Assembly (NCBI GenBank): GCA_027314645.1
Contig: DAHVAL010000001.1
Coordinates: 109,205-173,204 of the forward strand
Origin: Nitrospirota bacterium
Lineage (GTDB): Bacteria; Nitrospirota; Leptospirillia; Leptospirillales; Leptospirillaceae
Reading direction: 5' to 3'
DNA length: 64,000 bases
Below the pieces are notes generated by a model. The model had not been told where the DNA came from. It saw only the letters and a list, made by a program, of their open reading frames with translations, and did not search any database. Positions 1 through 64,000 of this stretch are shown here, piece after piece; position 1 is the first letter of the stretch; every line of letters begins with the position of its first letter. The position numbers and the translations under genes were made by a program.

Positions 1-17
1 CCTTGGAGGGAAAGACG

Positions 18-1112
18 ATGGAACATAATGAGACGTTTTATGGGTATTTGAGAAGTCAAGGGGTCACTCGGAGGAGTTTTCTCAAGTTCTGCGGGCTAAC
101 CGCGGCTTCCCTGGGCTTGGCTCCTTCCTTTGGTCCTGTCATTGCTCGGGCTCTCGAAACCAAGAGGCGGACCCCGGTCTTGTGGATGCATGGGCTTGAA
201 TGTACCTGCTGCAGCGAATCCTTCATCCGATCCGCCCATCCTCTGGCCAAAGACGTCATTCTTTCCATGATCTCTCTCGATTACGACGACACGCTCATGG
301 CCTCCGCGGGATTTCAGGCGGAAGCCTGCCTTGACGAGACGCGTAAGAAGTACAAGGGAAACTATATTCTGGCCGTCGAGGGCAATCCGCCGCTCAACGA
401 GGACGGGATGTACTGCATCGTTGGGGGACGGCCCTTTGTGGAACGGCTCAAGGAGGTGGCGGCGGACGCCATGGCCATTGTGGCGTGGGGCGCCTGCGCC
501 TCGTGGGGATGCGTCCAGGCGGCCCGTCCCAACCCGACCCGTGCCACCCCGGTCCACAAAGTGATTCTCGACAAGCCCGTCATCAAAGTCCCCGGCTGTC
601 CGCCCATCGCCGAGGTGATGACCGGAGTCATCACCTATATCGTGACATTCGGCCACCTGCCCGAACTCGACCGCCTCGGACGTCCCAAGATGTTTTACAG
701 CCAACGAATCCATGACAAGTGTTATCGCAGGCCCCACTTTGATGCGGGACAGTTCGCCGAAACCTGGGATGACGAAGGGGCCCGAAGAGGGTACTGCCTC
801 TATAAAGTGGGATGCAAAGGTCCTACGACCTACAACGCCTGTTCCACCATCCGGTGGAATGATGGAGTGTCTTTTCCGATCCAGTCGGGCCATGGATGCA
901 TCGGGTGTTCTGAGGAAGGATTTTGGGACAAGGGATCGTTCTACAGCCATTTGTCCCATGTCAATGGATTCGGAATCGAGTCCACCGCCGATACGGTCGG
1001 AGGTGCGGCGGTCGGCGTCATCGGGGCGGCTGTGGCGGCGCATGCGGCCGCCAGCGTGTACAAGAGAATGAAATCCGGGGGGCCTCCGGACAAGAAGGAA
1101 GAAGGGAAATAG
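18..1112 (+). CDS. hyaA: [NiFe]-hydrogenase small subunit (O2-tolerant type, Tat-exported)
   Basis: This 364-residue electron-transfer subunit of a membrane-bound uptake hydrogenase carries the Fe-S relay. The ATG at 18 follows a GGAGG at 5-9. A twin-arginine signal (RRSFLKF from R18) ends near A45, and a C-terminal hydrophobic anchor spans about 330-355. Counting the mature protein from L46, cysteines fall at 17, 19, 20, 115, 120 and 149. This matches the six ligands of the proximal [4Fe-3S] cluster of E. coli Hyd-1, including the extra Cys19 and Cys120 that standard enzymes lack. The distal and medial cluster ligands ([25 protein letters not shown]) are also present. It is followed two bases later by the large-subunit gene. 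Family assignment is secure; O2 tolerance is inferred from the cysteines. Confidence 0.97.
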
Positions 1113-1114
1113 CC

Positions 1115-2920
1115 ATGGCTTCTTCAACATCCGAAACCACTGGATCTCCGAGCCGGCGGATCGTCGTGGATCCTGTCACCCGCATCGAAGGTCACATGCG
1201 TTGCGAAGTGAACCTTGATCATCGGAATGTGATCAGAAACGCAGTCTCCTCTGGAACGATGTGGAGGGGGCTCGAAGTGATCCTGAAGGGGCGGGACCCG
1301 CGGGATGCCTGGGCATTCGTTGAACGGATCTGCGGCGTCTGCACGACGGTCCATGCTCTGACCTCCGTCCGCGCAGTCGAACATGCCTTAGACATCAAGG
1401 TCCCAAAGAACGCCTTCCTGATCCGGGAAATCATGTCCAAGGCCCAGGCGAGTCAGGACCATGTGGTCCATTTCTATCATCTTCACGCCTTGGATTGGGT
1501 TGACGTGGTCAGCGCCCTCAAGGCCGACCCGCAGGCGACCTCCCGTCTCCAGCAGACGGTTTCTCCCACCCATCCTTTGTCGAGTCCGGGGTATTTTCGA
1601 GAGATTCAGAATCGTCTCAAGAAGTTTGTGGAGTCCGGGCAACTTGGCCCTTTCATGAACGGCTACTGGGGCAATCCCTCCTATAAGCTTCCTCCCGAGG
1701 CCAATCTGATGGCGGTGACCCATTATCTGGAAGCGCTTGATGTCCAGAAGGAAATCGTAAAAATCCACACCATCTTCGGAGGAAAGAACCCCCATCCGAA
1801 CTATCTCGTGGGGGGGGTTCCATCGGCGATCAATATCGACGGGGATCTGGCCGCCGGAGCTCCGATCAATCTCGAACGTCTCATGATGGTCAAGGAGAAG
1901 ATCGACCTCGCGAGAAACTTCATCAAGACGGTATACCTTCCGGATGTTCTGGCCATCGGCTCCTTTTACAAGGACTGGCTTTACGGGGGGGGCCTCGCAG
2001 GGAAGAATGTCATGGCCTACGGCGACTACGAAAAGATCCCGTACGATCCTTCCACCAAACAGCTTCCCAACGGGGCGATCGTGGATGGGAACTGGGAGGA
2101 GGTCTATCCGGTCGATCCGGCTGATCCCGCCCAGGTGCAGGAGTTTGTGACCCATTCCTGGTATCGCTACCCCGACGAAAATGCGGGGCTCCATCCCTGG
2201 TCGGGCATCACCGAACCCAATTTTGTCCTGGGGCCGGGGACGGTCGGAACAAAAACCCATATCCGCGAAATCGATGAGAATGCCAAGTATTCTTGGATAA
2301 AAGCCCCAAGATGGAGGGGACATCCGATGGAGGTGGGTCCCCTCGCGCGCTATATCATCGCCTACGCCAAGAATGTTGAATACGTCAAAAGCCAGGTGGA
2401 CCATTACCTTGGGGTGTTCAATAGCCTTTCCAAGACCCGGTATACGCCCAAGGAAGCCCTTCCAACGGCCCTGGGCCGGACCCTCGCCCGGGCGCTTGAG
2501 GCGGAATACGCGTCCGACATGATGCATGACGACTTCGATGAACTCATGAGCAACATCAAAAACGGGGATCTCTCCACGGCCAATGTGAGCAAATGGGAGC
2601 CGTCCACATGGCCAAAAGAGGCCAAGGGCGTCGGAACGGTCGAGGCTCCGCGGGGGGCGCTGGGCCATTGGGTCATCATCAAGGATGGGAAGATCGACAC
2701 CTATCAGGTGGTCGTCCCGACGACCTGGAACGGTTCGCCGAGGGATGCGAAGGGTCAGATGGGGGCCTATGAGGAAGCCCTCCTGAACACTCCGGTGTCC
2801 AAGCCCGACGAACCCCTTGAAATCCTCAGGATACTTCACAGCTTTGATCCCTGCCTCGCCTGCTCGACCCATGTCATCTCTCCGGAGGGGACCGAGGTGA
2901 CGCGGGTCACCGTGCGCTGA
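1115..2920 (+). CDS. hyaB: [NiFe]-hydrogenase large subunit
   Basis: This 601-residue catalytic subunit holds the NiFe(CN)2CO site. The four nickel ligands are visible as RICGVC (C73, C76) and DPCLAC (C580, C583). The protein ends in a 15-residue extension after His586, the usual cleavage point for the maturation endopeptidase encoded two genes downstream. The N-terminal [10 protein letters not shown] motif is typical. The ATG at 1115 lies just after the small-subunit stop, so the two are co-translated; the complex is exported through the partner's Tat signal. All four nickel ligands are cysteine, with no selenocysteine. Confidence 0.98.
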
Positions 2921-2952
2921 TCAACGGGGTTCATGACAAGGGGAGGAAGCCC

Positions 2953-3672
2953 ATGGATTCGACCGACAATGCAACCGTCCCGGAGGAGAGTCCCCTTGAG
3001 GCGCTGGCCTCCGGAGGCAAAAGAATTTATGTGTATGAAGCTCCGGTGCGCCTCTGGCAATGGATCAACGCCCTCTCGGTCATCGTCCTTGCGGTGACGG
3101 GCTATCTCATCGGTTCTCCTCCCCCTTCCGTCACGGGAGAGGCCTCCGATCATTACATCCTCGGAACCATTCGGTTCATTCACTTCTCAGCGGGGTATGT
3201 GTTCGCCATCGGCTTCCTGGGCCGGATTCTTTGGGCGCTTTTCGGAAACAGGTATTCCCGCGAACTGTTCACCCTTCCGGTCTTCCGGAAAAAAGATTTG
3301 GAGAATATCCTCTCCGAGATCCGATGGTACCTTTTTCTCGAGAGGCGTCCTCACATGTATGCCGGGCATAATCCCCTCGCGCAGGTCATGATGTTTTTCT
3401 TCGTATTCTTGACCTCCCTGTTCATGATTGCCACCGGGTTCGCGCTCTATGGCGAAGGGCTTCAGGCCGGGTCATGGGCCGATCGGATGTTCGGATGGGT
3501 GGTTGTTCTCATGGGGCAGCCCCAGACCGTCCACACCCTCCATCACCTCGGAATGTGGGTCCTCATGGTCTTCGTGATCTTCCATGTTTATTTTTCCATC
3601 CGGGAGGAAATCATGTCCCGACAGAGCATGATCGGGACGATCGTCAACGGATACAGGAACTTCCGTCAATGA
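2953..3672 (+). CDS. hyaC: Hydrogenase cytochrome b subunit (quinone-reducing)
   Basis: This 239-residue integral membrane diheme cytochrome b links the periplasmic hydrogenase to the quinone pool. Four hydrophobic helices can be read (about 35-55, 75-100, 145-170, 190-215). Histidines in FIHFSAGY, the HTLHHLGMW segment and FHVYFS are the expected heme ligands. The length is that of HyaC/HupC/HoxZ proteins. The ATG at 2953 follows a GGGAGGAAG ribosome site. The stop overlaps the start of the endopeptidase gene (ATGA), indicating coupled translation. Confidence 0.96.
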   Translation: MDSTDNATVPEESPLEALASGGKRIYVYEAPVRLWQWINALSVIVLAVTGYLIGSPPPSVTGEASDHYILGTIRFIHFSAGYVFAIGFLGRILWALFGNRYSRELFTLPVFRKKDLENILSEIRWYLFLERRPHMYAGHNPLAQVMMFFFVFLTSLFMIATGFALYGEGLQAGSWADRMFGWVVVLMGQPQTVHTLHHLGMWVLMVFVIFHVYFSIREEIMSRQSMIGTIVNGYRNFRQ

Positions 3673-4223
3673 CAGGCTTCGGAGAATTGCCGGCGGCTTT
3701 TCCCGAGACCCCCTCCGGCCATGGGGAGGAGGACCGCGTCCCTATCCGGGTTTTGGGGATCGGCAATCTCCTTTGGTCCGATGACGGATTCGGGATCCGG
3801 GCCCTCGAAGCCCTTTGGGCGAGCAAGCGTGTCCCCGGAGAGGTCCCGCTTGTCGACGGGGGGACGCAGGGACTTAATCTCCTCTCGCTGGTCAGGACCA
3901 CACGTCGCCTCCTTCTCTTCGACGCCGTGGATGCCCGCTTGTCTCCGGGAACATTGCGCCTGTTTAAGACAGGGGAGATCCCCGCCCTGATGGCTCTGGG
4001 GAAGGCCAGCCTCCACCAGAGCACCTTCCAGGAAGTGCTCGCCCTGGCGTCCCTCTTCGGGGAGTCCCCGGAGGAGATCGCCCTTGTGGGGATCCAACCG
4101 GTCACCCTCGAGGAATTCGGGGGCGGGCTCACACCCGCGGTGGCCTCCCGAATTCCCGAGGCCGTGGAGATGGCGGTGGAGATATTGACGACCTGGATCG
4201 CCCTGGAGGCGGAGTCGGGTTGA
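3669..4223 (+). CDS. hyaD: Hydrogenase maturation endopeptidase
   Basis: A 184-residue nickel-dependent protease that removes the C-terminal tail of the large subunit once nickel is inserted. The GIGNLLWSDDGFG motif (residues 30-42) is characteristic. Acidic residues at 38/39, Asp63 in VDGGTQG and His116 in LHQST match the metal-binding triad of HyaD/HybD proteases. The ATG at 3669 overlaps the cytochrome b stop. The N-terminus is about 20 residues longer than usual before the first strand. Identification is firm from motif and position. Confidence 0.95.
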   Translation: MTGFGELPAAFPETPSGHGEEDRVPIRVLGIGNLLWSDDGFGIRALEALWASKRVPGEVPLVDGGTQGLNLLSLVRTTRRLLLFDAVDARLSPGTLRLFKTGEIPALMALGKASLHQSTFQEVLALASLFGESPEEIALVGIQPVTLEEFGGGLTPAVASRIPEAVEMAVEILTTWIALEAESG

Positions 4224-4249
4224 GGAATTTTAAGGAAAGGAAAGCATCC

Positions 4250-4603
4250 ATGTGCCTGGGAGTGCCTTACCGGATCATCGGTTTGTCGGAAGGATGGGCC
4301 GCTTTAGGGTCCGGGCCGGAAGGAGACATCCCCATCGATATGAGTCTGATCGGTCCGGTCGCGTGTGGGGAATGGGTCCTTGTCCATGGTCGGGTGGCGA
4401 GGCGACGGATCGACTCCGAAGAGGCGGGGCGGATCGGAAAGGCCCTTGAGGCGTTGGAGTACCTTGGACGCATAGGGACGGATTCAGGGCCGAACGTCCC
4501 GGTCGATCTGAAGGAATTCTTCCCGGATCTTGCGGGCCGGGTTCCCGAGTTGCCCGATTTCTTGAAAAGTCAGGCAGGATCTCCGGGGGGAGAAGACCGA
4601 TGA
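4250..4603 (+). CDS. hupF: HypC-family chaperone HupF
   Basis: A 117-residue HypC paralog beginning MCLGVPYRI; the N-terminal Met-Cys is essential in this family and fixes the start at the ATG 4250, after TAAGGAAAGG. In organisms with aerobic uptake hydrogenases HupF protects the large-subunit precursor from oxygen during assembly. It is longer than the true HypC of this window (117 against 83 residues), as expected for HupF. It lies between the endopeptidase and hupG, and its stop overlaps the next start. Confidence 0.9.
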   Translation: MCLGVPYRIIGLSEGWAALGSGPEGDIPIDMSLIGPVACGEWVLVHGRVARRRIDSEEAGRIGKALEALEYLGRIGTDSGPNVPVDLKEFFPDLAGRVPELPDFLKSQAGSPGGEDR

Positions 4604-5100
4604 CGCGCCCTGGGTTTCCCCTCGAAGAGGATTATCCGGAGGTCCGGGACCGGCTTCTTGCGGGAGAGAGATATCAAAGGGTGACGGTCGGGGGGCTTCG
4701 GGAGTATCTGGCCGGCGGGGACGTGTCCCTCCTCCTCCTCCCGGGAGATCCGTCGGCGATTCCAGAGTCGCACGACGTGATCATCATCTTTCCCGAGATC
4801 GTCCGGCTCCTTGCTCCGCCCCCCCGTCCGGGGGTGGTCGCCCGCGCGGACGAAGCGCTCCTTCTCTCCAGGATCGGGATGACCCGGACCCCGGCCTTGG
4901 CATTCTTTCGGAACCTTCGATTCCTGGGGGGGATCGACCGGCTTCGGAACTGGGCCGAATATTCAGCGGAAATCGGAGAAATTCTGAAAAGCGAAGGGAC
5001 CCCCTTGCCGGACTCCTTCTTCGAGACTCCACATGAACGCGCTCCGGAGAGCGAAGGCCGAATCCTTTTACCCATGACGGGACGGGAGGGACTGCCCTGA
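4600..5100 (+). CDS. hupG: Hydrogenase accessory protein HupG/HyaE (thioredoxin-fold)
   Basis: A 166-residue protein in the position and of the length of HupG/HyaE, thioredoxin-like chaperones thought to act on the small subunit before Tat export. The recognisable part is the central hydrophobic strand region (DVIIIFPEIVRLL) followed by a segment resembling the family's VVARADEALLLSRIGMTRTPALAFF core. There is no CxxC pair, as usual in this family. Its start overlaps the hupF stop and its stop overlaps the hupH start by one base. Assignment rests on both sequence character and operon order. Confidence 0.82.
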   Translation: MTRPGFPLEEDYPEVRDRLLAGERYQRVTVGGLREYLAGGDVSLLLLPGDPSAIPESHDVIIIFPEIVRLLAPPPRPGVVARADEALLLSRIGMTRTPALAFFRNLRFLGGIDRLRNWAEYSAEIGEILKSEGTPLPDSFFETPHERAPESEGRILLPMTGREGLP

Positions 5101-6005
5101 TGGATCGCATCATCTTGCCTGTCCTGGGGCCGGGAAGCCAGCCCGATGACGACCCTCCCCATCTCCTGGATCTTCCGATGGGAGTCACCCCCCGGGAGGA
5201 ACCGCCTGTGGGGATCCTGGAGGATTCGGAGCATGCTCCCAGGATCCTCGGGATTCTGGATTGGCTTTTGAGGGTTCTTGAAAGGGCGGGTCCGGGGACG
5301 GCCGAGAGTGGTGTCCGGCCACCGGTTTCCAACACGTTTTCCCGAGACCTCCGGGATCTTCCAAAAGGAGCCCTTGACCTCCTCGATGAGATTCTGGGGG
5401 AAGGAGAGGTTCTGGCCAAATGGGAAGAACCCCCATTCTCGGCGATTCAGGAGACGGTCTTCGCAGGCGTCTGGAGGGTGCGTCAAGGGAGGCCTGCGGA
5501 CAGGGAGTTTCTTCGGGTGGGCGCCTTTCCGGATGTAAGCCGGAGAAAAGACCTCCCGGATCCGGAGGTCCCTTCCGATGGACCCATGCCGGAGGGGGTC
5601 ATGAATGCCCCCTCCGTCCTGGCTGAAATCAGGGAGGCGGCAAAGCCCCCCCCGAATTCTGGCACAGGCCCCACCATCATCAATCTGACCTTGCTGCCTC
5701 TGTCTCCGGAAGACCGGCTCTGGCTGGACCAATCCCTGGGGATTGGTCCGCTCGACGCGCTTTCCAGAGGATACGGGAACTGCCGGGTGATCCAGACCGC
5801 GCATCCTCGTGTGTGGAGGGTCCGTTATTACAACGCCTCCGATGCTCTGATTCTCGACACGGTCGAGGTGGGCGACATTCCTATGGCGATCACCGCCGCC
5901 CAGGAGGACTTCGAGGACAGTCGCCGAAGGCTTCTGGAGGTGAGGGAGTGGGTCCTTAAAACCTCCTCGCCAAACAGATCCGAGACTCCCGATGGCCTCC
6001 TTTGA
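5100..6005 (+). CDS. hupH: Hydrogenase accessory protein HupH/HyaF
   Basis: A 301-residue soluble protein of the HupH/HyaF family, needed for small-subunit maturation in aerobic uptake systems. The C-terminal half contains the conserved stretch around LSRGYGNCRVIQT followed by WRVRYYNASDALILDTVEVGDIP (residues about 220-262), the family hallmark. The start (ATG 5100) shares one base with the hupG stop, and its end overlaps the rubredoxin gene by 14 bases. The exact biochemical role is not settled in the family. Confidence 0.9.
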   Translation: MDRIILPVLGPGSQPDDDPPHLLDLPMGVTPREEPPVGILEDSEHAPRILGILDWLLRVLERAGPGTAESGVRPPVSNTFSRDLRDLPKGALDLLDEILGEGEVLAKWEEPPFSAIQETVFAGVWRVRQGRPADREFLRVGAFPDVSRRKDLPDPEVPSDGPMPEGVMNAPSVLAEIREAAKPPPNSGTGPTIINLTLLPLSPEDRLWLDQSLGIGPLDALSRGYGNCRVIQTAHPRVWRVRYYNASDALILDTVEVGDIPMAITAAQEDFEDSRRRLLEVREWVLKTSSPNRSETPDGLL

Positions 6006-6204
6006 GGGCTCCTATCTTGGCGACAACACCCGGCTTTCGCCCGATGCGCGGCTTGAGTGCAAGATTTGCTGGTATGTTTACGACCCTGAGAAGGGAGACG
6101 AAGTATGGCAGATTCCTCCCCGGACCCCCTTCGCCAGCCTCCCGGATCATTGGAGGTGCCCGATGTGCGACGGGGCCCGGGAACAGTTCATGATTCTTCA
6201 CTAG
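5992..6204 (+). CDS. hupI: Rubredoxin HupI
   Basis: A 70-residue rubredoxin with its single iron site at Cys23, Cys26, Cys56 and Cys59. The CxxC-W-x-V-Y-D-P variant, and the conserved GDEVWQIPP and LPDHWRCPMCD segments, mark it as the hydrogenase-associated HupI type rather than a general rubredoxin. HupI is believed to assist small-subunit cluster assembly under oxygen. It overlaps hupH by 14 bases and possibly hupJ by 100 bases. Confidence 0.95.
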   Translation: MASFEGSYLGDNTRLSPDARLECKICWYVYDPEKGDEVWQIPPRTPFASLPDHWRCPMCDGAREQFMILH

Positions 6205-6758
6205 AGGAGCTCAGGGATCCCGGAAGGCCTTCCTCCGATCCTTCGGATTTCTCCCCTCCGGGGTTGAAGGAGTCCGACGCCGACCCTTTAGTGAGGCTGG
6301 AGAAGGTCTTCCGGGAAATCGGGCGGACGAGGATGGCCGGATTGCCCATTTTAAATCCCGCTCTCGCGGTCGAAGGGGTGGATTTTGTGGCCTGGGGCGG
6401 ACACTGGCTCGGGGCCTTGGTCACCCCGTGGTTTTTAAACGTTGTCCTCTTCCCCCGGTCGATGCCGGTTCCCCGCGTTCCGGAAGGAAGGGAGGTGTCC
6501 CTTTCTTTCCCCTCGGGCCCCTGCTCCTTCCGGGAGATCCGCCTGCCGGAACTCCCTCCCTTTCTGGTGCACCCGGTCCTGTCTCCAATGACCGGAGTCG
6601 CCTCGCAGGAGGAGGCGCGAAGACTGGCGTCACAGGCCGTGGGGAACCTCATCGGCATTTCGGAGACCTCCCCCGAGAGAGTCCGGGAAGCCCGGTCTGT
6701 GGCATCGCGGAGACTGTTTTTGAAAGGGCGGATGGGTCCAAATGGGGTAATCGGATGA
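6105..6758 (+). CDS. hupJ: HybE/HupJ-family hydrogenase assembly chaperone
   Basis: A protein of the HupJ/HybE family. The conserved core starts at LEKVFREIGRTRMAGLPILNP, followed by GVDFVAWGGHWLGALVTPWFLNVVLFP, typical of these chaperones for Tat-dependent subunits. The longest reading uses ATG 6105 (217 residues, preceded by AAGGGAGAC), which would overlap hupI by 100 bases in another frame. In-frame alternatives downstream of the hupI stop are TTG 6264 and GTG 6291; these give a protein closer to the conserved core. The start is therefore uncertain. The stop overlaps hupK (ATGA). Confidence 0.88.
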   Translation: MADSSPDPLRQPPGSLEVPDVRRGPGTVHDSSLEELRDPGRPSSDPSDFSPPGLKESDADPLVRLEKVFREIGRTRMAGLPILNPALAVEGVDFVAWGGHWLGALVTPWFLNVVLFPRSMPVPRVPEGREVSLSFPSGPCSFREIRLPELPPFLVHPVLSPMTGVASQEEARRLASQAVGNLIGISETSPERVREARSVASRRLFLKGRMGPNGVIG

Positions 6759-7942
6759 AATCGGTCGAGGGATCCCTTCTCCTTCGGGTGGCTTGGGATG
6801 GCCGGAAGATTCAATCGGTCGATCCCCGGCTTGATCGTCCTGCGGGTCTTGTTCGATTCCTTTCCGGAAGATCTTTTTCGGAGGCCATCGGATGGTTCTA
6901 CTCCCTGTACACGCTGTGTCAGACGGCGCAGACTCTGGCCGCGACCGTGTCGGCCGAAGCCTTGACCGGGAGAAGTGTTCCCCCCGAAGTCCTCAGATGG
7001 CGCAACCGTCTTTTGCGTTGGGAGAGGTTTTCCGAATCCATGATGAGAATTCTTGAAATGTCTGGGGAATTGGCCCTGGAGGAGAAGATCCGAGACTCTA
7101 TCCGGGGACCCCTCCGGAGGCTCCTGGGGGGCGTCGAGACCCTCAAGAGAAATCCGGCGTGGCGGGAGCCTTGGAAGAATGGGGCCAAGATTCCTGACGA
7201 GGAGACTTCCCTTCAGAGCGAGATTGAAGCCACCGCCCGGGTTCTTCTGGAGGGGTTTGTTCTTGGAATGGACGCGTCAAGTTGGATGAAGGGATTGGTC
7301 CAGGGACAGGACGGGGGACTCTTGGGGGAGGGACCGGTGTCGAGGGCGATTTTTTCAGATCCGGATCCCGGGCCCCCTTCCGAACCTCGCTTTGTGACGC
7401 TTCGGGATCCGGACGAGACGTGGCGGCGCATATCCGAAGACCTTGGCGGGACGCCCGGGTTCGCGAGTCGTCCTTCGAGGGAGGGAGCTCCCGCCGAAAC
7501 GGGTGCTCTGGCGCGACATCACACCCATCCGGGTCTATTCCGGAGGATCGCCCTGGAGGGAGCAACCCCCCGTCTTCGTTTGATCGCCCGACTGGTCGAT
7601 CTTGTGTCGGTTGTGAACGGACGTTCTCCCGAGGATGAGGAGCCAGGGACCCCCCAGGACATCCGGGTGATTTCCGGGGGAACGGGGGAAAAGCCCGTCG
7701 TCCAAATTCTTGTTGAAACCGCGCGGGGGACTCTTCTCCACCGAGTTGAAGGGGACGAGGGGGGAATCAGGAAATATCAGGTTCTGGCCCCCACGGAATG
7801 GAATCTCCATCCCGAAGGGCCGCTCTCCGTTCTTCGGGGGGTCCCGGCCCCGACACGAGAGTCCGTCCTGGATCGCGTGAGGACAATGGTGATCTCTCTC
7901 GACCCTTGCGTGTCCTTCGATATCGGGGTGGATCGTGCATGA
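6755..7942 (+). CDS. hupK: HupK, catalytically inert large-subunit paralog
   Basis: This 395-residue HupK protein is distantly related to the hydrogenase large subunit and is thought to act as a scaffold for active-site assembly under oxygen. The region FYSLYTLCQTAQTLAA sits where the large subunit has its first CxxC but has a single Cys. The C-terminal ISLDPCVSFD retains DPC without the second ligand and lacks the cleavable tail. ATG 6755 overlaps the hupJ stop, and the end overlaps hypA by 8 bases. Confidence 0.9.
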   Translation: MKSVEGSLLLRVAWDGRKIQSVDPRLDRPAGLVRFLSGRSFSEAIGWFYSLYTLCQTAQTLAATVSAEALTGRSVPPEVLRWRNRLLRWERFSESMMRILEMSGELALEEKIRDSIRGPLRRLLGGVETLKRNPAWREPWKNGAKIPDEETSLQSEIEATARVLLEGFVLGMDASSWMKGLVQGQDGGLLGEGPVSRAIFSDPDPGPPSEPRFVTLRDPDETWRRISEDLGGTPGFASRPSREGAPAETGALARHHTHPGLFRRIALEGATPRLRLIARLVDLVSVVNGRSPEDEEPGTPQDIRVISGGTGEKPVVQILVETARGTLLHRVEGDEGGIRKYQVLAPTEWNLHPEGPLSVLRGVPAPTRESVLDRVRTMVISLDPCVSFDIGVDRA

Positions 7943-8276
7943 ACTGGCTCTTTCGGAAGAAATTCTCACGATTCTCACGGAGAACTCGCGGAGAGAGCGA
8001 TTTGAACGGATCGTTCAGGTGACCCTGGAAGTAGGGAAGCTTTCGGGTGTCGAGCCGGAATCCCTGCGATTCTGCCTGGATCTGGTATTCCGGGGAACGG
8101 TCGCCGATGGAGCCCGGGTCGTCATCCTGGAACCTCCGGGAGAAGGCTGGTGTTTTGGATGCGGAGCTTCGACCGACCTCCCAGAAATCGGCGCTTCCTG
8201 CCTCCACTGTGGGGGTGGGCCGGTCGATCGGATGAAAGGATCGGAGTTCCGGGTTCTGGCGATGGATGTCATCTAA
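7935..8276 (+). CDS. hypA: Hydrogenase nickel incorporation protein HypA
   Basis: A 113-residue nickel metallochaperone that delivers nickel with HypB to the large subunit. The mature N-terminus must be Met-His-Glu because His2 binds nickel, so the start is the GTG at 7935 (reading MHELALSEE) and not the out-of-frame ATG at 7939. The structural zinc site is the pair CFGC and CLHC in the C-terminal third. It overlaps hupK by 8 bases and precedes hypB by 10. Confidence 0.96.
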   Translation: MHELALSEEILTILTENSRRERFERIVQVTLEVGKLSGVEPESLRFCLDLVFRGTVADGARVVILEPPGEGWCFGCGASTDLPEIGASCLHCGGGPVDRMKGSEFRVLAMDVI

Positions 8277-8286
8277 AGGAGGAACC

Positions 8287-9108
8287 ATGTGCATGACCTG
8301 CGGGTGCAGCGAGGAAGGCCAGGCAAGAATCGGACAGTCCCGTCGGATCCCCTCCATGAGGTCTCATGACCATGGAAAGGACCACCCTCACATCCATGAC
8401 CCCCTGCACGGTCTTTCCGGAGAGGGGATGAACCGCCGGGTGAGCCTCGAGGCCGACATTCTCGAAAAGAACAATCGCCTGGCAGGCAAAAATCGGGAAT
8501 ATTTTGCCGCGCATTCCATCCTCAGCCTGAACCTTCTTTCAAGCCCCGGATCGGGAAAAACGACGCTGCTCGTCGAAACGATCCGGGCCTTGATGAAGGA
8601 CAAGGCACAGATCCGGGTGATCGAAGGGGACCAGGCCTCCGAACTCGATGCCGACAGGATCCGGGACACAGGGGTTCGGGCTCTCCAGATCAATACCGGC
8701 AAGGGGTGCCATCTCGATGCCCATATGGTCGCTCACGCCGTCCAAGAGCTCGATTTGTCCCCCGGAAGTCTCCTCTTTATCGAGAACGTGGGCAATCTTG
8801 TCTGTCCGGCCCTTTTCGATTTGGGCGAAACGTTTCGGGTCGTTCTCCTATCGGTCACGGAAGGGGAGGACAAGCCCCTCAAATACCCCCACATGTTCCT
8901 GGGAGCCGATGTGGTCCTTCTCAACAAGATCGATCTCCTGCCTTACCTGCGATTTCGTGTGGACCGCCTGAAGGAGTCCCTCGAACGGGTCCGTCCAGGA
9001 AGCGTGATTCTTCCTGTATCGGCCCAAACCGGGGAAGGGATGGATGCCTGGATTGAGTGGGTCCGTTCCCGGGAACCTTCCGTGCCCATTCCAATGATTC
9101 CGGATTAG
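8287..9108 (+). CDS. hypB: Hydrogenase nickel insertion GTPase HypB
   Basis: A 273-residue GTPase that drives nickel insertion. It has the N-terminal high-affinity nickel motif CMTCGC (residues 2-7), a short histidine-rich stretch (28-41, six His) that could store nickel, the P-loop SSPGSGKTT (about 85-93), ENVGNLVCP with the metal-binding Cys, and NKIDL. ATG 8287 is chosen because the Cys motif must be N-terminal and an ideal AAAGGAGGAACC precedes it. Confidence 0.97.
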   Translation: MCMTCGCSEEGQARIGQSRRIPSMRSHDHGKDHPHIHDPLHGLSGEGMNRRVSLEADILEKNNRLAGKNREYFAAHSILSLNLLSSPGSGKTTLLVETIRALMKDKAQIRVIEGDQASELDADRIRDTGVRALQINTGKGCHLDAHMVAHAVQELDLSPGSLLFIENVGNLVCPALFDLGETFRVVLLSVTEGEDKPLKYPHMFLGADVVLLNKIDLLPYLRFRVDRLKESLERVRPGSVILPVSAQTGEGMDAWIEWVRSREPSVPIPMIPD

Positions 9109-9119
9109 GGAGGGTCGCG

Positions 9120-11501
9120 ATGACGGTCAGGAACCCTTTCCCGGCAGGATTGTCCGGGCCCATGGAAGAATCCGCTCCCGCCTTCCCGCGGTGCGAACGG
9201 ATCCACGTGACCGGCCAGGTTCAGGGAGTCGGCTTCAGGCCGTTTATCTGCCGTCAGGCCAAAAATCTCGGGATCACGGGTTGGGTGAAGAATCGGGGGT
9301 CCGACGTCGAGCTGTTGGCCGCCGGCTCCCCTGACCGGATCGATCTTCTATGCCACCGGATCCTCCATGAAGGCCCTCCTCTGGCCCGGATCCGATCACT
9401 GTGGCGCCGTGTGGAGGAGGGAGCCGCCCTTCCCGGGGAATTCACAATCCTCGAGAGCGCGAAGGCCCAGATCGTCTCGACGCCTCCTTCCGATGCATCG
9501 GTGTGTCCATCCTGCCTGACGGAAGTATTCGATCCACGGGACCGACGCTACCGCTATCCCTTCACGACCTGTCCCGACTGCGGCCCACGCTGGACCGTTC
9601 TGGATTCCATGCCCTACGACCGGGAGAGAACGAGCATGAAGGGATTTCCTCTCTGTTCTCTTTGCCTGAGGGAGTACAGGGATCCGGAGAACCGCCGCTT
9701 CCATGCCGAGACGAGTGCGTGCCCTGTGTGTGGCCCGACCCTTGCCCTTTGGGAGTCCGGAGGCCGGCCGGCCGGGGGGGCAGACCCGATCGAACAGGCC
9801 GTTCGAATCCTTCGCGAAGGGGGCATTCTGGCGGTCAAGGGGGTCGGAGGGTTCCATCTGGCCGTCGATGCGACCAGCCCGAGGGCGGTAGAACGCCTGA
9901 GGACCTTGAAAGGGAGGCCAGACAAGCCATTGGCGATCATGGCCTTAAACGCCCGTTCCCTGGGAGGGATCGTTCGTCTGTCCCGGGAAGGAATCGAGAG
10001 TCTTTCTTCCCCGGTTCGTCCGATCGTCCTTCTCGAGAAAGGCCCGCAGGCGGAGAAGATCCTTCCGGGGATCGCTCCGGGCCTCGACCGGATCGGAGTA
10101 TTCTATCCCTATACGCCTCTTCATTTTCTTCTTTTTCATGAATGGGCGGAAAGACCTGGGGGGACGGAGTGGTTGGCGGCAAGCGAGCTCCCTCCCCTCG
10201 TCATGACCAGCGCAAATCACAGCGGCAGCCCCATTGTGAAGGACGACAAGCTGGCGCTGGAAACTCTTTCCGGGATCGCCGATTTCTTTTTATGCCACAA
10301 CCGGGAGATTCTCGCCCGATGCGACGATTCGGTGGTCAGGCCGGACAAAGAGGGGGGGCGGATCATCCGGCGCTCTCGGGGAATGGCGCCCGATCCGGTC
10401 TTTATCGCGGGGTCGGGGAAGAAGACGGTCCTCGGCACAGGGGGGGCGCTCAAGAATACGGTGTGTCTCTTACGGGAGGACCGGGCCGTCCTCTCGTCCC
10501 ATGTCGGTGATCTTGATAGCGTGGAGGCCCGCCAAGGATTCGAGGAGGCGGCGAGCCATCTTCTCGATGTCTTGGGGTGGGACCCCGAAATCATCGCCTG
10601 CGATCTCCATCCGGATTACTATTCCTCGCGCTGGGCCCGGAAAATCTCACGATCCCGGGGTATCCCCCTTGTGGAGGTCGCCCATCACCATGCCCATGCT
10701 GGAGCGGTCATGGCCGAACACGGGCTTCATGGGGACGTGCTGGCCCTGACGCTCGACGGAATGGGGCTTGGCCCGGACGGGGGCCTGTGGGGAGGGGAGC
10801 TCCTCCGGGTCTCCTCCCGCTCCATGGAGAGAGTGGGACACCTTTCCACCTTGCCGCTACCCGGCGGAGACCGTGCGGCCCGGGAGCCCTGGAGGATGGC
10901 GGTCGCCGCCCTTTTCCGATTGGGCAAGGGGCCCCTCGCTCTCGCCCGGTTCCCGGGGCCGGCCACCGAGTTGCTCCTCGAATCCCTGGAAAGAGGATTG
11001 AATGCCCCGGAGACGTCGAGTGCGGGACGACTTTTCGATGCGGCGGCCGCTCTTTTGGGACTTTCGGTCCGGTCGACCTACGAAGGGCAAGCCGCCATGA
11101 GACTCGAGGCGGAGGCGGGATCGGGGTTGGAGGGGAGGGAGTCCGAAGATTCCGATCCGATCTGTCCGGTGGCCCTGAAAGGGGATCTTCTCGTGCTCGA
11201 CTGCGTCCCTCTTCTCGAGAGATTGGCGGAGTCCCATGATCCCGCGTCCGGGAGCCGGCTCTTCCACCGTGTTTTGGCGAACGCTCTTGCCCGGATGGTG
11301 TTGGGTGCCGCCGATCGGACCGGGCTCGGAAGGGTCGTGCTCTCGGGAGGATGCTTCCAGAATGCGAGGCTTTCATGGAGCCTTCGGGAGACCCTGAAGA
11401 CGCGTGGCCTTCGGGTCTTCGAGCCTCGTCTTGTTCCGGCAAATGACGGAGGGATTTCCCTGGGACAGGTCTATGTGGCCCAGGCTCTGTGGGATCAATG
11501 A
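9120..11501 (+). CDS. hypF: Carbamoyltransferase HypF
   Basis: This 793-residue protein makes the cyanide ligands of the active site by transferring a carbamoyl group to HypE. Domains in order: acylphosphatase (VQGVGFRP at 34-41), two zinc-finger-like Cys sets (CPSCL/CPDCG and CSLCL/CPVCG, about 125-210), a YrdC-like domain, and a Kae1-like carbamoyltransferase domain with HHHAHAGAVMAEHG. Full length with no interruption. The start is ATG 9120, after GGGAGGGTCGCG. Confidence 0.97.
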   Translation: MTVRNPFPAGLSGPMEESAPAFPRCERIHVTGQVQGVGFRPFICRQAKNLGITGWVKNRGSDVELLAAGSPDRIDLLCHRILHEGPPLARIRSLWRRVEEGAALPGEFTILESAKAQIVSTPPSDASVCPSCLTEVFDPRDRRYRYPFTTCPDCGPRWTVLDSMPYDRERTSMKGFPLCSLCLREYRDPENRRFHAETSACPVCGPTLALWESGGRPAGGADPIEQAVRILREGGILAVKGVGGFHLAVDATSPRAVERLRTLKGRPDKPLAIMALNARSLGGIVRLSREGIESLSSPVRPIVLLEKGPQAEKILPGIAPGLDRIGVFYPYTPLHFLLFHEWAERPGGTEWLAASELPPLVMTSANHSGSPIVKDDKLALETLSGIADFFLCHNREILARCDDSVVRPDKEGGRIIRRSRGMAPDPVFIAGSGKKTVLGTGGALKNTVCLLREDRAVLSSHVGDLDSVEARQGFEEAASHLLDVLGWDPEIIACDLHPDYYSSRWARKISRSRGIPLVEVAHHHAHAGAVMAEHGLHGDVLALTLDGMGLGPDGGLWGGELLRVSSRSMERVGHLSTLPLPGGDRAAREPWRMAVAALFRLGKGPLALARFPGPATELLLESLERGLNAPETSSAGRLFDAAAALLGLSVRSTYEGQAAMRLEAEAGSGLEGRESEDSDPICPVALKGDLLVLDCVPLLERLAESHDPASGSRLFHRVLANALARMVLGAADRTGLGRVVLSGGCFQNARLSWSLRETLKTRGLRVFEPRLVPANDGGISLGQVYVAQALWDQ

Positions 11502-11552
11502 GGAATTTCCGAAAGGCCTCAGAGAAAACCTTTAAATAAAGGAGTGCCTTCG

Positions 11553-11804
11553 ATGTGTCTTGCCCTTCCCGCCCGGATCGTCACCCGTCTCCCGGAAGAA
11601 CGGGCGCTTGTAGAAATCGGAGGAGTGTGCAAGGAGATTTCTCTTGCGCTGCTGGACTCGGTGTCCGAGGGAGATTATGTGATTGTTCACGTGGGCTTTG
11701 CCTTGAGCCGGCTCGACCCTGAAGAGGCCCAAAAAACTCTGGCCCTTCTTTCCGGATCCCTTGGAATCGAGGAAGAAGGCGTATCAGGAGGAACCATTCC
11801 ATGA
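11553..11804 (+). CDS. hypC: Hydrogenase maturation chaperone HypC
   Basis: An 83-residue chaperone that works with HypD to carry the Fe(CN)2CO unit to the large subunit. The start is fixed by the essential N-terminal Met-Cys (MCLALPARI) at ATG 11553, behind AAAGGAGTG. The conserved DYVIVHVGFALSRLD segment is present. Its stop overlaps hypD by four bases. This is the general HypC, distinct from the longer HupF at 4250. Confidence 0.96.
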   Translation: MCLALPARIVTRLPEERALVEIGGVCKEISLALLDSVSEGDYVIVHVGFALSRLDPEEAQKTLALLSGSLGIEEEGVSGGTIP

Positions 11805-12946
11805 GTCTTCGTTATATCGACGAGTTTCGGGATCGGACGATCGCCCTTTCATTGGCGAAAAAGATCCGGGAGGAAATGGTCCCGGGCCGGGAATACCGTT
11901 TCATGGAATTTTGCGGGGGCCATACCCATGCCATTTACCGTTATGGCCTCGTGGATCTTCTTCCTCCCGGCCTCCGTCTCCTTCACGGACCGGGATGTCC
12001 TGTCTGCGTTCTTCCGATGGGACGCATCGACCTGGCCCTGGAATTGGCCCTGAATCACGAGGTGATTCTCACAAGCTTCGGGGACATGCTCCGTGTTCCA
12101 GGATCCCACAGCCTGTCCCTTTTAAAGGCCCGCTCGATGGGGGGCGACATCAGAATGGTCTATTCTCCGCTCGAAACGCTTCGGATTGCGCGGGAAAATC
12201 GGGGGAGGCCGGTGGTCTTCTTTGCCATCGGATTCGAGACGACCACCCCCCCCACCGCCGTCCTGATTCGAAAAGCGCTGGAAGAGGGTCTCGACAACCT
12301 GTCCGTCTTCTCGAACCATGTGCTTACTCCTCCCGCCCTCAAGGCGCTTCTTGGGGCGCCCTCTTCGGAGGAGAACCCGACCATCATGGGATTCATCGGT
12401 CCCTCGCATGTGTCGACGATTATCGGGACGAAGGCCTACCGGTTCGTGGCCGAAGACTATCATCGTCCCCTCGTGATTTCCGGGTTCGAACCCTTGGACA
12501 TCCTTCAGTCCATCCTCTGGCTCATCCGGCAGGTCAACGCGGGAAGGGCCGAAATCGAAAATCAGTATGTGAGGGCGGTCGATGATCAAGGCAACCTGAA
12601 AGCGCAGCAGGAAACATTGCGATTCTTGACCGTTCGTCCCGATTTCGAGTGGCGGGGCCTGGGCCGGATTCCCGAGAGCGCCTTGGGTCTTCGGCGGGAA
12701 TTCGAGGCTCTCGATGCCGAAGTTGTCTTCGGGCTTCGAGAGAAGGACGTGGCAGATCCAAAGGCCTGCGAGTGCGGGGAGATTCTTCGTGGGGCGAAGA
12801 ACCCTGAGGATTGCCGAATTTTCGGGACGGTCTGCACGCCGGACAATCCAGTGGGGTCGTGTATGGTCTCGAGCGAAGGGGCGTGTGCCGCCCTTTATAA
12901 TTTCGGTCGGTTCCGCCTTGCGGGCGCAATCAAGGGAGAGTCCTGA
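11801..12946 (+). CDS. hypD: Hydrogenase maturation protein HypD
   Basis: This 381-residue Fe-S protein is the scaffold on which iron receives its CN and CO ligands. Signature motifs: FCGGHTH (C38), GPGCPVCV (C66, C69), GFETTTPP, and the C-terminal cluster-binding cysteines in CECGEILRG, FGTVCTP and GSCMVSSEGAC. ATG 11801 overlaps the hypC stop and is preceded by CAGGAGGAACC. Its stop shares one base with the hypE start. Confidence 0.97.
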   Translation: MSLRYIDEFRDRTIALSLAKKIREEMVPGREYRFMEFCGGHTHAIYRYGLVDLLPPGLRLLHGPGCPVCVLPMGRIDLALELALNHEVILTSFGDMLRVPGSHSLSLLKARSMGGDIRMVYSPLETLRIARENRGRPVVFFAIGFETTTPPTAVLIRKALEEGLDNLSVFSNHVLTPPALKALLGAPSSEENPTIMGFIGPSHVSTIIGTKAYRFVAEDYHRPLVISGFEPLDILQSILWLIRQVNAGRAEIENQYVRAVDDQGNLKAQQETLRFLTVRPDFEWRGLGRIPESALGLRREFEALDAEVVFGLREKDVADPKACECGEILRGAKNPEDCRIFGTVCTPDNPVGSCMVSSEGACAALYNFGRFRLAGAIKGES

Positions 12947-13956
12947 TGGCCACGAAAATGATCGACATGACCCACGGGTCGGGGGGGCGCTCCATGACCC
13001 GGCTGATCGAGGATCTCTTTTTGCCGGCATTCGACAACCCTTGGCTGTCGGCCATGAACGACCATGCGGTCCTGGGGCCTTCCTCCGGACGTCTGGTCAT
13101 GGCAACCGATAGCAATGTCGTGCGGCCTCTCTTTTTCCCCGGGGGAGACATCGGGTCTTTGTCTGTTCATGGGACCGTCAATGATGTGGCCATGGCGGGG
13201 GCCACTCTCCTCTGTCTTTCCGCCGGGTTCATTCTCGAAGAAGGCTTTCCCATGGAGACCCTTTCCCGGATCGTTTCATCGATGGCGGCCTCCGCCAAAT
13301 CCGTCGGGATTCCCATCGTCACCGGGGACACCAAGGTCGTCGAGCGGGGAAAAGGGGACGGGATTTTCATCAATACGACCGGAATCGGGTTCGTTCCGGA
13401 GACGGTGTCCCTGTCTCCTCAACGGGTCGTGCCCGGGGACAAGATCCTGGTCAGCGGCTTTATCGGGGATCATGGGTCCGCCATCATGGCCGTCCGCGAA
13501 AATCTGTCCATTGCTGGCCAATTCCTCTCGGATTCTGCCCCCCTTCACGATCTCGTGGCTTCCCTCATCAAATCGGGCGCGGAGATTCATTGCCTCCGAG
13601 ATCCGACCCGAGGAGGGGTCGCCACCCTTCTCAATGAAATCGCGGCACAGTCGGGAACCGGGGCCCTCATCGAGGAGGAGGCCGTTCCGGTGAGGGATGA
13701 GGTCCGGGCACTCTGCGAAGTTTTGGGAATCGATCCCCTCTACGTGGCCAATGAAGGAAAACTTGTTGCCTACTGTGCGGCCCGCGACGCCGAAAGACTG
13801 CTCGAGGCGATGCGCGCCCATCCTCTGGGCAGGGCGGGGGCCATCGTGGGAGAGGTGACCCAAAACAAGGGCGGATTTGTGCAGGTGAGGACGTCCTTCG
13901 GAGGGTACAGGATCGTGGACTGGCTCTCCGGAGATCCTCTCCCCCGGATTTGCTGA
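12946..13956 (+). CDS. hypE: Carbamoyl dehydratase HypE
   Basis: A 336-residue PurM-like enzyme that dehydrates the carbamoyl group placed by HypF on its C-terminal cysteine to give thiocyanate, the source of CN ligands. The obligatory C-terminal tetrapeptide PRIC is intact. N-terminal HGSGGRSMTRLIE and the DPTRGGVATLLNE motif are typical. It shares one base with hypD and closes the hyp block. Confidence 0.97.
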   Translation: MATKMIDMTHGSGGRSMTRLIEDLFLPAFDNPWLSAMNDHAVLGPSSGRLVMATDSNVVRPLFFPGGDIGSLSVHGTVNDVAMAGATLLCLSAGFILEEGFPMETLSRIVSSMAASAKSVGIPIVTGDTKVVERGKGDGIFINTTGIGFVPETVSLSPQRVVPGDKILVSGFIGDHGSAIMAVRENLSIAGQFLSDSAPLHDLVASLIKSGAEIHCLRDPTRGGVATLLNEIAAQSGTGALIEEEAVPVRDEVRALCEVLGIDPLYVANEGKLVAYCAARDAERLLEAMRAHPLGRAGAIVGEVTQNKGGFVQVRTSFGGYRIVDWLSGDPLPRIC

Positions 13957-14079
13957 GGACGTCTCCCTCCCAGAACGATTGCCTCTTCCGGTCTTGAAGG
14001 AAGAACACGCCATTGTCGCGGGAAAGGTGGTCCTTTCAACGGAGCCCCCGGCGCGATCACTCAGGAGAAGGAGACATCG

Positions 14080-15099
14080 ATGGCCGATGGAAGAGTCGAG
14101 GGGGATCCCTTTCATGGAGCGTGTGCCCCCCTTCTTGTCCGGCGATCGGAGAGAACGCTCGGAGCCGTCCTTCTTCTCTTTACGCTCGGGGTCTGGGGGA
14201 CCTTCCTCTCAATAGGCGGAGGAACGGGTGCGATCCTGGATATGGGACTTCTCGCTTTTCTCATGGGGATCCGCCATGGCTTTGACGCCGACCATATCGC
14301 GGTGATCGACACTCTGACACGGCGCCTTTCCCCCGCCTCGGTCGCCTCCCGTTCGGTCGGATTCTTGTTCGCCGCGGGACATTCTTCCGTTGTGATCCTG
14401 AGCAATCTGGTTCTGATCGCCTTCCTTCACCCCTATCAAGGTGTCCTTGGCCGTCTGGCCCCGATCGGATCCTGGATGGGGACCTTTTTCTCCGCGGGAT
14501 TTCTTACCTTCATCGGGCTGGTCAACCTCCTGATCATTCTCGGGATGCTCCGCCGAACCCGGAAAAGGACAATCGAAGGGCCCATATTGTCGGGCCCGCC
14601 CTCACAATCCTCCCCCCTCCCGCCGTTTCCGTTGCGACCTGCCACGTCTTCCAAAGGAGTCTTTCTGGTCGGGGTTCTCTTCGGGCTCTCCCTCGACACC
14701 TCCGCGGAAATAGCCCTTCTCCTGTTGGCCTTGGCCCTCCAGGTCCCGGGCCCGCATCACCTCTTTATCCTGGGACTCATTCCTGCCCTGTTCGCGGCAG
14801 GAATGATCTCGGTGGACACCCTCGACGGGGTGGTGATGGCCCGGGCCTATCACTGGGCAATGAAGGATTTCAATCGGACCTTGCTTTACAACCTCACCTT
14901 GACCGGGCTTTCCGTCTTTGTGGCCTGGGGGGTGGGCACTCTGGAATGGGTTCGCCTTTTCCGGGGAAAAACCGTCTTCGAACCTTCCTCCTGGGCTGCC
15001 TTGGGGCTTGGAATTCTGGGGGGGTTTATGAGTCTTTGGGCGTTGATGGCGGTCCTTCGGATGCGGCGCGGCCGCAGGCTTCGGGGCATTGAAGGCTGA
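14080..15099 (+). CDS. NiCoT-family nickel permease
   Basis: A 339-residue integral membrane nickel/cobalt transporter of the NiCoT (HoxN/HupN/NixA) family with about eight hydrophobic segments. The diagnostic RHGFDADHI motif is at residues 65-73 in the second helix, and LFGLSLDTSAEIALL matches the family's second motif. ATG 14080 follows AGGAGAAGGAGA. It lies 123 bases after hypE on the same strand, so it probably supplies nickel for hydrogenase assembly. It faces the convergent Ppx/GppA gene. Confidence 0.93.
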   Translation: MADGRVEGDPFHGACAPLLVRRSERTLGAVLLLFTLGVWGTFLSIGGGTGAILDMGLLAFLMGIRHGFDADHIAVIDTLTRRLSPASVASRSVGFLFAAGHSSVVILSNLVLIAFLHPYQGVLGRLAPIGSWMGTFFSAGFLTFIGLVNLLIILGMLRRTRKRTIEGPILSGPPSQSSPLPPFPLRPATSSKGVFLVGVLFGLSLDTSAEIALLLLALALQVPGPHHLFILGLIPALFAAGMISVDTLDGVVMARAYHWAMKDFNRTLLYNLTLTGLSVFVAWGVGTLEWVRLFRGKTVFEPSSWAALGLGILGGFMSLWALMAVLRMRRGRRLRGIEG

Positions 15100-15211
15100 A
15101 GGCGGGAACCCCTCCCTCCCTCGATTTTGTGACCCCCGCGTGCGGGAATTCTTCCGAACAGGTTCGCCACCTTATGGCAAATGAGGATCGGAAAACCGCC
15201 TGGCCAAGGAG

Positions 15212-16750
15212 TCAGCCGACTCCGACCACCTTCCATTCGGTGAACCACTGGATGGACAGGGGATGCCCGAGGCCAAGGTCCCTGCTTTCCGTTTTCGAAA
15301 GGGAAAGAGCGACGTCCGCTTCGGCGAACCCTGGCGGAATGACCTTCAGGACCGGCGCCCGGTAATCCAATGTGGCGGCCCTTCCGTTCGAGGCGAGAAG
15401 AATGTCTCGGGCGAGCCCGAGTGTGGGTCCCAGAATCCCCAAAAGACGCTGGTCCTCCCTGGTCAGATGGCGAAGATAGGGGTGGGTCTTTTTCTTGGCG
15501 CGTGAAGGGCGGTCGTCTCCATTGGTGAGCACAAGCCCGCAGAGGAGGCGGTCTCTCTGGGAGAGCCCCGGAAGGTCTCCATGCAGAAGGAGATCCCAAA
15601 GCTCCCGGGTGTTGGGGGCGGAGACATGAAAGATGGGTAGATACGCCAGCGTTCCTATCATATCGGTCAGCAATCGGACCCGTTCGTTCTGAAGAGGCGC
15701 CGGAAACAGGCTGACATGGAGGGAATGGAGGATATCCCGGAGAGGTTTCGAGTCTCTTAACCGCCCGTATCGGCGGGTGATGCGCCGCAATGTTGCCCGG
15801 GCGACCGGGCCCTCTTCTTCTTTGTCCTCATGGTTCATGAAATGCTCGGCGAATAGTCCCTGCCGCAGCCCGTAATGGGAAAAGGTCAGCACCGGCGATC
15901 CGGACAGGGCGGCGATGGCAGAGATGACCCCCAGCCCGGCGGGGAGGATATCCGCTCTGTCGGCACCGATATTGAACTCCCGGGCTTGTTCGGAGGTCAG
16001 CCGTCTCCCCACCCTCTTCGCGATTCTTGCGATCTCTCGAACCGGGATCTCGTAGTGGTGGATGTCCGGGTAAAAAGGGTACGCCCGGAGCTTCTGGGAG
16101 ATGCGCGCCAGTTGCCGGGCGGTTCCCCCCACCCCGATAAGGGCCGGATAGGGATGGGTGAACAGGGAGGTCTCCTCGAGTGTGGCGGAGAGATACCGTT
16201 CCATCCGTTTCCATTCGGCGGGGGTGGGGCGTCCCCGGTTTTCGAAAAACATCTCTGTCAGTCGGACGGCTCCGAGCGGAAGAGTCAGGATTGTCCGGGG
16301 ATGCCCCTTGTGGAGATCGATGAGTTCTGCGCTTCCCCCTCCGATATCGAATAAGAGGGCGTCGGGCTGATCGAAGCCGTTTTGAACTCCGAGACAGCTG
16401 TACCAGCCTTCCTTTTCTCCGTCCAGGACCTCGATCGGCCCTTTTAATGCCGTGGACAGCCGAGTCAGGACCTCCTCCCGGTTCCGGGCGTCCCGGACCG
16501 CTGAAGTGGCCACGCACCGCACCGATTCCACCTGGTGGAAGGCGATCCACTTCCGGAATCCTTCCAGGGCCTGGCAGGCGCGCTCAACCGCGGCAGAGGT
16601 GATGACAAGGGACGGGTACATGCCCGAAGCGATCCGGGCGGAGCTTTTTTGGCGGGCGACCGTCCAGAAATCATCCCCCCTGACGGCAACGATTTCAAGG
16701 CGCATGGAGTTCGAACCGATGTCGATGAAGGCGAATTTCTGAAGGCTCAT
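15212..16750 (-). CDS. Ppx/GppA-family exopolyphosphatase
   Basis: A 512-residue ASKHA-fold phosphatase acting on polyphosphate and/or pppGpp. FAFIDIGSNSMRLEIV (6-21) and LLFDIGGGSAELI are the nucleotide-binding motifs, and SAVRDARNREEVL is the conserved third motif. The C-terminal half resembles an HD-type helical domain seen in long Ppx proteins. It is transcribed toward the hydrogenase operon, with its start 64 bases from the promoter of the divergent quinone cluster. Sequence alone does not decide Ppx versus GppA. Confidence 0.9.
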   Translation of the reverse strand: MSLQKFAFIDIGSNSMRLEIVAVRGDDFWTVARQKSSARIASGMYPSLVITSAAVERACQALEGFRKWIAFHQVESVRCVATSAVRDARNREEVLTRLSTALKGPIEVLDGEKEGWYSCLGVQNGFDQPDALLFDIGGGSAELIDLHKGHPRTILTLPLGAVRLTEMFFENRGRPTPAEWKRMERYLSATLEETSLFTHPYPALIGVGGTARQLARISQKLRAYPFYPDIHHYEIPVREIARIAKRVGRRLTSEQAREFNIGADRADILPAGLGVISAIAALSGSPVLTFSHYGLRQGLFAEHFMNHEDKEEEGPVARATLRRITRRYGRLRDSKPLRDILHSLHVSLFPAPLQNERVRLLTDMIGTLAYLPIFHVSAPNTRELWDLLLHGDLPGLSQRDRLLCGLVLTNGDDRPSRAKKKTHPYLRHLTREDQRLLGILGPTLGLARDILLASNGRAATLDYRAPVLKVIPPGFAEADVALSLSKTESRDLGLGHPLSIQWFTEWKVVGVG

Positions 16751-16813
16751 TCCTAAATTGTGCCACAGGGGGGGAAGACTTCCAAGATCAGGCTTCCCCT
16801 CGAGATCCGCCGA

Positions 16814-16841
16814 TTGATCCCGGGAGATCTTAGGTTATAAT
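16814..16841 (+). promoter_or_regulatory. Candidate sigma70 promoter of the quinone cluster
   Basis: TTGATC at 16814-16819 and a perfect TATAAT at 16836-16841 are separated by 16 bases. It lies 90 bases upstream of the ubiE-like gene and between divergent genes, so it is likely to drive the four-gene cluster ending at the terminator near 20680. Confidence 0.6.
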
Positions 16842-16875
16842 GGGAAAACATTGTGTGCGGCCGGGGTCATTCTTG

Positions 16876-16903
16876 CCTCCGTAACGGAGGGGGCGACGCC
16901 CCC
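16876..16903 (+). promoter_or_regulatory. Two adjacent hairpins in the 5' leader of the quinone cluster
   Basis: Inverted repeat CCTCC/GGAGG at 16876-16890 (5-base loop) is followed by GGGGGC/GCCCCC at 16889-16903 (3-base loop), sharing two bases. They are mutually exclusive at full length and lie between the predicted promoter and the ribosome site at 16920. Function is unknown; no T-run follows, so a terminator is unlikely. Confidence 0.4.
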
Positions 16904-16930
16904 TTCATGTGAACTGACGAAAGGAACGGA

Positions 16931-17683
16931 ATGTCGGAGTATTCCCTCCCCACCAAGGAAAAAAAGCAGGAAGTCGTCCAGAATATGTTCACCTCGGCGG
17001 CCAATGCGTATGACCTGAACAATTCCGTTCTGAGCCTGGGCCAGCATCATCGGTGGAAGCGCCTGACGATCAGCCTCCTACAGGTCGAAAGGGGACAGGT
17101 GGTTCTTGATTTGTGCGGCGGGACAGCCGATCTTTCCCTTCTGGCCGCCGAGAAAGCCGGCGGGGATGGCCTCGTCATGACCCTCGACCTCAACATGGCC
17201 ATGCTCAAGGTTGGCCTGTCCAAGGCCCGTTCCGGGGTGATCGACGGTCTCAAGGAGAGGAAAAGCCGGGCGAGGCCGGTCATGATCCAGGCCAACGCCG
17301 AGCGCATCCCCCTTCCCGATGAGTCGGTTGACCGCCTGATGGTCGGGTTCGGCCTCCGGAACGTGACCAATCTCGAGTTGGCCCTGTCCGAAATCTACAG
17401 GGTTTTAAAGCCGGGCGGCCGATTTGTCTGCCTGGAGTTTTCCCATCCCGTGAATGGTTTGTGGGAAGGGCTGTACCGCTTCTATTCTTTTTACATCCTG
17501 CCAAAGATCGGCAAATTGATATCCAGGGACAATACAGGGATCTACGAGTACCTTCCCGCCTCCATCGCGAAATTCCCGGACCAGGAATTCTTCAGCGAAA
17601 CCATCAGGAAGGCCGGATTTTCCTCCGTGAAGTATCGGAACCTGTCGGGAGGGATCGTCGCGATCCATATGGGAGAAAAGTAA
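16931..17683 (+). CDS. ubiE: UbiE/MenG-family quinone C-methyltransferase
   Basis: A 250-residue SAM-dependent methyltransferase that methylates the ring of a quinol precursor. The UbiE signature YDLNNSVLSLGQHHRWKR is near residue 22-39, followed by motif I (LDLCGGTADLSLLA) and RVLKPGGRFVCLEFSHP. ATG 16931 has GAAAGGAACGG upstream. It is the first gene of a cluster with a radical SAM protein, a chorismate lyase-like protein and UbiA. This context favours a benzoquinone over menaquinone as product, although the enzyme family serves both. Confidence 0.93.
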   Translation: MSEYSLPTKEKKQEVVQNMFTSAANAYDLNNSVLSLGQHHRWKRLTISLLQVERGQVVLDLCGGTADLSLLAAEKAGGDGLVMTLDLNMAMLKVGLSKARSGVIDGLKERKSRARPVMIQANAERIPLPDESVDRLMVGFGLRNVTNLELALSEIYRVLKPGGRFVCLEFSHPVNGLWEGLYRFYSFYILPKIGKLISRDNTGIYEYLPASIAKFPDQEFFSETIRKAGFSSVKYRNLSGGIVAIHMGEK

Positions 17684-19255
17684 ATGGAGAGCTTGGAACT
17701 TTCTATGGCGGCCCCCATGGAGAGCCGTCCCCTGAGCGGGTACCGCCGCATCCTTTTTGTCTGGCTTCCCGTTCGGAAGATCTACCCCGTAGGGATCGGC
17801 TATCTGGCCAACTGGATTCATCGGGAGCACCCGGAGGTCGCAATCGAGGTGCTTGACCTTACGCGCTTCGAAGAGCCTGATCAGATGTCTGCCCTGAGCC
17901 GCAAGATCGCCGAGTTTTCGCCGGACCTCCTGGCCTATTCGTGGCGGGACGTTCAGATCTTTGCCCCCCACGAGGGGGATAATTCCCTTCGGCGTGCGTT
18001 CGAATTCTATTACTCCCCCAATCTTCTGACGCGCGCCTATGCGGCCTGGGACGGGGTGCGCATGGTCTGGAAATACCGGTCCGAATTTCACAAAAAACTC
18101 CGGTTCATCAGGGAAGGGGTCCGGAGGGCTCCTGGGGCCCAAGTCATGGTGGGGGGCGGAGCATTTTCCGTTTTTGCCGAACAGATCATCCGCCTGCTCC
18201 CGGAGGGCGTGATCGGTGTCGTCGGGGAAGGCGAGGAGGCCATGATCAAGCTTCTCGAAGGCCGTTCCCTCGGAGACGAACGGGTGATCACCCGGAAGGG
18301 GAAGCAGATCATCCTGGGCAAGAAGGAAGGCGCCGTCGAGATCCGGAGGGCTCCCTTCGACCTTGCCTACCTCGAATCGGTTTATCCCGGCCACGAGATG
18401 TACCACGGAAAGCCGGTGGGGATTCAGACCAAGAGAGGATGTCCCTACGGGTGTTCCTTTTGCCTCTATACCTATATCGAAGGCAAGAGGGTGTACTACC
18501 GGGACCCCGAAGATGTCGTCGATGAAATCCGCCAGTACCAGGAGAGATGGGGGGTCCGGAATTTCTGGTTTGCAGACGCTCAGTTCATCCCCGGCGTGAA
18601 AGCGGTTCCTGAGGCGGTCTCCCTTTTGAAGGCATTAAGGGACAGCAACCTCGGGATCACTTGGAGCGGCTACATTCGGACCAGCCTCATCTCGATGGAG
18701 ATGGCCAAACTCATGGTGGAGTCGGGGATGGGGGATCTGGAGGTGGCCATCACCTCGGGGTCCCAGGAGATCCTCGATTCCCTGAAGATGGGCTTCAAGC
18801 TCGAAGGATTGATGGAAGGCTGCCGCAACCTCAAGGAGGCGGGATACAAGGGAAAGATCATCCTTAATTACTCCCTCAACGCTCCCGGAGAAACCCCCGA
18901 ATCCCTGGCGGAAGCGGTCGCAAGCTATGAGGCCATCTGTGACCTCTTCGGTCCGGAAAATGTGTATCCGATGGTCTTCTTTTTGGCGGTTCAGCCCCAT
19001 ACAAGCTTTGAAAAGCGCCTGATGCGGGAAGGCTGGCTCGAGGAAAACTACGACCCGATCTCTTTAAACCCCTGGACGATCCGGAAGCTTCTCTACAACC
19101 CGGGGCCCCTGGGAGAACTGATCGCGAAAGCCTGCCTTGTGGCCTGGGACATCGAGCCCATGGCGATGGGACGGGTCGTCATGCGCGAGATAAAGAAGTC
19201 TCTCGGCTTGGCGGGGGTTCACGTAAAAGGATCCGCCGTGGCCCAGGCTTCGTGA
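17684..19255 (+). CDS. B12-binding-type radical SAM protein in quinone cluster
   Basis: A 523-residue protein with an N-terminal cobalamin-binding-like Rossmann region (about 20-190, with GGGAFSVFAEQI and VVGEGEEAM as in B12-radical SAM enzymes) and a radical SAM core whose cluster motif is CPYGCSFC (C253, C257, C260). There is no DxHxxG cobalamin ligand, so B12 would bind base-off without a protein ligand, or not at all. ATG 17684 directly follows the ubiE-like stop, and the 3' end overlaps the next reading frame. Between ubiE and ubiA homologs it most likely modifies the quinone ring (methylation or hydroxylation). The reaction is inferred from context only. Confidence 0.85.
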   Translation: MESLELSMAAPMESRPLSGYRRILFVWLPVRKIYPVGIGYLANWIHREHPEVAIEVLDLTRFEEPDQMSALSRKIAEFSPDLLAYSWRDVQIFAPHEGDNSLRRAFEFYYSPNLLTRAYAAWDGVRMVWKYRSEFHKKLRFIREGVRRAPGAQVMVGGGAFSVFAEQIIRLLPEGVIGVVGEGEEAMIKLLEGRSLGDERVITRKGKQIILGKKEGAVEIRRAPFDLAYLESVYPGHEMYHGKPVGIQTKRGCPYGCSFCLYTYIEGKRVYYRDPEDVVDEIRQYQERWGVRNFWFADAQFIPGVKAVPEAVSLLKALRDSNLGITWSGYIRTSLISMEMAKLMVESGMGDLEVAITSGSQEILDSLKMGFKLEGLMEGCRNLKEAGYKGKIILNYSLNAPGETPESLAEAVASYEAICDLFGPENVYPMVFFLAVQPHTSFEKRLMREGWLEENYDPISLNPWTIRKLLYNPGPLGELIAKACLVAWDIEPMAMGRVVMREIKKSLGLAGVHVKGSAVAQAS

Positions 19256-19278
19256 GCGCAAGGGAGGACCGGCAAGCC

Positions 19279-19776
19279 ATGGAAACCCTCCTGGAAGGAC
19301 AGATCCCTGAAGGGTTTCCCCGGCTTCCGGGACCCTTCAGGATGCTCCTTGGACTCGACGGAACGCTGACCCGTTCTCTGACGTTTCTCACAGGGGAGGC
19401 GGTCAAGGTCGAAACGGTCCGCTTGCCGGAGTCCCTCGATGGGGTCAGAAAAGTGTTCCTGCGCGTTCCGATCCATGGACGGCTGGTTTTTGCCCGAACT
19501 CGCGTCATGGCCCGTTCCTCGCGAACACTGGAAGGGGACATCGCGTCATTGTTGAAGGGAGATTTGGCCATCGGGCAGTCGATGGAGGCCCGGTTCGGTC
19601 CCCTCGTGAAGGATCAATTTGCCATCTTTTCAGTGTCCGGGGCGTACGATCCCGACGGTCCGGAGGAGATCGGCCCAATCTGGGCCCGCTCCTATCGAAT
19701 GAGCACGCGCGACGGGTTTTCCCTCAAAATTGAGGAATTTTTTCTTCCGACCCTCCTCCGACTCTCGGGAGGGTGA
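19279..19776 (+). CDS. Chorismate pyruvate-lyase-like protein (UbiC/DUF98 fold)
   Basis: A 165-residue protein matching the chorismate lyase fold family: LLGLDGTLTRSLTFLTGEAVKVE near the N-terminus, ARSYRMSTRDGFSLKIEEFF near the C-terminus with the conserved Arg and Glu. The family converts chorismate to 4-hydroxybenzoate, the substrate of the UbiA enzyme encoded just downstream. ATG 19279 is chosen for its AGGGAGGA site. A GTG at 19252 overlapping the previous stop would add nine residues. Confidence 0.82.
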   Translation: METLLEGQIPEGFPRLPGPFRMLLGLDGTLTRSLTFLTGEAVKVETVRLPESLDGVRKVFLRVPIHGRLVFARTRVMARSSRTLEGDIASLLKGDLAIGQSMEARFGPLVKDQFAIFSVSGAYDPDGPEEIGPIWARSYRMSTRDGFSLKIEEFFLPTLLRLSGG

Positions 19777-19782
19777 GCCAGG

Positions 19783-20649
19783 ATGTCCGGACGCTTGAGC
19801 GCGACCCTGGATCTGATTCGGTTCGATCGCCCGGTGGGGTCGCTGCTCCTTTTTCTTCCGGCGGGGTGGTCCATCCTGCTTGCGCATCCGGGCGACGTCG
19901 AATGGAAGTGGCTGGCCATATTCTTGATGGGGTCCTTTCTGACCCGCTCGGCGGGGTGCGTCATCAACGACCTCTTCGATCGGGACCTCGACCGGAAGGT
20001 GTCCCGGACGAAGTCCCGGCCTTTGGCGGCCGACCGGCTCTCTCCCCGCTATGCCGCCGGAGTCTTTTTCGCTCTGACCATGGCTTCGGCCTCCCTTCTC
20101 CTGTTCTTCTCGAAAACAGCGATTCTTGTGGCGGTGCTGGGGTACGGGACCGCCGTCGTCTATCCTCTGATGAAGCGTTTTTTCCCCCTCCCCCAGCTGT
20201 TCATGGGGGTCCCCTTCGGGGCGACAGCCCCGCTCATGGCGTGGGTCCAGATATCGGGGGGATTTTCCCGGGCGGGAGTGTGTCTCTCTCTGGCCGGGCT
20301 TTTCTGGGCCACAGCCTACGATCTGATCTACGCAGTGGCCGATCTTGCAGATGACCGCCTGGCTGGAATAAAATCTGGGGCCGTCACCTTCGGCGATCGT
20401 CTCTGGATGGTGTTCCTGTTTTTATCGATCCTTGCCGTGACGCTTCTGTGGGAGGCCGGACGGACGCTTCCCCAGTCCGGATGGCTGTTTCTGGCACTTG
20501 TTCTTTTTCTTGTGGTTGTAGGATGGCAGTCCCTCCGGATGAAGCGGGGGCTGGACCCAGAGGAGCCTCTGCGCCTTTTTCGCTCTCATGTTCTTCTCGG
20601 AACTCTTGTGATGGCAGGCTTGTGGATCTCCTCGCCGATACTGGTCTGA
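19783..20649 (+). CDS. ubiA: UbiA-family 4-hydroxybenzoate polyprenyltransferase
   Basis: A 288-residue integral membrane prenyltransferase that attaches the polyprenyl tail to an aromatic acid. Both Mg-diphosphate motifs are present: NDLFDRDLD (62-70) and YDLIYAVADLADD (179-191). About eight or nine hydrophobic helices. The second motif is of the UbiA rather than MenA type. It begins six bases after the lyase-like gene; a hairpin terminator follows its stop. Confidence 0.93.
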   Translation: MSGRLSATLDLIRFDRPVGSLLLFLPAGWSILLAHPGDVEWKWLAIFLMGSFLTRSAGCVINDLFDRDLDRKVSRTKSRPLAADRLSPRYAAGVFFALTMASASLLLFFSKTAILVAVLGYGTAVVYPLMKRFFPLPQLFMGVPFGATAPLMAWVQISGGFSRAGVCLSLAGLFWATAYDLIYAVADLADDRLAGIKSGAVTFGDRLWMVFLFLSILAVTLLWEAGRTLPQSGWLFLALVLFLVVVGWQSLRMKRGLDPEEPLRLFRSHVLLGTLVMAGLWISSPILV

Positions 20650-20661
20650 CGTAATTATTGG

Positions 20662-20688
20662 GGGCAAGCCATTGGCTTGCCCTCTTTT
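20662..20688 (+). terminator. Rho-independent terminator after ubiA
   Basis: Perfect 9-bp stem GGGCAAGCC/GGCTTGCCC (20662-20670 with 20674-20682), loop ATT, followed by TCTTTT. It ends the quinone cluster transcript 13 bases after the ubiA stop. Confidence 0.8.
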
Positions 20689-20700
20689 AGGGAGGTGTCG

Positions 20701-21270
20701 ATGATCTCAGCAAAAAAATTTGTTTGGGTGGTGAGTGCGCTTGCCATGGTCATGCTCATGTCGTCGCAGGCCCGGGCCGCGAGGATTTTTGTGTCCAGTA
20801 CCGCTTTCAAGAATGGGGGAAAAATCTCCCAAAAGTATGTTTTTTCAGGGTTCGGATGCACCGGGAAAAATGTGTCCCCCCAGATCCGGTGGGGACGGCT
20901 TCCCCATGGAACGAAAAGCGTGGCTGTCACCATCTACGATCCCAATGCCCCGACCGGCTCCGGTTGGTGGCACTGGGTGGTGTACAACATTCCTCCCACC
21001 GTTCACGAACTCCCGGAAGGGGTTGGCACGAAAAGCGGCGCCCTTCTCCCGAAGGGGGCACTTCAAGGGGTGACCGATTTTGGATCTCCGGGTTATGGAG
21101 GGCCTTGTCCGCCCAAGGGGGACAAACCCCACCATTACATCGTGACCGTCTATGCCCTCAAGACCGATAAACTGGACGTGGGGCCCGGGGCGTCACCGGC
21201 CCAAATCGGATACTTCATCCATTTTGCAACCGTGGCGAAAGGTCGGTTGATCGGCCGATATGGACGCTGA
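20701..21270 (+). CDS. Exported PEBP/YbhB-family protein
   Basis: A 189-residue phosphatidylethanolamine-binding-protein-like (YbhB/YbcL) protein. It starts with a Sec signal peptide (hydrophobic stretch about 7-20, ending at ARA), so it is periplasmic. The family core shows GFGCTGKNVSPQIRW, VTIYDPNAPTGSGWWHWVVYNIP and YGGPCPPKGDKPHHY, including the ligand-pocket Asp-Pro and His residues. ATG 20701 follows AGGGAGGTG. Molecular role in bacteria is not established. Confidence 0.9.
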   Translation: MISAKKFVWVVSALAMVMLMSSQARAARIFVSSTAFKNGGKISQKYVFSGFGCTGKNVSPQIRWGRLPHGTKSVAVTIYDPNAPTGSGWWHWVVYNIPPTVHELPEGVGTKSGALLPKGALQGVTDFGSPGYGGPCPPKGDKPHHYIVTVYALKTDKLDVGPGASPAQIGYFIHFATVAKGRLIGRYGR

Positions 21271-21320
21271 GAAGAACAGGCAAAGTCTCGGATGACGCCG
21301 GATCGATTTTGAATTCCGGC

Positions 21321-21349
21321 TTGCGATTTTTGATTTCTTTGGGTATGCT
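21321..21349 (+). promoter_or_regulatory. Candidate promoter for two small membrane proteins
   Basis: TTGCGA at 21321-21326 and TATGCT at 21344-21349 with a 17-base spacer, 66 bases upstream of the ATG at 21416. Each element matches the consensus at four of six positions. Confidence 0.4.
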
Positions 21350-21415
21350 CTCACACACGGCAATTCACCAGTTTGCCGACCGAACTTTTACATTATTCCG
21401 ATCGGAGGTTTCAAA

Positions 21416-21544
21416 ATGCCTCACATTCAAACCGTTGGAAACTGGACCGCGTTGGAGTGGGTGATTCCCGTCGGCCTCGCCTGTGCAATTATCGGCGGCT
21501 GGTTCATGGCCATTTCGTCCATCTATTCCAACCCTGACAAGTAG
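21416..21544 (+). CDS. Small single-pass membrane protein (42 aa)
   Basis: A 42-codon reading frame with ATG 21416 preceded by ATCGGAGG at a suitable distance. It encodes a polar N-terminus, one hydrophobic helix (about residues 14-35) rich in Gly/Ala/Ile, and a short charged tail. It is followed 36 bases later by another small membrane protein, as in pairs of tiny respiratory-complex subunits. I do not recognise the family; an accessory subunit of an oxidase or other membrane complex is only a guess. Confidence 0.6.
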   Translation: MPHIQTVGNWTALEWVIPVGLACAIIGGWFMAISSIYSNPDK

Positions 21545-21580
21545 GATTTCCTGCAGGCTCGTGTTTAGGATCGTGATCCT

Positions 21581-21766
21581 GTGAGTGCTCTTTCGGAAAT
21601 CAAAAAGATGTGGACCGATGCCCGGCCGATCTTCTTTATATTGGCCGGTGTCATCGGTCTTTTTCTCCTCCTGTTCGGCTCCATGATGTGGGGATTGCTT
21701 GGGAAGGACTCCTTCAGCAAATATGCCCACGGTCCCGCCACTCCCTCTTCCCAGGTCCAAAAGTAA
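21581..21766 (+). CDS. Small single-pass membrane protein (61 aa)
   Basis: A 61-residue protein from GTG 21581. It has a short charged amphipathic N-terminus, one strong transmembrane helix (about 18-40, Phe/Leu/Gly-rich) and a polar Ser/Pro tail. No family recognised. It is probably co-transcribed with the 42-residue membrane protein at 21416. The GTG start lacks a strong ribosome site (AGGATC), so coupling to the upstream gene is possible. Confidence 0.5.
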   Translation: MSALSEIKKMWTDARPIFFILAGVIGLFLLLFGSMMWGLLGKDSFSKYAHGPATPSSQVQK

Positions 21767-21962
21767 ACCCGGGGCATCAATCCGGCCCGGCGACGGGGTT
21801 TCCTTCTTCCGGCTTGATCGCATATCATGATTCTCCGGGCGCGATGCTTGAATTTCAAGGCCCGACCCGGGTAATCTGTCAAAATGCGTGCTAGTTTACT
21901 TTCCGAGGCGTCCGAAAATAAGAATTCATGAGTGAAGATGAATTTCAAGAAAGGATAGTTCC

Positions 21963-23333
21963 ATGGCGGGTGGGGAAGGACTGAGCGCGGTCGAAAAGAA
22001 AACTTTGGCCGGGCTCAGCATGATTTTTGCCATTAGAATGTTTGGTCTTTTCATCGTATTTCCGGTCATCAGCCTTTACGCGCGGATGCTGCCGGGGGCG
22101 GACCCGTTCTGGCTCGGGATGGCCTTGGGAGGGTACGGGCTTTCCCAGGCGCTGTTCCAGATCCCCTTCGGGATGCTGTCCGATCGGTTCGGACGAAAGA
22201 CCATGATTGTCCTGGGGCTTTTGATCTTCGCGGGAGGCTCGGTGGTTGCCGCCACGGCCCATACGGTCATGGGATTGTTTATCGGCCGTCTTATCCAGGG
22301 GTCCGGAGCGGTGGCTTCGGTCATCATCGCCCTGATGGCCGATCTTACGCGCGAAGAGTTTCGGACCCGCGCCATGGCGGGCATCGGGGTCTCGATCGGA
22401 CTTTCGTTCGCAGTCGGGATGGTCGTGGGCCCGATCGTGGGAGCCCATTACGGAGTGGCGTCCCTCTTCTGGCTCACCGGTTATCTGTCCGTCGCCGGCA
22501 TCGCCATCATTCTTTTTGTGGTGCCGAGCCCCCAAGGAGCGGTTCATAAGAACGAAATGGAACTCTCCCTGTCCCAGCTCGGGTACGTCCTCAAGAACCC
22601 GGCCCTTTTGAGAATCGACATCTCCGTCTTCATGCTGCATCTGTTCCTGACGGCGATATTTGTCAGCTTTCCGGTGCTCCTGCACCACTACATGCCCGCC
22701 TCGAATATGTGGAAGGTGTACCTTCCCGTGATCCTCGGGGGCATGTTCTTGATGGTGCCGGGCATGATTGTGGCGGAGAAGCGGAAGAAGCTGAAGATGG
22801 TGTACCTTCTGGCCATCGGATTGATCGTGGCAAGCTTCCTCGTCTTCCTTTTGGGCTACCGAAGCGAATTCGGCCTGATCGCGGGCCTCACCGTCTTTTT
22901 CATCGGATTCAATCTCCTTGAGCCCCTCATGCCCTCGATCATGACTCGTTTTGTGCGGACGCGGACGCGGGGCACCTCATCGGGGGTGTTCAATATGAGC
23001 CAATTCATCGGCGCGTTTCTGGGGGGGGCCTTGGGAGGGGCTCTGGTCACGATCTCCGATGAAGCCCTTTTTATCGGCCTGCTCGTGATCTCCATTCTGT
23101 GGTTCGTCATCGCGCTTGGTTTGACCGATCCCAATCTCCTCGAAACCTTCGAACGTCCCGTGGTGCATGAACTGACCGATCCCATGCCTCTTGTCCGCCA
23201 GATGGGAGACATGGCCGGGGTGATCGATTGCCGGTACAAGGAGTCGGAGAAGATCCTCTGGGTCAAGTATCTCAAGGACCGCATTTCCCCGGAAGATCTG
23301 GAAAGAAAGCTGGCCGGTTTGCTCGGAGCCTGA
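21963..23333 (+). CDS. MFS transporter, YajR-like
   Basis: A 456-residue major facilitator with 12 hydrophobic helices. The loop 2-3 motif A (GMLSDRFGRKTMI) and a YajR-like N-terminus (IRMFGLFIVFPVISLYA) place it near the YajR efflux group. The final 60 or so residues form a soluble domain (DMAGVIDCRYKESEKILWVKYL), matching the small C-terminal ferredoxin-like domain of YajR. The substrate is unknown. ATG 21963 follows AAGAAAGGATAG. Confidence 0.88.
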   Translation: MAGGEGLSAVEKKTLAGLSMIFAIRMFGLFIVFPVISLYARMLPGADPFWLGMALGGYGLSQALFQIPFGMLSDRFGRKTMIVLGLLIFAGGSVVAATAHTVMGLFIGRLIQGSGAVASVIIALMADLTREEFRTRAMAGIGVSIGLSFAVGMVVGPIVGAHYGVASLFWLTGYLSVAGIAIILFVVPSPQGAVHKNEMELSLSQLGYVLKNPALLRIDISVFMLHLFLTAIFVSFPVLLHHYMPASNMWKVYLPVILGGMFLMVPGMIVAEKRKKLKMVYLLAIGLIVASFLVFLLGYRSEFGLIAGLTVFFIGFNLLEPLMPSIMTRFVRTRTRGTSSGVFNMSQFIGAFLGGALGGALVTISDEALFIGLLVISILWFVIALGLTDPNLLETFERPVVHELTDPMPLVRQMGDMAGVIDCRYKESEKILWVKYLKDRISPEDLERKLAGLLGA

Positions 23334-23352
23334 CGGCAAAAGGAAGGTCCGC

Positions 23353-24375
23353 GTGACTCCCATTCGGCGATTTCGCCTCTCTGTTGGACTCTTCCTCTTC
23401 CTGATCGGAGGAGGAACCTTCGGGTACATGGAAATCGAGGGATGGGGATGGGTGGATTCCCTCTTCATGACGGTCATCACGTTGTCCACCGTCGGTTACC
23501 AGACGGTGCACCCCCTCGACCAGGCGGGCCTCTTTTTTACGATGGGACTGATCATCGTGGGGGTCGGAACACTGGGGTATGCCATTGCCACCTTATCCGA
23601 GATCATTCTCGAAGGGCATTTGCGGAGTTTCTGGGGAGGCCGCAAGATGGAACGCATGATCGAAAAACTTGAAGGTCATATCATTGTCTGTGGTTTCGGC
23701 CGCATCGGCTCGCCGGTCGCCGACGCCCTCCATGCCCGCAAGATCCCGTTTGTGGTGGTCGAGGAAAATCCCGAGCTGGTCAAGGAGATCGTGGCAAAGA
23801 AGTATTTGACCCTCATGGGAAACGCCACCGAAGAAGGCGTGCTCGAAAAAGCCGGAATCGGAAGGGCGCAGGCCCTTCTGGTCACGCTCTCGACCCGCGT
23901 GGCCGATGCCGCCTATATCATCATGAGCAGCCGGATCGATCATCCTTCCCTGACGATCATCGCCATGGCCAACGACGCCAAAACGGAATCCAAGTTTCTC
24001 CGGGCAGGGGCCAATAAGGTCGTCTCCCACTTTCTCCTTGGTTGCAACCGGATGGTCATGGCGTTAACCCAGCCGACCCTTCTCGATGTCATGGATATCG
24101 TGACGACCAGGGACGGAATGGGGCTGGCCTTTGACGAGATGGTCGTCCCGGAGATGTCCCCTTTTTGTGACCTCTCGATCGAGGAGATCGCCAAAAAGTT
24201 CATTGTCCGATCTCACATCATCGCCATCCGGCCGGCCGGAGGAAAAAATTTCGTCCTTCCCACCGCCCAGAGCATCCTCCGGGCTCGGGATCAGATCGTG
24301 ATCATCGGGACAAGGGAGGAGTTTGAACGCATCAGGGAGATGGCCGGAGATGGTCGCACCATGGTTTCGTCTTGA
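23353..24375 (+). CDS. Potassium channel with RCK (TrkA-N/TrkA-C) domain
   Basis: A 340-residue ion channel subunit. Two transmembrane helices flank a pore loop with the selectivity filter TVGYQ (46-50). The cytoplasmic part has an RCK Rossmann domain (VCGFGRIGS, 112-120) and a TrkA-C-like domain at the end (about 245-335). The layout is that of MthK-type Kch channels. GTG start 23353 follows AAGGAAGG. It lies 19 bases after the MFS gene, suggesting co-transcription. Confidence 0.92.
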   Translation: MTPIRRFRLSVGLFLFLIGGGTFGYMEIEGWGWVDSLFMTVITLSTVGYQTVHPLDQAGLFFTMGLIIVGVGTLGYAIATLSEIILEGHLRSFWGGRKMERMIEKLEGHIIVCGFGRIGSPVADALHARKIPFVVVEENPELVKEIVAKKYLTLMGNATEEGVLEKAGIGRAQALLVTLSTRVADAAYIIMSSRIDHPSLTIIAMANDAKTESKFLRAGANKVVSHFLLGCNRMVMALTQPTLLDVMDIVTTRDGMGLAFDEMVVPEMSPFCDLSIEEIAKKFIVRSHIIAIRPAGGKNFVLPTAQSILRARDQIVIIGTREEFERIREMAGDGRTMVSS

Positions 24376-24396
24376 GACAAACGGGAGGGCTCCGAC

Positions 24397-25635
24397 GTGA
24401 AGTATGATGAAAGAACCCATTTTTCCGCCGCTTCCAACGCCGAATGGGTCGCCCGGGGAAGCCGCGCCCTGGTGGGGAACATCCGCCGCGAGGAAATTGT
24501 GTTCAGAAAGGGAAGGGGAGCGTGGCTTTACGATATCGAAGGGAGAGCCTTTCTGGATTTTGTGGGAGGAGTGGCGATCCATGTGCTCGGCCATTGCCAT
24601 CCCCGGGTGACGGTGTCGGTTCAGAAACAGGCACAACGCCTTCTTCACACCTCCAATCTTTATTATCATGAACCCCAGATTCTTCTTGCGGAATTTCTCG
24701 TGCGGGAAACCTTTGCGGATCGGGTATTCTTCTCGAACTCCGGAACCGAGGCCGTGGAAGCCGCGATCAAGCTCGCGCGTCGCTACGGAGCCGCATCGGG
24801 ACGCTTCGGCCTGCTTGGCATGGAGGGGAGCTTCCATGGGAGAACCCTTGGAGCCCTCACGCTCACGGGGCAGGAAAAAATCCGGGAAGGGATCGGCCCG
24901 CTTCCGGGAGGATTCGACTGGGCCCCGTTTAACGACTTCGACGCGGTCGTCCGGAAGGTGACTCCTGAGACGGTGGGGATCTTTGTGGAACCGATCCAGG
25001 GGGAAGGGGGGGTGATCCCCGCCGATCCGCTCTTTCTCAAGAGCCTTCGAAAGTTTACCCAGGAAAAGGACATCCTCCTCGTGTTCGACGAGATCCAGAC
25101 AGGCATCGGACGGACGGGCACACTTTTCGCCTACGAAGCCTACGACGTGATCCCGGATATTCTCCTTTCGGCAAAGGCTCTGGGGGGAGGCCTTCCCCTC
25201 GGGGCCCTTCTGACGACCTCGGCTCTTTCTGAGTTCCTCCCTCCGGGTTCCCATGGGTCGACCTTTGGCGGCAATCCCCTTGCCTGTTCCGCAGGGTTGG
25301 CGGTCTTGGAATCCCTTTATGAAGAGGGATATCTTCCCGATGGGGGGCAACGGATTGCCGAAACCCTCTGGCAGGAACTTGCCTCTCTCAAGGAGCTTTA
25401 TCCGGAATGGATCCTGGAAATTCGGGGACGGGGGATGATGATTGGACTGGTTCTTCCCAGCATGGCGAACGAAATCAAATATCGTTTTTTGCAGGAACGG
25501 GTGCTGGTGAACGCGACGGGACAGAAGGTGATCCGTCTTCTCCCCCCCGTCAACCTGTCGCTGGAAGAAATCGCCACCTTTATCGAGTCGGCGGAGCACG
25601 TTTTCGCGTCCATGGGAAAGCCGGGAGGATCCTGA
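24397..25635 (+). CDS. argD: Acetylornithine aminotransferase
   Basis: A 412-residue class III PLP aminotransferase. The PLP lysine is K260 in LLSAKALGGGLPLGA, with FFSNSGTEAVEAAIK, FDEIQTGIGRTG and the HGSTFGGNPLACSAG closing motif. It forms N-acetylornithine in arginine synthesis and may also transaminate related substrates. GTG start 24397 follows GGGAGGG. First gene of the argD-F-G-H run, with a two-base gap to argF. Confidence 0.94.
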   Translation: MKYDERTHFSAASNAEWVARGSRALVGNIRREEIVFRKGRGAWLYDIEGRAFLDFVGGVAIHVLGHCHPRVTVSVQKQAQRLLHTSNLYYHEPQILLAEFLVRETFADRVFFSNSGTEAVEAAIKLARRYGAASGRFGLLGMEGSFHGRTLGALTLTGQEKIREGIGPLPGGFDWAPFNDFDAVVRKVTPETVGIFVEPIQGEGGVIPADPLFLKSLRKFTQEKDILLVFDEIQTGIGRTGTLFAYEAYDVIPDILLSAKALGGGLPLGALLTTSALSEFLPPGSHGSTFGGNPLACSAGLAVLESLYEEGYLPDGGQRIAETLWQELASLKELYPEWILEIRGRGMMIGLVLPSMANEIKYRFLQERVLVNATGQKVIRLLPPVNLSLEEIATFIESAEHVFASMGKPGGS

Positions 25636-25637
25636 TT

Positions 25638-26570
25638 GTGAAGAAAAGTTCCCTGCGCTCCTTTCTGACCATCCTGGAACGAACCCCTTCCGAGCTTCGC
25701 GGGATCATGGATCTCGCAAAGGAGATTGAGCGGGAGCCGGGCCGATTCCGGGATCCTCTGGACTGGAAGACGGTGGGATTGCTGTTTGAAAAAAGTTCCA
25801 CGCGGACCCGCCTTTCCTTCGAGGCCGGGATCCGGCAGCTGGGGGGAGGCAGTCTGTTCCTTGGGGGAGACATCCAGCTCGCCAGGGGGGAAACGATCGA
25901 GGACACGGCGCGGGTCATGACCGCCTATCTCGACATGCTCGTCATTCGGACATTCGGACACGACCGGATCGAAGCTTTTGCCGCGGCCTCGGGCATTCCG
26001 GTCATCAACGGTCTCACCGACGAACACCATCCCTGCCAAGCCCTTTCCGACTACTATTACATGGAAAAGTCCTTCGGAGGCCTCAAGGGGCTCAGGATTG
26101 CCTATGTGGGCGATGGCAACAACATGGCCCGCTCTCTCGCGGAGGGGGCCGCGGTACTGGGGGCTCACCTGACACTGTCTTCCCCGGCCGATTATTCTCT
26201 TCCCGATGGGGAAGTGACGCGGCTCAACAGGCTCGCCCAGGAGTCCGGAGGAAGCGTCCGAACGCTCTCCGATCCCCTGGAAGCCTCCCGCGGGGCGCAT
26301 GTCCTCTATACCGACGTCTGGACAAGCATGGGGCAGGAGGCAGAATCGGCGATCCGAGAAAAAGCCTTCCGGGGCTATTCCATCAACCGGGAGCTTCTGT
26401 CGGTGGCCGATCCGGAGGCCATCGTCCTGCACTGTCTTCCGGCTTACCGGGGAAAGGAAATTACGGCGGAGGTCATCGACGGCCCCCGTTCAAGGGTCTT
26501 TGAGCAGGCGGCCGCCAGGCTCCCGCTCCAGAAGGCGATCATGATGTTCTGCATTGGAAGGGAGCGTTAG
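25638..26570 (+). CDS. argF: Ornithine carbamoyltransferase
   Basis: This 310-residue enzyme makes citrulline from ornithine and carbamoyl phosphate. The carbamoyl phosphate motif SSTRTR is at 53-58; the ornithine-side motif HCLPAYRG is near the C-terminus, and DEHHPCQALSDYY matches the HPxQ loop. The start is GTG 25638, two bases past the argD stop, with GGGAGGATC upstream. Confidence 0.95.
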   Translation: MKKSSLRSFLTILERTPSELRGIMDLAKEIEREPGRFRDPLDWKTVGLLFEKSSTRTRLSFEAGIRQLGGGSLFLGGDIQLARGETIEDTARVMTAYLDMLVIRTFGHDRIEAFAAASGIPVINGLTDEHHPCQALSDYYYMEKSFGGLKGLRIAYVGDGNNMARSLAEGAAVLGAHLTLSSPADYSLPDGEVTRLNRLAQESGGSVRTLSDPLEASRGAHVLYTDVWTSMGQEAESAIREKAFRGYSINRELLSVADPEAIVLHCLPAYRGKEITAEVIDGPRSRVFEQAAARLPLQKAIMMFCIGRER

Positions 26571-26574
26571 AAGT

Positions 26575-27807
26575 ATGGAAGAGGGCAAGAAGGAGGGGGC
26601 CGATCGCCCTTCCCGGGTCATCCTGGCCTATTCGGGAGGGCTCGATACCTCCGTCGCCATCGTCTGGCTGAAGGAGACTTACGGGTGCGAGGTGATCTGC
26701 TACTGCGCCGATCTTGGGCAAGGCGAGGATCTGGGGGCGGTGGCCGAGAAGGCTCGCAAGAGCGGGGCTTCCGATGTCGTCGTCGTGGATCTTCGGGACA
26801 TATTCGTTCGGGAGTACCTCTATCCGATGATTCAGGCGGGGGCGGTCTACGAAGACGGCTATCTTCTTGGGACCTCGATCGCTCGCCCGCTGATCGCCAA
26901 AGTGCAGATGGAAATCGCCAAGGAGCGTGGGGCCGATGCGGTGGCCCATGGGGCGACCGGAAAGGGGAATGACCAGGTTCGCTTTGAGCTGGCCTACTAC
27001 ACCTTCAATCCCCGAATCCGGATCCTGGCCCCCTGGCGGCTCTGGTCCTTCACCAGCCGCTCCGATCTCATCAACTACTCGAAAGAGCATAATATTCCCG
27101 TGACTGCCACCCTGGAGAAGCCCTACAGCGTGGACCGAAATCTTTTTCATACAAGTTACGAAGGGGGCATTCTGGAAGATCCCTGGATCGCTCCCCCCGA
27201 GGAGATCTTTCAGATGACCCGGGATCCCCGGACCGCCCCGGACACTCCCGAGGAGGTGACAATTTCTTTCGAACGGGGAATTCCCATCGCGATCAACGGT
27301 GCCCTCCTTGGCCCCCTTGATCTGATGGAAAAAGCGAATGCGATCGGGGCCCTGCACGGGGTCGGCCGGATCGATCTCGTGGAAAGCCGGTTCGTCGGCA
27401 TGAAATCCCGGGGGGTTTATGAAACGCCCGGAGGGACGCTCCTGCACGCCGCACACAGGGCTCTTGAAACCTTGACGCTCGACCGGGAGGTTTTATCGGC
27501 AAAGGCCCAATTCATGCCTCAGTACGCCCGGATGATTTACAACGGCTTCTGGTTTTCTCCGGAACGTCAGGCCTTGGCGGAATTCATCGCCGCCACGCAA
27601 CACCGGGTGACCGGGGACGTCCGCCTTCTTCTTTTCAAGGGGACCGTTCGGGTGGCGGGGAGACGATCGCCCTACTCCCTGTACCGGAAAGACCTGGCCA
27701 CCTTCGAGGCGGACAATGTTTACCGGCAGGCTGATGCGGATGGCTTTATCCGGATTCAGGCTCTCCGGCTCAAGCTGTTTTCGGACCAGGAAGGGTCGTC
27801 CCTGTGA
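26575..27807 (+). CDS. argG: Argininosuccinate synthase
   Basis: A 410-residue ATP-dependent ligase joining citrulline and aspartate. ATP-pyrophosphatase loop AYSGGLDTS (18-26), AHGATGKGNDQVRFE and EGGILEDPW are family signatures. ATG 26575 is five bases from the argF stop. Its stop overlaps the argH GTG. Confidence 0.97.
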   Translation: MEEGKKEGADRPSRVILAYSGGLDTSVAIVWLKETYGCEVICYCADLGQGEDLGAVAEKARKSGASDVVVVDLRDIFVREYLYPMIQAGAVYEDGYLLGTSIARPLIAKVQMEIAKERGADAVAHGATGKGNDQVRFELAYYTFNPRIRILAPWRLWSFTSRSDLINYSKEHNIPVTATLEKPYSVDRNLFHTSYEGGILEDPWIAPPEEIFQMTRDPRTAPDTPEEVTISFERGIPIAINGALLGPLDLMEKANAIGALHGVGRIDLVESRFVGMKSRGVYETPGGTLLHAAHRALETLTLDREVLSAKAQFMPQYARMIYNGFWFSPERQALAEFIAATQHRVTGDVRLLLFKGTVRVAGRRSPYSLYRKDLATFEADNVYRQADADGFIRIQALRLKLFSDQEGSSL

Positions 27808-29243
27808 GTCAAGAAGAGTCTGGAGAGTTCCCGGAAAAGCCGTGGGGCGGCCGATTCTCTGAGCCGACGGACCAGGCGGTGGAACGTTTCACCGAATCGA
27901 TCTCCTTCGACCGGCGTCTCTGGAAGGAGGACATCGACGGGTCCCGGGCCCATGCCCGCATGCTGCGCCGGATCGGGCTCCTCTCCGAAGAGGAATTGAC
28001 GCAGATTCTCGAAGGGCTGGACAAGGTGGCCGCCGAATTTGCCGGGGGAACCTTTCCGGTACGGATCGAATGGGAAGACGTCCATATGCATGTGGAGAAG
28101 CGTCTGGTCCATTATGCCGGGCCCGCGGGACTCAAAATCCACACCGCCCGGAGCCGGAACGATCAGGTGTCCCTCGATCTCCGCCTGTTTGTCCGTCGGG
28201 AAGCCCGGGCCATGGCCCGGGAGGTGGAGGGACTCCTCCGGCGGATCCTCCTTCGGGCAGTGGAATACCGTGATCTTCTCCTTCCGGGGTATACCCACAC
28301 CCAGCAGGCTCAACCGATCTCGGGCGGGTATTATTTCGGCGCTTACGCCGAACGCTTCCTTCGGGACCGGGACAGATTGCTCCGGGCGGCGGAAGACGCC
28401 AACCTCTCGCCGCTCGGTTCGGGGGCTCTGGCCGGCACCACCCTTCCCATTGACCGTGAGGGGGTGGCCTCCGAGCTGGGGTGTGCCGGCGTGACCCAAA
28501 ATGGGCTTGATGCCGTGGGGGACCGGGACTTCCTCCTCGATTTTCTCCATGCCCTTTCAGTGTTGGCCGTGCATCTTTCCGGATGGGCGGAGGAATGGGT
28601 GGTCTGGTCGACCCGGGAATTCGGCCTGGTCCGGCTTCCGGACCGCCTCCTGACCGGCTCCTCGATGATGCCCCAGAAAAAGAATCCGGATATTCTTGAA
28701 CTCATTCGGGGAAAATCCGGCCGGGTGTTCTCCGCATATTCTGCTCTCTTGACGCTTCTCAAGGGTCTTCCCCTCTCCTATAACCGGGACCTTCAGGAAG
28801 ACAAGGAGCGCCTCTTCGAGGCCCTCGACACGGCCCGCGGGTGTGTGTCGATGATGACCCTCGCGGTGGAGGGGATGCGGTTCGAAGAATCCAGGATCGC
28901 GGAGGTCCTCAGGGGAACGGAACTTTTGGCGACGGATATTGCCGAAGACCTGGTCCGCTTCGGGGTTCCCTTTCGGGAAGCCCACGCCATCGTCGGCCGG
29001 ATCGTGGCCCACGCATACTCGAAAAACATTCCTCTTGAACGCCTCTCCGACGAGGACCTCAGGATTTACTCCGACCGATTTCCCGAAAATTATGCGGCCT
29101 CCCTCTCGATCCGAAGGTCCGTGGAACGCCGAGCCCATGTGGGCGGTCCGGCGCCGGACACAGTCGGCCGAAGGATCGCGGAGATCTGGCGAAGGCTTTT
29201 CGAAAATGAGCCCATGGCGCCCTCTCCCAAGGACGTCCGGTGA
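27804..29243 (+). CDS. argH: Argininosuccinate lyase
   Basis: This 479-residue fumarase-superfamily enzyme cleaves argininosuccinate to arginine and fumarate. The signature loop GSSMMPQKKNPD is at 285-296, and TARSRNDQ and GYTHTQQAQP are present. The GTG start overlaps the argG stop (GTGA), and its own stop overlaps the GTG of the small lipoprotein gene. Confidence 0.97.
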   Translation: MSQEESGEFPEKPWGGRFSEPTDQAVERFTESISFDRRLWKEDIDGSRAHARMLRRIGLLSEEELTQILEGLDKVAAEFAGGTFPVRIEWEDVHMHVEKRLVHYAGPAGLKIHTARSRNDQVSLDLRLFVRREARAMAREVEGLLRRILLRAVEYRDLLLPGYTHTQQAQPISGGYYFGAYAERFLRDRDRLLRAAEDANLSPLGSGALAGTTLPIDREGVASELGCAGVTQNGLDAVGDRDFLLDFLHALSVLAVHLSGWAEEWVVWSTREFGLVRLPDRLLTGSSMMPQKKNPDILELIRGKSGRVFSAYSALLTLLKGLPLSYNRDLQEDKERLFEALDTARGCVSMMTLAVEGMRFEESRIAEVLRGTELLATDIAEDLVRFGVPFREAHAIVGRIVAHAYSKNIPLERLSDEDLRIYSDRFPENYAASLSIRRSVERRAHVGGPAPDTVGRRIAEIWRRLFENEPMAPSPKDVR

Positions 29244-29497
29244 CCCCTTCCCTGAAGGGCGGCTTCAGAGCGGGAGCGCTATTGCTCGCCCTCGTGATCG
29301 TCGGCGGGTGCGGGATCGAGGGAATGCCCATTCCTCCCGGAAAAGTTCCCCCCGAAACCCCGCCTGAACAGCCCGCGAAGGCGTCCGCCCAAAAGGGGAC
29401 CTCCCCCCAAGGCGCCAAACCCTCCGGAGGAGGCCCGCCGGTTCCCCCCTCCGGGGAGAACCAGGAGGAACCCGCCGGAGGATTCCCGGACAAATGA
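29240..29497 (+). CDS. Small LptM/YifL-like lipoprotein
   Basis: An 85-residue lipoprotein: hydrophobic signal (10-22) with lipobox IVGGC, then Cys-Gly-x-x-Gly-x-x-x-x-P-P directly after the lipid-anchored cysteine. This resembles the CGxKGPLYxPP start of LptM (YifL), which assists LptD assembly. The remainder is a Pro/Gly/Lys-rich disordered tail. Location just upstream of lysA resembles yifL-dapF-type neighbourhoods. The LptM call is tentative; the lipoprotein call is firm. GTG start overlaps the argH stop. Confidence 0.75.
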   Translation: MTPSLKGGFRAGALLLALVIVGGCGIEGMPIPPGKVPPETPPEQPAKASAQKGTSPQGAKPSGGGPPVPPSGENQEEPAGGFPDK

Positions 29498-29564
29498 GAC
29501 GGGGTTCGAAAAGACCTCGACAGGGGGGGGCCTGGTACCCCTTCGAATGATCCTAAACGTCTTA

Positions 29565-29573
29565 TGCTAGAAT
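29565..29573 (+). promoter_or_regulatory. Candidate extended -10 promoter for lysA
   Basis: TGCTAGAAT at 29565-29573 fits an extended -10 element (TGn plus TAGAAT). No convincing -35 is visible. It would give a leader of about 75 bases before the lysA start. Confidence 0.4.
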
Positions 29574-29595
29574 GTTTGGCCAGTCACGCAAATAG

Positions 29596-29636
29596 CCGAC
29601 CGGGGGAGCCCTTCCCGCGAGCCTCTTCCCGGTCGG
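29596..29636 (+). promoter_or_regulatory. Inverted repeat in the lysA leader
   Basis: CCGACCGGG (29596-29604) pairs perfectly with CCCGGTCGG (29628-29636), leaving a 23-base loop. The 3' arm runs into GGAG at 29635-29638, the only purine-rich site before ATG 29654, so folding could limit access to it. No known riboswitch architecture is apparent. Confidence 0.3.
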
Positions 29637-29653
29637 AGAATGAAACCCGCAAC

Positions 29654-30907
29654 ATGGGAGTCAAGGTGGACATCTTTCATTACCAGAACAAGACGCTGAT
29701 GGTGGAAAATATTTCGGTGGAAGAAATCGTTGCCAAGGAAGGGTCTCCGCTCTATATCTATAGCCGGAAGGCGCTGGTCGACCAGATTCACGCGTACCGG
29801 GAGGCCTTTTCCTCCCACCCGACCCTCGTGGCCTATGCCATGAAGGCAAACGGAAATCTGGCGATTCTCTCCCTTCTGGGACGCCACGGCGCCGGCATCG
29901 ACGTGGTGTCGGGGGGAGAACTATTCCGCGCCAGGAGAGCGGGAATTTCCCCCGATCGGATCGTCTTCGCCGGAGTGGGCAAGACGGAGGAGGAGATCGC
30001 TTACGCGCTGAAGGAAGGGATTCTCATGTTCAACGTCGAGAGCCAGGCGGAACTCGACCATATCAGCCAAATCGCAGTCCGGATGAAAAAGAAGGCGCCG
30101 GTGGCGCTTCGTGTCAATCCCGACGTCGATCCAAAAACCCATCCGTATATTTCCACCGGGATGAAAAAATCAAAGTTCGGCATTCCGGTCGAGGCGGCGG
30201 TGGCCGAATACCAGCGCGCGTCCACCCTTCCGGGAATCCGGATCGTGGGAATTCATCAGCATATCGGGTCTCAGTTGACGGAAATCTCTCCCTTTCGGGA
30301 TTCGTTCGACCGGCTCCTGGCCTTTTACGAAGAGCTTCGGCAGGCAGGCATCCAGGTCACCCATTTGGACCTGGGAGGAGGGTTGGGCATCCGGTATCGA
30401 AACGAGGCTCCTCCCACCCCCAAAGATCTCGCCGATCTGGTTCTGCCCCGCGTCAAAGATCTCGGCGTGACCCTTGTCCTTGAACCCGGACGCTCCATCG
30501 TGGGCAATGCAGGCGTTCTGGTGACGCGCGTTCTCTACCGGAAACAGACTGCCGTCAAGACCTTTTTTATTGGGGATGCCGGGATGAATGATCTTTTGCG
30601 TCCCGCTCTTTACGGGGCCCATCATGATCTCCTTCCGGTTGTCCGGAAGGACCGGCCGGAGGTGAAGGGAGACCTGGTGGGTCCGATCTGCGAATCCGGA
30701 GACTTCCTTGCGACCGATCGAGAAATGCCGGAATTCGCCGCCGGGGATTTGATCGCTGTCATGAGCGCCGGAGCCTATGGTTTTTCGATGGCGTCAAATT
30801 ACAATGCGCGTCCCCGTCCGGCGGAGGTGCTGGTGGACGGAGACACCTATCGGGTCGTCCGGGACCGTGAGACCTTTGAGGACCTGGTGCGGGGTGAACG
30901 GATTTGA
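29654..30907 (+). CDS. lysA: Diaminopimelate decarboxylase
   Basis: This 417-residue fold-III PLP enzyme catalyses the last lysine step. PLP lysine K64 is in YAMKANGN; GVGKTEEEI, GIHQHIGSQ, EPGRSIVGNAG and GPICESGDFLA are family motifs. ATG 29654 is used here. GTG 29666 (reading MDIFHYQN) also fits the usual N-terminus and has GGGAG closer by. The stop overlaps the TTG of the next gene. Confidence 0.95.
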   Translation: MGVKVDIFHYQNKTLMVENISVEEIVAKEGSPLYIYSRKALVDQIHAYREAFSSHPTLVAYAMKANGNLAILSLLGRHGAGIDVVSGGELFRARRAGISPDRIVFAGVGKTEEEIAYALKEGILMFNVESQAELDHISQIAVRMKKKAPVALRVNPDVDPKTHPYISTGMKKSKFGIPVEAAVAEYQRASTLPGIRIVGIHQHIGSQLTEISPFRDSFDRLLAFYEELRQAGIQVTHLDLGGGLGIRYRNEAPPTPKDLADLVLPRVKDLGVTLVLEPGRSIVGNAGVLVTRVLYRKQTAVKTFFIGDAGMNDLLRPALYGAHHDLLPVVRKDRPEVKGDLVGPICESGDFLATDREMPEFAAGDLIAVMSAGAYGFSMASNYNARPRPAEVLVDGDTYRVVRDRETFEDLVRGERI

Positions 30908-31356
30908 GCACGTCCGACACGTCCGTTGACCCGGAAGAGGATGACGAGGTCCCAATGGCCCCCCACAGGAAGGAAGGAAAGGGCTGTTTTCTGGTGCTCA
31001 TTATCCTGTCGGCCATCCCGGTGGTCTTTTTCCTCCTGACCTTTCTCGGTGGAAATTACCTGACCTACGTGTACATGCGATACTTGGCCGTGGACCGGGG
31101 GCTGATCACGCGCCGCCCGCCGGAGGTGTCCGAAGCGGAGTTCAAAAGGGACCTTATTATTTTGGACCGCTTCTACGACGAGGGAAACGCCGGAAAAATT
31201 CCCGGACGGGACGTGGTCAACCTTTCCTCCGAACTCAAAAATATGCTTTCCTATCCGGGTCCGGTGCGTCCGGAGGTGCTGAATCTCGTCGTTGGACATG
31301 CCCGCCAGGTCATGCAACAATACCATTTAGGCTCCCCCTCGGAGCCCGGCCGGTAG
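30904..31356 (+). CDS. Single-pass membrane protein between lysA and dapA
   Basis: A 150-residue protein of unrecognised family. An acidic cytoplasmic N-terminus (about 25 residues) is followed by one strong transmembrane helix (about 28-50) and a mostly helical soluble domain of 95 residues containing charged repeats. TTG 30904 overlaps the lysA stop (TTGA), so translation is likely coupled. It sits within the lysine operon but nothing in it suggests an enzymatic role. Confidence 0.7.
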   Translation: MSTSDTSVDPEEDDEVPMAPHRKEGKGCFLVLIILSAIPVVFFLLTFLGGNYLTYVYMRYLAVDRGLITRRPPEVSEAEFKRDLIILDRFYDEGNAGKIPGRDVVNLSSELKNMLSYPGPVRPEVLNLVVGHARQVMQQYHLGSPSEPGR

Positions 31357-31397
31357 CGCGTCCGGCCCCAAATTTCGCAGGCAACAGGGAGGACACA

Positions 31398-32303
31398 TTG
31401 TTTTCGGGTTCGATGGTGGCGCTGGTCACACCGTTTTCCAGGGACCAGGACGGACGTGGCGGAGAGGTGGATGAAAAGGCTCTCCGGGGCCTGGTGGACT
31501 TTCATGTCAGGGAAGGGACCCGGGTCATCGTCCCGGTCGGAACGACGGGGGAATCCGCCACCTTGACCCATGAGGAGCACGAGCGGGTCATCCGGATCGT
31601 GGTCGAACAGGCGGCCGGGCGCATTCTCGTCATGGCGGGGACCGGGTCGAACAGCACCCGGGAAGCGATCGCACTGACGCAGGCCGCCAAGCAGATGGGG
31701 GCGGACGGAGCCCTGGTGATCACCCCCTATTACAACCGTCCCACCCAGGAAGGACTGGTCCGCCATTATGAAGCCCTGGCGTCGAAGGTCGAATTCCCCA
31801 TGGTGATCTACAACGTGCCGGCCCGGACGGGGGTGAACATGCTCCCTGAAACGATCGCGCGCCTGGCGACCCTCCCCGAATATGTCGGGGTCAAGGAGGC
31901 GTCCGGGAACATCAGCCAGATCATCGATCTCTTTCACCGACTGGAAAACAGGATGGGAGTCTATTCGGGGGACGATCTGATGACCTATCCGATCCTTGCC
32001 TTGGGAGGGCACGGGACCATTTCGGTGTCGGCGAACCTTGTTCCGAAGATGATGACAGAGCTTTGCGACCTGGCTCTTTCCGGAAACCTTTCGCCTGCCC
32101 GCGACCGCCATAACAGCCTGATCCCCCTCCACCAGGCCCTGGGTCTCGAAACCAACCCCATCCCCATCAAGACCGCGATGGAGATCGCCGGGATCATCGA
32201 TGGGGCGATGCGCCTTCCGCTGGTTCCGATGGAGCCGGAGAACCGCCGGCGCCTCTCAGAGGTCCTCTCATGGATGAAGCTCGTCAAGGATGGGAGCCGT
32301 TGA
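31398..32303 (+). CDS. dapA: 4-Hydroxy-tetrahydrodipicolinate synthase
   Basis: This 301-residue Schiff-base aldolase condenses pyruvate with aspartate semialdehyde. The catalytic lysine is K166 in GVKEASGN; VGTTGESATLTHEEH, YYNRPTQEGL and the Tyr of YNVPARTG are present. The family N-terminus (MFSGSMVALVTPF) shows that the TTG at 31398, after GGGAGGACA, is the true start. Confidence 0.96.
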   Translation: MFSGSMVALVTPFSRDQDGRGGEVDEKALRGLVDFHVREGTRVIVPVGTTGESATLTHEEHERVIRIVVEQAAGRILVMAGTGSNSTREAIALTQAAKQMGADGALVITPYYNRPTQEGLVRHYEALASKVEFPMVIYNVPARTGVNMLPETIARLATLPEYVGVKEASGNISQIIDLFHRLENRMGVYSGDDLMTYPILALGGHGTISVSANLVPKMMTELCDLALSGNLSPARDRHNSLIPLHQALGLETNPIPIKTAMEIAGIIDGAMRLPLVPMEPENRRRLSEVLSWMKLVKDGSR

Positions 32304-33106
32304 ACCGGGATAAGGTCACCCTTGTGGGGGCGGGGGGACGGATGGGGCAGGAGATCGCCGACGTCCTTCTCGGAAACCCTCTCCTGACGCTTGGGGCGGC
32401 CATCGAATCGGAGGAGTCCCCCCTTCTTGGGCTTCCAGTCCCCTCCTTCCCCGATCTCTCCTACGACGCCGACCTTGGGCGTGGAATCTCCCGTTGCGAG
32501 GTGGGGATCGACTTTTCCTCCCCCGCCAACCTGAGGAGCACGGTGGAAGGCTTCGTCCAAGCCAAAAAACCGCTGGTGATCGGAACGACGGGGCTGACGG
32601 TGGCGGATAGGGATTTTGTGCGGGACATGGGCGCCCACATTCCCATTCTTTGGTCCCCCAACATGAGCCTGGGCGTGAACCTTCTGGCGATCCTTTCAGG
32701 CCAAGCCGCCAGGGCGCTTGAAGGATTCGACGCCGAAATCCTCGAAATCCACCATCGCCACAAGAAAGACGCCCCCAGTGGAACGGCCCTCTTTCTGGGG
32801 GAGGCGGTGGCGTCGGCGAGGAAGGGATCTCTTTCCGACCTGGGAGTCTTCGTTCGGCATGGTCTGACCGGCGAGCGGGACGAGGGGTCCATCGGGGTCA
32901 TGGCCCTCCGGGGAGGAGATGTCCCAGGAGATCACACCGTCTTCTTTTTGGGCCCCGGGGAGCGTCTTGAACTGACGCATCGGGCGGAGAGCCGGGAAGT
33001 CTTTGCGCGTGGAGCGGTTCGGGCGGCGGCATTCCTTTTGGGGCGGCCGACCGGGTTTTATACGATGGCCGATGTCTTGCTGTCAGGCGAGGGCCAAGGC
33101 CCGTGA
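32300..33106 (+). CDS. dapB: 4-Hydroxy-tetrahydrodipicolinate reductase
   Basis: This 268-residue NAD(P)H-dependent reductase is the second DAP-pathway step. The cofactor loop GAGGRMG is at 10-16, and HHRHKKDAPSGTA (151-163) is the catalytic signature. TTG 32300 overlaps the dapA stop and gives the normal short N-terminus. ATG 32270, inside dapA, would add ten residues and is the alternative. The stop overlaps the next GTG start. Confidence 0.94.
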   Translation: MNRDKVTLVGAGGRMGQEIADVLLGNPLLTLGAAIESEESPLLGLPVPSFPDLSYDADLGRGISRCEVGIDFSSPANLRSTVEGFVQAKKPLVIGTTGLTVADRDFVRDMGAHIPILWSPNMSLGVNLLAILSGQAARALEGFDAEILEIHHRHKKDAPSGTALFLGEAVASARKGSLSDLGVFVRHGLTGERDEGSIGVMALRGGDVPGDHTVFFLGPGERLELTHRAESREVFARGAVRAAAFLLGRPTGFYTMADVLLSGEGQGP

Positions 33107-33930
33107 CGGAGGGGCTTCCCCAAGGGCTGGCCCCGGGGGATTTGTTCGTCTGTTATCGGATGACGAGCCCGGACCAAGCCGGGCCGGAAGGCGCCGGCCT
33201 CCTAAGGCCCGATGGAACAATCCAGGCGCTTGACGGAACGACCATTCGGCCGGACAAGCTCGTTTGGCTTCCGCCGGTCCGTCCGGGGAAGATCCTTGCG
33301 GTGGGATTAAATGACCGGGGGCACGCCCTTGAAATGGGAAAGCCGCTTCCCAAGGAGCCCCTTCTTTTTCTCAAGGCCCTGTCCTCCCTGGGCTCCCATT
33401 TGGGCCACGTGGCCTACCCGGCGGTCTCATCCCGGGTCGACTTCGAGGGCGAGATCGCTCTCGTGATCGGGGAGCGTGCCGACCATGTGTCCCCGGGCCA
33501 ATCCCATCGCCACCTTTTCGGGATTTGCCAGGCCAACGATATCACCGCCCGGGATCTTCAGGCCCGGGATGTCCAGTATACGCGGGCCAAGTCCTTTCCC
33601 GGATTCTGTCCGGTGGGTCCGGCGATTCTTGTCGGGGGTCGGCCGGACGGACGTTTTATCCGGACGCGGGTCAACGGAGTCCTGAGACAGGACGCACGGG
33701 AGACCGACCAGATTTTTCGCTGGGAATCCCTGATCAGCTATATCAGCCACATGATGCCGCTTGAACCGGGTGATCTCATCCTGACGGGGACCTACCGCGG
33801 AATCGGGCCCATGGCGGTCGGGGACACGGTGACGGTCGAGGTGGAAGGGTGCGGGACTCCCCTCGAAAGCCGGATCGTCTCCGATCCCTTCCCGGATCTG
33901 TTCACGGTCTGGCCTTCTAAGGCCCCCTAA
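33103..33930 (+). CDS. Fumarylacetoacetate hydrolase-family protein
   Basis: A 275-residue FAH-fold enzyme. The metal-binding Glu/Asp set is visible in SRVDFEGEIALVIG and NDITARDLQARD, and the end has LEPGDLILTGTYRGIGPM with VEGCGTP. The family includes C-C bond hydrolases and decarboxylases acting on dicarbonyl acids such as oxaloacetate or fumarylpyruvate; the substrate cannot be assigned. It lies between dapB and dapL, overlapping dapB by four bases. Confidence 0.9.
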   Translation: MTEGLPQGLAPGDLFVCYRMTSPDQAGPEGAGLLRPDGTIQALDGTTIRPDKLVWLPPVRPGKILAVGLNDRGHALEMGKPLPKEPLLFLKALSSLGSHLGHVAYPAVSSRVDFEGEIALVIGERADHVSPGQSHRHLFGICQANDITARDLQARDVQYTRAKSFPGFCPVGPAILVGGRPDGRFIRTRVNGVLRQDARETDQIFRWESLISYISHMMPLEPGDLILTGTYRGIGPMAVGDTVTVEVEGCGTPLESRIVSDPFPDLFTVWPSKAP

Positions 33931-34049
33931 GGGCATGAATCGTTGTTCCGGTGGAGCCTCTCCCCAGAGGAGGAGGGGGACCCGGACGACGCTCCCATTC
34001 AACAAAACGACAACAGATCCCTCTTGGATCTTCAAGGAGAGAGTCGCCC

Positions 34050-35231
34050 ATGGATTTTCGAACCAAATTCGCCAAGCGCATCACCACCCTCCCCCCCTAT
34101 TTGTTCGCCCGGATCGACGAGAAAAAGAGAGAAGCTCTGGCGCGGGGTGTCGACCTGATCAACCTGGGGATCGGGGATCCCGACAGTCCGACCTTGGATC
34201 CGATCGTGGCCGCGGGCCAGAAGGCCCTTAGCAAACCGGAACATCACCAGTATCCCTCCTACGAGGGCATGCTGTCCTTTCGGAAGGCCATCGCCGACTG
34301 GTATCATCGGAGGTTCGGTGTGACGCTCGATCCGGGAGCCGAAGTGGTGGGCCTTATCGGGTCAAAGGAAGGAATCGGCCATCTTCCGCTCGCGTTCGTT
34401 GAGCCCGGGGATGCGGTGCTGATCCCCGAACCAGGCTACCCCGTTTACCACGCCGGGACCCTGTTTGCGGGGGGGGAAAGCTATTTTATGCCGATCCTCG
34501 AATCGAACGGGTTCATGCCGGACCTCGACAGCATTCCGGAGTCGGTGCTAAAGAGAGCCAAGATCATGTTTCTCAACTATCCGAACAATCCCACTGGCGC
34601 CACCGCCACGGATGAATTTTTCCGAAAGGCGATCGATCTGGCCCTTCGGCACGGATTCATCGTGGCCCACGATGCCGCCTATTCGGAAATCTATTACGAC
34701 GGAAAGCCCCCGAAAAGCTTTCTCTCCTATCCGGGAGCCAAGGAGGTTGGGATCGAGTTCCACAGTCTCTCCAAGACCTACAACATGACAGGATGGCGCG
34801 TGGGTTTTGCCGTCGGAAACCGGGAGGTTCTCTCGGGGCTTCTCAAGGTGAAGAGCAACATGGACTCCGGCATCTTTCAGGCGCTCCAGGAGGCGGCCAT
34901 CACCGCACTCACCCTCCCGGAACCGATGCTCGAGTCGCTCCGTTCCCTCTATCAGAAACGGCGCGACATTCTCGTTCCTGGTCTCAACAGCGTCGGCCTC
35001 CGGGCGTTTTCACCCGGAGCGTCCTTTTATCTCTGGGCGGGTCTCCCCAAGGGGATGACCTCCGAGGAGGCCACCCTTGCGCTTTTAGACAAGACCGGCA
35101 TTGTCGCCACTCCGGGAAACGGCTTTGGCGCATCTGGGGAAGGATATGTCCGATTTGCGCTGACCGTCGGAACGGACAGGCTGGCGGAGGCCATCGGTCG
35201 GATCCGGACCCATCGGCTTTTCGGAGTCTGA
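34050..35231 (+). CDS. dapL: LL-diaminopimelate aminotransferase
   Basis: A 393-residue fold-I PLP aminotransferase that converts tetrahydrodipicolinate directly to LL-diaminopimelate. The PLP lysine is K242 in SLSKTYNMTGWR; NYPNNPTGA is at 176-184, and INLGIGDPDSPT and PSYEGMLSFRKAIADWY are typical of DapL. ATG 34050 follows AAGGAGAGA. Its presence with dapA, dapB and lysA indicates the acyl-free DapL variant of lysine synthesis. Confidence 0.92.
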   Translation: MDFRTKFAKRITTLPPYLFARIDEKKREALARGVDLINLGIGDPDSPTLDPIVAAGQKALSKPEHHQYPSYEGMLSFRKAIADWYHRRFGVTLDPGAEVVGLIGSKEGIGHLPLAFVEPGDAVLIPEPGYPVYHAGTLFAGGESYFMPILESNGFMPDLDSIPESVLKRAKIMFLNYPNNPTGATATDEFFRKAIDLALRHGFIVAHDAAYSEIYYDGKPPKSFLSYPGAKEVGIEFHSLSKTYNMTGWRVGFAVGNREVLSGLLKVKSNMDSGIFQALQEAAITALTLPEPMLESLRSLYQKRRDILVPGLNSVGLRAFSPGASFYLWAGLPKGMTSEEATLALLDKTGIVATPGNGFGASGEGYVRFALTVGTDRLAEAIGRIRTHRLFGV

Positions 35232-35248
35232 TTGCCCGGAGGGAATCG

Positions 35249-35779
35249 ATGGGAGGATTTTTTGCGGTCTCTCTCGGAGGGAACCTGCGAACCACGCGGA
35301 GGGCCTTTGGCTGGGCCTTGGGCGCCCTTCTTTCGAACCGGAATCTCTTTTTCACGGGATGTTCGCCGGTATCCCGCACCGACCCTTGGGAAGTCGTCGC
35401 CCCGGCTTTTTTAAATCAAGTGGTCACCGGATACTCCCGCATCGGAGCCCCCGGCCTGTGGAACCTCCTGATACAGGCAGAGCGCCTCGAAATTCGACGG
35501 GGAAAGGGCCGGCTCCATCCCCGGACGCTCGATCTCGATTTTCTTCTTTTTTCCGGAGCCCCTTCGCCGAGACGGGATTTGATCCTTCCGCATCCCCGGC
35601 TTGCCGATCGGCCGGTTCTTCAGGACCTGCTTCATCGATCCGAAACGGCTCCCCGCTCACGCCTCCTCTGGGTTGTCCAAAGGTCCGTCCGAGCGTGGAA
35701 CTCCCGCAAAAGAGGACCCGTCAAAAAGAGGCGGGAATGTGTTTGCCGGGCGGGATCAGGATCAATCTCTCAGCATTAG
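35249..35779 (+). CDS. folK: 6-Hydroxymethyl-dihydropterin pyrophosphokinase
   Basis: This 176-residue folate-pathway kinase shows the HPPK signature RTLDLDFLLF followed by LILPHPRLADRPVLQDLL, with VSLGGNLRTT at the N-terminus. The last 35 residues are basic and not part of the fold. ATG 35249 follows CGGAGGGA. It is 17 bases after dapL on the same strand. Confidence 0.92.
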   Translation: MGGFFAVSLGGNLRTTRRAFGWALGALLSNRNLFFTGCSPVSRTDPWEVVAPAFLNQVVTGYSRIGAPGLWNLLIQAERLEIRRGKGRLHPRTLDLDFLLFSGAPSPRRDLILPHPRLADRPVLQDLLHRSETAPRSRLLWVVQRSVRAWNSRKRGPVKKRRECVCRAGSGSISQH

Positions 35780-35806
35780 CCCTGGGCGCGGAAGGAGCGG
35801 GCTTCA

Positions 35807-36586
35807 TTGGGGCATCGAGCCTGTCATCGATGGTGGAATCGTTCGGGGGGATGGCTGTTCCTCCTGCTTCTCCTGCTCCCGGTCCCGGATTTCTGCGAGG
35901 CTCAGACCGTTGAGATCAACGGAGGGGAAACGGTCTTTTCCCAGAACAGCCAGTACTATTTCGGGCAGGTCGGGGACTTCATCCCGCTCGCTGGGCCACC
36001 CGTCTCGGCCACCGGCTCTCCCAGCGTGGGGACGGCGGCCACCGGAGGGATCACCCTTCACCTCTTCGTGGAGGTGTACTATCTTTCCTATGAAACACTT
36101 GGACCTTCCTTGACCACCTTCAACGCCTACAACGGCCTCAACCCCTCCGTCGGTCTTCGGGTTCCGGTCGGGGACGGGTTTTTCGAAGGGGATGTCGGAA
36201 TCGCCCTGGCCGAAGGGTTTGAGACCAATACCCCGATCGAAGGGTTGGCCGGGATCTTTCTTCAGACCGAGTATTATCAGGCCCTGGGTCCGGGGGCGTT
36301 CGATTTCTTCGCCAACTACCTCGGCTATATTCAATATATTTATGGGCAGGCCCGGTACTTTATTCCCGTTAAGGGCACCCCCCCCGAGACCGTGTCCATT
36401 TATTTGGGCCCGGAACTGATCGGGCAAGGGAACAACACCTACAACGCGGGCCAGGGAGGGGCCGTCCTGGGAGTGTCCCTCCCAAAGCTCCATTCCTACC
36501 TTACCTTCGACGGCGGCCTGCTCCGATCCTCCGTGTCTACGGGTTGGGGGGGGTATCAGGGGTTTTCGTGGTATGTCTCATTCTGA
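35807..36586 (+). CDS. Predicted outer-membrane beta-barrel protein
   Basis: A 259-residue exported protein from TTG 35807 (GGAAGGAGC upstream), with a signal peptide containing a run of leucines (17-24). The mature part alternates hydrophobic and polar residues, is rich in Gly, Tyr and Phe, and ends in WYVSF, the terminal aromatic typical of outer-membrane barrels. No specific family recognised. It overlaps mutY by 14 bases. Confidence 0.6.
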   Translation: MGHRACHRWWNRSGGWLFLLLLLLPVPDFCEAQTVEINGGETVFSQNSQYYFGQVGDFIPLAGPPVSATGSPSVGTAATGGITLHLFVEVYYLSYETLGPSLTTFNAYNGLNPSVGLRVPVGDGFFEGDVGIALAEGFETNTPIEGLAGIFLQTEYYQALGPGAFDFFANYLGYIQYIYGQARYFIPVKGTPPETVSIYLGPELIGQGNNTYNAGQGGAVLGVSLPKLHSYLTFDGGLLRSSVSTGWGGYQGFSWYVSF

Positions 36587-37802
36587 CGCCGGCACCTCCG
36601 ACGATGCCGCCCTCTCTGGCAACGCCCTTCCCGCCCTTCTTCGCTGGTACGAGGCCAACCGGCGTGACCTTCCCTGGAGGAGAAGCCGGGATCCTTACCG
36701 GATCTGGGTGTCCGAGGTCATGCTTCAGCAGACGACTGTCCGGGCCGTACTCGGGTATTACGAGCGCTTCCTCGGGCGCTTCCCGTCCGTCTTTGACCTG
36801 GCCTCTGCGGAGCTTTCCGAGGTGTTGCGGTTCTGGGAGGGTCTTGGCTATTACCAGCGGGCCAGGAATCTCCACCGGGCGGCGGGAATCCTCGCAGAAA
36901 ATCCCGCTGGCCCGATTTGGCCTTCCTCGGTGGAGCAGTGGCAGTCCCTTCCCGGGATCGGCCGTTCCACCGCCGGGGCGATCCATTCCCTGTCCACCAA
37001 TCTCTGGGCGCCTATTCTCGATGCCAATGTCCGACGGGTCACCGAACGCCTGTTCGGGATCCCTCCGGATGTCCCCGTGAGGGACCGCCGCCTCTGGGAA
37101 GCGTCGAACTCCTGGGGGCGGGAGAATCCCCGCCCCGCCGATACCAATCAGGCCCTGATGGAACTTGGGGCGACCCTCTGTCTCCCCGCGGCCCCTTCCT
37201 GCGAAGGGTGTCCGGTCGCCTCCTTGTGCAAAAGCCGGACGGAGATTCATGCCGCGAAGGATCCTCAAGGCAAAAAGGTCGGACGAAAACCGGCCCCGCT
37301 CCGGATGCGTGTGGCTCTCGTTCCGTCCTCCGGCCCGCTTCTCTTCGAGCCGCGATTGGAAGGGCGTCTGCTCGAAGGGTTGTTGGAGATTGCCGGGTTT
37401 TCCTCCCCTGGGCTCGCGCCGGGGGAGACGGTCGGAGAAGGCTCCTTGGGGGGGTGGACCGTTGTGGAGGAAATCGGCCGGGTCCGGCATGTCTATTCCC
37501 ATTTTCGGGAGGAGGTGCAGGTGTTGAAGGTGGAGGCTCCCCGCTTGCCGGGAAGCCCGGAGGAAGCTCTCCGGGAGGGGGGGAGATGGGAATCGCTCGA
37601 ATGGGCGGGCCGTCTCGCCCTGACGGGGGTCGCGAGAAAAATCGTTTCGGCGCTTCGGTCGGGGGCTTTCCGGGTCCCGGATACGGCGGGGAAGAGGGCC
37701 TTTGGCGCCGGGAAGAACGGAGAAGGGGAAAAAGGTCGGCCGGTCCGTAAAGACCGGAACCCTCTGCCCTTCCCCTCCATTCCGGAAAGAGACCGGCCCT
37801 GA
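36573..37802 (+). CDS. mutY: A/G-specific adenine DNA glycosylase
   Basis: A 409-residue base-excision repair enzyme that removes adenine opposite 8-oxoguanine. It shows VSEVMLQQT with Glu48, the HhH motif LPGIGRSTAGAI, catalytic Asp150 in ILDANVRRV and the [4Fe-4S] cysteines (CLPAAPSCEGCPVASLC). The NUDIX-like C-terminal domain (about 245-365) recognises oxoG. A basic low-complexity tail of about 40 residues follows and is unusual. Confidence 0.95.
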   Translation: MSHSDAGTSDDAALSGNALPALLRWYEANRRDLPWRRSRDPYRIWVSEVMLQQTTVRAVLGYYERFLGRFPSVFDLASAELSEVLRFWEGLGYYQRARNLHRAAGILAENPAGPIWPSSVEQWQSLPGIGRSTAGAIHSLSTNLWAPILDANVRRVTERLFGIPPDVPVRDRRLWEASNSWGRENPRPADTNQALMELGATLCLPAAPSCEGCPVASLCKSRTEIHAAKDPQGKKVGRKPAPLRMRVALVPSSGPLLFEPRLEGRLLEGLLEIAGFSSPGLAPGETVGEGSLGGWTVVEEIGRVRHVYSHFREEVQVLKVEAPRLPGSPEEALREGGRWESLEWAGRLALTGVARKIVSALRSGAFRVPDTAGKRAFGAGKNGEGEKGRPVRKDRNPLPFPSIPERDRP

Positions 37803-37951
37803 GGGAGGGCGAAACGGGGGACCCCCCTCCTTCCGAAAAAGGTCTCTTCTCGCGGGTCGGGAAACGAATCTCCGGGGAACCGAAACAGAACACATGGACG
37901 GCGCCGGCGGGTGTCAAAGAGGGCCGGCTGAAAGGAATTCGGGAGGAGACC

Positions 37952-39058
37952 ATGGCCATGACGGGCCAGAAGACCGGCGGGAACTGGAGAGCGGTCCTCG
38001 CCGCGCTGCTGCTTTTCCTCTCCTCCTGCCAGTCCTCCTCCGCCCTCTTCTGGTTTTCCTCCATCCTTCCCTCGGGGGCGGAACCTTCCGCGATCGCCTG
38101 TCCCACCCCCCAGTCCTGCATCGCCGTCGGCCAGGCGGGTCTGTTTTTGGTCTCCCAAAACGGGGGACAGCTTTGGACTCCGGCCAACAGCGGACTGGGA
38201 GCGGCCCTGGCCAATTTCAACCTCACCTCCATCGCCTGCGTGTCCTCCACCCAATGCACCATTGTCGGGAATCAGGGGCTGATCCTCCAGAGCACGAACG
38301 GAGGGCAAACCTTTTCCATCAACAATGTCACGACCAACGGAAACCTGACCTTCAACGATGTCGTATGCCAAAGTTCGGGAACGCCGGCATGCGTCATTGT
38401 CGGAGACAACAATACTCTCCTGATTCAGAGCAGTGCCGGAGCGGCATGGGCTCCCGATCTCAAGGTCCTGTCGGCGCCCCTGGGTCCAGCCAATTTCAAC
38501 CAGGTCTTTCTCCTCGGCTCATCCCTGTGGATCGCGGCCTCCAATGTCGCAGGAACCGGCATGAACGCCCTGCTCTATTCCGGGGACGGGGGGAACACCT
38601 GGGCGTTGATCGTCATCCCCCAGGGTTTGGCCCTCCAAGGGGTGAGCGGAGTGGGCTGTTTGTCCACCGCGAATTGCTATGTCGATGGAACAGGCGTCCT
38701 GCTTGAAACCACCGACGGCGGATCGACCTGGGAGGCGCTTTCACTGATGGGCAGGAGTCCCTCGGGGATGACGTCCACCCTGACCGGAATGTACGTCGCC
38801 CCTGGAGGGACCGTCTATGCTTACGGACAGAACGGGGCCCTGTACCAGGTGTCGACCCTTGGCGGAGGGGCGATTTCCGGGCAGGCGGCCATCCTCCAGA
38901 TGTTTCCTTCGAACGCGTCCCAACTGGCGTTTACCGGGATGGTCTGTCCTCAATCTTCGGTGTGTTTCGTGGCGGGAAACTCCCTTGCCATTTCGGGGGG
39001 AATCTTCTACTCTAGCCCCAATGGTTCGGCTGGGGCCCAATCCACTGGGATCCCTTGA
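37952..39058 (+). CDS. YCF48/BNR-like beta-propeller lipoprotein with paired cysteines
   Basis: A 368-residue envelope protein. The signal ends at lipobox FLSSC (residue 26). The body consists of repeats resembling BNR/YCF48 blades (NGGQLW, NGGQTF, DGGNTW, DGGSTW). Each of five blades opens with a cysteine pair: CPTPQSC, CVSSTQC, CQSSGTPAC, CLSTANC and CPQSSVC, probably local disulfides. ATG 37952 follows GGGAGGAGA. The function is unknown; related propellers act in complex assembly or surface binding. Confidence 0.8.
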   Translation: MAMTGQKTGGNWRAVLAALLLFLSSCQSSSALFWFSSILPSGAEPSAIACPTPQSCIAVGQAGLFLVSQNGGQLWTPANSGLGAALANFNLTSIACVSSTQCTIVGNQGLILQSTNGGQTFSINNVTTNGNLTFNDVVCQSSGTPACVIVGDNNTLLIQSSAGAAWAPDLKVLSAPLGPANFNQVFLLGSSLWIAASNVAGTGMNALLYSGDGGNTWALIVIPQGLALQGVSGVGCLSTANCYVDGTGVLLETTDGGSTWEALSLMGRSPSGMTSTLTGMYVAPGGTVYAYGQNGALYQVSTLGGGAISGQAAILQMFPSNASQLAFTGMVCPQSSVCFVAGNSLAISGGIFYSSPNGSAGAQSTGIP

Positions 39059-39076
39059 AAATCACGGGAGGTCATA

Positions 39077-39652
39077 ATGGGGAAGAGGTTGAAACAATTC
39101 GGATTTGGTCTAGCCTTCTTGATGATCACCACCGTCTCATCGGGATGCTACGGTCAGTTTGCCCTGGTCAGGGCCATCTACACTGCGAACGGGGAAGTTG
39201 AAAATAAGTGGGCACGATCAGGACTGACGGCCCTTATGGTGATCCTTCCTGTGTACGCGTTTGCGGGGCTGGGGGATGTGATCCTCTTCAACCCGATTGA
39301 GTTTTGGAGCCATGTCAATCCCATCACCAACAAACCGTCCGTGGCGTCGGACAGGACGCAGGGACCCGGCGCCGATCCGACAAAGGATCCCGACGGCTGG
39401 CTCTCCCGGTCCGGAAAGAACGGATCCCGGGTTCTTCTGGCCTGGCATTATGATGCGGTCAGCAAAAAACTCTCCGCCATTCAAATCGCCACCAATAAAG
39501 CCGGCGCCGCGGTCACCCTGTATCGGTCGGTCCTGCCGATGGCGGGACGCCTTGGTGAGACTCCGGCGGTCGACAAGGTCACCTTCGATCATGGACGAGC
39601 GGTGACCACGATGATCGGGGGAGGCCTCCTGGGAGGTCCGAACCCGCTGTAA
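39077..39652 (+). CDS. DUF3332-family membrane/lipoprotein
   Basis: A 191-residue protein with a signal ending VSSGCYG (probable lipidation). The DUF3332 pattern follows: CYGQFALVRAIYTANGEV, then a second hydrophobic segment PVYAFAGLGDVILFNPIEFWS. The C-terminal half is a soluble domain. Family function is unknown. It starts 18 bases after the propeller gene and is followed by a strong terminator, so the two form one unit. Confidence 0.82.
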   Translation: MGKRLKQFGFGLAFLMITTVSSGCYGQFALVRAIYTANGEVENKWARSGLTALMVILPVYAFAGLGDVILFNPIEFWSHVNPITNKPSVASDRTQGPGADPTKDPDGWLSRSGKNGSRVLLAWHYDAVSKKLSAIQIATNKAGAAVTLYRSVLPMAGRLGETPAVDKVTFDHGRAVTTMIGGGLLGGPNPL

Positions 39653-39680
39653 CCGGAGGGTTGTCGGGGGTCGCGTTCTC

Positions 39681-39719
39681 GGGGGGAGGTTCAAAAGAGC
39701 CTCCCCCCTTCGTTTTTTT
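39681..39719 (+). terminator. Strong rho-independent terminator
   Basis: A near-perfect 12-bp stem (39681-39692 with 39697-39708, one G-T wobble) with loop AAAA is followed by TTCGTTTTTTT. It separates the + strand propeller/DUF3332 unit from the convergent YtxH gene, whose stop begins at 39721. Confidence 0.9.
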
Positions 39720-39720
39720 G

Positions 39721-40020
39721 TCAGGCTTTTGAGGAGCCGGCGGACTTCTGGTCCTTCTCGAGGACGGCCCGAAAGGCCTTCCAGCCTTCCTTCAAGGCTT
39801 CGGCGTACTGCTCTTTTTTCGCAGGGATCTCGGTTTGGATCTTTTCAAGGCCTTCCTCGAATTCCTCCTCGGCTTCCTCCCGAAGAGCTTTCATCCGGGT
39901 GGCGATCTTCTGCCGGGTTTCGTTCCCGGATGCGGGGGCGAGAAGAACTCCGGCGATCGCGCCAAGCATCAGCCCTGTCAAAAAGAGGGCAAGTCCTGTA
40001 TCATGCCTGTCATCGGCCAT
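39721..40020 (-). CDS. YtxH-domain membrane protein
   Basis: A 99-residue protein with an N-terminal transmembrane helix of the YtxH type (LALFLTGLMLGAIAGVLLAPASGNETRQKI, about 9-38, which includes the GxLxAPxSGxETR motif) and a long charged coiled-coil tail (residues 40-95). The family is linked to general stress in other bacteria. It overlaps the upstream DUF948-like gene by 11 bases. Confidence 0.85.
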   Translation of the reverse strand: MADDRHDTGLALFLTGLMLGAIAGVLLAPASGNETRQKIATRMKALREEAEEEFEEGLEKIQTEIPAKKEQYAEALKEGWKAFRAVLEKDQKSAGSSKA

Positions 40021-40453
40021 GTGATTCCTCCTTTGTTGTCGAAGATGGTTCTCCGGACTCCGGATGATCGGAGCGTTTCAGGACTTCCCTGGCCCGGGCG
40101 AACCCGGCGGCAAGGCCCCGTCCCACCCGGAGCAAGTAGGTTGCGGTGTGAATGGATCTTCCGCCCGATTTCATGAAGGAAACGAGAAATGACAGGATGG
40201 GAGATCTTGACAGTGAATCCAGGCCTTGTTCGATTGACTGGTAGCGATCAGTGGTCCGCTTGACGACCGGTTCGATCTCCTCCGCCATCCGGCGAAGGCT
40301 TGCGATCAGGGGAACGGTGGTCGTCTCGATCTCCATTGCCAATTTTTCATGCCTGTCGAGGACCCGGAGGGCTCGAAAGAGAAAGAAAAGGATTCCGGCA
40401 ACCAGCAAGGCGGCAAGGATCACCAGGAAAAGAAGGGCCGTTCGGATGTCCAT
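40010..40453 (-). CDS. DUF948-like membrane protein
   Basis: A 147-residue protein with one N-terminal transmembrane helix (about 6-28) and a helical segment with repeated Glu/Arg/Leu typical of DUF948 proteins, which are often encoded beside YtxH proteins. ATG 40453 is preferred to GTG 40459 because AAAGG lies at the right distance from it. Role unknown. Confidence 0.7.
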   Translation of the reverse strand: MDIRTALLFLVILAALLVAGILFFLFRALRVLDRHEKLAMEIETTTVPLIASLRRMAEEIEPVVKRTTDRYQSIEQGLDSLSRSPILSFLVSFMKSGGRSIHTATYLLRVGRGLAAGFARAREVLKRSDHPESGEPSSTTKEESHGR

Positions 40454-40572
40454 GGACACACCTTTCCGTGGGTGTTGGATACTGCGGGAATGCGGATGAG
40501 GCTGTCATCATGTTACAGAAATGAGGATTTTTTTCAAGAAGAAGGACCGTCCGGATTCCGGGAGGGGAACGG

Positions 40573-42288
40573 GTGATTCCGTCATTTCGGAGGCTCTCCT
40601 TCCTCCTGCCCACCCTGTTCGTCGTGGCCATCCTTTCGGGGGTGGTGCTTCTTTTTTCCCGAAATCCCCCTTCCGGAGTTCCGGTCATTCCCCGGGCGGC
40701 GCTGGCCGACCTCCCCGGAGACATTCTTCAGTCTCTGTTCCGCCTCTTTCAGGCCTATCTTCTGTCTCTCCTCTTCGCCTACCTGTATGGACTGGCGGCC
40801 GCCCTGACACGATGGGGACCCCGCATCCTGATCCCGATCCTGGACATTCTTCAGTCGATCCCTGTCCTGGGATTTTTCCCTGCGGTGGTGCTCGTCATGA
40901 TTCCGCTTTTTCCGACGACAAAGATGGGGGTTGAGGCCGCGTCGGTGATCCTGATCGCCACAAGCATGGCCTGGAACATGGCCTTTGCCGTCTACGAGTC
41001 CGTCAGAACCGCTCCGTCCGATCTTTGGGACCTTTTCCGGGGGATAAGAGCCCCGGTGTGGCAATGGGTCCTGCGCTTTCTCGTCCCCGTGACACTTCCC
41101 AAGGTGATCTACAACTCCGTTCTTTCATGGACAGCGGGATGGTACTTCCTGATCGCCTGTGAAATGATCGCCATGGGGCCCGTCCACTACGAACTTCCAG
41201 GACTCGGCAGCTTTCTTGTGTCCAGCACCGAAAAGGGCCATTTTGGGGAGGCCCTTCTGGGGATTGGGGCCCTGATCGTGACCGTCATGATCTTAGATGT
41301 GTTTGTCTTTCGTCCGTCCCTGGTCTGGTCTCATAACTACCAGATCGGAGAGGTGGAAGGGCCGTTCTCCCGGATTTCTTCACCGGTGTACGATTTTCTT
41401 GCCTCCTCCGAAACGCTGGCGGAGGTGAAGAAAAAAGCCGGGCACGTGGGCGGGCAGTTGGTTCGATTCGTGTGGAGAAGGGGGCGTTTTGGCGGCGGAT
41501 CATTGACGATTCCGGATTCGTTCCTGCGTGTGGTCACGGTCGGGGGGGGAATCCTGGGAGGGTGGGTGCTCCTTCGAAGCCTCTTCGCAGGCGTTCATGT
41601 GGTGTCCGGTTGGGTTCGCCAGGGGATCCCCTGGGGGTCCCTGTCGGAGCTTCCCGCAGATCTTCTCTTCTCCATCCTGCGCCTCTTGGCCGCTTACTGT
41701 GTGAGTTTGATGTGGACCATTCCGGTCGCTTACTGGGTCTTCAAGTATCCCCGCCTTTCGAGGGCCGTCTTTCCGCTGGCCGAGGTCATGGCGTCGGTGC
41801 CTGCCACCGCCCTGTTTCCTTTCGTCATTGTGCTGGTGGTCCAGATTTTTCACAGTATGAACCTGGCGTCGGTGATCCTTTTGATGTCCGGGATGCAATG
41901 GTATCTCCTCTTCAACCTGCTGTCGGGCGTGGGGACCTTTCCCTCCGAGCTCCGGGAGGTCTCCCTGACCTTTGGCCTCCGTGGAAGACTTTTTCTCCGG
42001 AAGGTCTTCCTCCCTTTTCTGTTGCCCTCGATCGTCACGGGATCCATTACCGCCTTCGGCGGGGGATGGAACGCCCTGATCGTGTCCGAATATGTGGTGT
42101 ATGCCCAGAAGGATTATGGGGTCCGGGGAATCGGCGCCTTCCTCGACAGGGCCACGTACTCGGGCGAGAGCCCCTTTCTCGGGGTGGCGGCCCTTCTGGT
42201 GATGACGGTTGTTGTCGTGACAGCCAACCGTCTCTTCTGGGTGCCTCTCTATGAGCGCGTGACGCGCAGGTATGGATATGACGTCTAG
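40573..42288 (+). CDS. ABC transporter permease, duplicated (NitT/TauT-like)
   Basis: A 571-residue membrane protein made of two binding-protein-dependent permease domains in tandem (about 60-255 and 345-560), joined by a hydrophilic linker (about 255-315). Each half carries an EAA-like loop, near VRTAPSDLWDLFRGIRAPVWQW and LREVSLTFGLRGRLFLRKV. Duplicated permeases of this kind occur in putative anion (nitrate, sulfonate, bicarbonate) importers. GTG 40573 follows GGGAGGGGAAC. No binding-protein gene is adjacent. Confidence 0.88.
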   Translation: MIPSFRRLSFLLPTLFVVAILSGVVLLFSRNPPSGVPVIPRAALADLPGDILQSLFRLFQAYLLSLLFAYLYGLAAALTRWGPRILIPILDILQSIPVLGFFPAVVLVMIPLFPTTKMGVEAASVILIATSMAWNMAFAVYESVRTAPSDLWDLFRGIRAPVWQWVLRFLVPVTLPKVIYNSVLSWTAGWYFLIACEMIAMGPVHYELPGLGSFLVSSTEKGHFGEALLGIGALIVTVMILDVFVFRPSLVWSHNYQIGEVEGPFSRISSPVYDFLASSETLAEVKKKAGHVGGQLVRFVWRRGRFGGGSLTIPDSFLRVVTVGGGILGGWVLLRSLFAGVHVVSGWVRQGIPWGSLSELPADLLFSILRLLAAYCVSLMWTIPVAYWVFKYPRLSRAVFPLAEVMASVPATALFPFVIVLVVQIFHSMNLASVILLMSGMQWYLLFNLLSGVGTFPSELREVSLTFGLRGRLFLRKVFLPFLLPSIVTGSITAFGGGWNALIVSEYVVYAQKDYGVRGIGAFLDRATYSGESPFLGVAALLVMTVVVVTANRLFWVPLYERVTRRYGYDV

Positions 42289-43042
42289 AAAGGACAGCTT
42301 TCTCGTCCTGAAAAACATTTCCAGGGATTTCACCCGGGACAACCGCTCGTATCGTGCGATCGACAACCTGTCTGTGGGCGTGGAGGAAGGGGAGTTCGTC
42401 GCCATTGTCGGACCATCGGGGTGTGGAAAGAGCACCCTTCTCAGGATCCTCCAGGGCCTCATCCCTCCAACTTCCGGAGAACTCCTCTACAAGAATCATC
42501 CCCAGACCGGCGTCAATTCGGACATGGCGATGGTCTTTCAAGGGTTCGCCCTTCTTCCGTGGCTGTCGGTCAAGGACAATGTGGCCCTGGGACTTTCCGC
42601 CCGCGGAAGAAAAGCGGCCGATATCGATCGCACGGTGTCCTTCTACATCGACAAGGTCGGGCTCGAGGGGTATGAGGAAGCCTACCCGCGGGAGTTGTCC
42701 GGAGGGATGAAGCAGCGGGTCGGCCTGGCCAGGGCGTTGGCGATCGAACCGAAAATCCTGTTGATGGACGAACCCTTTTCAAACCTCGATGCCTTGACCT
42801 CCGTGACGCTTCGGGACGAAGTCCTGATGCTCTGGAAGGATCAGGAAATGCCGGTCCGGACGATCATCATGGTGACGCATATCATCGAGGAGGCCATTCT
42901 GATGGCCGACAGGGTTGTGGTGCTCTCCAGGCGCCCGACCCATGTAGTCCGAGAGATCGACGTGGATCTGCCTCGGCCGAGAAACAGGAAGCACCCTGAC
43001 TTCGAGCGCTTGTCGGACGAGATTTTTTCGCTTATTTCCTGA
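42272..43042 (+). CDS. ABC transporter ATP-binding protein (NitT/TauT-like)
   Basis: A 256-residue ATPase with Walker A GPSGCGKST, Q-loop VFQGFALLPWLSV, signature LSGGMKQRV, Walker B ILLMDEPFSNLDAL and the switch His in MVTHIIEEA. It groups with SsuB/TauB/NrtD-type importers. It overlaps the permease gene by 17 bases (ATG 42272; ATG 42278 is also possible). Confidence 0.94.
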   Translation: MDMTSRKDSFLVLKNISRDFTRDNRSYRAIDNLSVGVEEGEFVAIVGPSGCGKSTLLRILQGLIPPTSGELLYKNHPQTGVNSDMAMVFQGFALLPWLSVKDNVALGLSARGRKAADIDRTVSFYIDKVGLEGYEEAYPRELSGGMKQRVGLARALAIEPKILLMDEPFSNLDALTSVTLRDEVLMLWKDQEMPVRTIIMVTHIIEEAILMADRVVVLSRRPTHVVREIDVDLPRPRNRKHPDFERLSDEIFSLIS

Positions 43043-43092
43043 ATGGAAGATGCAGGAACGAAGTCGGCCCAAATCACGAAGGAGGAAGGGGA

Positions 43093-43575
43093 ATGGAAGG
43101 CGAACCTGAGCCTTATACGGGGATCAGTCGAATCATCGGTCTTCTCAAGATTCTCAAAGAGAAAGGAGGCGCCTCCGATCTCTACCAGCTGGGGGTGGAT
43201 CTTCATCTGGAACTTGGAGAAGAACTTCAAATTGTGAAGGCCGCCGAATCTTTGGGATTCGTGGTGACCCCTGAAAGCGATATTTCCCTCACTCCCTTGG
43301 GGGAAGAGATTCTTGAAAAGGACATCAATGGCCGAAAACGGCTGATCCGGGAAAGGCTCCTGACCCTGCCGCTCTTCTCCCGCGTTCTCGAATGGCTGGT
43401 CGAGGAAGAGGAGGAGTCCATGTCGGAAGAGGCGTTGAAGACCCGGATCGGGGAAGCTTTCCCCCATGAAGATGTGGACACGGCCTTTTTCATGCTTGTC
43501 AACTGGGGTCGCTATGCCGAGTTGTTCGGCTACAACGCGGCCCGGGAAGAGCTCTACGTGGACCGGGGGACCTAG
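43093..43575 (+). CDS. Stand-alone AAA-associated C-terminal domain protein
   Basis: A 160-residue soluble protein resembling the AAA-associated C-terminal domain that is usually fused to the end of NitT/TauT-like ATPases. It begins with a helical block (ISRIIGLLKILKEKGGASDLYQLG) and contains the winged-helix-like section LTPLGEEILEKDINGRKRLIRERL. Here it is a separate gene 50 bases behind the ATPase, with its own GGAGGAAGG site. A regulatory role in transport is likely. Confidence 0.8.
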   Translation: MEGEPEPYTGISRIIGLLKILKEKGGASDLYQLGVDLHLELGEELQIVKAAESLGFVVTPESDISLTPLGEEILEKDINGRKRLIRERLLTLPLFSRVLEWLVEEEEESMSEEALKTRIGEAFPHEDVDTAFFMLVNWGRYAELFGYNAAREELYVDRGT

Positions 43576-43585
43576 GGCAAAAGGA

Positions 43586-43828
43586 TCAGTCCGGAGGTCC
43601 GGACAGCAGGGTTTTCTTTTCCTCTTCGAGATCGGCGATGCGCCGCCGGAACGCCGCGATTTGGGCGTCAATCTCGGAGAGGCGCTCCACAGGGGATAAC
43701 GCGTGATGGTCAGGATTCTCCGCGAGGCGCCTCTTGCGGTCGGCCAGATAGTAGGCCGTCCCGAGGACGGTCAGGACGCTCAAAATGATGGTGGCATACA
43801 AAAACAGGTGGTAGAGCGACTGGTCCAT
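43586..43828 (-). CDS. Small membrane-anchored coiled-coil protein
   Basis: An 80-residue protein with one transmembrane helix (about 7-28) followed by a heptad-rich helix (LSEIDAQIAAFRRRIADLEEEKKTLL). Start ATG 43828 is tentative because the purine-rich site is only three bases away; ATG 43849 would add seven residues. Family not recognised. It is convergent with the ABC transporter unit. Confidence 0.6.
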   Translation of the reverse strand: MDQSLYHLFLYATIILSVLTVLGTAYYLADRKRRLAENPDHHALSPVERLSEIDAQIAAFRRRIADLEEEKKTLLSGPPD

Positions 43829-43923
43829 GGTCCTCCTGTCGTGGTTCATGGGAAGAAAGAGGCGGCCGTGAGCTCCCCCCATTGTACCTCGACTTTGTTC
43901 GCCCGCCAAATCGGTCAGGACAG

Positions 43924-44784
43924 ATGCCGGTAGACCTCTCTGAAATGCGGTCCTTTGGAGTGGCGCACCTCGCTGAACTCGACGCCCTTGCGAGACGCCA
44001 AAGGCTGAGGACGGAGCCGGGGATGAGCCCCTGGGCCGCCCGGGATCGGATCCTTTCGGGGCTTCCCCAGGGAGAAGTGGCCCGCCTTTCTGCGCGTTTT
44101 CTCTCCCTTCTTGACATTTCCGAACGGCTTGGGCTTAAGATGATGCATCCAGGCTGTCCCGGGTGGCCAGACCTCCTCTCGGCGATCGCCGTTCCCCCGT
44201 TTTTCCTTTGGCTGAAGGGGGATGCCGATCCCTTGTCCCGTCCAGGCATTGCGGTTGTGGGTGCACGGGAGGCGGGAGGAAACTCCCGAAGGGCGGTGAT
44301 GGGACTCTCCGAAGACCTTTCCTCGCGGGGGATCGTCGTTGTGTCGGGACTCGCGAGGGGGGTGGACGGAGCGGCCCATCGCGGGGCCCTTCAGGCGAGG
44401 GGGCGGACGATCGCCGTGGCGGGAACGGGTTTGGACATGACCTATCCCTCCGACCACCGGGACCTTGCGGGGGCGATCGTTTCGGAAGGGGGGCTCCTTC
44501 TTTCCGAATATCCCCCCGGGGACGGACCTGTGGCCTGGCACTTCCCCCATCGCAACCGGCTGATTGTGGGGCTTTCGCTGGCGGTGATCGCAGGGCCCCA
44601 CCGGCGGCGATCCGGAACCTACGTGACCGCCCGGATCGCCCTGGAAGAAGGGAGAGAGCTCCTGGTCTTCGACCGGGATGCCTCCGGGTGGGAGCTTGAA
44701 GGGCCCTCCCTGCTTTTGGAAGAGGGCGCCTTGCGGGTGGAGAATGCCGAAGAGGTCTTTTCCATCCTTATTAAGAGGCGATAA
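43924..44784 (+). CDS. dprA: DNA-processing protein DprA
   Basis: A 286-residue DprA/Smf protein that loads RecA on incoming single-stranded DNA during transformation. Rossmann-like core: AVVGAREAGG, VVVSGLARGVDGAAHRGAL, AVAGTGLDMTYPSDH, FPHRNRLIVGLS and the final RSGTYVTARIALEEGREL block are intact. ATG 43924 is chosen; a TTG at 43882 would extend it. It begins the dprA-topA-trmFO-xerC order seen in many bacteria. Confidence 0.94.
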   Translation: MPVDLSEMRSFGVAHLAELDALARRQRLRTEPGMSPWAARDRILSGLPQGEVARLSARFLSLLDISERLGLKMMHPGCPGWPDLLSAIAVPPFFLWLKGDADPLSRPGIAVVGAREAGGNSRRAVMGLSEDLSSRGIVVVSGLARGVDGAAHRGALQARGRTIAVAGTGLDMTYPSDHRDLAGAIVSEGGLLLSEYPPGDGPVAWHFPHRNRLIVGLSLAVIAGPHRRRSGTYVTARIALEEGRELLVFDRDASGWELEGPSLLLEEGALRVENAEEVFSILIKRR

Positions 44785-44829
44785 TCGCAAAAATCCACGG
44801 ACATGACTTTCATGAAAGGCTTGTAAAAA

Positions 44830-47385
44830 GTGAGTGCTGGAAATAAAGTGTCTGCCGCACCCAAGGCTCGGAAGCCCCGAAAAACCGCAGAAGGCACCCG
44901 GTCGGCTTCCGCCCCGGCGGGCCCCGCAAAGGGGGCATTGATCATCGTGGAATCTCCGACAAAGGCCCGGACCCTGACCCGGATTCTCGGGGCCGGGTAC
45001 AAGGTGAAGGCCAGCGTGGGCCATCTCAAAGATCTTCCCCCGTCCCGGATCGGGGTGGATCTCGACAATGATTACGAACTCCAGTTCGTCGTGTCGGAAG
45101 GAAAGAAGAAGGTTCTCGACGAGATCCGCCAAGCCGCCCGGGGCGCGAAGGAGATCTATCTGGCCTCCGACCCTGACCGGGAAGGCGAGGCGATCGCCTA
45201 CCACATTGCGAGCGAGCTGAATGGACTCAAGAAGCCGATCCGCCGCGTCCTGGTCCATGAGATGACTCCCCGGGGGATTGAGGCGGCCCTGGCCAATCCG
45301 GGCGAGATCGATCTCCACAAGGTCGAGGCTCAAAAAGCCCGACGGGCGCTCGATAGAATCGTGGGATACACCATTTCTCCCCTCCTTTGGGAGCGCGTGA
45401 GGCGAGGCCTTTCCGCCGGTCGCGTGCAATCGGTGGCGGTGCGTCTTGTGTGCGACCGGGAAAACGAAATCCGCGCGTTTGTTTCAGAGGAATATTGGAC
45501 CATCGAGCTCTCCATGCGTCCCTGCGATCCGGAGCGCTCCGAGAGCGTTTTTACGGCTCGCCTGGACAAGGTTGGCGGCCGGAAGGCGGAAATCAAAAGC
45601 GCGTCAGAGGCTGCGGAAACCGTGGAACGGATTTCCGGGGAAGGGTTCCGGATCGATCGTTTGACCGCCGATGAAAAGCGCCGCCAGCCCTCTCCCCCCC
45701 TTACGACCAGCCGCCTCCAGCAGGAAGGGTCGCGGAGGTTCCGATTTTCCGCCAAGAAAACCATGCAGCTGGCGCAGAAGCTTTACGAGGGGGTGGACCT
45801 TCCCGGGCAGGGGCAGACGGGTCTCATCACCTACATGAGGACCGATTCGGTGCGTCTGGCTCCCGAAGCCCAGGACATGGCCAGAACGTTTATCCGGGAA
45901 CGGTATCCTCAGGCCCTTCCGGGCCGGAGCCCCTCCTATCGGAACAAGAAGGGCATCCAGGATGCCCATGAGGCCATTCGCCCAACCGACGTCACCCGGA
46001 CGCCCGACTCGCTCGAAGGGATTCTCGATCGGGATCTTCATCGGGTCTACCAGCTGATCTGGCAGAGCTTCCTTGAAAGCCAGATGGCCCCGGCCCGCTA
46101 TATGCTGACGACCGTTCTCATTTCGGGTGACAGGGACGACACCTTCCGAGCCACAGGACGGCGCATGCTCGACGCAGGCTTTCTCGTGCTCCGCGGGAAG
46201 ACGCCCGTCTCCCGCGCCAAGGCGGAGGGTGACGGGGAAGGGTCCGAGAAGGACGACGAGGAAACGGACCTTCCGCTTCTCCACGAGGGAGAAGCGGTGG
46301 AGGCCGCCGCGCCCCCTGTTTCGGAGCAGCATTTCACCGAACCCCCTCCCCGCTTTAACGAAGCCTCTCTCATACGGGAGCTCGAGGAAAAGGGAATCGG
46401 GCGCCCCAGCACCTATGCCACGATCATGAGCACCATCCTGGACCGGGAATATGTGGAAAAGCAGGAAAACCGGCTCCATCCCACCGAACTTGGCGAGCTG
46501 GTCAATCGTCTCCTGGTCGATTCTTTCCCCGATCTTTTAAACGTCGCCTTCACGGCCCGAATGGAAGAGGAACTGGACTCCGTGGAGGAGGGCGAGAAGG
46601 TCTACCGGGACGCCGTGGACGATTTTTACCGGCCCTTTTCCAAGGAGCTGTCCAAGGCCCAGGGAGGGGGGATGGCCAACGTGAAGGCTTTGAGCGAGCC
46701 GACGAATATCCCTTGCCCCGTTTGCGGGACGCTCATGGTCAAAAAATGGGGCCGCCACGGAGCCTATCTCGCCTGTGGGGATTATCCGCGGTGCAAGACG
46801 ACCCGCAATATTGTCGAAACGGAGAACGGACCCGCTCCGGAGACCCTTCCGGAAGCCACCGGCGAGATGTGCCCCGTATGCGGAAAGCCGATGACCGTCC
46901 GCAAGGGGAGGTTCGGAACGTTCTTGGCCTGCAGCGGGTATCCGGGGTGCAAGACCACCCGGTCATGGCCGCCCAAAGGCCAGGACGCCGTCCCTGCCCC
47001 CGCCCCGGCCGATCTCCCTCCCTGTCCCACATGCGGAGGGCCCATGGTGGTGAAGACCGGACGATACGGAAGCTTCCTCGCCTGCGCCTCCTATCCAAAG
47101 TGCAAGACCACCCGTCCCCTTCCCACGGGAATTTCCTGCACACGGCCGGGTTGCGGAGGGGAAATCATTCCCCGGCGGGGAAAGCGGGGAACGTTTTATG
47201 GATGCAGCCGGTATCCGGAATGCGACCGGACCTACCCGGGACGTCCGGTGGCCAAGGCCTGTCCCCAATGTGGCCATCCCTTCCTGATCGAAAAGAAGAG
47301 CGGAAAGTCGAGCTTCCTCGCCTGCCCCGAAAAGGAATGCGGATACGAGAGCGAGGGAGGCGAAGAGCCGGGGATTACGGCGTGA
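44830..47385 (+). CDS. topA: DNA topoisomerase I
   Basis: An 851-residue type IA topoisomerase. It has a basic Ala-rich N-terminal extension of about 35 residues, the TOPRIM domain (IVESPTKART, SDPDREGEA at 113-121) and catalytic Tyr335 in LITYMRTDS. Five C-terminal zinc-ribbon units follow, three of which end in a repeated CKTTR. GTG start 44830 follows AAAGG. The stop overlaps the trmFO start. Confidence 0.97.
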   Translation: MSAGNKVSAAPKARKPRKTAEGTRSASAPAGPAKGALIIVESPTKARTLTRILGAGYKVKASVGHLKDLPPSRIGVDLDNDYELQFVVSEGKKKVLDEIRQAARGAKEIYLASDPDREGEAIAYHIASELNGLKKPIRRVLVHEMTPRGIEAALANPGEIDLHKVEAQKARRALDRIVGYTISPLLWERVRRGLSAGRVQSVAVRLVCDRENEIRAFVSEEYWTIELSMRPCDPERSESVFTARLDKVGGRKAEIKSASEAAETVERISGEGFRIDRLTADEKRRQPSPPLTTSRLQQEGSRRFRFSAKKTMQLAQKLYEGVDLPGQGQTGLITYMRTDSVRLAPEAQDMARTFIRERYPQALPGRSPSYRNKKGIQDAHEAIRPTDVTRTPDSLEGILDRDLHRVYQLIWQSFLESQMAPARYMLTTVLISGDRDDTFRATGRRMLDAGFLVLRGKTPVSRAKAEGDGEGSEKDDEETDLPLLHEGEAVEAAAPPVSEQHFTEPPPRFNEASLIRELEEKGIGRPSTYATIMSTILDREYVEKQENRLHPTELGELVNRLLVDSFPDLLNVAFTARMEEELDSVEEGEKVYRDAVDDFYRPFSKELSKAQGGGMANVKALSEPTNIPCPVCGTLMVKKWGRHGAYLACGDYPRCKTTRNIVETENGPAPETLPEATGEMCPVCGKPMTVRKGRFGTFLACSGYPGCKTTRSWPPKGQDAVPAPAPADLPPCPTCGGPMVVKTGRYGSFLACASYPKCKTTRPLPTGISCTRPGCGGEIIPRRGKRGTFYGCSRYPECDRTYPGRPVAKACPQCGHPFLIEKKSGKSSFLACPEKECGYESEGGEEPGITA

Positions 47386-48791
47386 GCGGAGCCCACCCCG
47401 TGACCATTGTCGGTGGGGGGCTTGCGGGAACCGAGGCGGCCCTGGTTCTGTCCGGCATGAACAGACGGGTCACCCTTTTTGAAATGCGCCCGGAGTGCCG
47501 GACGGGAGCCCATCGCACCGGGAACCTCGGCGAACTCGTCTGTTCCAACTCCCTGAAATCCATGGATCCCGAAACGGCCCATGGACTCCTCAAAGAGGAA
47601 CTTCTCCAAATGGGGTCTCCCGTTCTTTCCGCCGCCCTGTCGGCCCGGATTCCGGGGGGCGGAGCCCTGGTGGTCGACCGGGACCGCTTTGCGTCGGAGT
47701 TGACTGACAGGGTCCAGAACGATCCGAACATCACGCTGGTGCGGGAGCGGGTGGACCGGATTCCGCCGGACCGGCCTCTGGTCCTGGCCACGGGTCCCTT
47801 GACCCATCCCCTCCTCACAGAGACCCTCCTGGAGCAAATCGGCAGCGACCGCCTTTCCTTCTACGACGCCATCAGTCCCGTGGTGGAGACGGATTCGCTC
47901 GATCTTTCCGAACTGTTTCGGGGAAACCGCCATGGGACTCCCGGGGAGGGGGACTACCTGAATGTTCCCCTTGACGAACCCGCCTACCGGGCCTTCTGCG
48001 CCGATCTTCTCACGGGGGAGCGGGTCCCTCCCCATGAGGGGGTGGAGGACCGGCCGGAGGTTCTTCGGGCCTTCGAGGCCTGTCAGCCCATCGAATCCCT
48101 GGCGGAATCCGGTCCGGACACTCTGGCCTTCGGCCCCATGCGGCCTGTGGGGCTCGTCGACCCCTGGACCGGTCGGAGTCCCTTCGCGGTTGTCCAGCTT
48201 CGGGCGGAAAATCGGGAAGAGACGGCCTTCAACCTGGTGGGCTTCCAGACAAAGCTTCGGTATTCCGAGCAGGACAGGATCTTCCGAAAGCTTCCCGGCT
48301 TCGCACATGTCCAGTTTCTCCGTTTCGGATCCCTGCACCGGAACACCTTCCTCGACGCTCCGCGCGTGCTCGGGGCGGATCTCGCCCTCAAAAAACTTCC
48401 AAAGGTTTATCCGACCGGGCAGATGGTCGGGGTCGAGGGGTACACCGAATCGATCGCCTTGGGGCATCTGACGGCCCTGTTTCTGTCCTCAGACTCCCCC
48501 GATTCGCTTCCTCCCCCGACGACTGCCGTCGGGGCCCTCCTTCGAGCGCTCATCCCTTCGGCTTACCGCCGTCCCGATGACGCCCCGGCCCTGGGGGAAA
48601 CGGCCCCTTTCTCCCCGGTGAACCTCCACTTCGGCCTTTTTCCGCCTCTTCCCGCACGGGTGAAGGGCGGAAAGAGTGAGCGCCGGAGGGTCCTCGTCGC
48701 CCGCGCCAGACGGGATTTCGAAGGGTGGTGGGAGAGTGTCGCGGGATCGGGCCATGCGGCGGACCGAAGGGCCCGTCCGGCGGGAGGATAA
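47382..48791 (+). CDS. trmFO: tRNA (uracil-54-C5)-methyltransferase, folate-dependent
   Basis: A 469-residue FAD enzyme that uses methylenetetrahydrofolate to make ribothymidine at tRNA position 54. FAD loop VGGGLAGTEAA near the N-terminus; LVCSNSLKS, GPLTHPLLTE, YDAISPVVE and YLNVPLDEPAYRAF are TrmFO signatures. GTG 47382 overlaps the topA stop (GTGA). The N-terminus is in its usual place and this is not a fusion with topA. Confidence 0.96.
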   Translation: MSGAHPVTIVGGGLAGTEAALVLSGMNRRVTLFEMRPECRTGAHRTGNLGELVCSNSLKSMDPETAHGLLKEELLQMGSPVLSAALSARIPGGGALVVDRDRFASELTDRVQNDPNITLVRERVDRIPPDRPLVLATGPLTHPLLTETLLEQIGSDRLSFYDAISPVVETDSLDLSELFRGNRHGTPGEGDYLNVPLDEPAYRAFCADLLTGERVPPHEGVEDRPEVLRAFEACQPIESLAESGPDTLAFGPMRPVGLVDPWTGRSPFAVVQLRAENREETAFNLVGFQTKLRYSEQDRIFRKLPGFAHVQFLRFGSLHRNTFLDAPRVLGADLALKKLPKVYPTGQMVGVEGYTESIALGHLTALFLSSDSPDSLPPPTTAVGALLRALIPSAYRRPDDAPALGETAPFSPVNLHFGLFPPLPARVKGGKSERRRVLVARARRDFEGWWESVAGSGHAADRRARPAGG

Positions 48792-48794
48792 TCC

Positions 48795-49763
48795 ATGGGA
48801 GGGTCCGGGTCGGGAGAACGGAAGAGCGACCGCGAACGCCGGGAAATCGGTCCCCGGCTGATCAAAGATCCCCTGTTTTCCCTCTATCGGCGTCACCTCA
48901 TTCTGTCAGGGAGGTCTCCCCAGACGCTCGAATCCGTCGATCGCGACCTCGCCCTCTTCGCGGGGCTGATGGGGGCCGCCTTTCGAAACGAAGAAGGGTT
49001 TTTCTGGGAGTCTCTGGACCGTCCTCGGGCCGTCCGTTTCGTGAAACGCCTTCATGAACGGGAGTACGCTCCTTCGAGCATCGCCCGGATTCTTTCGAAT
49101 CTTCGGGGATTTTACCGTTTTCTCAAGAAAAACGGGCATATGCAGGAGGATCCCTTCCGTCTGGTCAGGGGACCCAAGGTTCCGCGAAAGCTTCCGGCGG
49201 TTCTTTCCGAAGAGGAGGCGTCCACTCTCGTGTCCTCTCCTTCTTCCGGTCCGGCGAATCTTGTGTCCCTGAGGGACCGGGCGATGCTGGAGCTTTTCTA
49301 CGAGAGCGGTGTCCGCCTTTCCGAGCTTTGCAGGATGCGGTGGGAGGACTTCCAGACGGGGAACGGCGCCCTCCTTGTGCACGGAAAAGGCGGAAAGGAT
49401 CGGACGGTTCCGGTGGTGGGGATGGCCTTGGCCTCTCTGGGACGCTACCTGAAGGAGCGGCTCGAGGGAGGAAGGATTCCTGCCGGGGCTCCGCTCTTCG
49501 CCGATCGGGAGGGAGGAAGCCTGTCGGTATGGCAGGTCGGGAGGATTGTGAGAAAGCGGGCTCGGGAGTCGGGGCTTGCGCATCGGGCCACTCCCCACGT
49601 CCTCCGCCATTCCTGCGCGACGCACCTGTTGAACCGCGAGGCCGATCTCCGGGAGATCCAGGCCCTTTTGGGCCATGCCTCGCTGGGGACCACCCAGCGC
49701 TATCTCCATACGGGATTGGAAGAGCTTGCCCGAAAGCTCGCCAAGGCCCGGGAGAAGCCCTGA
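48795..49763 (+). CDS. xerC: Tyrosine recombinase XerC
   Basis: A 322-residue integrase-fold recombinase for chromosome dimer resolution. The N-terminal SAM-like core-binding domain (about 25-115) precedes the catalytic domain. The active residues are seen in ESGVRLSELC (Arg), HGKGGKDRTVP (Lys), HVLRHSCATHLL (His, Arg), LLGHASLGTTQ (His) and RYLH (Tyr). It directly follows trmFO, a conserved arrangement, so it is a housekeeping Xer protein rather than a phage integrase. Confidence 0.92.
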   Translation: MGGSGSGERKSDRERREIGPRLIKDPLFSLYRRHLILSGRSPQTLESVDRDLALFAGLMGAAFRNEEGFFWESLDRPRAVRFVKRLHEREYAPSSIARILSNLRGFYRFLKKNGHMQEDPFRLVRGPKVPRKLPAVLSEEEASTLVSSPSSGPANLVSLRDRAMLELFYESGVRLSELCRMRWEDFQTGNGALLVHGKGGKDRTVPVVGMALASLGRYLKERLEGGRIPAGAPLFADREGGSLSVWQVGRIVRKRARESGLAHRATPHVLRHSCATHLLNREADLREIQALLGHASLGTTQRYLHTGLEELARKLAKAREKP

Positions 49764-49791
49764 GGGATATTCACCAACAACCGGAGCATGC

Positions 49792-50658
49792 ATGGACACT
49801 GTCCAGGAAAAGGCCCAGGTCCTGATCGACGCCCTTCCCTATATCCGGACCTTCCACGGGAAGACCTTCGTCATCAAATTCGGAGGAAGCGCCTTAAGCG
49901 GCGGAGGAGAGGAAAGTCTCTCCTTCGCGCAAGATCTTGTTCTTCTCCAGCATATCGGAATCCGTCCGGTCGTGATTCATGGGGGCGGTCCCCAGATTTC
50001 CTCCCTGATGGGCCGTTTGGGGATGAGCCCCGAATTTGTCGACGGGGTCCGGGTGACGGGGAGCGATGCCATGGAGGTGGTGGAAATGGTTCTCACCGGG
50101 CGCATCAACCGGGAAATCGTGACCATGGTTCACCGCTATGGGGGCCGGGCGGTCGGGCTGTCCGGGAGGGATGCCGGGTTTCTTGTGGGCGAGCGGAAAA
50201 CCCATTCCGGGCGCGACTTGGGACATGTGGGAAAGATCCTGACCGTGAATCCCGAAATTCTCGATCTTCTCGACCGGAATCGCTTCATTCCCATCGTGGC
50301 CCCGGTCGGAGTCACGGAGGACGGCGCTCCCCTTAATATCAATGCGGATGAGGCGGCGGCGGTGATCGCCGGATCCCTCAAGGCGGAAAAGCTGATCATG
50401 ATGACGAACACGGGGGGGGTTCTGGATGATAAGGGAGAGCTTCTTCCGTCGCTTGACCGGAAGGAGATCCTCTCTCTGATCGAGCGCGGCATCATTGCGG
50501 GGGGCATGGTTCCCAAGATGGAAGGATGCCTTCGCGCCCTGTCGGAAGGGGTGGGGAAGGTCCACGTGATCGACGGACGGATCCCCCATGCCCTGCTTCT
50601 CGAAATTTTCACCCCCGAAGGGGTCGGGACCGAGATTATCCGGAGTGCCGGGTCATGA
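49792..50658 (+). CDS. argB: Acetylglutamate kinase
   Basis: A 288-residue amino-acid kinase for the second step of arginine synthesis. VIKFGGSAL near residue 26, VIHGGGPQISSLM, and GRINREIV with NINADEAAAVIA are family motifs. ATG 49792 lies behind CCGGAGC. It is separate from the argD-F-G-H run. Its stop overlaps the next start (ATGA). Confidence 0.96.
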   Translation: MDTVQEKAQVLIDALPYIRTFHGKTFVIKFGGSALSGGGEESLSFAQDLVLLQHIGIRPVVIHGGGPQISSLMGRLGMSPEFVDGVRVTGSDAMEVVEMVLTGRINREIVTMVHRYGGRAVGLSGRDAGFLVGERKTHSGRDLGHVGKILTVNPEILDLLDRNRFIPIVAPVGVTEDGAPLNINADEAAAVIAGSLKAEKLIMMTNTGGVLDDKGELLPSLDRKEILSLIERGIIAGGMVPKMEGCLRALSEGVGKVHVIDGRIPHALLLEIFTPEGVGTEIIRSAGS

Positions 50659-51164
50659 CCGTCCGGGGAACCGGCCGTGCCTTCGGAGGACTCCTCCTTG
50701 GAGGGCTCCTTTTTTCCTGCACTCCCCATGAAAATCCGCCCCCTGTTCTTGGATCGATCCTTGGCAAGCACGTTCTGAGGATCGATTCGGGAGGCTCCTT
50801 GGCGCAGCGATCGACCGTTCCCGTCCTCGCCGTCCACGTGTCGATCAAAAATCCCGGCCCCGAGGTGCGGCTCCTGGGATACCGGTACGAAACCTCTCAT
50901 GGAATCGTCTCCGAAGCCCTGATGGACCGCCGTCTTGTCGAAGCCAGCCGTTCCCGGCTCGGGAGGCTGGTGCGGCTGGGGCTTCCGACGGTGTTTCCGG
51001 CGAATTCCACGACCGCGGGTTGGGTGTTTTTCAAGACGAACGATGATTTAGGGAGGCTTCATCTCTCCCTTCGGGATGTCTACGGCCGCTTTTCGGCGCT
51101 CTATGTGGACATGAAATCAGGTCTTCTGCCCCCGTCCCCGGGGAAACCCTCCACGCGGCCTTGA
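50655..51164 (+). CDS. Hypothetical lipoprotein
   Basis: A 169-residue predicted lipoprotein: hydrophobic signal (8-20) with lipobox LLFSC. The mature part reads as an immunoglobulin-like beta domain ([27 protein letters not shown], then [10 protein letters not shown]) such as those that sense or shape the envelope. No exact family recognised. It is translationally coupled to argB and 13 bases before dut. Confidence 0.65.
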
Positions 51165-51177
51165 CAGGACAAAGAGG

Positions 51178-51639
51178 ATGGCACAAAAAACAGTGATTCA
51201 GGTCATGCTTGTGGGACCCGGCGGGGAGAAGTTCCTTCCCTCCTATGCCACTCCAGGCTCAGCGGGGCTCGATCTCCGGGCGGCTGTTCCCGACCCGGTC
51301 ACGCTTTCTCCGGGAGACCGCCTCCTGGTTCCGACGGGAATCGCCATCGACATTCGGGATCCGGAGCTTGTGGGGGTGGTGGCCTCCCGCTCCGGCCTGT
51401 CCCTTCGTCATGGGATCCGGGTCGCCCAAGGGATCGGGGTGATCGATTCCGATTACCATGGGGAGATCGGGGTCATCCTCGCCAATGACGGGCATGCGCC
51501 CTATATCGTTTCTCCGGGGGACCGGATCGCCCAGCTTCTCTTTTTGCCTGTGAAAACGGTTGAATTACGGGTTGTGGACAGCTTTGTGGAAGGAACGGTT
51601 CGGGGAGAGGGAGGATTCGGTCATACCGGCAGGGCCTGA
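51178..51639 (+). CDS. dut: dUTP pyrophosphatase
   Basis: A 153-residue trimeric dUTPase. Motifs 1-5 are present: [41 protein letters not shown] and the C-terminal GEGGFGHTG. The last 75 bases of the gene overlap, on the other strand, the 3' end of the propeller gene at 51565. Confidence 0.96.
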
Positions 51640-53148
51640 CGTCGACAGAATCCCGTGTTCCGGCGCGACATTCGCAAGGGGAACCGCCACGATCCAGTCC
51701 CAGGAATTGGCGAGGTACGCCGTTCCTCCAACGATGGTCGGGCTGACGAGCCCCATGCGTCCCCCCACCTTGAGCCGCCCTGTTTCATGCCCCGTCCGGG
51801 GGTTGAGCCGGTAAAGGCTGTCGCCGCCTGCGATATAGAGGTCCCCGTCATGGAAGGTTGGAGCGCTCCGGCCGGCCGAAATCCTCTTCCATGTCCAGAG
51901 ACGGCGGCCAGTATGAAGATCCAGGGCCACATAAGCTCCGGTGACAGGGGATCCCACGTAGGCCACCCCCTTCATGATAAGGGGCACTCCCCCCTTGAAT
52001 GCGGGAGGCGCGGCACCGCGATCGGTGGAGGCGGTCCAGATCGGACGTCCCGTGACCGCATCGAAGGCCCGGATCACCGGCCTTAAGGTCGTCTGTCCAT
52101 GACGGACCTTCGGACGCGTCACCGTGTCCATGACGACCACCCCTTCTCCCACGGCGGGGCTGACATCCCCCATGCCGGTGTTTGCAGCTCCCGGAATCGT
52201 TCCCTTCCAGAGAACCCTTCCGGATTTCGCCTCGAGGCAGTACAGCCGGGGAGGGGCCGCCATCGCCACGTAGAGGCGTCCCTTTTGGTAGGCGGGGCTC
52301 GACATGTTGTCGTTGCCCCCAAGACGGCGCTTCCAGAGCTGTCGGCCGGTCATTCTGTCCAAGGCATGGACCGTTCCGGACCCGGTGGCGAAATACAGGA
52401 CATCCCCATGAATGGCCGGGGTGGGCATGGCCTCTCCGACCGATTTGAAGGACCAGAGAAGGCGTCCGGTCTTCCGGTCAAGGGCGAAGATTCCGTTGTA
52501 GCTGACATCCATCCCTCTGACCGCGCTTCCAGTCCGGGCGAAGGAGATCACGTTGGAGAAGTTGAATCCGACCCCTCCCGCCGCCAGATAGACAGACCGG
52601 CCCGCAACAAGGGGATTTCCCATGAGGTGGTTCCCGACAGGGCTTGTTCTCCAGATCAATTGACCGGTCCGCGCATTGAGGGCATAAGCGAACATGTCGT
52701 CGCTTTCCGCAAACACGACTCCTCCCGCCACGGAAACCCCCAGAGCGTTCCCGTAAAACTGGGTTTGAACCGCTCCCGCTTCCGTTTCTCCGTAGACGGC
52801 CGTTCCATAGGATTTTCCCCGCTCGAGGGGCCAGGCTCGGGCTTCGGCGAACCGCCAGAAGACCCCTCGCCGAAACCATTCAGGGGCGTTGGGAAGAACA
52901 TCGATGGAGGCATTGTGATCGGGGGACTGGTTCATCTGGAGCCAGCTTTTTGCCCCAAACCCGGAATCGTCCCCGACGGGGGCGTTCTGGGGAAGGTAGA
53001 CCCGGGAGAACGGTCCCCCGGGAGAAACGGGAACAGCCCATTCGCTGCGCCCATTCCCGGATCGGACACCTGCCTTGGAGGCGCCCGGGAGACACATCGT
53101 TCCCATCACGAGCAAGGAAAGAAGGAGAAAGTGGGAGGGACGGATCAT
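51565..53148 (-). CDS. Exported PQQ-type beta-propeller protein
   Basis: A 527-residue periplasmic protein: signal peptide (to about residue 26), then repeated tryptophan-docking-type blades ([72 protein letters not shown]). The blade pattern is that of PQQ-like/BamB propellers. PQQ and metal ligands cannot be confirmed, so enzyme activity is unproven. ATG 53148 follows AAAGGACC. The last 25 codons lie antisense to dut. Confidence 0.82.
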
Positions 53149-53188
53149 CGAACGGTCCTTTCAGCCCGATGCGGCCCCGAATCGATCG

Positions 53189-54043
53189 TCAGGCGACGTC
53201 TTCGATGGTGGGAATGCGAAGGATCGCCATCATCCGTGCGATGGACTCCTCGATGGGACGGGCCAATTCCGCCAGCCGTTCACCCGTCCTCCGGAGTTGC
53301 CGCATCAGGACCTTCTGGGGAAGGATGCGGTCGTAACCCGGGGCTTCCCGAGCCATGAGAATGGCCCGGCGGCGGTAATCCTGCATGGTGTTGTGGAGCG
53401 GCATTTTGTAGTGCAGGGTCACCTCCTCGATCAGAGGGAGGACCTTTTCGCCGTACGCTTCAATGAAAGCTTCCACCATGTTGCAGAAAAATCCAAAATG
53501 GCGGGATTCGTCCTTTGTGAGAAAAATAAGCAGGCGATTCAAGACGGGTTCCTCCACCACCCTGGAAAGGCTTTGGTAGTAAAGTTGGGTCGCCTTTTCC
53601 TGGAGAAGGGTGTAGGTGAACACCTGGACCGGGTTTGAAAAACCGATGCTGAAGGGTTTTCTGTTCTCGATGATCAGCTTTTCCTCGAGGCGGTCGCGAT
53701 CCGGTTCGATTCCGGCGTGGTATTGGTAGAGGGCCAACGCCTGGGCGTGCCGGTCCTCCTCGAGACCCCACCGAACGGTGAAGTGGAAGAGCTCCCGGTT
53801 GTGAAGAGACTGGGTAATATCCTCGGCTTCGATGGGGAAAAGAGACTGGTATTCGGCGAAGTACCCGGGGAGATGATCCTCCACGTAGGTGACGAATTCA
53901 ACCGCATCCTTTTGGCCCTGCGTAAGAAGATCGGGGCGCAGCTCTTCCCAATGAAGCGATTTGAAGCGGTTCCAGTTTGAATCATCGGCGAGCCGATTAT
54001 AGCTATCCACATGAAGCCTAAGTTTTGCGAGCGGCAGTTGCAC
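53189..54043 (-). CDS. Acyl-ACP desaturase-like diiron protein
   Basis: A 284-residue four-helix-bundle diiron protein. The ligand motifs are WGLEEDRH and LTKDESRH, with a further Glu in VEDHLPGYF and in LLQEKATQ. This resembles the EExRH/DExRH pattern of soluble acyl-ACP desaturases; ferritin-like oxygenases are the alternative. GTG 54043 (GAAGGGAAC upstream) is chosen. A TTG at 54139 would extend it but lies at the expected transcription start of the promoter at 54148. Confidence 0.75.
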   Translation of the reverse strand: MQLPLAKLRLHVDSYNRLADDSNWNRFKSLHWEELRPDLLTQGQKDAVEFVTYVEDHLPGYFAEYQSLFPIEAEDITQSLHNRELFHFTVRWGLEEDRHAQALALYQYHAGIEPDRDRLEEKLIIENRKPFSIGFSNPVQVFTYTLLQEKATQLYYQSLSRVVEEPVLNRLLIFLTKDESRHFGFFCNMVEAFIEAYGEKVLPLIEEVTLHYKMPLHNTMQDYRRRAILMAREAPGYDRILPQKVLMRQLRRTGERLAELARPIEESIARMMAILRIPTIEDVA

Positions 54044-54147
54044 TCTTTTGTTCCCTTCGTGAATAAAAACACGTGAATTCCGCTTGTGTTCCCACACGGA
54101 AAGTTTGTCATGATTTCTAAATTGAATAAAAAAACACAATGGATCTA

Positions 54148-54153
54148 ATTATA
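54148..54153 (-). promoter_or_regulatory. Candidate -10 element for the diiron protein gene
   Basis: A perfect TATAAT on the minus strand within an AT-rich island (54100-54180) that contrasts with the GC-rich surroundings. No clear -35 is visible. Transcription from about 54141 would give a leader of about 97 bases to GTG 54043. Confidence 0.45.
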
Positions 54154-54444
54154 CTCTTCGGAAAATAAAAATGCATCAATAGGGAGGGTGTCGCTCAAAT
54201 CGATGGGTATGGCCGAGACTTACGCGGAAGGATCAGGATTTCTTCCTGTTTCCGAGGGTCCAAATCTGGACTCCCGGGGGGGAGGGTCGGGGGATCGGAG
54301 ACGGCCAAATTCCTGGAGAAGAAGCACGCCTCTGCAGCCATGGGCCTTTTTTCTATTAAATTCCATGGATGGAAGGTGAAGGAGGGCCATTTGGAACGGA
54401 AATTTTTCCGGATTTCCGGAGGACCTTTTAGGGGTGGGCTCTCA
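54154..54444. other. Intergenic stretch without a supported gene
   Basis: About 290 bases between two minus-strand genes. A short + frame from GTG 54188 (63 codons) has a purine-rich site, but its sequence is low-complexity and unlike any family, so it is not called. Near 54408-54420 is a small CCGG/CCGG hairpin next to a T-run on the wrong side for a terminator of olsA. I see nothing else. Confidence 0.5.
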
Positions 54445-55212
54445 TCAAATGAGCCGTGCTTTGATGGAGGTCCATGCTTTTCGGGCAAGCTCTTTTCTTG
54501 TATGCCCACCGGCAAGGATGGGATCGAGCAGATCCACCCGGGCGGTAATGCGCGGCTCTCCTAAGGTCCTCCAGAACGAGCGGGCAAAACTTTCGTTGCC
54601 TGTATAGGACACGGGGGCGGAAGACCCGGAGGTGTCCGCAATGTATCGAAGACAGAGGGGAAGAACCGGTTTGCCGGAGGCGATGCAGACCTCGAAGATT
54701 CCGGTGCGGAAAGGAAGGAGACGATCTCCGGTCGTCGTCGTCCCCTCGGGAAAGAGGCACACGGAGAGGTCATTTTCGAGCAGAGTCCGGGTGAACTGGA
54801 GCGTTCCGTGAAAGGACGAGAGCCGCCTCCGTTGAATGAAAAGGGTGCCCGCCTCACGGGCGGAAGATCCGATCAGGGGCCAGAGGGAGATCTCTTGCTT
54901 GGCAATGAATCGTGTGGGAAAGAGGGACCGGATGACGAGGATGTCCATCCATGAAATATGGTTGGAGACCATGAGGTACGCCCCGACATCGGGGCGTTCC
55001 CCTGAAAGCGCCACCTCCACGCCCAAAAGGGAAAGGAGGTCTCTGCACCAGCGTGAAAGAGGATCAGGCCCAGCCTTTCCGGTGTTTTTGGAAACGAAGA
55101 GCCCCCGGGCCAGATGGGCCGCGGCCCGGATCCCCCGCACGCTTCTTTTCGGAATGGAGAGCCCCCGGTCCATCGGGCCTGGGGGTCCGGCGATCGTGGG
55201 GAGCGAACTCAT
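54445..55212 (-). CDS. olsA: PlsC-type acyltransferase, probable lyso-ornithine lipid O-acyltransferase
   Basis: A 255-residue 1-acylglycerol-3-phosphate acyltransferase-family protein with the catalytic block I NHISWMD and block III FPEGTTTTGD. It overlaps by four bases the olsB-like gene upstream. The pairing suggests it is OlsA, which adds the second acyl chain to lyso-ornithine lipid; a PlsC role in phospholipid synthesis remains possible. N-terminal residues 1-40 are basic and non-conserved. Confidence 0.85.
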   Translation of the reverse strand: MSSLPTIAGPPGPMDRGLSIPKRSVRGIRAAAHLARGLFVSKNTGKAGPDPLSRWCRDLLSLLGVEVALSGERPDVGAYLMVSNHISWMDILVIRSLFPTRFIAKQEISLWPLIGSSAREAGTLFIQRRRLSSFHGTLQFTRTLLENDLSVCLFPEGTTTTGDRLLPFRTGIFEVCIASGKPVLPLCLRYIADTSGSSAPVSYTGNESFARSFWRTLGEPRITARVDLLDPILAGGHTRKELARKAWTSIKARLI

Positions 55213-55991
55213 AACGACCGGTCATTCTCCGGGACATGCCGGAAGAAGTGGCGGACGTAGCGTCCCTTCATCGAGAAGATGGGGAGCCAGACCGGAAAGT
55301 CGGCGGTTTTGAAGACCGGGTCGTGGGACGGGTTTCCGAGGCACCGGGCCCCCAGGCGGAGATAGCCCTTAAGGAGGGGGGGAAGGGCCGGAATGGCCCC
55401 GTTTTCGGAGTCCCTGCGGACGCAGGGGAAAGGGCGATAAGGCGTGACCGGGTCGATGGCGCCCTCCCAGGCTCGGTTCCTGAGATAGGTCCAGATTCTG
55501 TCCGGATCAAGGGCGGGATCGGTCAGATCGACGCTGGCGCACCCGATCAGGAATTCGACCCGTTCCGTCAGAAGTGTCCGGGCCAGAGCCGACCAAAGGA
55601 GCGTGATGACCCCGCCCTGCCGGTAGTCGGGATGAACGCAGGATCGGCCGAGTTCGACCATCCTGGCGCGATAGGGAGCGAGGGGAGCGAGGTCGAACTC
55701 CGTTTCCGTGTACGTGCCTCCCGCTTTCTTGGCCCCCTCCGGGTCAAGGAGGCGGTAGGTTCCGAGGCATTGGCCGGTGCGGGTGTCCGTGACGATGAGA
55801 TGCCGGGCAAAGGCATCGAATTGGTCGCACTCGGGAACAATGTCCTCCTCGGGGGTTCCGGGAGGACAAAATCCGAAGGCGAGGGCCCTCAGCTTTTGAG
55901 CCAGAAGAATTTCTGCAGGAGTCGAGGCCCACCCGACGGAAAGGGTGGAATGAACGGATTCAGGCGAAAGGACGGCATTGAGAGGGGTCAT
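55209..55991 (-). CDS. olsB: Ornithine-acyl[acyl-carrier protein] N-acyltransferase-like protein
   Basis: A 260-residue GNAT-fold protein of the OlsB/hemolysin-like family. Family traits: AQKLRALAFGF near the start, DQFDAFARHLIVTD, GTYRLLDPEGAKKAGG, and ELGRSCVHPDYRQGGVITLLW. The family makes lyso-ornithine lipid from ornithine and 3-hydroxyacyl-ACP. Start ATG 55991 has AAGGGAG upstream. It is followed by the olsA-like gene. Confidence 0.88.
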   Translation of the reverse strand: MTPLNAVLSPESVHSTLSVGWASTPAEILLAQKLRALAFGFCPPGTPEEDIVPECDQFDAFARHLIVTDTRTGQCLGTYRLLDPEGAKKAGGTYTETEFDLAPLAPYRARMVELGRSCVHPDYRQGGVITLLWSALARTLLTERVEFLIGCASVDLTDPALDPDRIWTYLRNRAWEGAIDPVTPYRPFPCVRRDSENGAIPALPPLLKGYLRLGARCLGNPSHDPVFKTADFPVWLPIFSMKGRYVRHFFRHVPENDRSL

Positions 55992-56292
55992 GGGAAACTC
56001 CCTTGAAGGGTGGATGATCCATCTCGGGCAGAATAGGTGTTCAAAATGACAGGAAGGTCTTTCGATTGTTACGAATGAGGGACAATCGGGGGGAGGGAGC
56101 CGAACGCCTCCCGTTGAAAGGTCGTCCGGGATCCAGTCCGGGCCTGGGAGAGAGGAGAAACCCTTCCAGGTCCGGGAAATCGGGAACGGGGATTCTCTTC
56201 ACGCAGAGGGTCGGGAGGCCCGGGTGTCAGGGAAGAAGAGAGGCCGGGGACATGAGGGCTCTTTGGCGCCCTGGGGGGTGAAGCTGTCGGCT
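55992..56292. other. Intergenic stretch upstream of olsB
   Basis: About 300 bases between the olsB start and the 3' end of the DHFR-family gene, both on the minus strand. No reading frame on either strand has recognisable content. I could not find a convincing promoter pair, although olsB transcription probably starts here. Confidence 0.4.
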
Positions 56293-56949
56293 TCAGGAGA
56301 GGGAGAAGGTCCGTTTCAAAAATATGTGCGTGCCCCGCTCACCTTTGACCGATTCTATGCATTCGTAACCCAGGGAAGGCAAATCCAGGCCGCGCCACAG
56401 CGACTCTCCTGAGCCCAGCAATACCGGCCGGAGAACAAGGTGCACCTCATCGATCAACCTCTCGAGCAGGTACTGGCGGATGATCCCGACTCCTCCTCCG
56501 ACGCGGATGTCCCGGCCTTTGGCCGCCCGTTTCGCCTGTTCCAAGGCCGAATGGATCCCGTCGTTCACGAAAAAAAATTCCGTGTCTCCCTCCATCTGGA
56601 GCGGAGGCCGCGGATAATTTGTCAGGACGAACACCGGCGTGTGAAAGGGGGGGTCCTTTCCCCACCATCCTTTCCAGGTCTCATCGGGCCACGGTCCACG
56701 GATGGGACCGAACATGTTGCGTCCGAGGATCCAGGCCCCGACTTCTTCAAAGCCTTGTTGCGCGAAGGTATTGTCGATGCCGGTTTCTCCTCCGTCCATA
56801 CCGTTTATTTTCCGCCAGACCTGGGTGGGGAAAAACCACTTCATCAGCTCCTGGCCGCCGAGTCCGATCGGATTATCGAGATCCTGACAAAGGCCGGACC
56901 CGAATCCGTCTAATGAGACGGCAAAGTTTCTTACCTGAATTTTCGGCAC
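56293..56949 (-). CDS. Dihydrofolate reductase-family (RibD C-terminal) protein
   Basis: A 218-residue NADPH-dependent reductase-fold protein. Typical features: VRNFAVSLDGFGSG at the start, ILGRNMFGPIRGPW, PVFVLTNYPRPPLQM, DIRVGGGVGIIRQYL and the closing DEVHLVLRPVLLGSGESLW. Start GTG 56949 is fixed by GGAGGAAGAACC just upstream. The true substrate of this broad family is usually unknown. It lies directly downstream of a degraded glyoxalase-like remnant. Confidence 0.88.
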   Translation of the reverse strand: MPKIQVRNFAVSLDGFGSGLCQDLDNPIGLGGQELMKWFFPTQVWRKINGMDGGETGIDNTFAQQGFEEVGAWILGRNMFGPIRGPWPDETWKGWWGKDPPFHTPVFVLTNYPRPPLQMEGDTEFFFVNDGIHSALEQAKRAAKGRDIRVGGGVGIIRQYLLERLIDEVHLVLRPVLLGSGESLWRGLDLPSLGYECIESVKGERGTHIFLKRTFSLS

Positions 56950-56999
56950 GGTTCTTCCTCCTTTCCCTTCGGTGCAAGGGCCCGGTGGGAGCATTCCGG

Positions 57000-57240
57000 T
57001 GCGTGTCTTTCCATCGTGGTTGCCCTTTTTCGCAACCGACCATCCCCATGACGCCGAATCGGTCGGTGCACATCCCGAAGCGGTGGGCCCAGAAGATATG
57101 GACGAGCGGCATTTCCACGGTTCCCCCATTGAAAGCGCGTTGAACACACCTTCGCTTTGGGACGCATCCGCGAAGAATACCGCCATGATATGTGTTGGAG
57201 ATCCCCTCGTGCTGCCATTGTGTGGCGTTCGCTCAACTCC
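57000..57240 (-). pseudogene. Frameshifted VOC/PhnB-like (glyoxalase-fold) remnant
   Basis: Two adjacent minus-strand frames together encode the C-terminal part of a PhnB-like VOC protein. One frame gives SPTHIMAVFFADASQSEGVF followed by NALSMG; the other resumes with EMPLVHIFWAHRFGMCTDRF and then VMGMVGCE. The switch occurs at a run of five C (plus strand 57123-57127); one more base would restore TVEMPL. The N-terminal half is not recognisable. Either a decayed gene or a homopolymer sequencing error explains the shift. Confidence 0.65.
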
Positions 57241-57485
57241 CGAGCGTCCTTCGATAACCGGCGGACAGCCCTGGCCTTTGGCATCACGCAGGGTCCACGT
57301 TTCTTTCCAAAGATTCGCGTCGGGGGTCCGACCTGAGGCCCGGGAATCCAGACGCCTGGAGGGAAGGGATACGACGCGTGCCCCGGTCGTCGGCCCCCCC
57401 CCGTCAGGAGGGAGCCCATGATGGTGCCCGGTGTTCTTTCTTATTCGAACGCCCGGTGAAAACGCTTTTGTTCTCTCTTGTTTTC

Positions 57486-57524
57486 AAAAATATATCACGG
57501 GAACCGAGAAGAAGCGGATTCCCG
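57486..57524 (-). terminator. Probable rho-independent terminator after tRNA-Leu
   Basis: On the minus strand CGGGAATCCG pairs with CGGTTCCCG (one bulged base, 8-base loop), followed by TGATATATTTTT. It lies about 60 bases beyond the 3' end of tRNA-Leu in the direction of transcription. The surrounding bases 57241-57585 hold no recognisable gene. Confidence 0.6.
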
Positions 57525-57585
57525 AAATGGGCCCATGGGGGGAGGCCCGATTGATCGGGGTGGCATCTGAGATGGGCGTGTTTAT

Positions 57586-57672
57586 TGGTGCTCGGGAGGA
57601 GAATCGAACTCCTATGACCGTGAGGTCGGCGGATTTTGAGTCCGCTGCGTCTGCCTGTTCCGCCACCCGAGC
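57586..57672 (-). tRNA. tRNA-Leu (CAA)
   Basis: An 87-base cloverleaf on the minus strand. The acceptor stem is GCTCGGG/CCCGAGC with discriminator A and an encoded CCA. The anticodon stem GCGGA/TCCGC encloses the loop CTCAAAA (anticodon CAA). A long variable arm (ACCTCACGGT region) identifies class II leucine tRNA, and the T loop TTCGATT is canonical. A consensus promoter lies just upstream. Confidence 0.97.
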
Positions 57673-57692
57673 CAGGGAGAATGGACCTTGAG

Positions 57693-57721
57693 ATTATACG
57701 GAGATCGATTGTCCATGGCAA
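57693..57721 (-). promoter_or_regulatory. Consensus sigma70 promoter of tRNA-Leu
   Basis: On the minus strand, TTGCCA (57716-57721) and TATAAT (57693-57698) are separated by 17 bases, 20 bases before the tRNA 5' end. It is the best consensus match noticed in the window. Confidence 0.8.
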
Positions 57722-57789
57722 CATGGAAAAGCGCAGGGAGGATCGAACCGTCACCCGACTCCGCTTCCCCACACGGAGTCCCGAAAGGA

Positions 57790-58377
57790 TCATTTAATGA
57801 CGAGGGGGTAGTCCTCCGGCCGGGCTTTCTGCCAGAGCATGACGTAATGGCTGACAAGAAGAAGGTAATGGGGGGATTTTTTCTTGTCCCCAGGAAAATG
57901 CGACATGCCTCCGATCTCTCCGACGGCCGTCAGAATATGTCCCGGTCCCATGGAGACCGTTTGATTTTTTCCTTTCCCGAAGACGACAAAGGCGCTATTT
58001 TCCCGTTTTTGCTTTGTCCGGTGCTCTCCCATGATGTGAAGGGCCGGAGCAAAAAGAATGAATTCGTCCTTGGGATTGATGACCACCTTTCCCGAAGGCG
58101 TTTGCGGGTAGGCGTCCCGGTCCAGGGGAAGGTTGCGAATGAGAAAATACCGGCCGGCTGGGGTATCGAAGCGCCGTAGGATCTGTCCTCCGAGAACGGC
58201 AAGTTTTCCGACGGGAAGAGGATGATGGGTCAGGATCTCCGACAGCCGGTCCGGGTCCTGCCGGGTGATGAAAACGGTGGGCTGGGGAGGAAGCTGGTAG
58301 GCGCAGGCCGAAAGAAGAAAAAGGCCCAGAGCCGCGGTTCTGGGAGAAAAAAGGGAGCGGAGCAACGGAACCTCCAT
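57790..58377 (-). CDS. Slp-like outer-membrane lipoprotein
   Basis: A 195-residue predicted lipoprotein with lipobox LLSAC (residue 25). The mature region has VGKLAVLGGQILRRFDTPAG, then LIRNLPLDRDAYPQ and a GPGHILTAVGEIGG segment followed by HYLLLVSHYVMLW. This order resembles the Slp starvation-lipoprotein family. Assignment is from pattern only and is moderate; the lipoprotein nature is clear. Confidence 0.68.
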   Translation of the reverse strand: MEVPLLRSLFSPRTAALGLFLLSACAYQLPPQPTVFITRQDPDRLSEILTHHPLPVGKLAVLGGQILRRFDTPAGRYFLIRNLPLDRDAYPQTPSGKVVINPKDEFILFAPALHIMGEHRTKQKRENSAFVVFGKGKNQTVSMGPGHILTAVGEIGGMSHFPGDKKKSPHYLLLVSHYVMLWQKARPEDYPLVIK

Positions 58378-58494
58378 GAACAGGATTCAGATGAGAGCCG
58401 CCAAACGACCCGACAAAGATCGTTGGATGCGATTTCTCTCATTCAATCATCAATCATACCGTGAAACGGAGGAAGGGTTTCAAGGGGGGGCGTC

Positions 58495-59196
58495 TCAAGC
58501 CCCCTTCGGGGAGGATCTCTGGGAGACAGCGAAGGCGTTGACATCCTGGAGGGCCCTGGTCACACGCAACCGGGCTTCTTCGATGTCGAGGTCCGGGGGA
58601 ATGTGGACAGGATCGCCGCAAACGAAGTATGCTTTTGTAAAAGGGAAAGGCAGCAGAAACCCATCCCAGCTGTTAAGCTGCAGGTAGCGCTGGAAAGCCA
58701 CAGCCAAAGGCGTAATCGGCCTTCCGGTTTTTTGGGCGAGGAGAATGAGCCCCTCCTTGACCTCAAAAGGGGGACCTTGCGGTCCGTCGGGAGCCAGAGC
58801 GAGATGGTGGGATGGCTGCGAGGCAAGGCGGAGAAGCTCCTTGAGGGCTTGGATTCCTCCACGGTGGGACGATCCGCGAACTGTTCCGAGCTTCCAGTAA
58901 TGAAGGACGCGCGCGGCGATGTCCCCATCCTGCGAGCGTGACACCAGCGTGGAAAGCCCGAAGGGTTGCCCATAATAGACGGTCCTCATCGCCAAGAGCT
59001 GATTGTGCCAAAATGCGATGAGCATTCCCTCATTTCGGGCATATCGACGCCGGTATTCCTCGCAATTGAGGCAGGATTTTCTGAGTGTCGCCACATACAG
59101 CCGGATCACACCGTAAATTCCCAGCGAGACCCCTCCCAAAAATAGGTTTTTTATCCGGCTGTGACCGTGCCGTTGCCGGCCGACTGAAGGGTCCAT
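58495..59196 (-). CDS. DUF374-family lysophospholipid acyltransferase
   Basis: A 233-residue membrane-associated acyltransferase. An N-terminal hydrophobic segment (about 15-38) is followed by FWHNQLLAM, the DUF374 version of the catalytic His motif, then SRSQDGDIAARVL, RGSSHRGGIQAL and APDGPQGP. The family is related to LpxL-type lipid A acyltransferases. ATG 59196, with AGGATCACT upstream, gives the usual length. Confidence 0.87.
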   Translation of the reverse strand: MDPSVGRQRHGHSRIKNLFLGGVSLGIYGVIRLYVATLRKSCLNCEEYRRRYARNEGMLIAFWHNQLLAMRTVYYGQPFGLSTLVSRSQDGDIAARVLHYWKLGTVRGSSHRGGIQALKELLRLASQPSHHLALAPDGPQGPPFEVKEGLILLAQKTGRPITPLAVAFQRYLQLNSWDGFLLPFPFTKAYFVCGDPVHIPPDLDIEEARLRVTRALQDVNAFAVSQRSSPKGA

Positions 59197-59750
59197 AGTG
59201 ATCCTGACGCGTAGGTCGTTGAAAGGAGCGCATTTCGGTTCCACCTTTTCGCCAGGCGATGAGCGTGACGCTCCTGCAAAGGGTGGCGGGACCCCCATGG
59301 TCCCCCTCCACGCGGTGAAGTCGGCCTGGCGGCGCCTTCTCTGTGCATGATATGGCCGGACAGAGTTCTCGGATCGAATATTGCCAGATTCAGGGGGTTT
59401 ATGGAAGAGGAGGGTCCCCCGCCGAACGGTCCCGACTCCCGCGTCGGTCTTCCAGGTCCGGAATGGACCGGGACCCTTATCCTTCCGGAGAGGGGATCAC
59501 CCTCCTTTGCCGAGGGAGGAAAGACCGCCGCGTGCCGCGGTTTTCGTCGACCCCGCAATGAGCACGGGGGGGTGCGTCTCAGGAATGGAAGCTTACGGCA
59601 TGCCAAACACATGGCCGACCCCCATTTTAGGAGTCAGGTGGGGATTTTCGCCGAATCGCCCCTGGTCGTCGGGCGATTCCTGCCAGGACATCAGTCCCGG
59701 TCAACGGATCGGAGAGTCCGGTCCCGAACGTCATTTTAGAAAGGATCGCC
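59197..59750. other. 554-base stretch with no supported gene
   Basis: It separates the divergent DUF374 gene and tusA-like gene. Frames of 130 codons on the + strand (59347-59739 and 59381-59776) lack ribosome sites and any recognisable family, and are Pro/Arg/Gly-rich as expected for chance frames in GC-rich DNA. A perfect 9-bp inverted repeat GAATCGCCC/GGGCGATTC lies at 59653-59679 without a T-run. It could be part of a leader or a protein-binding site. Confidence 0.45.
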
Positions 59751-60011
59751 ATGAATCTGGAAAAAGACTCCGGTGAGCCAGTCGTACCCGATGCTGCGAT
59801 CGATCTTCGGGGGGTCAAGTGTCCGTTCAATTTTGTCAAGACTAAACTGAAGCTTGAGACGATGGAATCGGGAGACACACTTTCCGTCGTGCTCGATCCG
59901 GGGGAACCCATCGCCAATGTTCCCCGTTCTGTTCAGGAAGAAGGTCACACCCTGCTGGGCGTCAGGGAACGTCCCGATGGCCTGTTCGAGATTATCGTCC
60001 GGAAGGCGTGA
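59751..60011 (+). CDS. TusA-like sulfur carrier protein (CPFN subgroup)
   Basis: An 86-residue SirA/TusA-fold protein: AIDLRGVKCPFNFVKTKLKLE with the single conserved cysteine, then GDTLSVVLDPGEPIANVPRS and the final IIVRK strand. The canonical CPxP is CPFN, as in a TusA subgroup with CPxNFVKTKL. A role in sulfur relay is probable. ATG 59751 follows AAAGGATC. It is convergent with rsmI. Confidence 0.86.
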   Translation: MNLEKDSGEPVVPDAAIDLRGVKCPFNFVKTKLKLETMESGDTLSVVLDPGEPIANVPRSVQEEGHTLLGVRERPDGLFEIIVRKA

Positions 60012-60017
60012 GGGAGC

Positions 60018-60857
60018 TCATCGGTTTTCAGCCAGACGGTACGCCACGTTTCGGGGAAGGGCAAAGGCGTTCGAGAGGAAGCGGGCTTTTTCCGCCGGAG
60101 GAAGGTCAAGCTTCCTGAGGGCCTCCAGAACGGAGGGTGGAACGACCCCATCAAGAGAACTCGCCTCTCGGGAGGCGCCTTCCAAGACCAGGACCATTTC
60201 GCCCCGCAAGGAGATCGATTGGAGGGTTTTGCGGACGTCCCCCACGGGTCCCCGATAGAAGGTTTCATGGATCTTCGTCATTTCCCTGGCGAGGCAAACG
60301 CGGCGGTCCGGTCCGAAGACCTCCGCAATCGACTCAAGGGACCGTTGGATTCGGGTGGAGGTGTCGAAGAAGATCAAAACCTCCGGGCGGCGGGACATCC
60401 GTTCGAGGAGCGTCTTCAAATCCCCCTTCCCCCTTGGAAGGAACCCTCCGAAAAAGAAATGGTCCTCAAAAAGGCCGGACGCCGCAAGGGCGGCAAGGGC
60501 GGAGGAGGGTCCCGGGACGGGATGGACCGGGAGCCCATGGGAAATCGCTTCGGACACAAGGGCCGCTCCCGGATCGGAGATCAAAGGGGTTCCGGCGTCG
60601 GAGACCACGGCAATCGATTCTCCCCGTTCCATCCGGTGGAGGAAAAGCGGGATCTTCTCTTCCCGGTTATGCTCGTGATAGGACACGCAGGGAGTGGCGA
60701 TGCCGTAGTGGTCCAGCAGGGTTCGTGTGATGCGCGTATCCTCCGCGGCCACGAAATGAACCTTTCCCAGTATATCGAGGGCCCGGAGTGTGATATCTTT
60801 CAAGTTCCCGATGGGGGTTGAAACGAGGTAGAGGGCGCCTGTCGCGTGGCTATACAC
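60018..60857 (-). CDS. rsmI: 16S rRNA (cytidine-1402-2'-O)-methyltransferase
   Basis: A 279-residue tetrapyrrole-methylase-fold enzyme that modifies the ribosomal P site. LYLVSTPIGNLKDITLRAL, FVAAEDTRITRTLLDHYGI and AVVSDAGTPLISDPGAALV are RsmI signatures. GTG start 60857 overlaps panC by eight bases, so the two genes are co-transcribed. Confidence 0.96.
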   Translation of the reverse strand: MYSHATGALYLVSTPIGNLKDITLRALDILGKVHFVAAEDTRITRTLLDHYGIATPCVSYHEHNREEKIPLFLHRMERGESIAVVSDAGTPLISDPGAALVSEAISHGLPVHPVPGPSSALAALAASGLFEDHFFFGGFLPRGKGDLKTLLERMSRRPEVLIFFDTSTRIQRSLESIAEVFGPDRRVCLAREMTKIHETFYRGPVGDVRKTLQSISLRGEMVLVLEGASREASSLDGVVPPSVLEALRKLDLPPAEKARFLSNAFALPRNVAYRLAENR

Positions 60858-61719
60858 CCGGACGCTCCGCCGAAAGGTCCAGATTGTCGATCAATCGTGT
60901 GGACCCCACGAACACGGCAGCTAAGAGATAGGCCTGGTCGGGAGCGGGACCGCCGGTGATGGGAAGAAAGGTCTGGCGGTCTGCGAGAGCCACGTAGTCC
61001 ACCCGGAATCCCGCCCGGACCAGGGCTTCGGACAACCATCCCGGAATGGAGAGCGGATCTTTGGAGGGGTGGCCGGAGTGTTCGGCCCATAGACGGGCCG
61101 CCTCCCCCATCAACTCTGGAAAATGCGCCGCGGTGTCCCGCTCTTTCGGAGAGAGGTACCGGTTTCTGGAGCTCATCGCCAGGCCGTCAGGCTCCCGGAT
61201 GGTTGGAAGGCCGAGAACCCTGATCGGAAGAGCCAGATCCCGGACCATCTCCTGGATCAAAAAAAGTTGCTGGCGGTCCTTTTCTCCAAAGAGGGCGACG
61301 TCGGGGGAGAAGAGGTGAAAAAGCTTGAGCACGATGGTCAGGACACCGTCAAAGTGGCCCGGACGTGAGGCCCCGCAATAGATGGTTCCGATCCGTCCCG
61401 AAGAGATCCGGATCCGGGCGCTTTTAGGAACCATCTCCCCGGGCGAAGGAAGGAAGACGAGGTCGGCCCCCCTTTTGTCGAGGAAGGCCAAATCCTCCGC
61501 TTCGGTCCGGGGATAGCGGTCTAGATCCTCTCCTGGTGCGAACTGAAGCGGATTCACGAAGATGGAGACCGCGACAAATCCCCCCTCGGATTTTGCCTGG
61601 TCGATCAGGGCCCCGTGTCCGTCGTGGAGGGCTCCCATCGTGGGCACAAGCCAGAGAGGGCAGGATCCGGGCCGAGGGAGAAGCGTCCTGAGTTCGGAAA
61701 AGGATCGTGCAATGCGCAT
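60850..61719 (-). CDS. panC: Pantoate--beta-alanine ligase
   Basis: A 289-residue pantothenate synthetase. WLVPTMGALHDGH, SIFVNPLQFAPGEDLDRYPRT, GHFDGVLTIVLKLF, FGEKDRQQL and SSRNRYLSPKER are intact. ATG 61719 is the only start that fits the family N-terminus. It has no ribosome site, and an extended -10 box lies eight bases upstream, so the message may be leaderless. Confidence 0.96.
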   Translation of the reverse strand: MRIARSFSELRTLLPRPGSCPLWLVPTMGALHDGHGALIDQAKSEGGFVAVSIFVNPLQFAPGEDLDRYPRTEAEDLAFLDKRGADLVFLPSPGEMVPKSARIRISSGRIGTIYCGASRPGHFDGVLTIVLKLFHLFSPDVALFGEKDRQQLFLIQEMVRDLALPIRVLGLPTIREPDGLAMSSRNRYLSPKERDTAAHFPELMGEAARLWAEHSGHPSKDPLSIPGWLSEALVRAGFRVDYVALADRQTFLPITGGPAPDQAYLLAAVFVGSTRLIDNLDLSAERPGV

Positions 61720-61726
61720 GGGAGGC

Positions 61727-61735
61727 ATTGTACCA
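61727..61735 (-). promoter_or_regulatory. Extended -10 element directly before panC
   Basis: TGGTACAAT on the minus strand matches TGn plus TACAAT. Its 3' edge is seven bases from the A of the panC ATG, so transcription would begin at or next to the start codon. Confidence 0.45.
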
Positions 61736-61754
61736 CAGGAAGGAGCCTGAATCG

Positions 61755-63176
61755 GTGGCCAAAAAGGACCAGGAATCGTACCGCTGCCCGTCATGCGGGT
61801 ACCGATCCCCCAAGTGGATGGGGTTCTGCCCCGCGTGCCATGAGGCGCCGGAGGGGCTGATTCCTGAGGAAACACCGGGGGGGAGAGCAGAACGGTACGT
61901 GAGAGACGGGGCCGGAAGGGTTCCGGATAGCTCCCGTGCCTTGTCGATCAGCGATGTATCCGTAGGGGCGATCCCCCGGACCTCGACGGGGCTTTCGGAG
62001 TTCGACCGCGTTTTGGGCGGGGGAATCGTTCCGGGATCGTTCATTTTGCTCGGTGGAGACCCGGGGATCGGGAAGTCGACCCTCGTCCTCCAGATGGTGT
62101 CCCATCTCGCCCGGGAAAAGACCGTCCTGATCGTGTGCGGGGAGGAGTCCCCCGAGCAGATTCGGATGCGTTTTGATCGTCTCGAAGCCAGCAAGGCCAA
62201 GAACCCCGCCCGGCTCTTCCTCCTTGCGGAGACGGATCTTTCCCTCGTCTTGTCGGAGGCGGCGCGCCTTTCCCCGGACCTGTTGATCGTCGACTCGATT
62301 CAAACGGTCTTTCTCCCCGAATGGACCCAATCCGCAGGATCGGTGATCCAGCTCCGCGAAACCGCCGCAACCCTTCTCGAATTTGCCAAGAGAGCGCGGG
62401 TATCGACGCTGGTGATCGGCCATGTGACCAAAGACGGGACCATTGCCGGTCCCCGGGTCCTCGAGCACCTCGTTGACACCGTGCTCTACCTCGAAGGAGA
62501 TCGGGGTCAGCCCCTTCGCGTGCTTCGAACGGCGAAGAACCGCTTCGGTCCGACCCAGGAGGTGGGACTCTTCGAAATGGAGGAATCGGGTCTCTCGGAG
62601 GTCTCGAACCCCTCGGCCTTTTTTTTGGAGGGTCGGGAAGCCGGGAGGCCGGGGTCGGTGGTGATCTGCGGAATGGAAGGATCGAGGCCCCTTTTAGTTG
62701 AGCTCCAGGCTCTGGCCGCCCCGACAGCCCTTCCGATGCCGAGGCGCGTCAGCCAGGGGGTGAATTCCAATCGCCTCTCCCTCCTGACCGCCGTCCTCGT
62801 TCGGAGGATCGGGCTTGATCTGTCGGGAATGGACCTCTACCTGAACGTCGTCGGGGGAGTGGACTTTGAGGAAACCGCCCTGGATCTGGGGATCTCCTTG
62901 GCCATCGTTTCGAATGTCCGGGAGATGATCCTTCCCTCCGAATGGGTGGTGGTGGGAGAAGTGGGACTTGCCGGGGAAGTCCGGCGCGTCCCCGGTCTTC
63001 ACGAGCGGATGGTGGAGGCGTCGAGGCTGGGATTCGCTCACATGATCGGCCCTCCTCTCCCTTCCGGAAAATCCAGGCCGGTCCCCCGGGGGCTCTCCTA
63101 TCACCCCGTTACGGATGTGCGGTCGGCCCTGGGCTTTTTGGAAAAATCCGCCGGAAGAAAGGAGTCGGGGAGGTGA
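61755..63176 (+). CDS. radA: DNA repair protein RadA
   Basis: A 473-residue RecA-related helicase that promotes branch migration in recombination. Zinc finger C11, C14, C25, C28 (CPSCGYRSPKWMGFCPAC), Walker A GGDPGIGKST, the RadA-specific KNRFG motif and a C-terminal Lon-protease-like domain are present. GTG 61755 follows AAGGAGCC. It starts 35 bases from the divergent panC. The stop overlaps the tsaB start. Confidence 0.96.
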   Translation: MAKKDQESYRCPSCGYRSPKWMGFCPACHEAPEGLIPEETPGGRAERYVRDGAGRVPDSSRALSISDVSVGAIPRTSTGLSEFDRVLGGGIVPGSFILLGGDPGIGKSTLVLQMVSHLAREKTVLIVCGEESPEQIRMRFDRLEASKAKNPARLFLLAETDLSLVLSEAARLSPDLLIVDSIQTVFLPEWTQSAGSVIQLRETAATLLEFAKRARVSTLVIGHVTKDGTIAGPRVLEHLVDTVLYLEGDRGQPLRVLRTAKNRFGPTQEVGLFEMEESGLSEVSNPSAFFLEGREAGRPGSVVICGMEGSRPLLVELQALAAPTALPMPRRVSQGVNSNRLSLLTAVLVRRIGLDLSGMDLYLNVVGGVDFEETALDLGISLAIVSNVREMILPSEWVVVGEVGLAGEVRRVPGLHERMVEASRLGFAHMIGPPLPSGKSRPVPRGLSYHPVTDVRSALGFLEKSAGRKESGR

Positions 63177-63868
63177 TCCATCTCGCGGTGGAAACGTCGA
63201 CCGAAGTGGTGGACATGGCCCTTTTTGACGAGGAAAAAGTCCTCGCCCAGATGGCCGTGTTTCGGCCTGGAGGGGCCTCCGAGCTTCTTGTTCCGGGACT
63301 TGAAACCCTTCTCGAGGTGGCAGGAAAAAAGAGCGGTGCTCTCGAGCTCGTCTCCTCCTCGGCCGGGCCAGGAACCTACACCTCCATCCGGGTGGGACAC
63401 CTGTTTTGCAAGGGGCTGGCTTTTTCGTTGGGCATCCCCCATCTCACCATCTCGCCATTTCTCGCCCTGTCCGACCAGGATTCGTCGGTCGGAGGGAGCG
63501 GACACACGTTCCTTGCCGTGCTTCTCGATGCCCGGCGCCACGAAGTGAATGCGTGCCTCTTCGATCCCGCTCATCCCCTTGTGCCCCTTTCTCTCCCCGG
63601 CCCCTCCGGAGACATTTTTTCGGGGCGGGCCGTTTCGCCCGAGCAGGTCTGCTCGTTCCTCCCCGAAGGGAAAGGACGTCTTGTGGGTCCGGGGGTCGTG
63701 CATCTTCCCTTCGCGCGTCTCGAAGGTCGCTCCGACCTCGACCTTGTTCGGAGCAGACCGGAGGCCCAGGCGATGGGACGTCTCGCCTTGAGGCGGTGGA
63801 GAACCACCCCCGAGCTGTCCTCTTCGGGGGAAGGTCTTCTCTATGGGCGGGATTCGGTGATCTCCTGA
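63173..63868 (+). CDS. tsaB: tRNA threonylcarbamoyladenosine synthesis protein TsaB
   Basis: A 231-residue ASKHA-fold protein of the TsaB (YeaZ) family, partner of TsaD in t6A formation. It shows HLAVETSTEVVDMALF at the start, SSSAGPGTYTSIRVGHLFCKGLAFSLGIP and LLDARRHEVNACLF. GTG 63173 overlaps the radA stop (GTGA) behind AAAGGAG. It is complete within the window; the 132 bases after it hold no recognisable gene. Confidence 0.92.
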   Translation: MIHLAVETSTEVVDMALFDEEKVLAQMAVFRPGGASELLVPGLETLLEVAGKKSGALELVSSSAGPGTYTSIRVGHLFCKGLAFSLGIPHLTISPFLALSDQDSSVGGSGHTFLAVLLDARRHEVNACLFDPAHPLVPLSLPGPSGDIFSGRAVSPEQVCSFLPEGKGRLVGPGVVHLPFARLEGRSDLDLVRSRPEAQAMGRLALRRWRTTPELSSSGEGLLYGRDSVIS

Positions 63869-64000
63869 CCCGCAAGGGAGGATCAGGCCGGATTTTGTGC
63901 GTGAATGGGTGGAGGGGGCCGGGCAGAGGTTGCGGGGAAATGTTTGGCGGAGTAAGATAGGGCCCATCTGGTCCCAACCTCTCACCTTTGGCCGACCCTT

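Follow-up and report, generated by a model that had tools for sequence, protein, structure and literature searches.

We analysed a window of 64,000 nucleotides from the genome of a Nitrospirota bacterium and identified four ORFs on the same (+) strand between positions 16931 and 20649 (Table 1). An earlier note on this DNA had described a ubiE-like methyltransferase, a radical SAM protein, a chorismate lyase-like protein and UbiA as one unit with its own promoter and terminator. The ORFs lie where that note had placed them and are nearly contiguous: mpqE directly abuts the radical SAM gene (0 nt), which overlaps the chorismate-lyase-like gene by 4 nt, and UbiA follows after 6 nt. The terminator is borne out by folding, its hairpin having 11 pairs and a loop of 3 followed by TTTT (MFE -24.2 kcal/mol), and none of 200 shuffles folded equally well. 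Support for the promoter is weak, with three sites of the same grade seen in the region against 1.7 expected, a count not above chance. No Rfam element was found within positions 10000-24000 of the window.

Table 1. Genes, protein motifs and transcription signals of the quinone locus (window coordinates)
Feature	Position	Strand	Size	Basis
mpqE, UbiE/COQ5-type quinol C-methyltransferase	16931..17683	+	250 aa	PF01209; NF052510
B12-binding radical SAM protein, Slr0320-related, proposed ring C-methylase	17684..19255	+	523 aa	PF04055, PF02310; NF045585 rSAM_slr0320
Cobalamin-binding domain core of radical SAM protein	18092..18250	+	residues 137-189	PF02310
CX3CX2C [4Fe-4S] motif of radical SAM protein	18440..18463	+	C253/C257/C260	alignments A1, A2
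Chorismate-lyase-like protein (4-hydroxybenzoate formation)	19252..19776	+	174 aa	PF01947, NF037993; alignment A3
UbiA-type 4-hydroxybenzoate polyprenyltransferase	19783..20649	+	288 aa	PF01040; TIGR01474
Promoter-like site TTGATC-16-TATAAT	16814..16841	+		10/12 consensus match; weak
Intrinsic terminator, hairpin and T run	20660..20688	+		folding against shuffles, z -3.6

The first protein belongs to the UbiE/COQ5 family (PF01209, 240.4 bits, 2.2e-71; gathering cut-off 20.1) and is a borderline match to the NCBIfam MpqE model NF052510 (325 bits, below the cut-off of 335), which is passed in 125 other Nitrospirota genomes. The chorismate-lyase-like protein matches PF01947 with 25.0 bits (cut-off 22, 2.1e-5) and NF037993 with 25.9 bits (well under the cut-off of 175; 7.5e-6). 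Residues T40/R41, R66 and E162 are kept in the alignment of such proteins (A3), R66 and E162 being presumably the counterparts of the catalytic Arg/Glu of chorismate lyase. UbiA is a member of its superfamily (PF01040, 169.9 bits; cut-off 34.2), the nearest equivalog being the 4-hydroxybenzoate type TIGR01474 (239.5 bits, under 275). It is the sole UbiA-superfamily gene found in the host genome, which is 95% complete, and so neither MenA nor MqnP is present there. The absence of menaquinone genes claimed previously therefore holds at the level of the UbiA-superfamily prenyltransferase, which speaks against a host making only menaquinone. UbiD was found neither in the host nor in most lineages making methyl-plastoquinone (mPQ). 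Coq4 was ruled out as the host's decarboxylating hydroxylase, there being no PF05019 match.

The radical SAM protein combines a radical SAM barrel (PF04055, 6.9e-18 in a Pfam profile search), whose three motif cysteines are unchanged in alignments A1 and A2 and throughout a set of 27 sequences, with an N-terminal cobalamin-binding domain (PF02310, 2.4e-6; 27.8 bits, under the cut-off of 32.1). Both the [4Fe-4S] motif and the predicted cobalamin Rossmann domain of Class B (B12-dependent) radical SAM methylases are thus represented. The best folds matching its AlphaFold model (pLDDT 86) all belong to cobalamin radical SAM enzymes or to proteins closely related to them, namely TsrM, MgmA, AprD4, CysS, TokK and OxsB. 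TsrM, a tryptophan C2-methyltransferase, is the closest fold in the PDB (TM 0.62-0.64) and uses cobalamin to methylate an sp2 aromatic carbon, although identity is 19-21% and its substrate and pathway differ. The best family match, along the full length, is NF045585 rSAM_slr0320, at 473 bits. The cut-off of 775 is passed in none of 296 Nitrospirota genomes; judged by its score, the protein is a relative of Slr0320 in a separate subfamily, not a member. Slr0320 itself, associated with high-light acclimation of photosystem II in cyanobacteria, has the same B12 plus radical SAM architecture and a host that makes a plastoquinone-type quinone; its reaction is putative. It differs from the gene analysed here, which has mpqE as its partner in an operon for quinone synthesis. 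No radical SAM relative was found in plasmid and viral collections.

The radical SAM gene is present in 133 of the 296 Nitrospirota genomes, every one of which also carries MpqE, located directly 5′ of it in 120. The gene is therefore not one that occurs mainly outside genomes with the quinone cluster, and the earlier reading of the cluster as an mPQ pathway is supported by this constant company together with the lack of a menaquinone prenyltransferase. Among 14 control genomes only Synechococcus elongatus has the family, with E. coli and Caulobacter among those lacking it. S. elongatus is a cyanobacterium and hence makes plastoquinone. The order of the four genes is repeated in a second family of Nitrospirota (L037; identity 49% for MpqE, 45% for the radical SAM protein and 43% for UbiA). 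The complete unit was seen in only these two families, and the MpqE-radical SAM pair is its conserved core. The mPQ pathway, published in 2025, is already described in the literature (PMC12324825; PMC13386864). The Nitrospira pathway (MpqA-E; Elling et al. 2025, Bale et al. 2025) shares with the present locus MpqE, UbiA, chorismate-lyase-like proteins and the lack of a menaquinone prenyltransferase. It differs in that UbiD is missing in the present host. None of the Mpq names found belongs to the radical SAM gene, and no role for this gene in mPQ synthesis was found in NCBIfam or in the literature, Elling et al. 2025 aside.

Loss of the radical SAM gene was observed in the Nitrospira family f10, six genomes of which retain MpqE with the radical SAM gene lost or broken, in G148 to a 36-residue remnant. 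A cassette of a methyltransferase and a FAD hydroxylase was identified in five of the six compared with 1 of the 71 others (Fisher 1.8e-6), and MetE in four compared with 2 of 71 (Fisher 1.6e-4), both values ignoring kinship. The methyltransferase adjoins MpqE in G050, G248 and G290, at the usual position of the radical SAM gene, which is thus displaced by an enzyme linked to B12 independence. G050 and G248 contain the cassette and no MetE; in G262, which lost the radical SAM gene, no methyltransferase was detected and MetE runs off the contig end. MetH has been lost alongside the radical SAM gene in G290 only, so displacement does not need full independence from B12. Several Nitrospira cassettes sit with the B12-independent enzymes MetE and NrdA/NrdB and with cobalamin riboswitches, and many Nitrospira genomes have the methyltransferase with no hydroxylase adjoining. 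In a phylogenetic tree the hydroxylases of the cassettes, from three genera, group in a single clade (100/100), separate from the native copies of the same genomes, indicating that the cassette moved horizontally. Approximately 19 Nitrospira genomes have the radical SAM gene and the methyltransferase together, which fits an isozyme pair such as MetH/MetE without proving it.

The Nitrospira cassette methyltransferase is 77-81% identical to proteins encoded on cyanobacterial plasmids, and a cobalamin riboswitch lies upstream of the gene on the same strand on all six of these plasmids. On three of the six the hydroxylase is not beside the methyltransferase, and the plasmid FAD hydroxylase has no match to that of Nitrospira and falls in a separate clade; the methyltransferase alone, not the pair, is therefore common to both phyla. 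We take the methyltransferase to be of the Sll0418 (MPBQ/MSBQ) family, an assignment that no curated model confirms. Quinol C-methyltransferases of this type are class I SAM enzymes with, in contrast to the radical SAM enzyme, neither B12 nor FeS, and the net methylation proposed for the two is equal. In some relatives a methyltransferase independent of B12 appears to stand in for the B12 radical SAM enzyme. This is an indirect hint of methyl transfer with cobalamin by the latter, and it favours ring C-methylation over hydroxylation.

Considering gene families, the linkage to MpqE and the displacement of the radical SAM gene, we think it probable that the operon makes the mPQ ring from chorismate with the B12 radical SAM enzyme as a ring C-methylase, although we infer its reaction, target carbon and place in the order of steps. 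The chorismate-lyase-like protein would convert chorismate to 4-hydroxybenzoate, which UbiA would prenylate, and MpqE, a UbiE relative, would methylate IUPAC position 3, the carbon adjoining the prenyl chain. The radical SAM enzyme may supply one or both of the methyls common to mPQ and plastoquinone (IUPAC 5 and 6), the methyl passing from SAM to cobalamin and on to the aromatic carbon. This step would probably precede hydroxylation at C1 by a separate FAD monooxygenase, for which the host has a candidate (G000:C22:47683-48867). The menaquinone C7/C8 methylases MenK and MqnK likewise use radical SAM chemistry to C-methylate the ring of a respiratory quinone but act on a naphthoquinone substrate, and are HemN-like class C enzymes with no B12 domain. 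Radical SAM menaquinone methylases of this kind are cited in PMC13386864.

The earlier note had allowed that the radical SAM protein either methylates or hydroxylates the ring. Methylation is favoured because a methyltransferase linked to B12 independence displaces the gene; hydroxylation is less likely, since most genomes retaining the gene already carry a UbiH-like FAD hydroxylase. An oxygen-independent, BchE-like B12-dependent hydroxylase acting at C1 is consistent with BchE being among the distant family matches and with the FAD hydroxylase often found beside the methyltransferase in B12-free cassettes. However, what recurs throughout the B12-linked loci (which were found with the methyltransferase as query) is the methyltransferase, the hydroxylase being missing from its side in the plasmid and Nitrospira cases given above, and mPQ and PQ require just one ring hydroxylation, which makes this reading unlikely. 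The lack of UbiD in 116 of the 133 radical SAM genomes, the host included, could suggest instead that the enzyme replaces UbiD and decarboxylates prenyl-hydroxybenzoate. We rejected this as very improbable, as the remaining 17 genomes and S. elongatus carry both genes and the displacing enzyme is a methyltransferase.

Modification of another target of quinone-dependent electron transport, such as the tail, a lipid, a protein or another cofactor, would accord with the lipid-acting families among the relatives (TIGR04072, HpnR) and with Slr0320, whose loss gives a photosystem II acceptor-side phenotype with no proven change in quinone (PMC8065906). Against a target other than the ring are the gene pairing with MpqE in 120 genomes, the class I methyltransferase taking the place next to MpqE, and a contig named as archaeal on which genes for radical SAM, MenA-like and UbiE-like proteins occur in that order adjoining cytochrome b; we regard such a target as improbable. 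Slr0320 mutants are impaired in QA-to-QB transfer, leading the authors to speculate on quinone methylation (PMC8065906), and under normal light the growth of Synechocystis is unaffected by the loss of Slr0320. Slr0320 is therefore not the sole source of an essential methyl there.

Extending ring C-methylation to the family as a whole, we cautiously favour the view that Slr0320-related proteins are B12-dependent radical SAM ring C-methylases in both Nitrospirota (mPQ) and cyanobacteria (PQ), making quinone synthesis in nitrifiers and cyanobacteria partly dependent on vitamin B12. The mobile riboswitch-linked methyltransferase, often together with a ring hydroxylase, would be the B12-independent replacement, in parallel to MetH/MetE and NrdJ/NrdAB. 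If so, an orphan enzyme family common to cyanobacteria and mPQ-making Nitrospirota would gain a function, and the missing ring methylation steps would be assigned for mPQ and perhaps plastoquinone. B12 supply would be tied to respiratory and photosynthetic quinones, such that B12 limitation could alter the quinone pool, and a dedicated bypass would lie beside B12-sensing riboswitches in some nitrifiers and cyanobacteria.

The four quinone ORFs that an earlier note had placed in one unit are all present and nearly contiguous in the window, and profile searches assigned them to the UbiE/MpqE, B12-binding radical SAM, chorismate-lyase-like and UbiA families. A strong terminator hairpin lies after ubiA, as claimed for this unit; a promoter-like site is also present, although it is weak as evidence for the unit's own promoter. 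The operon's ubiA is the sole UbiA-superfamily gene of the host genome and therefore neither MenA nor MqnP is encoded, which bears out, as far as these two enzymes are concerned, the claimed absence of menaquinone genes. Read by eye, genes for NiFe-hydrogenase maturation lie near the operon.

Features of the quinone operon, its surroundings and related loci (L numbers, loci; G000, host genome)
Feature	Location	Strand	Remarks
hypD and hypE (read by eye), then NicO nickel transporter	window 11801-15099		
Ppx/GppA phosphatase	window 15212-16750	-	divergent from quinone operon
mpqE	window 16931-17683	+	
Radical SAM gene	window 17684-19255	+	
Chorismate-lyase-like gene	window 19252-19776	+	
ubiA	window 19783-20649	+	
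Terminator hairpin	window 20660-20688		
UbiH-like FAD monooxygenase of host	L141:1480-2757 (G000:C22:47683-48867)		candidate C1 hydroxylase; about 31% identity to Nitrospira family co-occurring with mPQ operons
B12-independence islands, Nitrospira	L186, L187, L188, L189		MetE, class I RNR (some), methyltransferase, FAD hydroxylase, cobalamin riboswitches

In ubiquinone UbiE methylates the position beside the prenyl chain that corresponds to the specific methyl of methyl-plastoquinone (mPQ). This mPQ-specific methyl is at IUPAC 3 while the remaining two, at positions 5 and 6, are plastoquinone's own (PMC12324825). MpqE therefore accounts for the extra methyl of mPQ, and another enzyme is needed for the plastoquinone-type methyls. 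In Nitrospira inopinata and N. moscoviensis no quinones other than methyl-plastoquinones were found (PMC12324825), and the pathway is described as 'elusive' in a 2026 paper in which the names MpqA-E are used (PMC13386864).

The radical SAM family (E <= 1e-60, nearly all E < 1e-127) was identified in 133 of 296 Nitrospirota genomes and MpqE in 144. The two genes are closely linked, with MpqE present in all 133 genomes and immediately upstream in 120 (median gap 73 nt, measured between matched parts). Two of the 11 MpqE-only genomes, from family f23, have weaker matches (about 240 bits) with UbiD close by. The same pair occurs in a MAG called Actinomycetota (L131), placed outside Nitrospirota by its name only, and among 14 named control genomes the radical SAM family was restricted to Synechococcus elongatus. 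The four-gene order was seen in the host's family and one distant family (L037). Taken alone, this co-occurrence could reflect one ancestral gain.

Six MpqE-positive genomes of family f10, taken as Nitrospira from loci that bear names, are natural DISPLACEMENT without an intact radical SAM gene (G050, G148, G188, G248, G262 and G290). G148 retains a 36-residue remnant after MpqE, G262 has a clean gap where the gene is expected and then the usual following gene, and in the one-contig genome G188 (L153) the gene is broken by frame changes, possibly a pseudogene or sequencing errors. G050, G248 and G290 carry near MpqE an FAD hydroxylase and a class I methyltransferase that begins with a hydrophobic segment at its N-terminus; the methyltransferase adjoins MpqE on the opposite strand in G050 and G290, while in G248 the hydroxylase adjoins it and the methyltransferase is farther out. 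This methyltransferase is present in 24 of the 296 genomes, all f10. Counted as methyltransferase plus closely similar hydroxylase, the cassette occurs in six genomes, five lacking an intact radical SAM gene and one among the 71 other f10 genomes, those counted as keeping it (p 1.8e-6, by a statistic ignoring phylogeny). In the tree, the cassette hydroxylases of three genera group in a single clade (100/100), separate from native copies of the same genomes, so the cassette has spread by horizontal transfer.

MetH and NrdJ have well-known B12-independent substitutes in MetE and NrdAB, and cobalamin riboswitches usually act through repression by B12. MetE was found in only 6 of 77 f10 genomes, in five of which it is separated from the methyltransferase by about 0.5 to 7 kb. 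The Nitrospira methyltransferase islands also contain cobalamin riboswitches, which head NrdA or MetE with the methyltransferase on the other strand, and class I NrdA is present in those of G290 and G207 (in G207 identified from similarity of its start to the G290 gene's). MetH and the radical SAM gene were both missing from G290 in genome searches. In the plasmid collection, only cyanobacterial plasmids carry relatives of the methyltransferase (77-81% identity), with a same-strand cobalamin riboswitch upstream in 6/6 plasmids and a UbiH-type hydroxylase following in 3/6; metE precedes these relatives in Picosynechococcus PCC 73109 and NIES-970, the riboswitch-methyltransferase arrangement spans the record origin in the Nostoc edaphicum plasmid, and a transposase separates the two elements in that of Halotia. 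By analogy with MetE and NrdAB, the methyltransferase would most simply be a B12-independent stand-in for the B12-dependent radical SAM enzyme. The Nitrospira islands are mobile between genera, and the Nostoc edaphicum plasmid (L198:1-5334, L199) brings together a class I NrdA-type gene, cobalamin riboswitch, methyltransferase, FAD hydroxylase, CobW-family gene and Rieske protein.

The radical SAM protein combines a CX3CX2C motif with a cobalamin domain, and the closest fold to its structure model (pLDDT 86) is TsrM, which methylates an aromatic carbon. The enzyme would methylate the less activated phenol ahead of C1 hydroxylation; the class I methyltransferase would require a quinol, hence a hydroxylase accepting the unmethylated ring. 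The frequent pairing of methyltransferase and ring hydroxylase in both Nitrospirota and cyanobacteria fits such a changed order of steps, methylation first versus hydroxylation first, where the class I enzyme displaces the radical SAM enzyme. The target carbon is likely IUPAC C5, judging by the regiochemistry of MSBQ methyltransferase, and both plastoquinone-type methyls are possible. UbiH-like FAD hydroxylases were identified in 136 genomes including the host, with none in the f8 genome and none in f9 genomes at the threshold used. UbiD was not found in the host or in 124 of the 144 MpqE-positive Nitrospirota genomes, nor among these in any of f1, f10 (all 77 genomes) or f18; because it is missing, mPQ decarboxylation there is without a known enzyme.

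The mPQ pathway itself is already known. We found no description in the accessible literature of a B12-type radical SAM benzoquinone ring methylase, nor of a B12-independent bypass for it, though Elling et al. 2025 may state part of this; quinone methylation had been suggested, but not proven, by the Slr0320 authors (PMC8065906). In a MAG that bears an archaeal name (L130:870-8982), genes for cytochrome c, Rieske-like and cytochrome b proteins are followed by those for an Slr0320-related radical SAM protein, a MenA-like prenyltransferase and a UbiE-like methyltransferase, a gene set that suggests unusual naphthoquinone modification.
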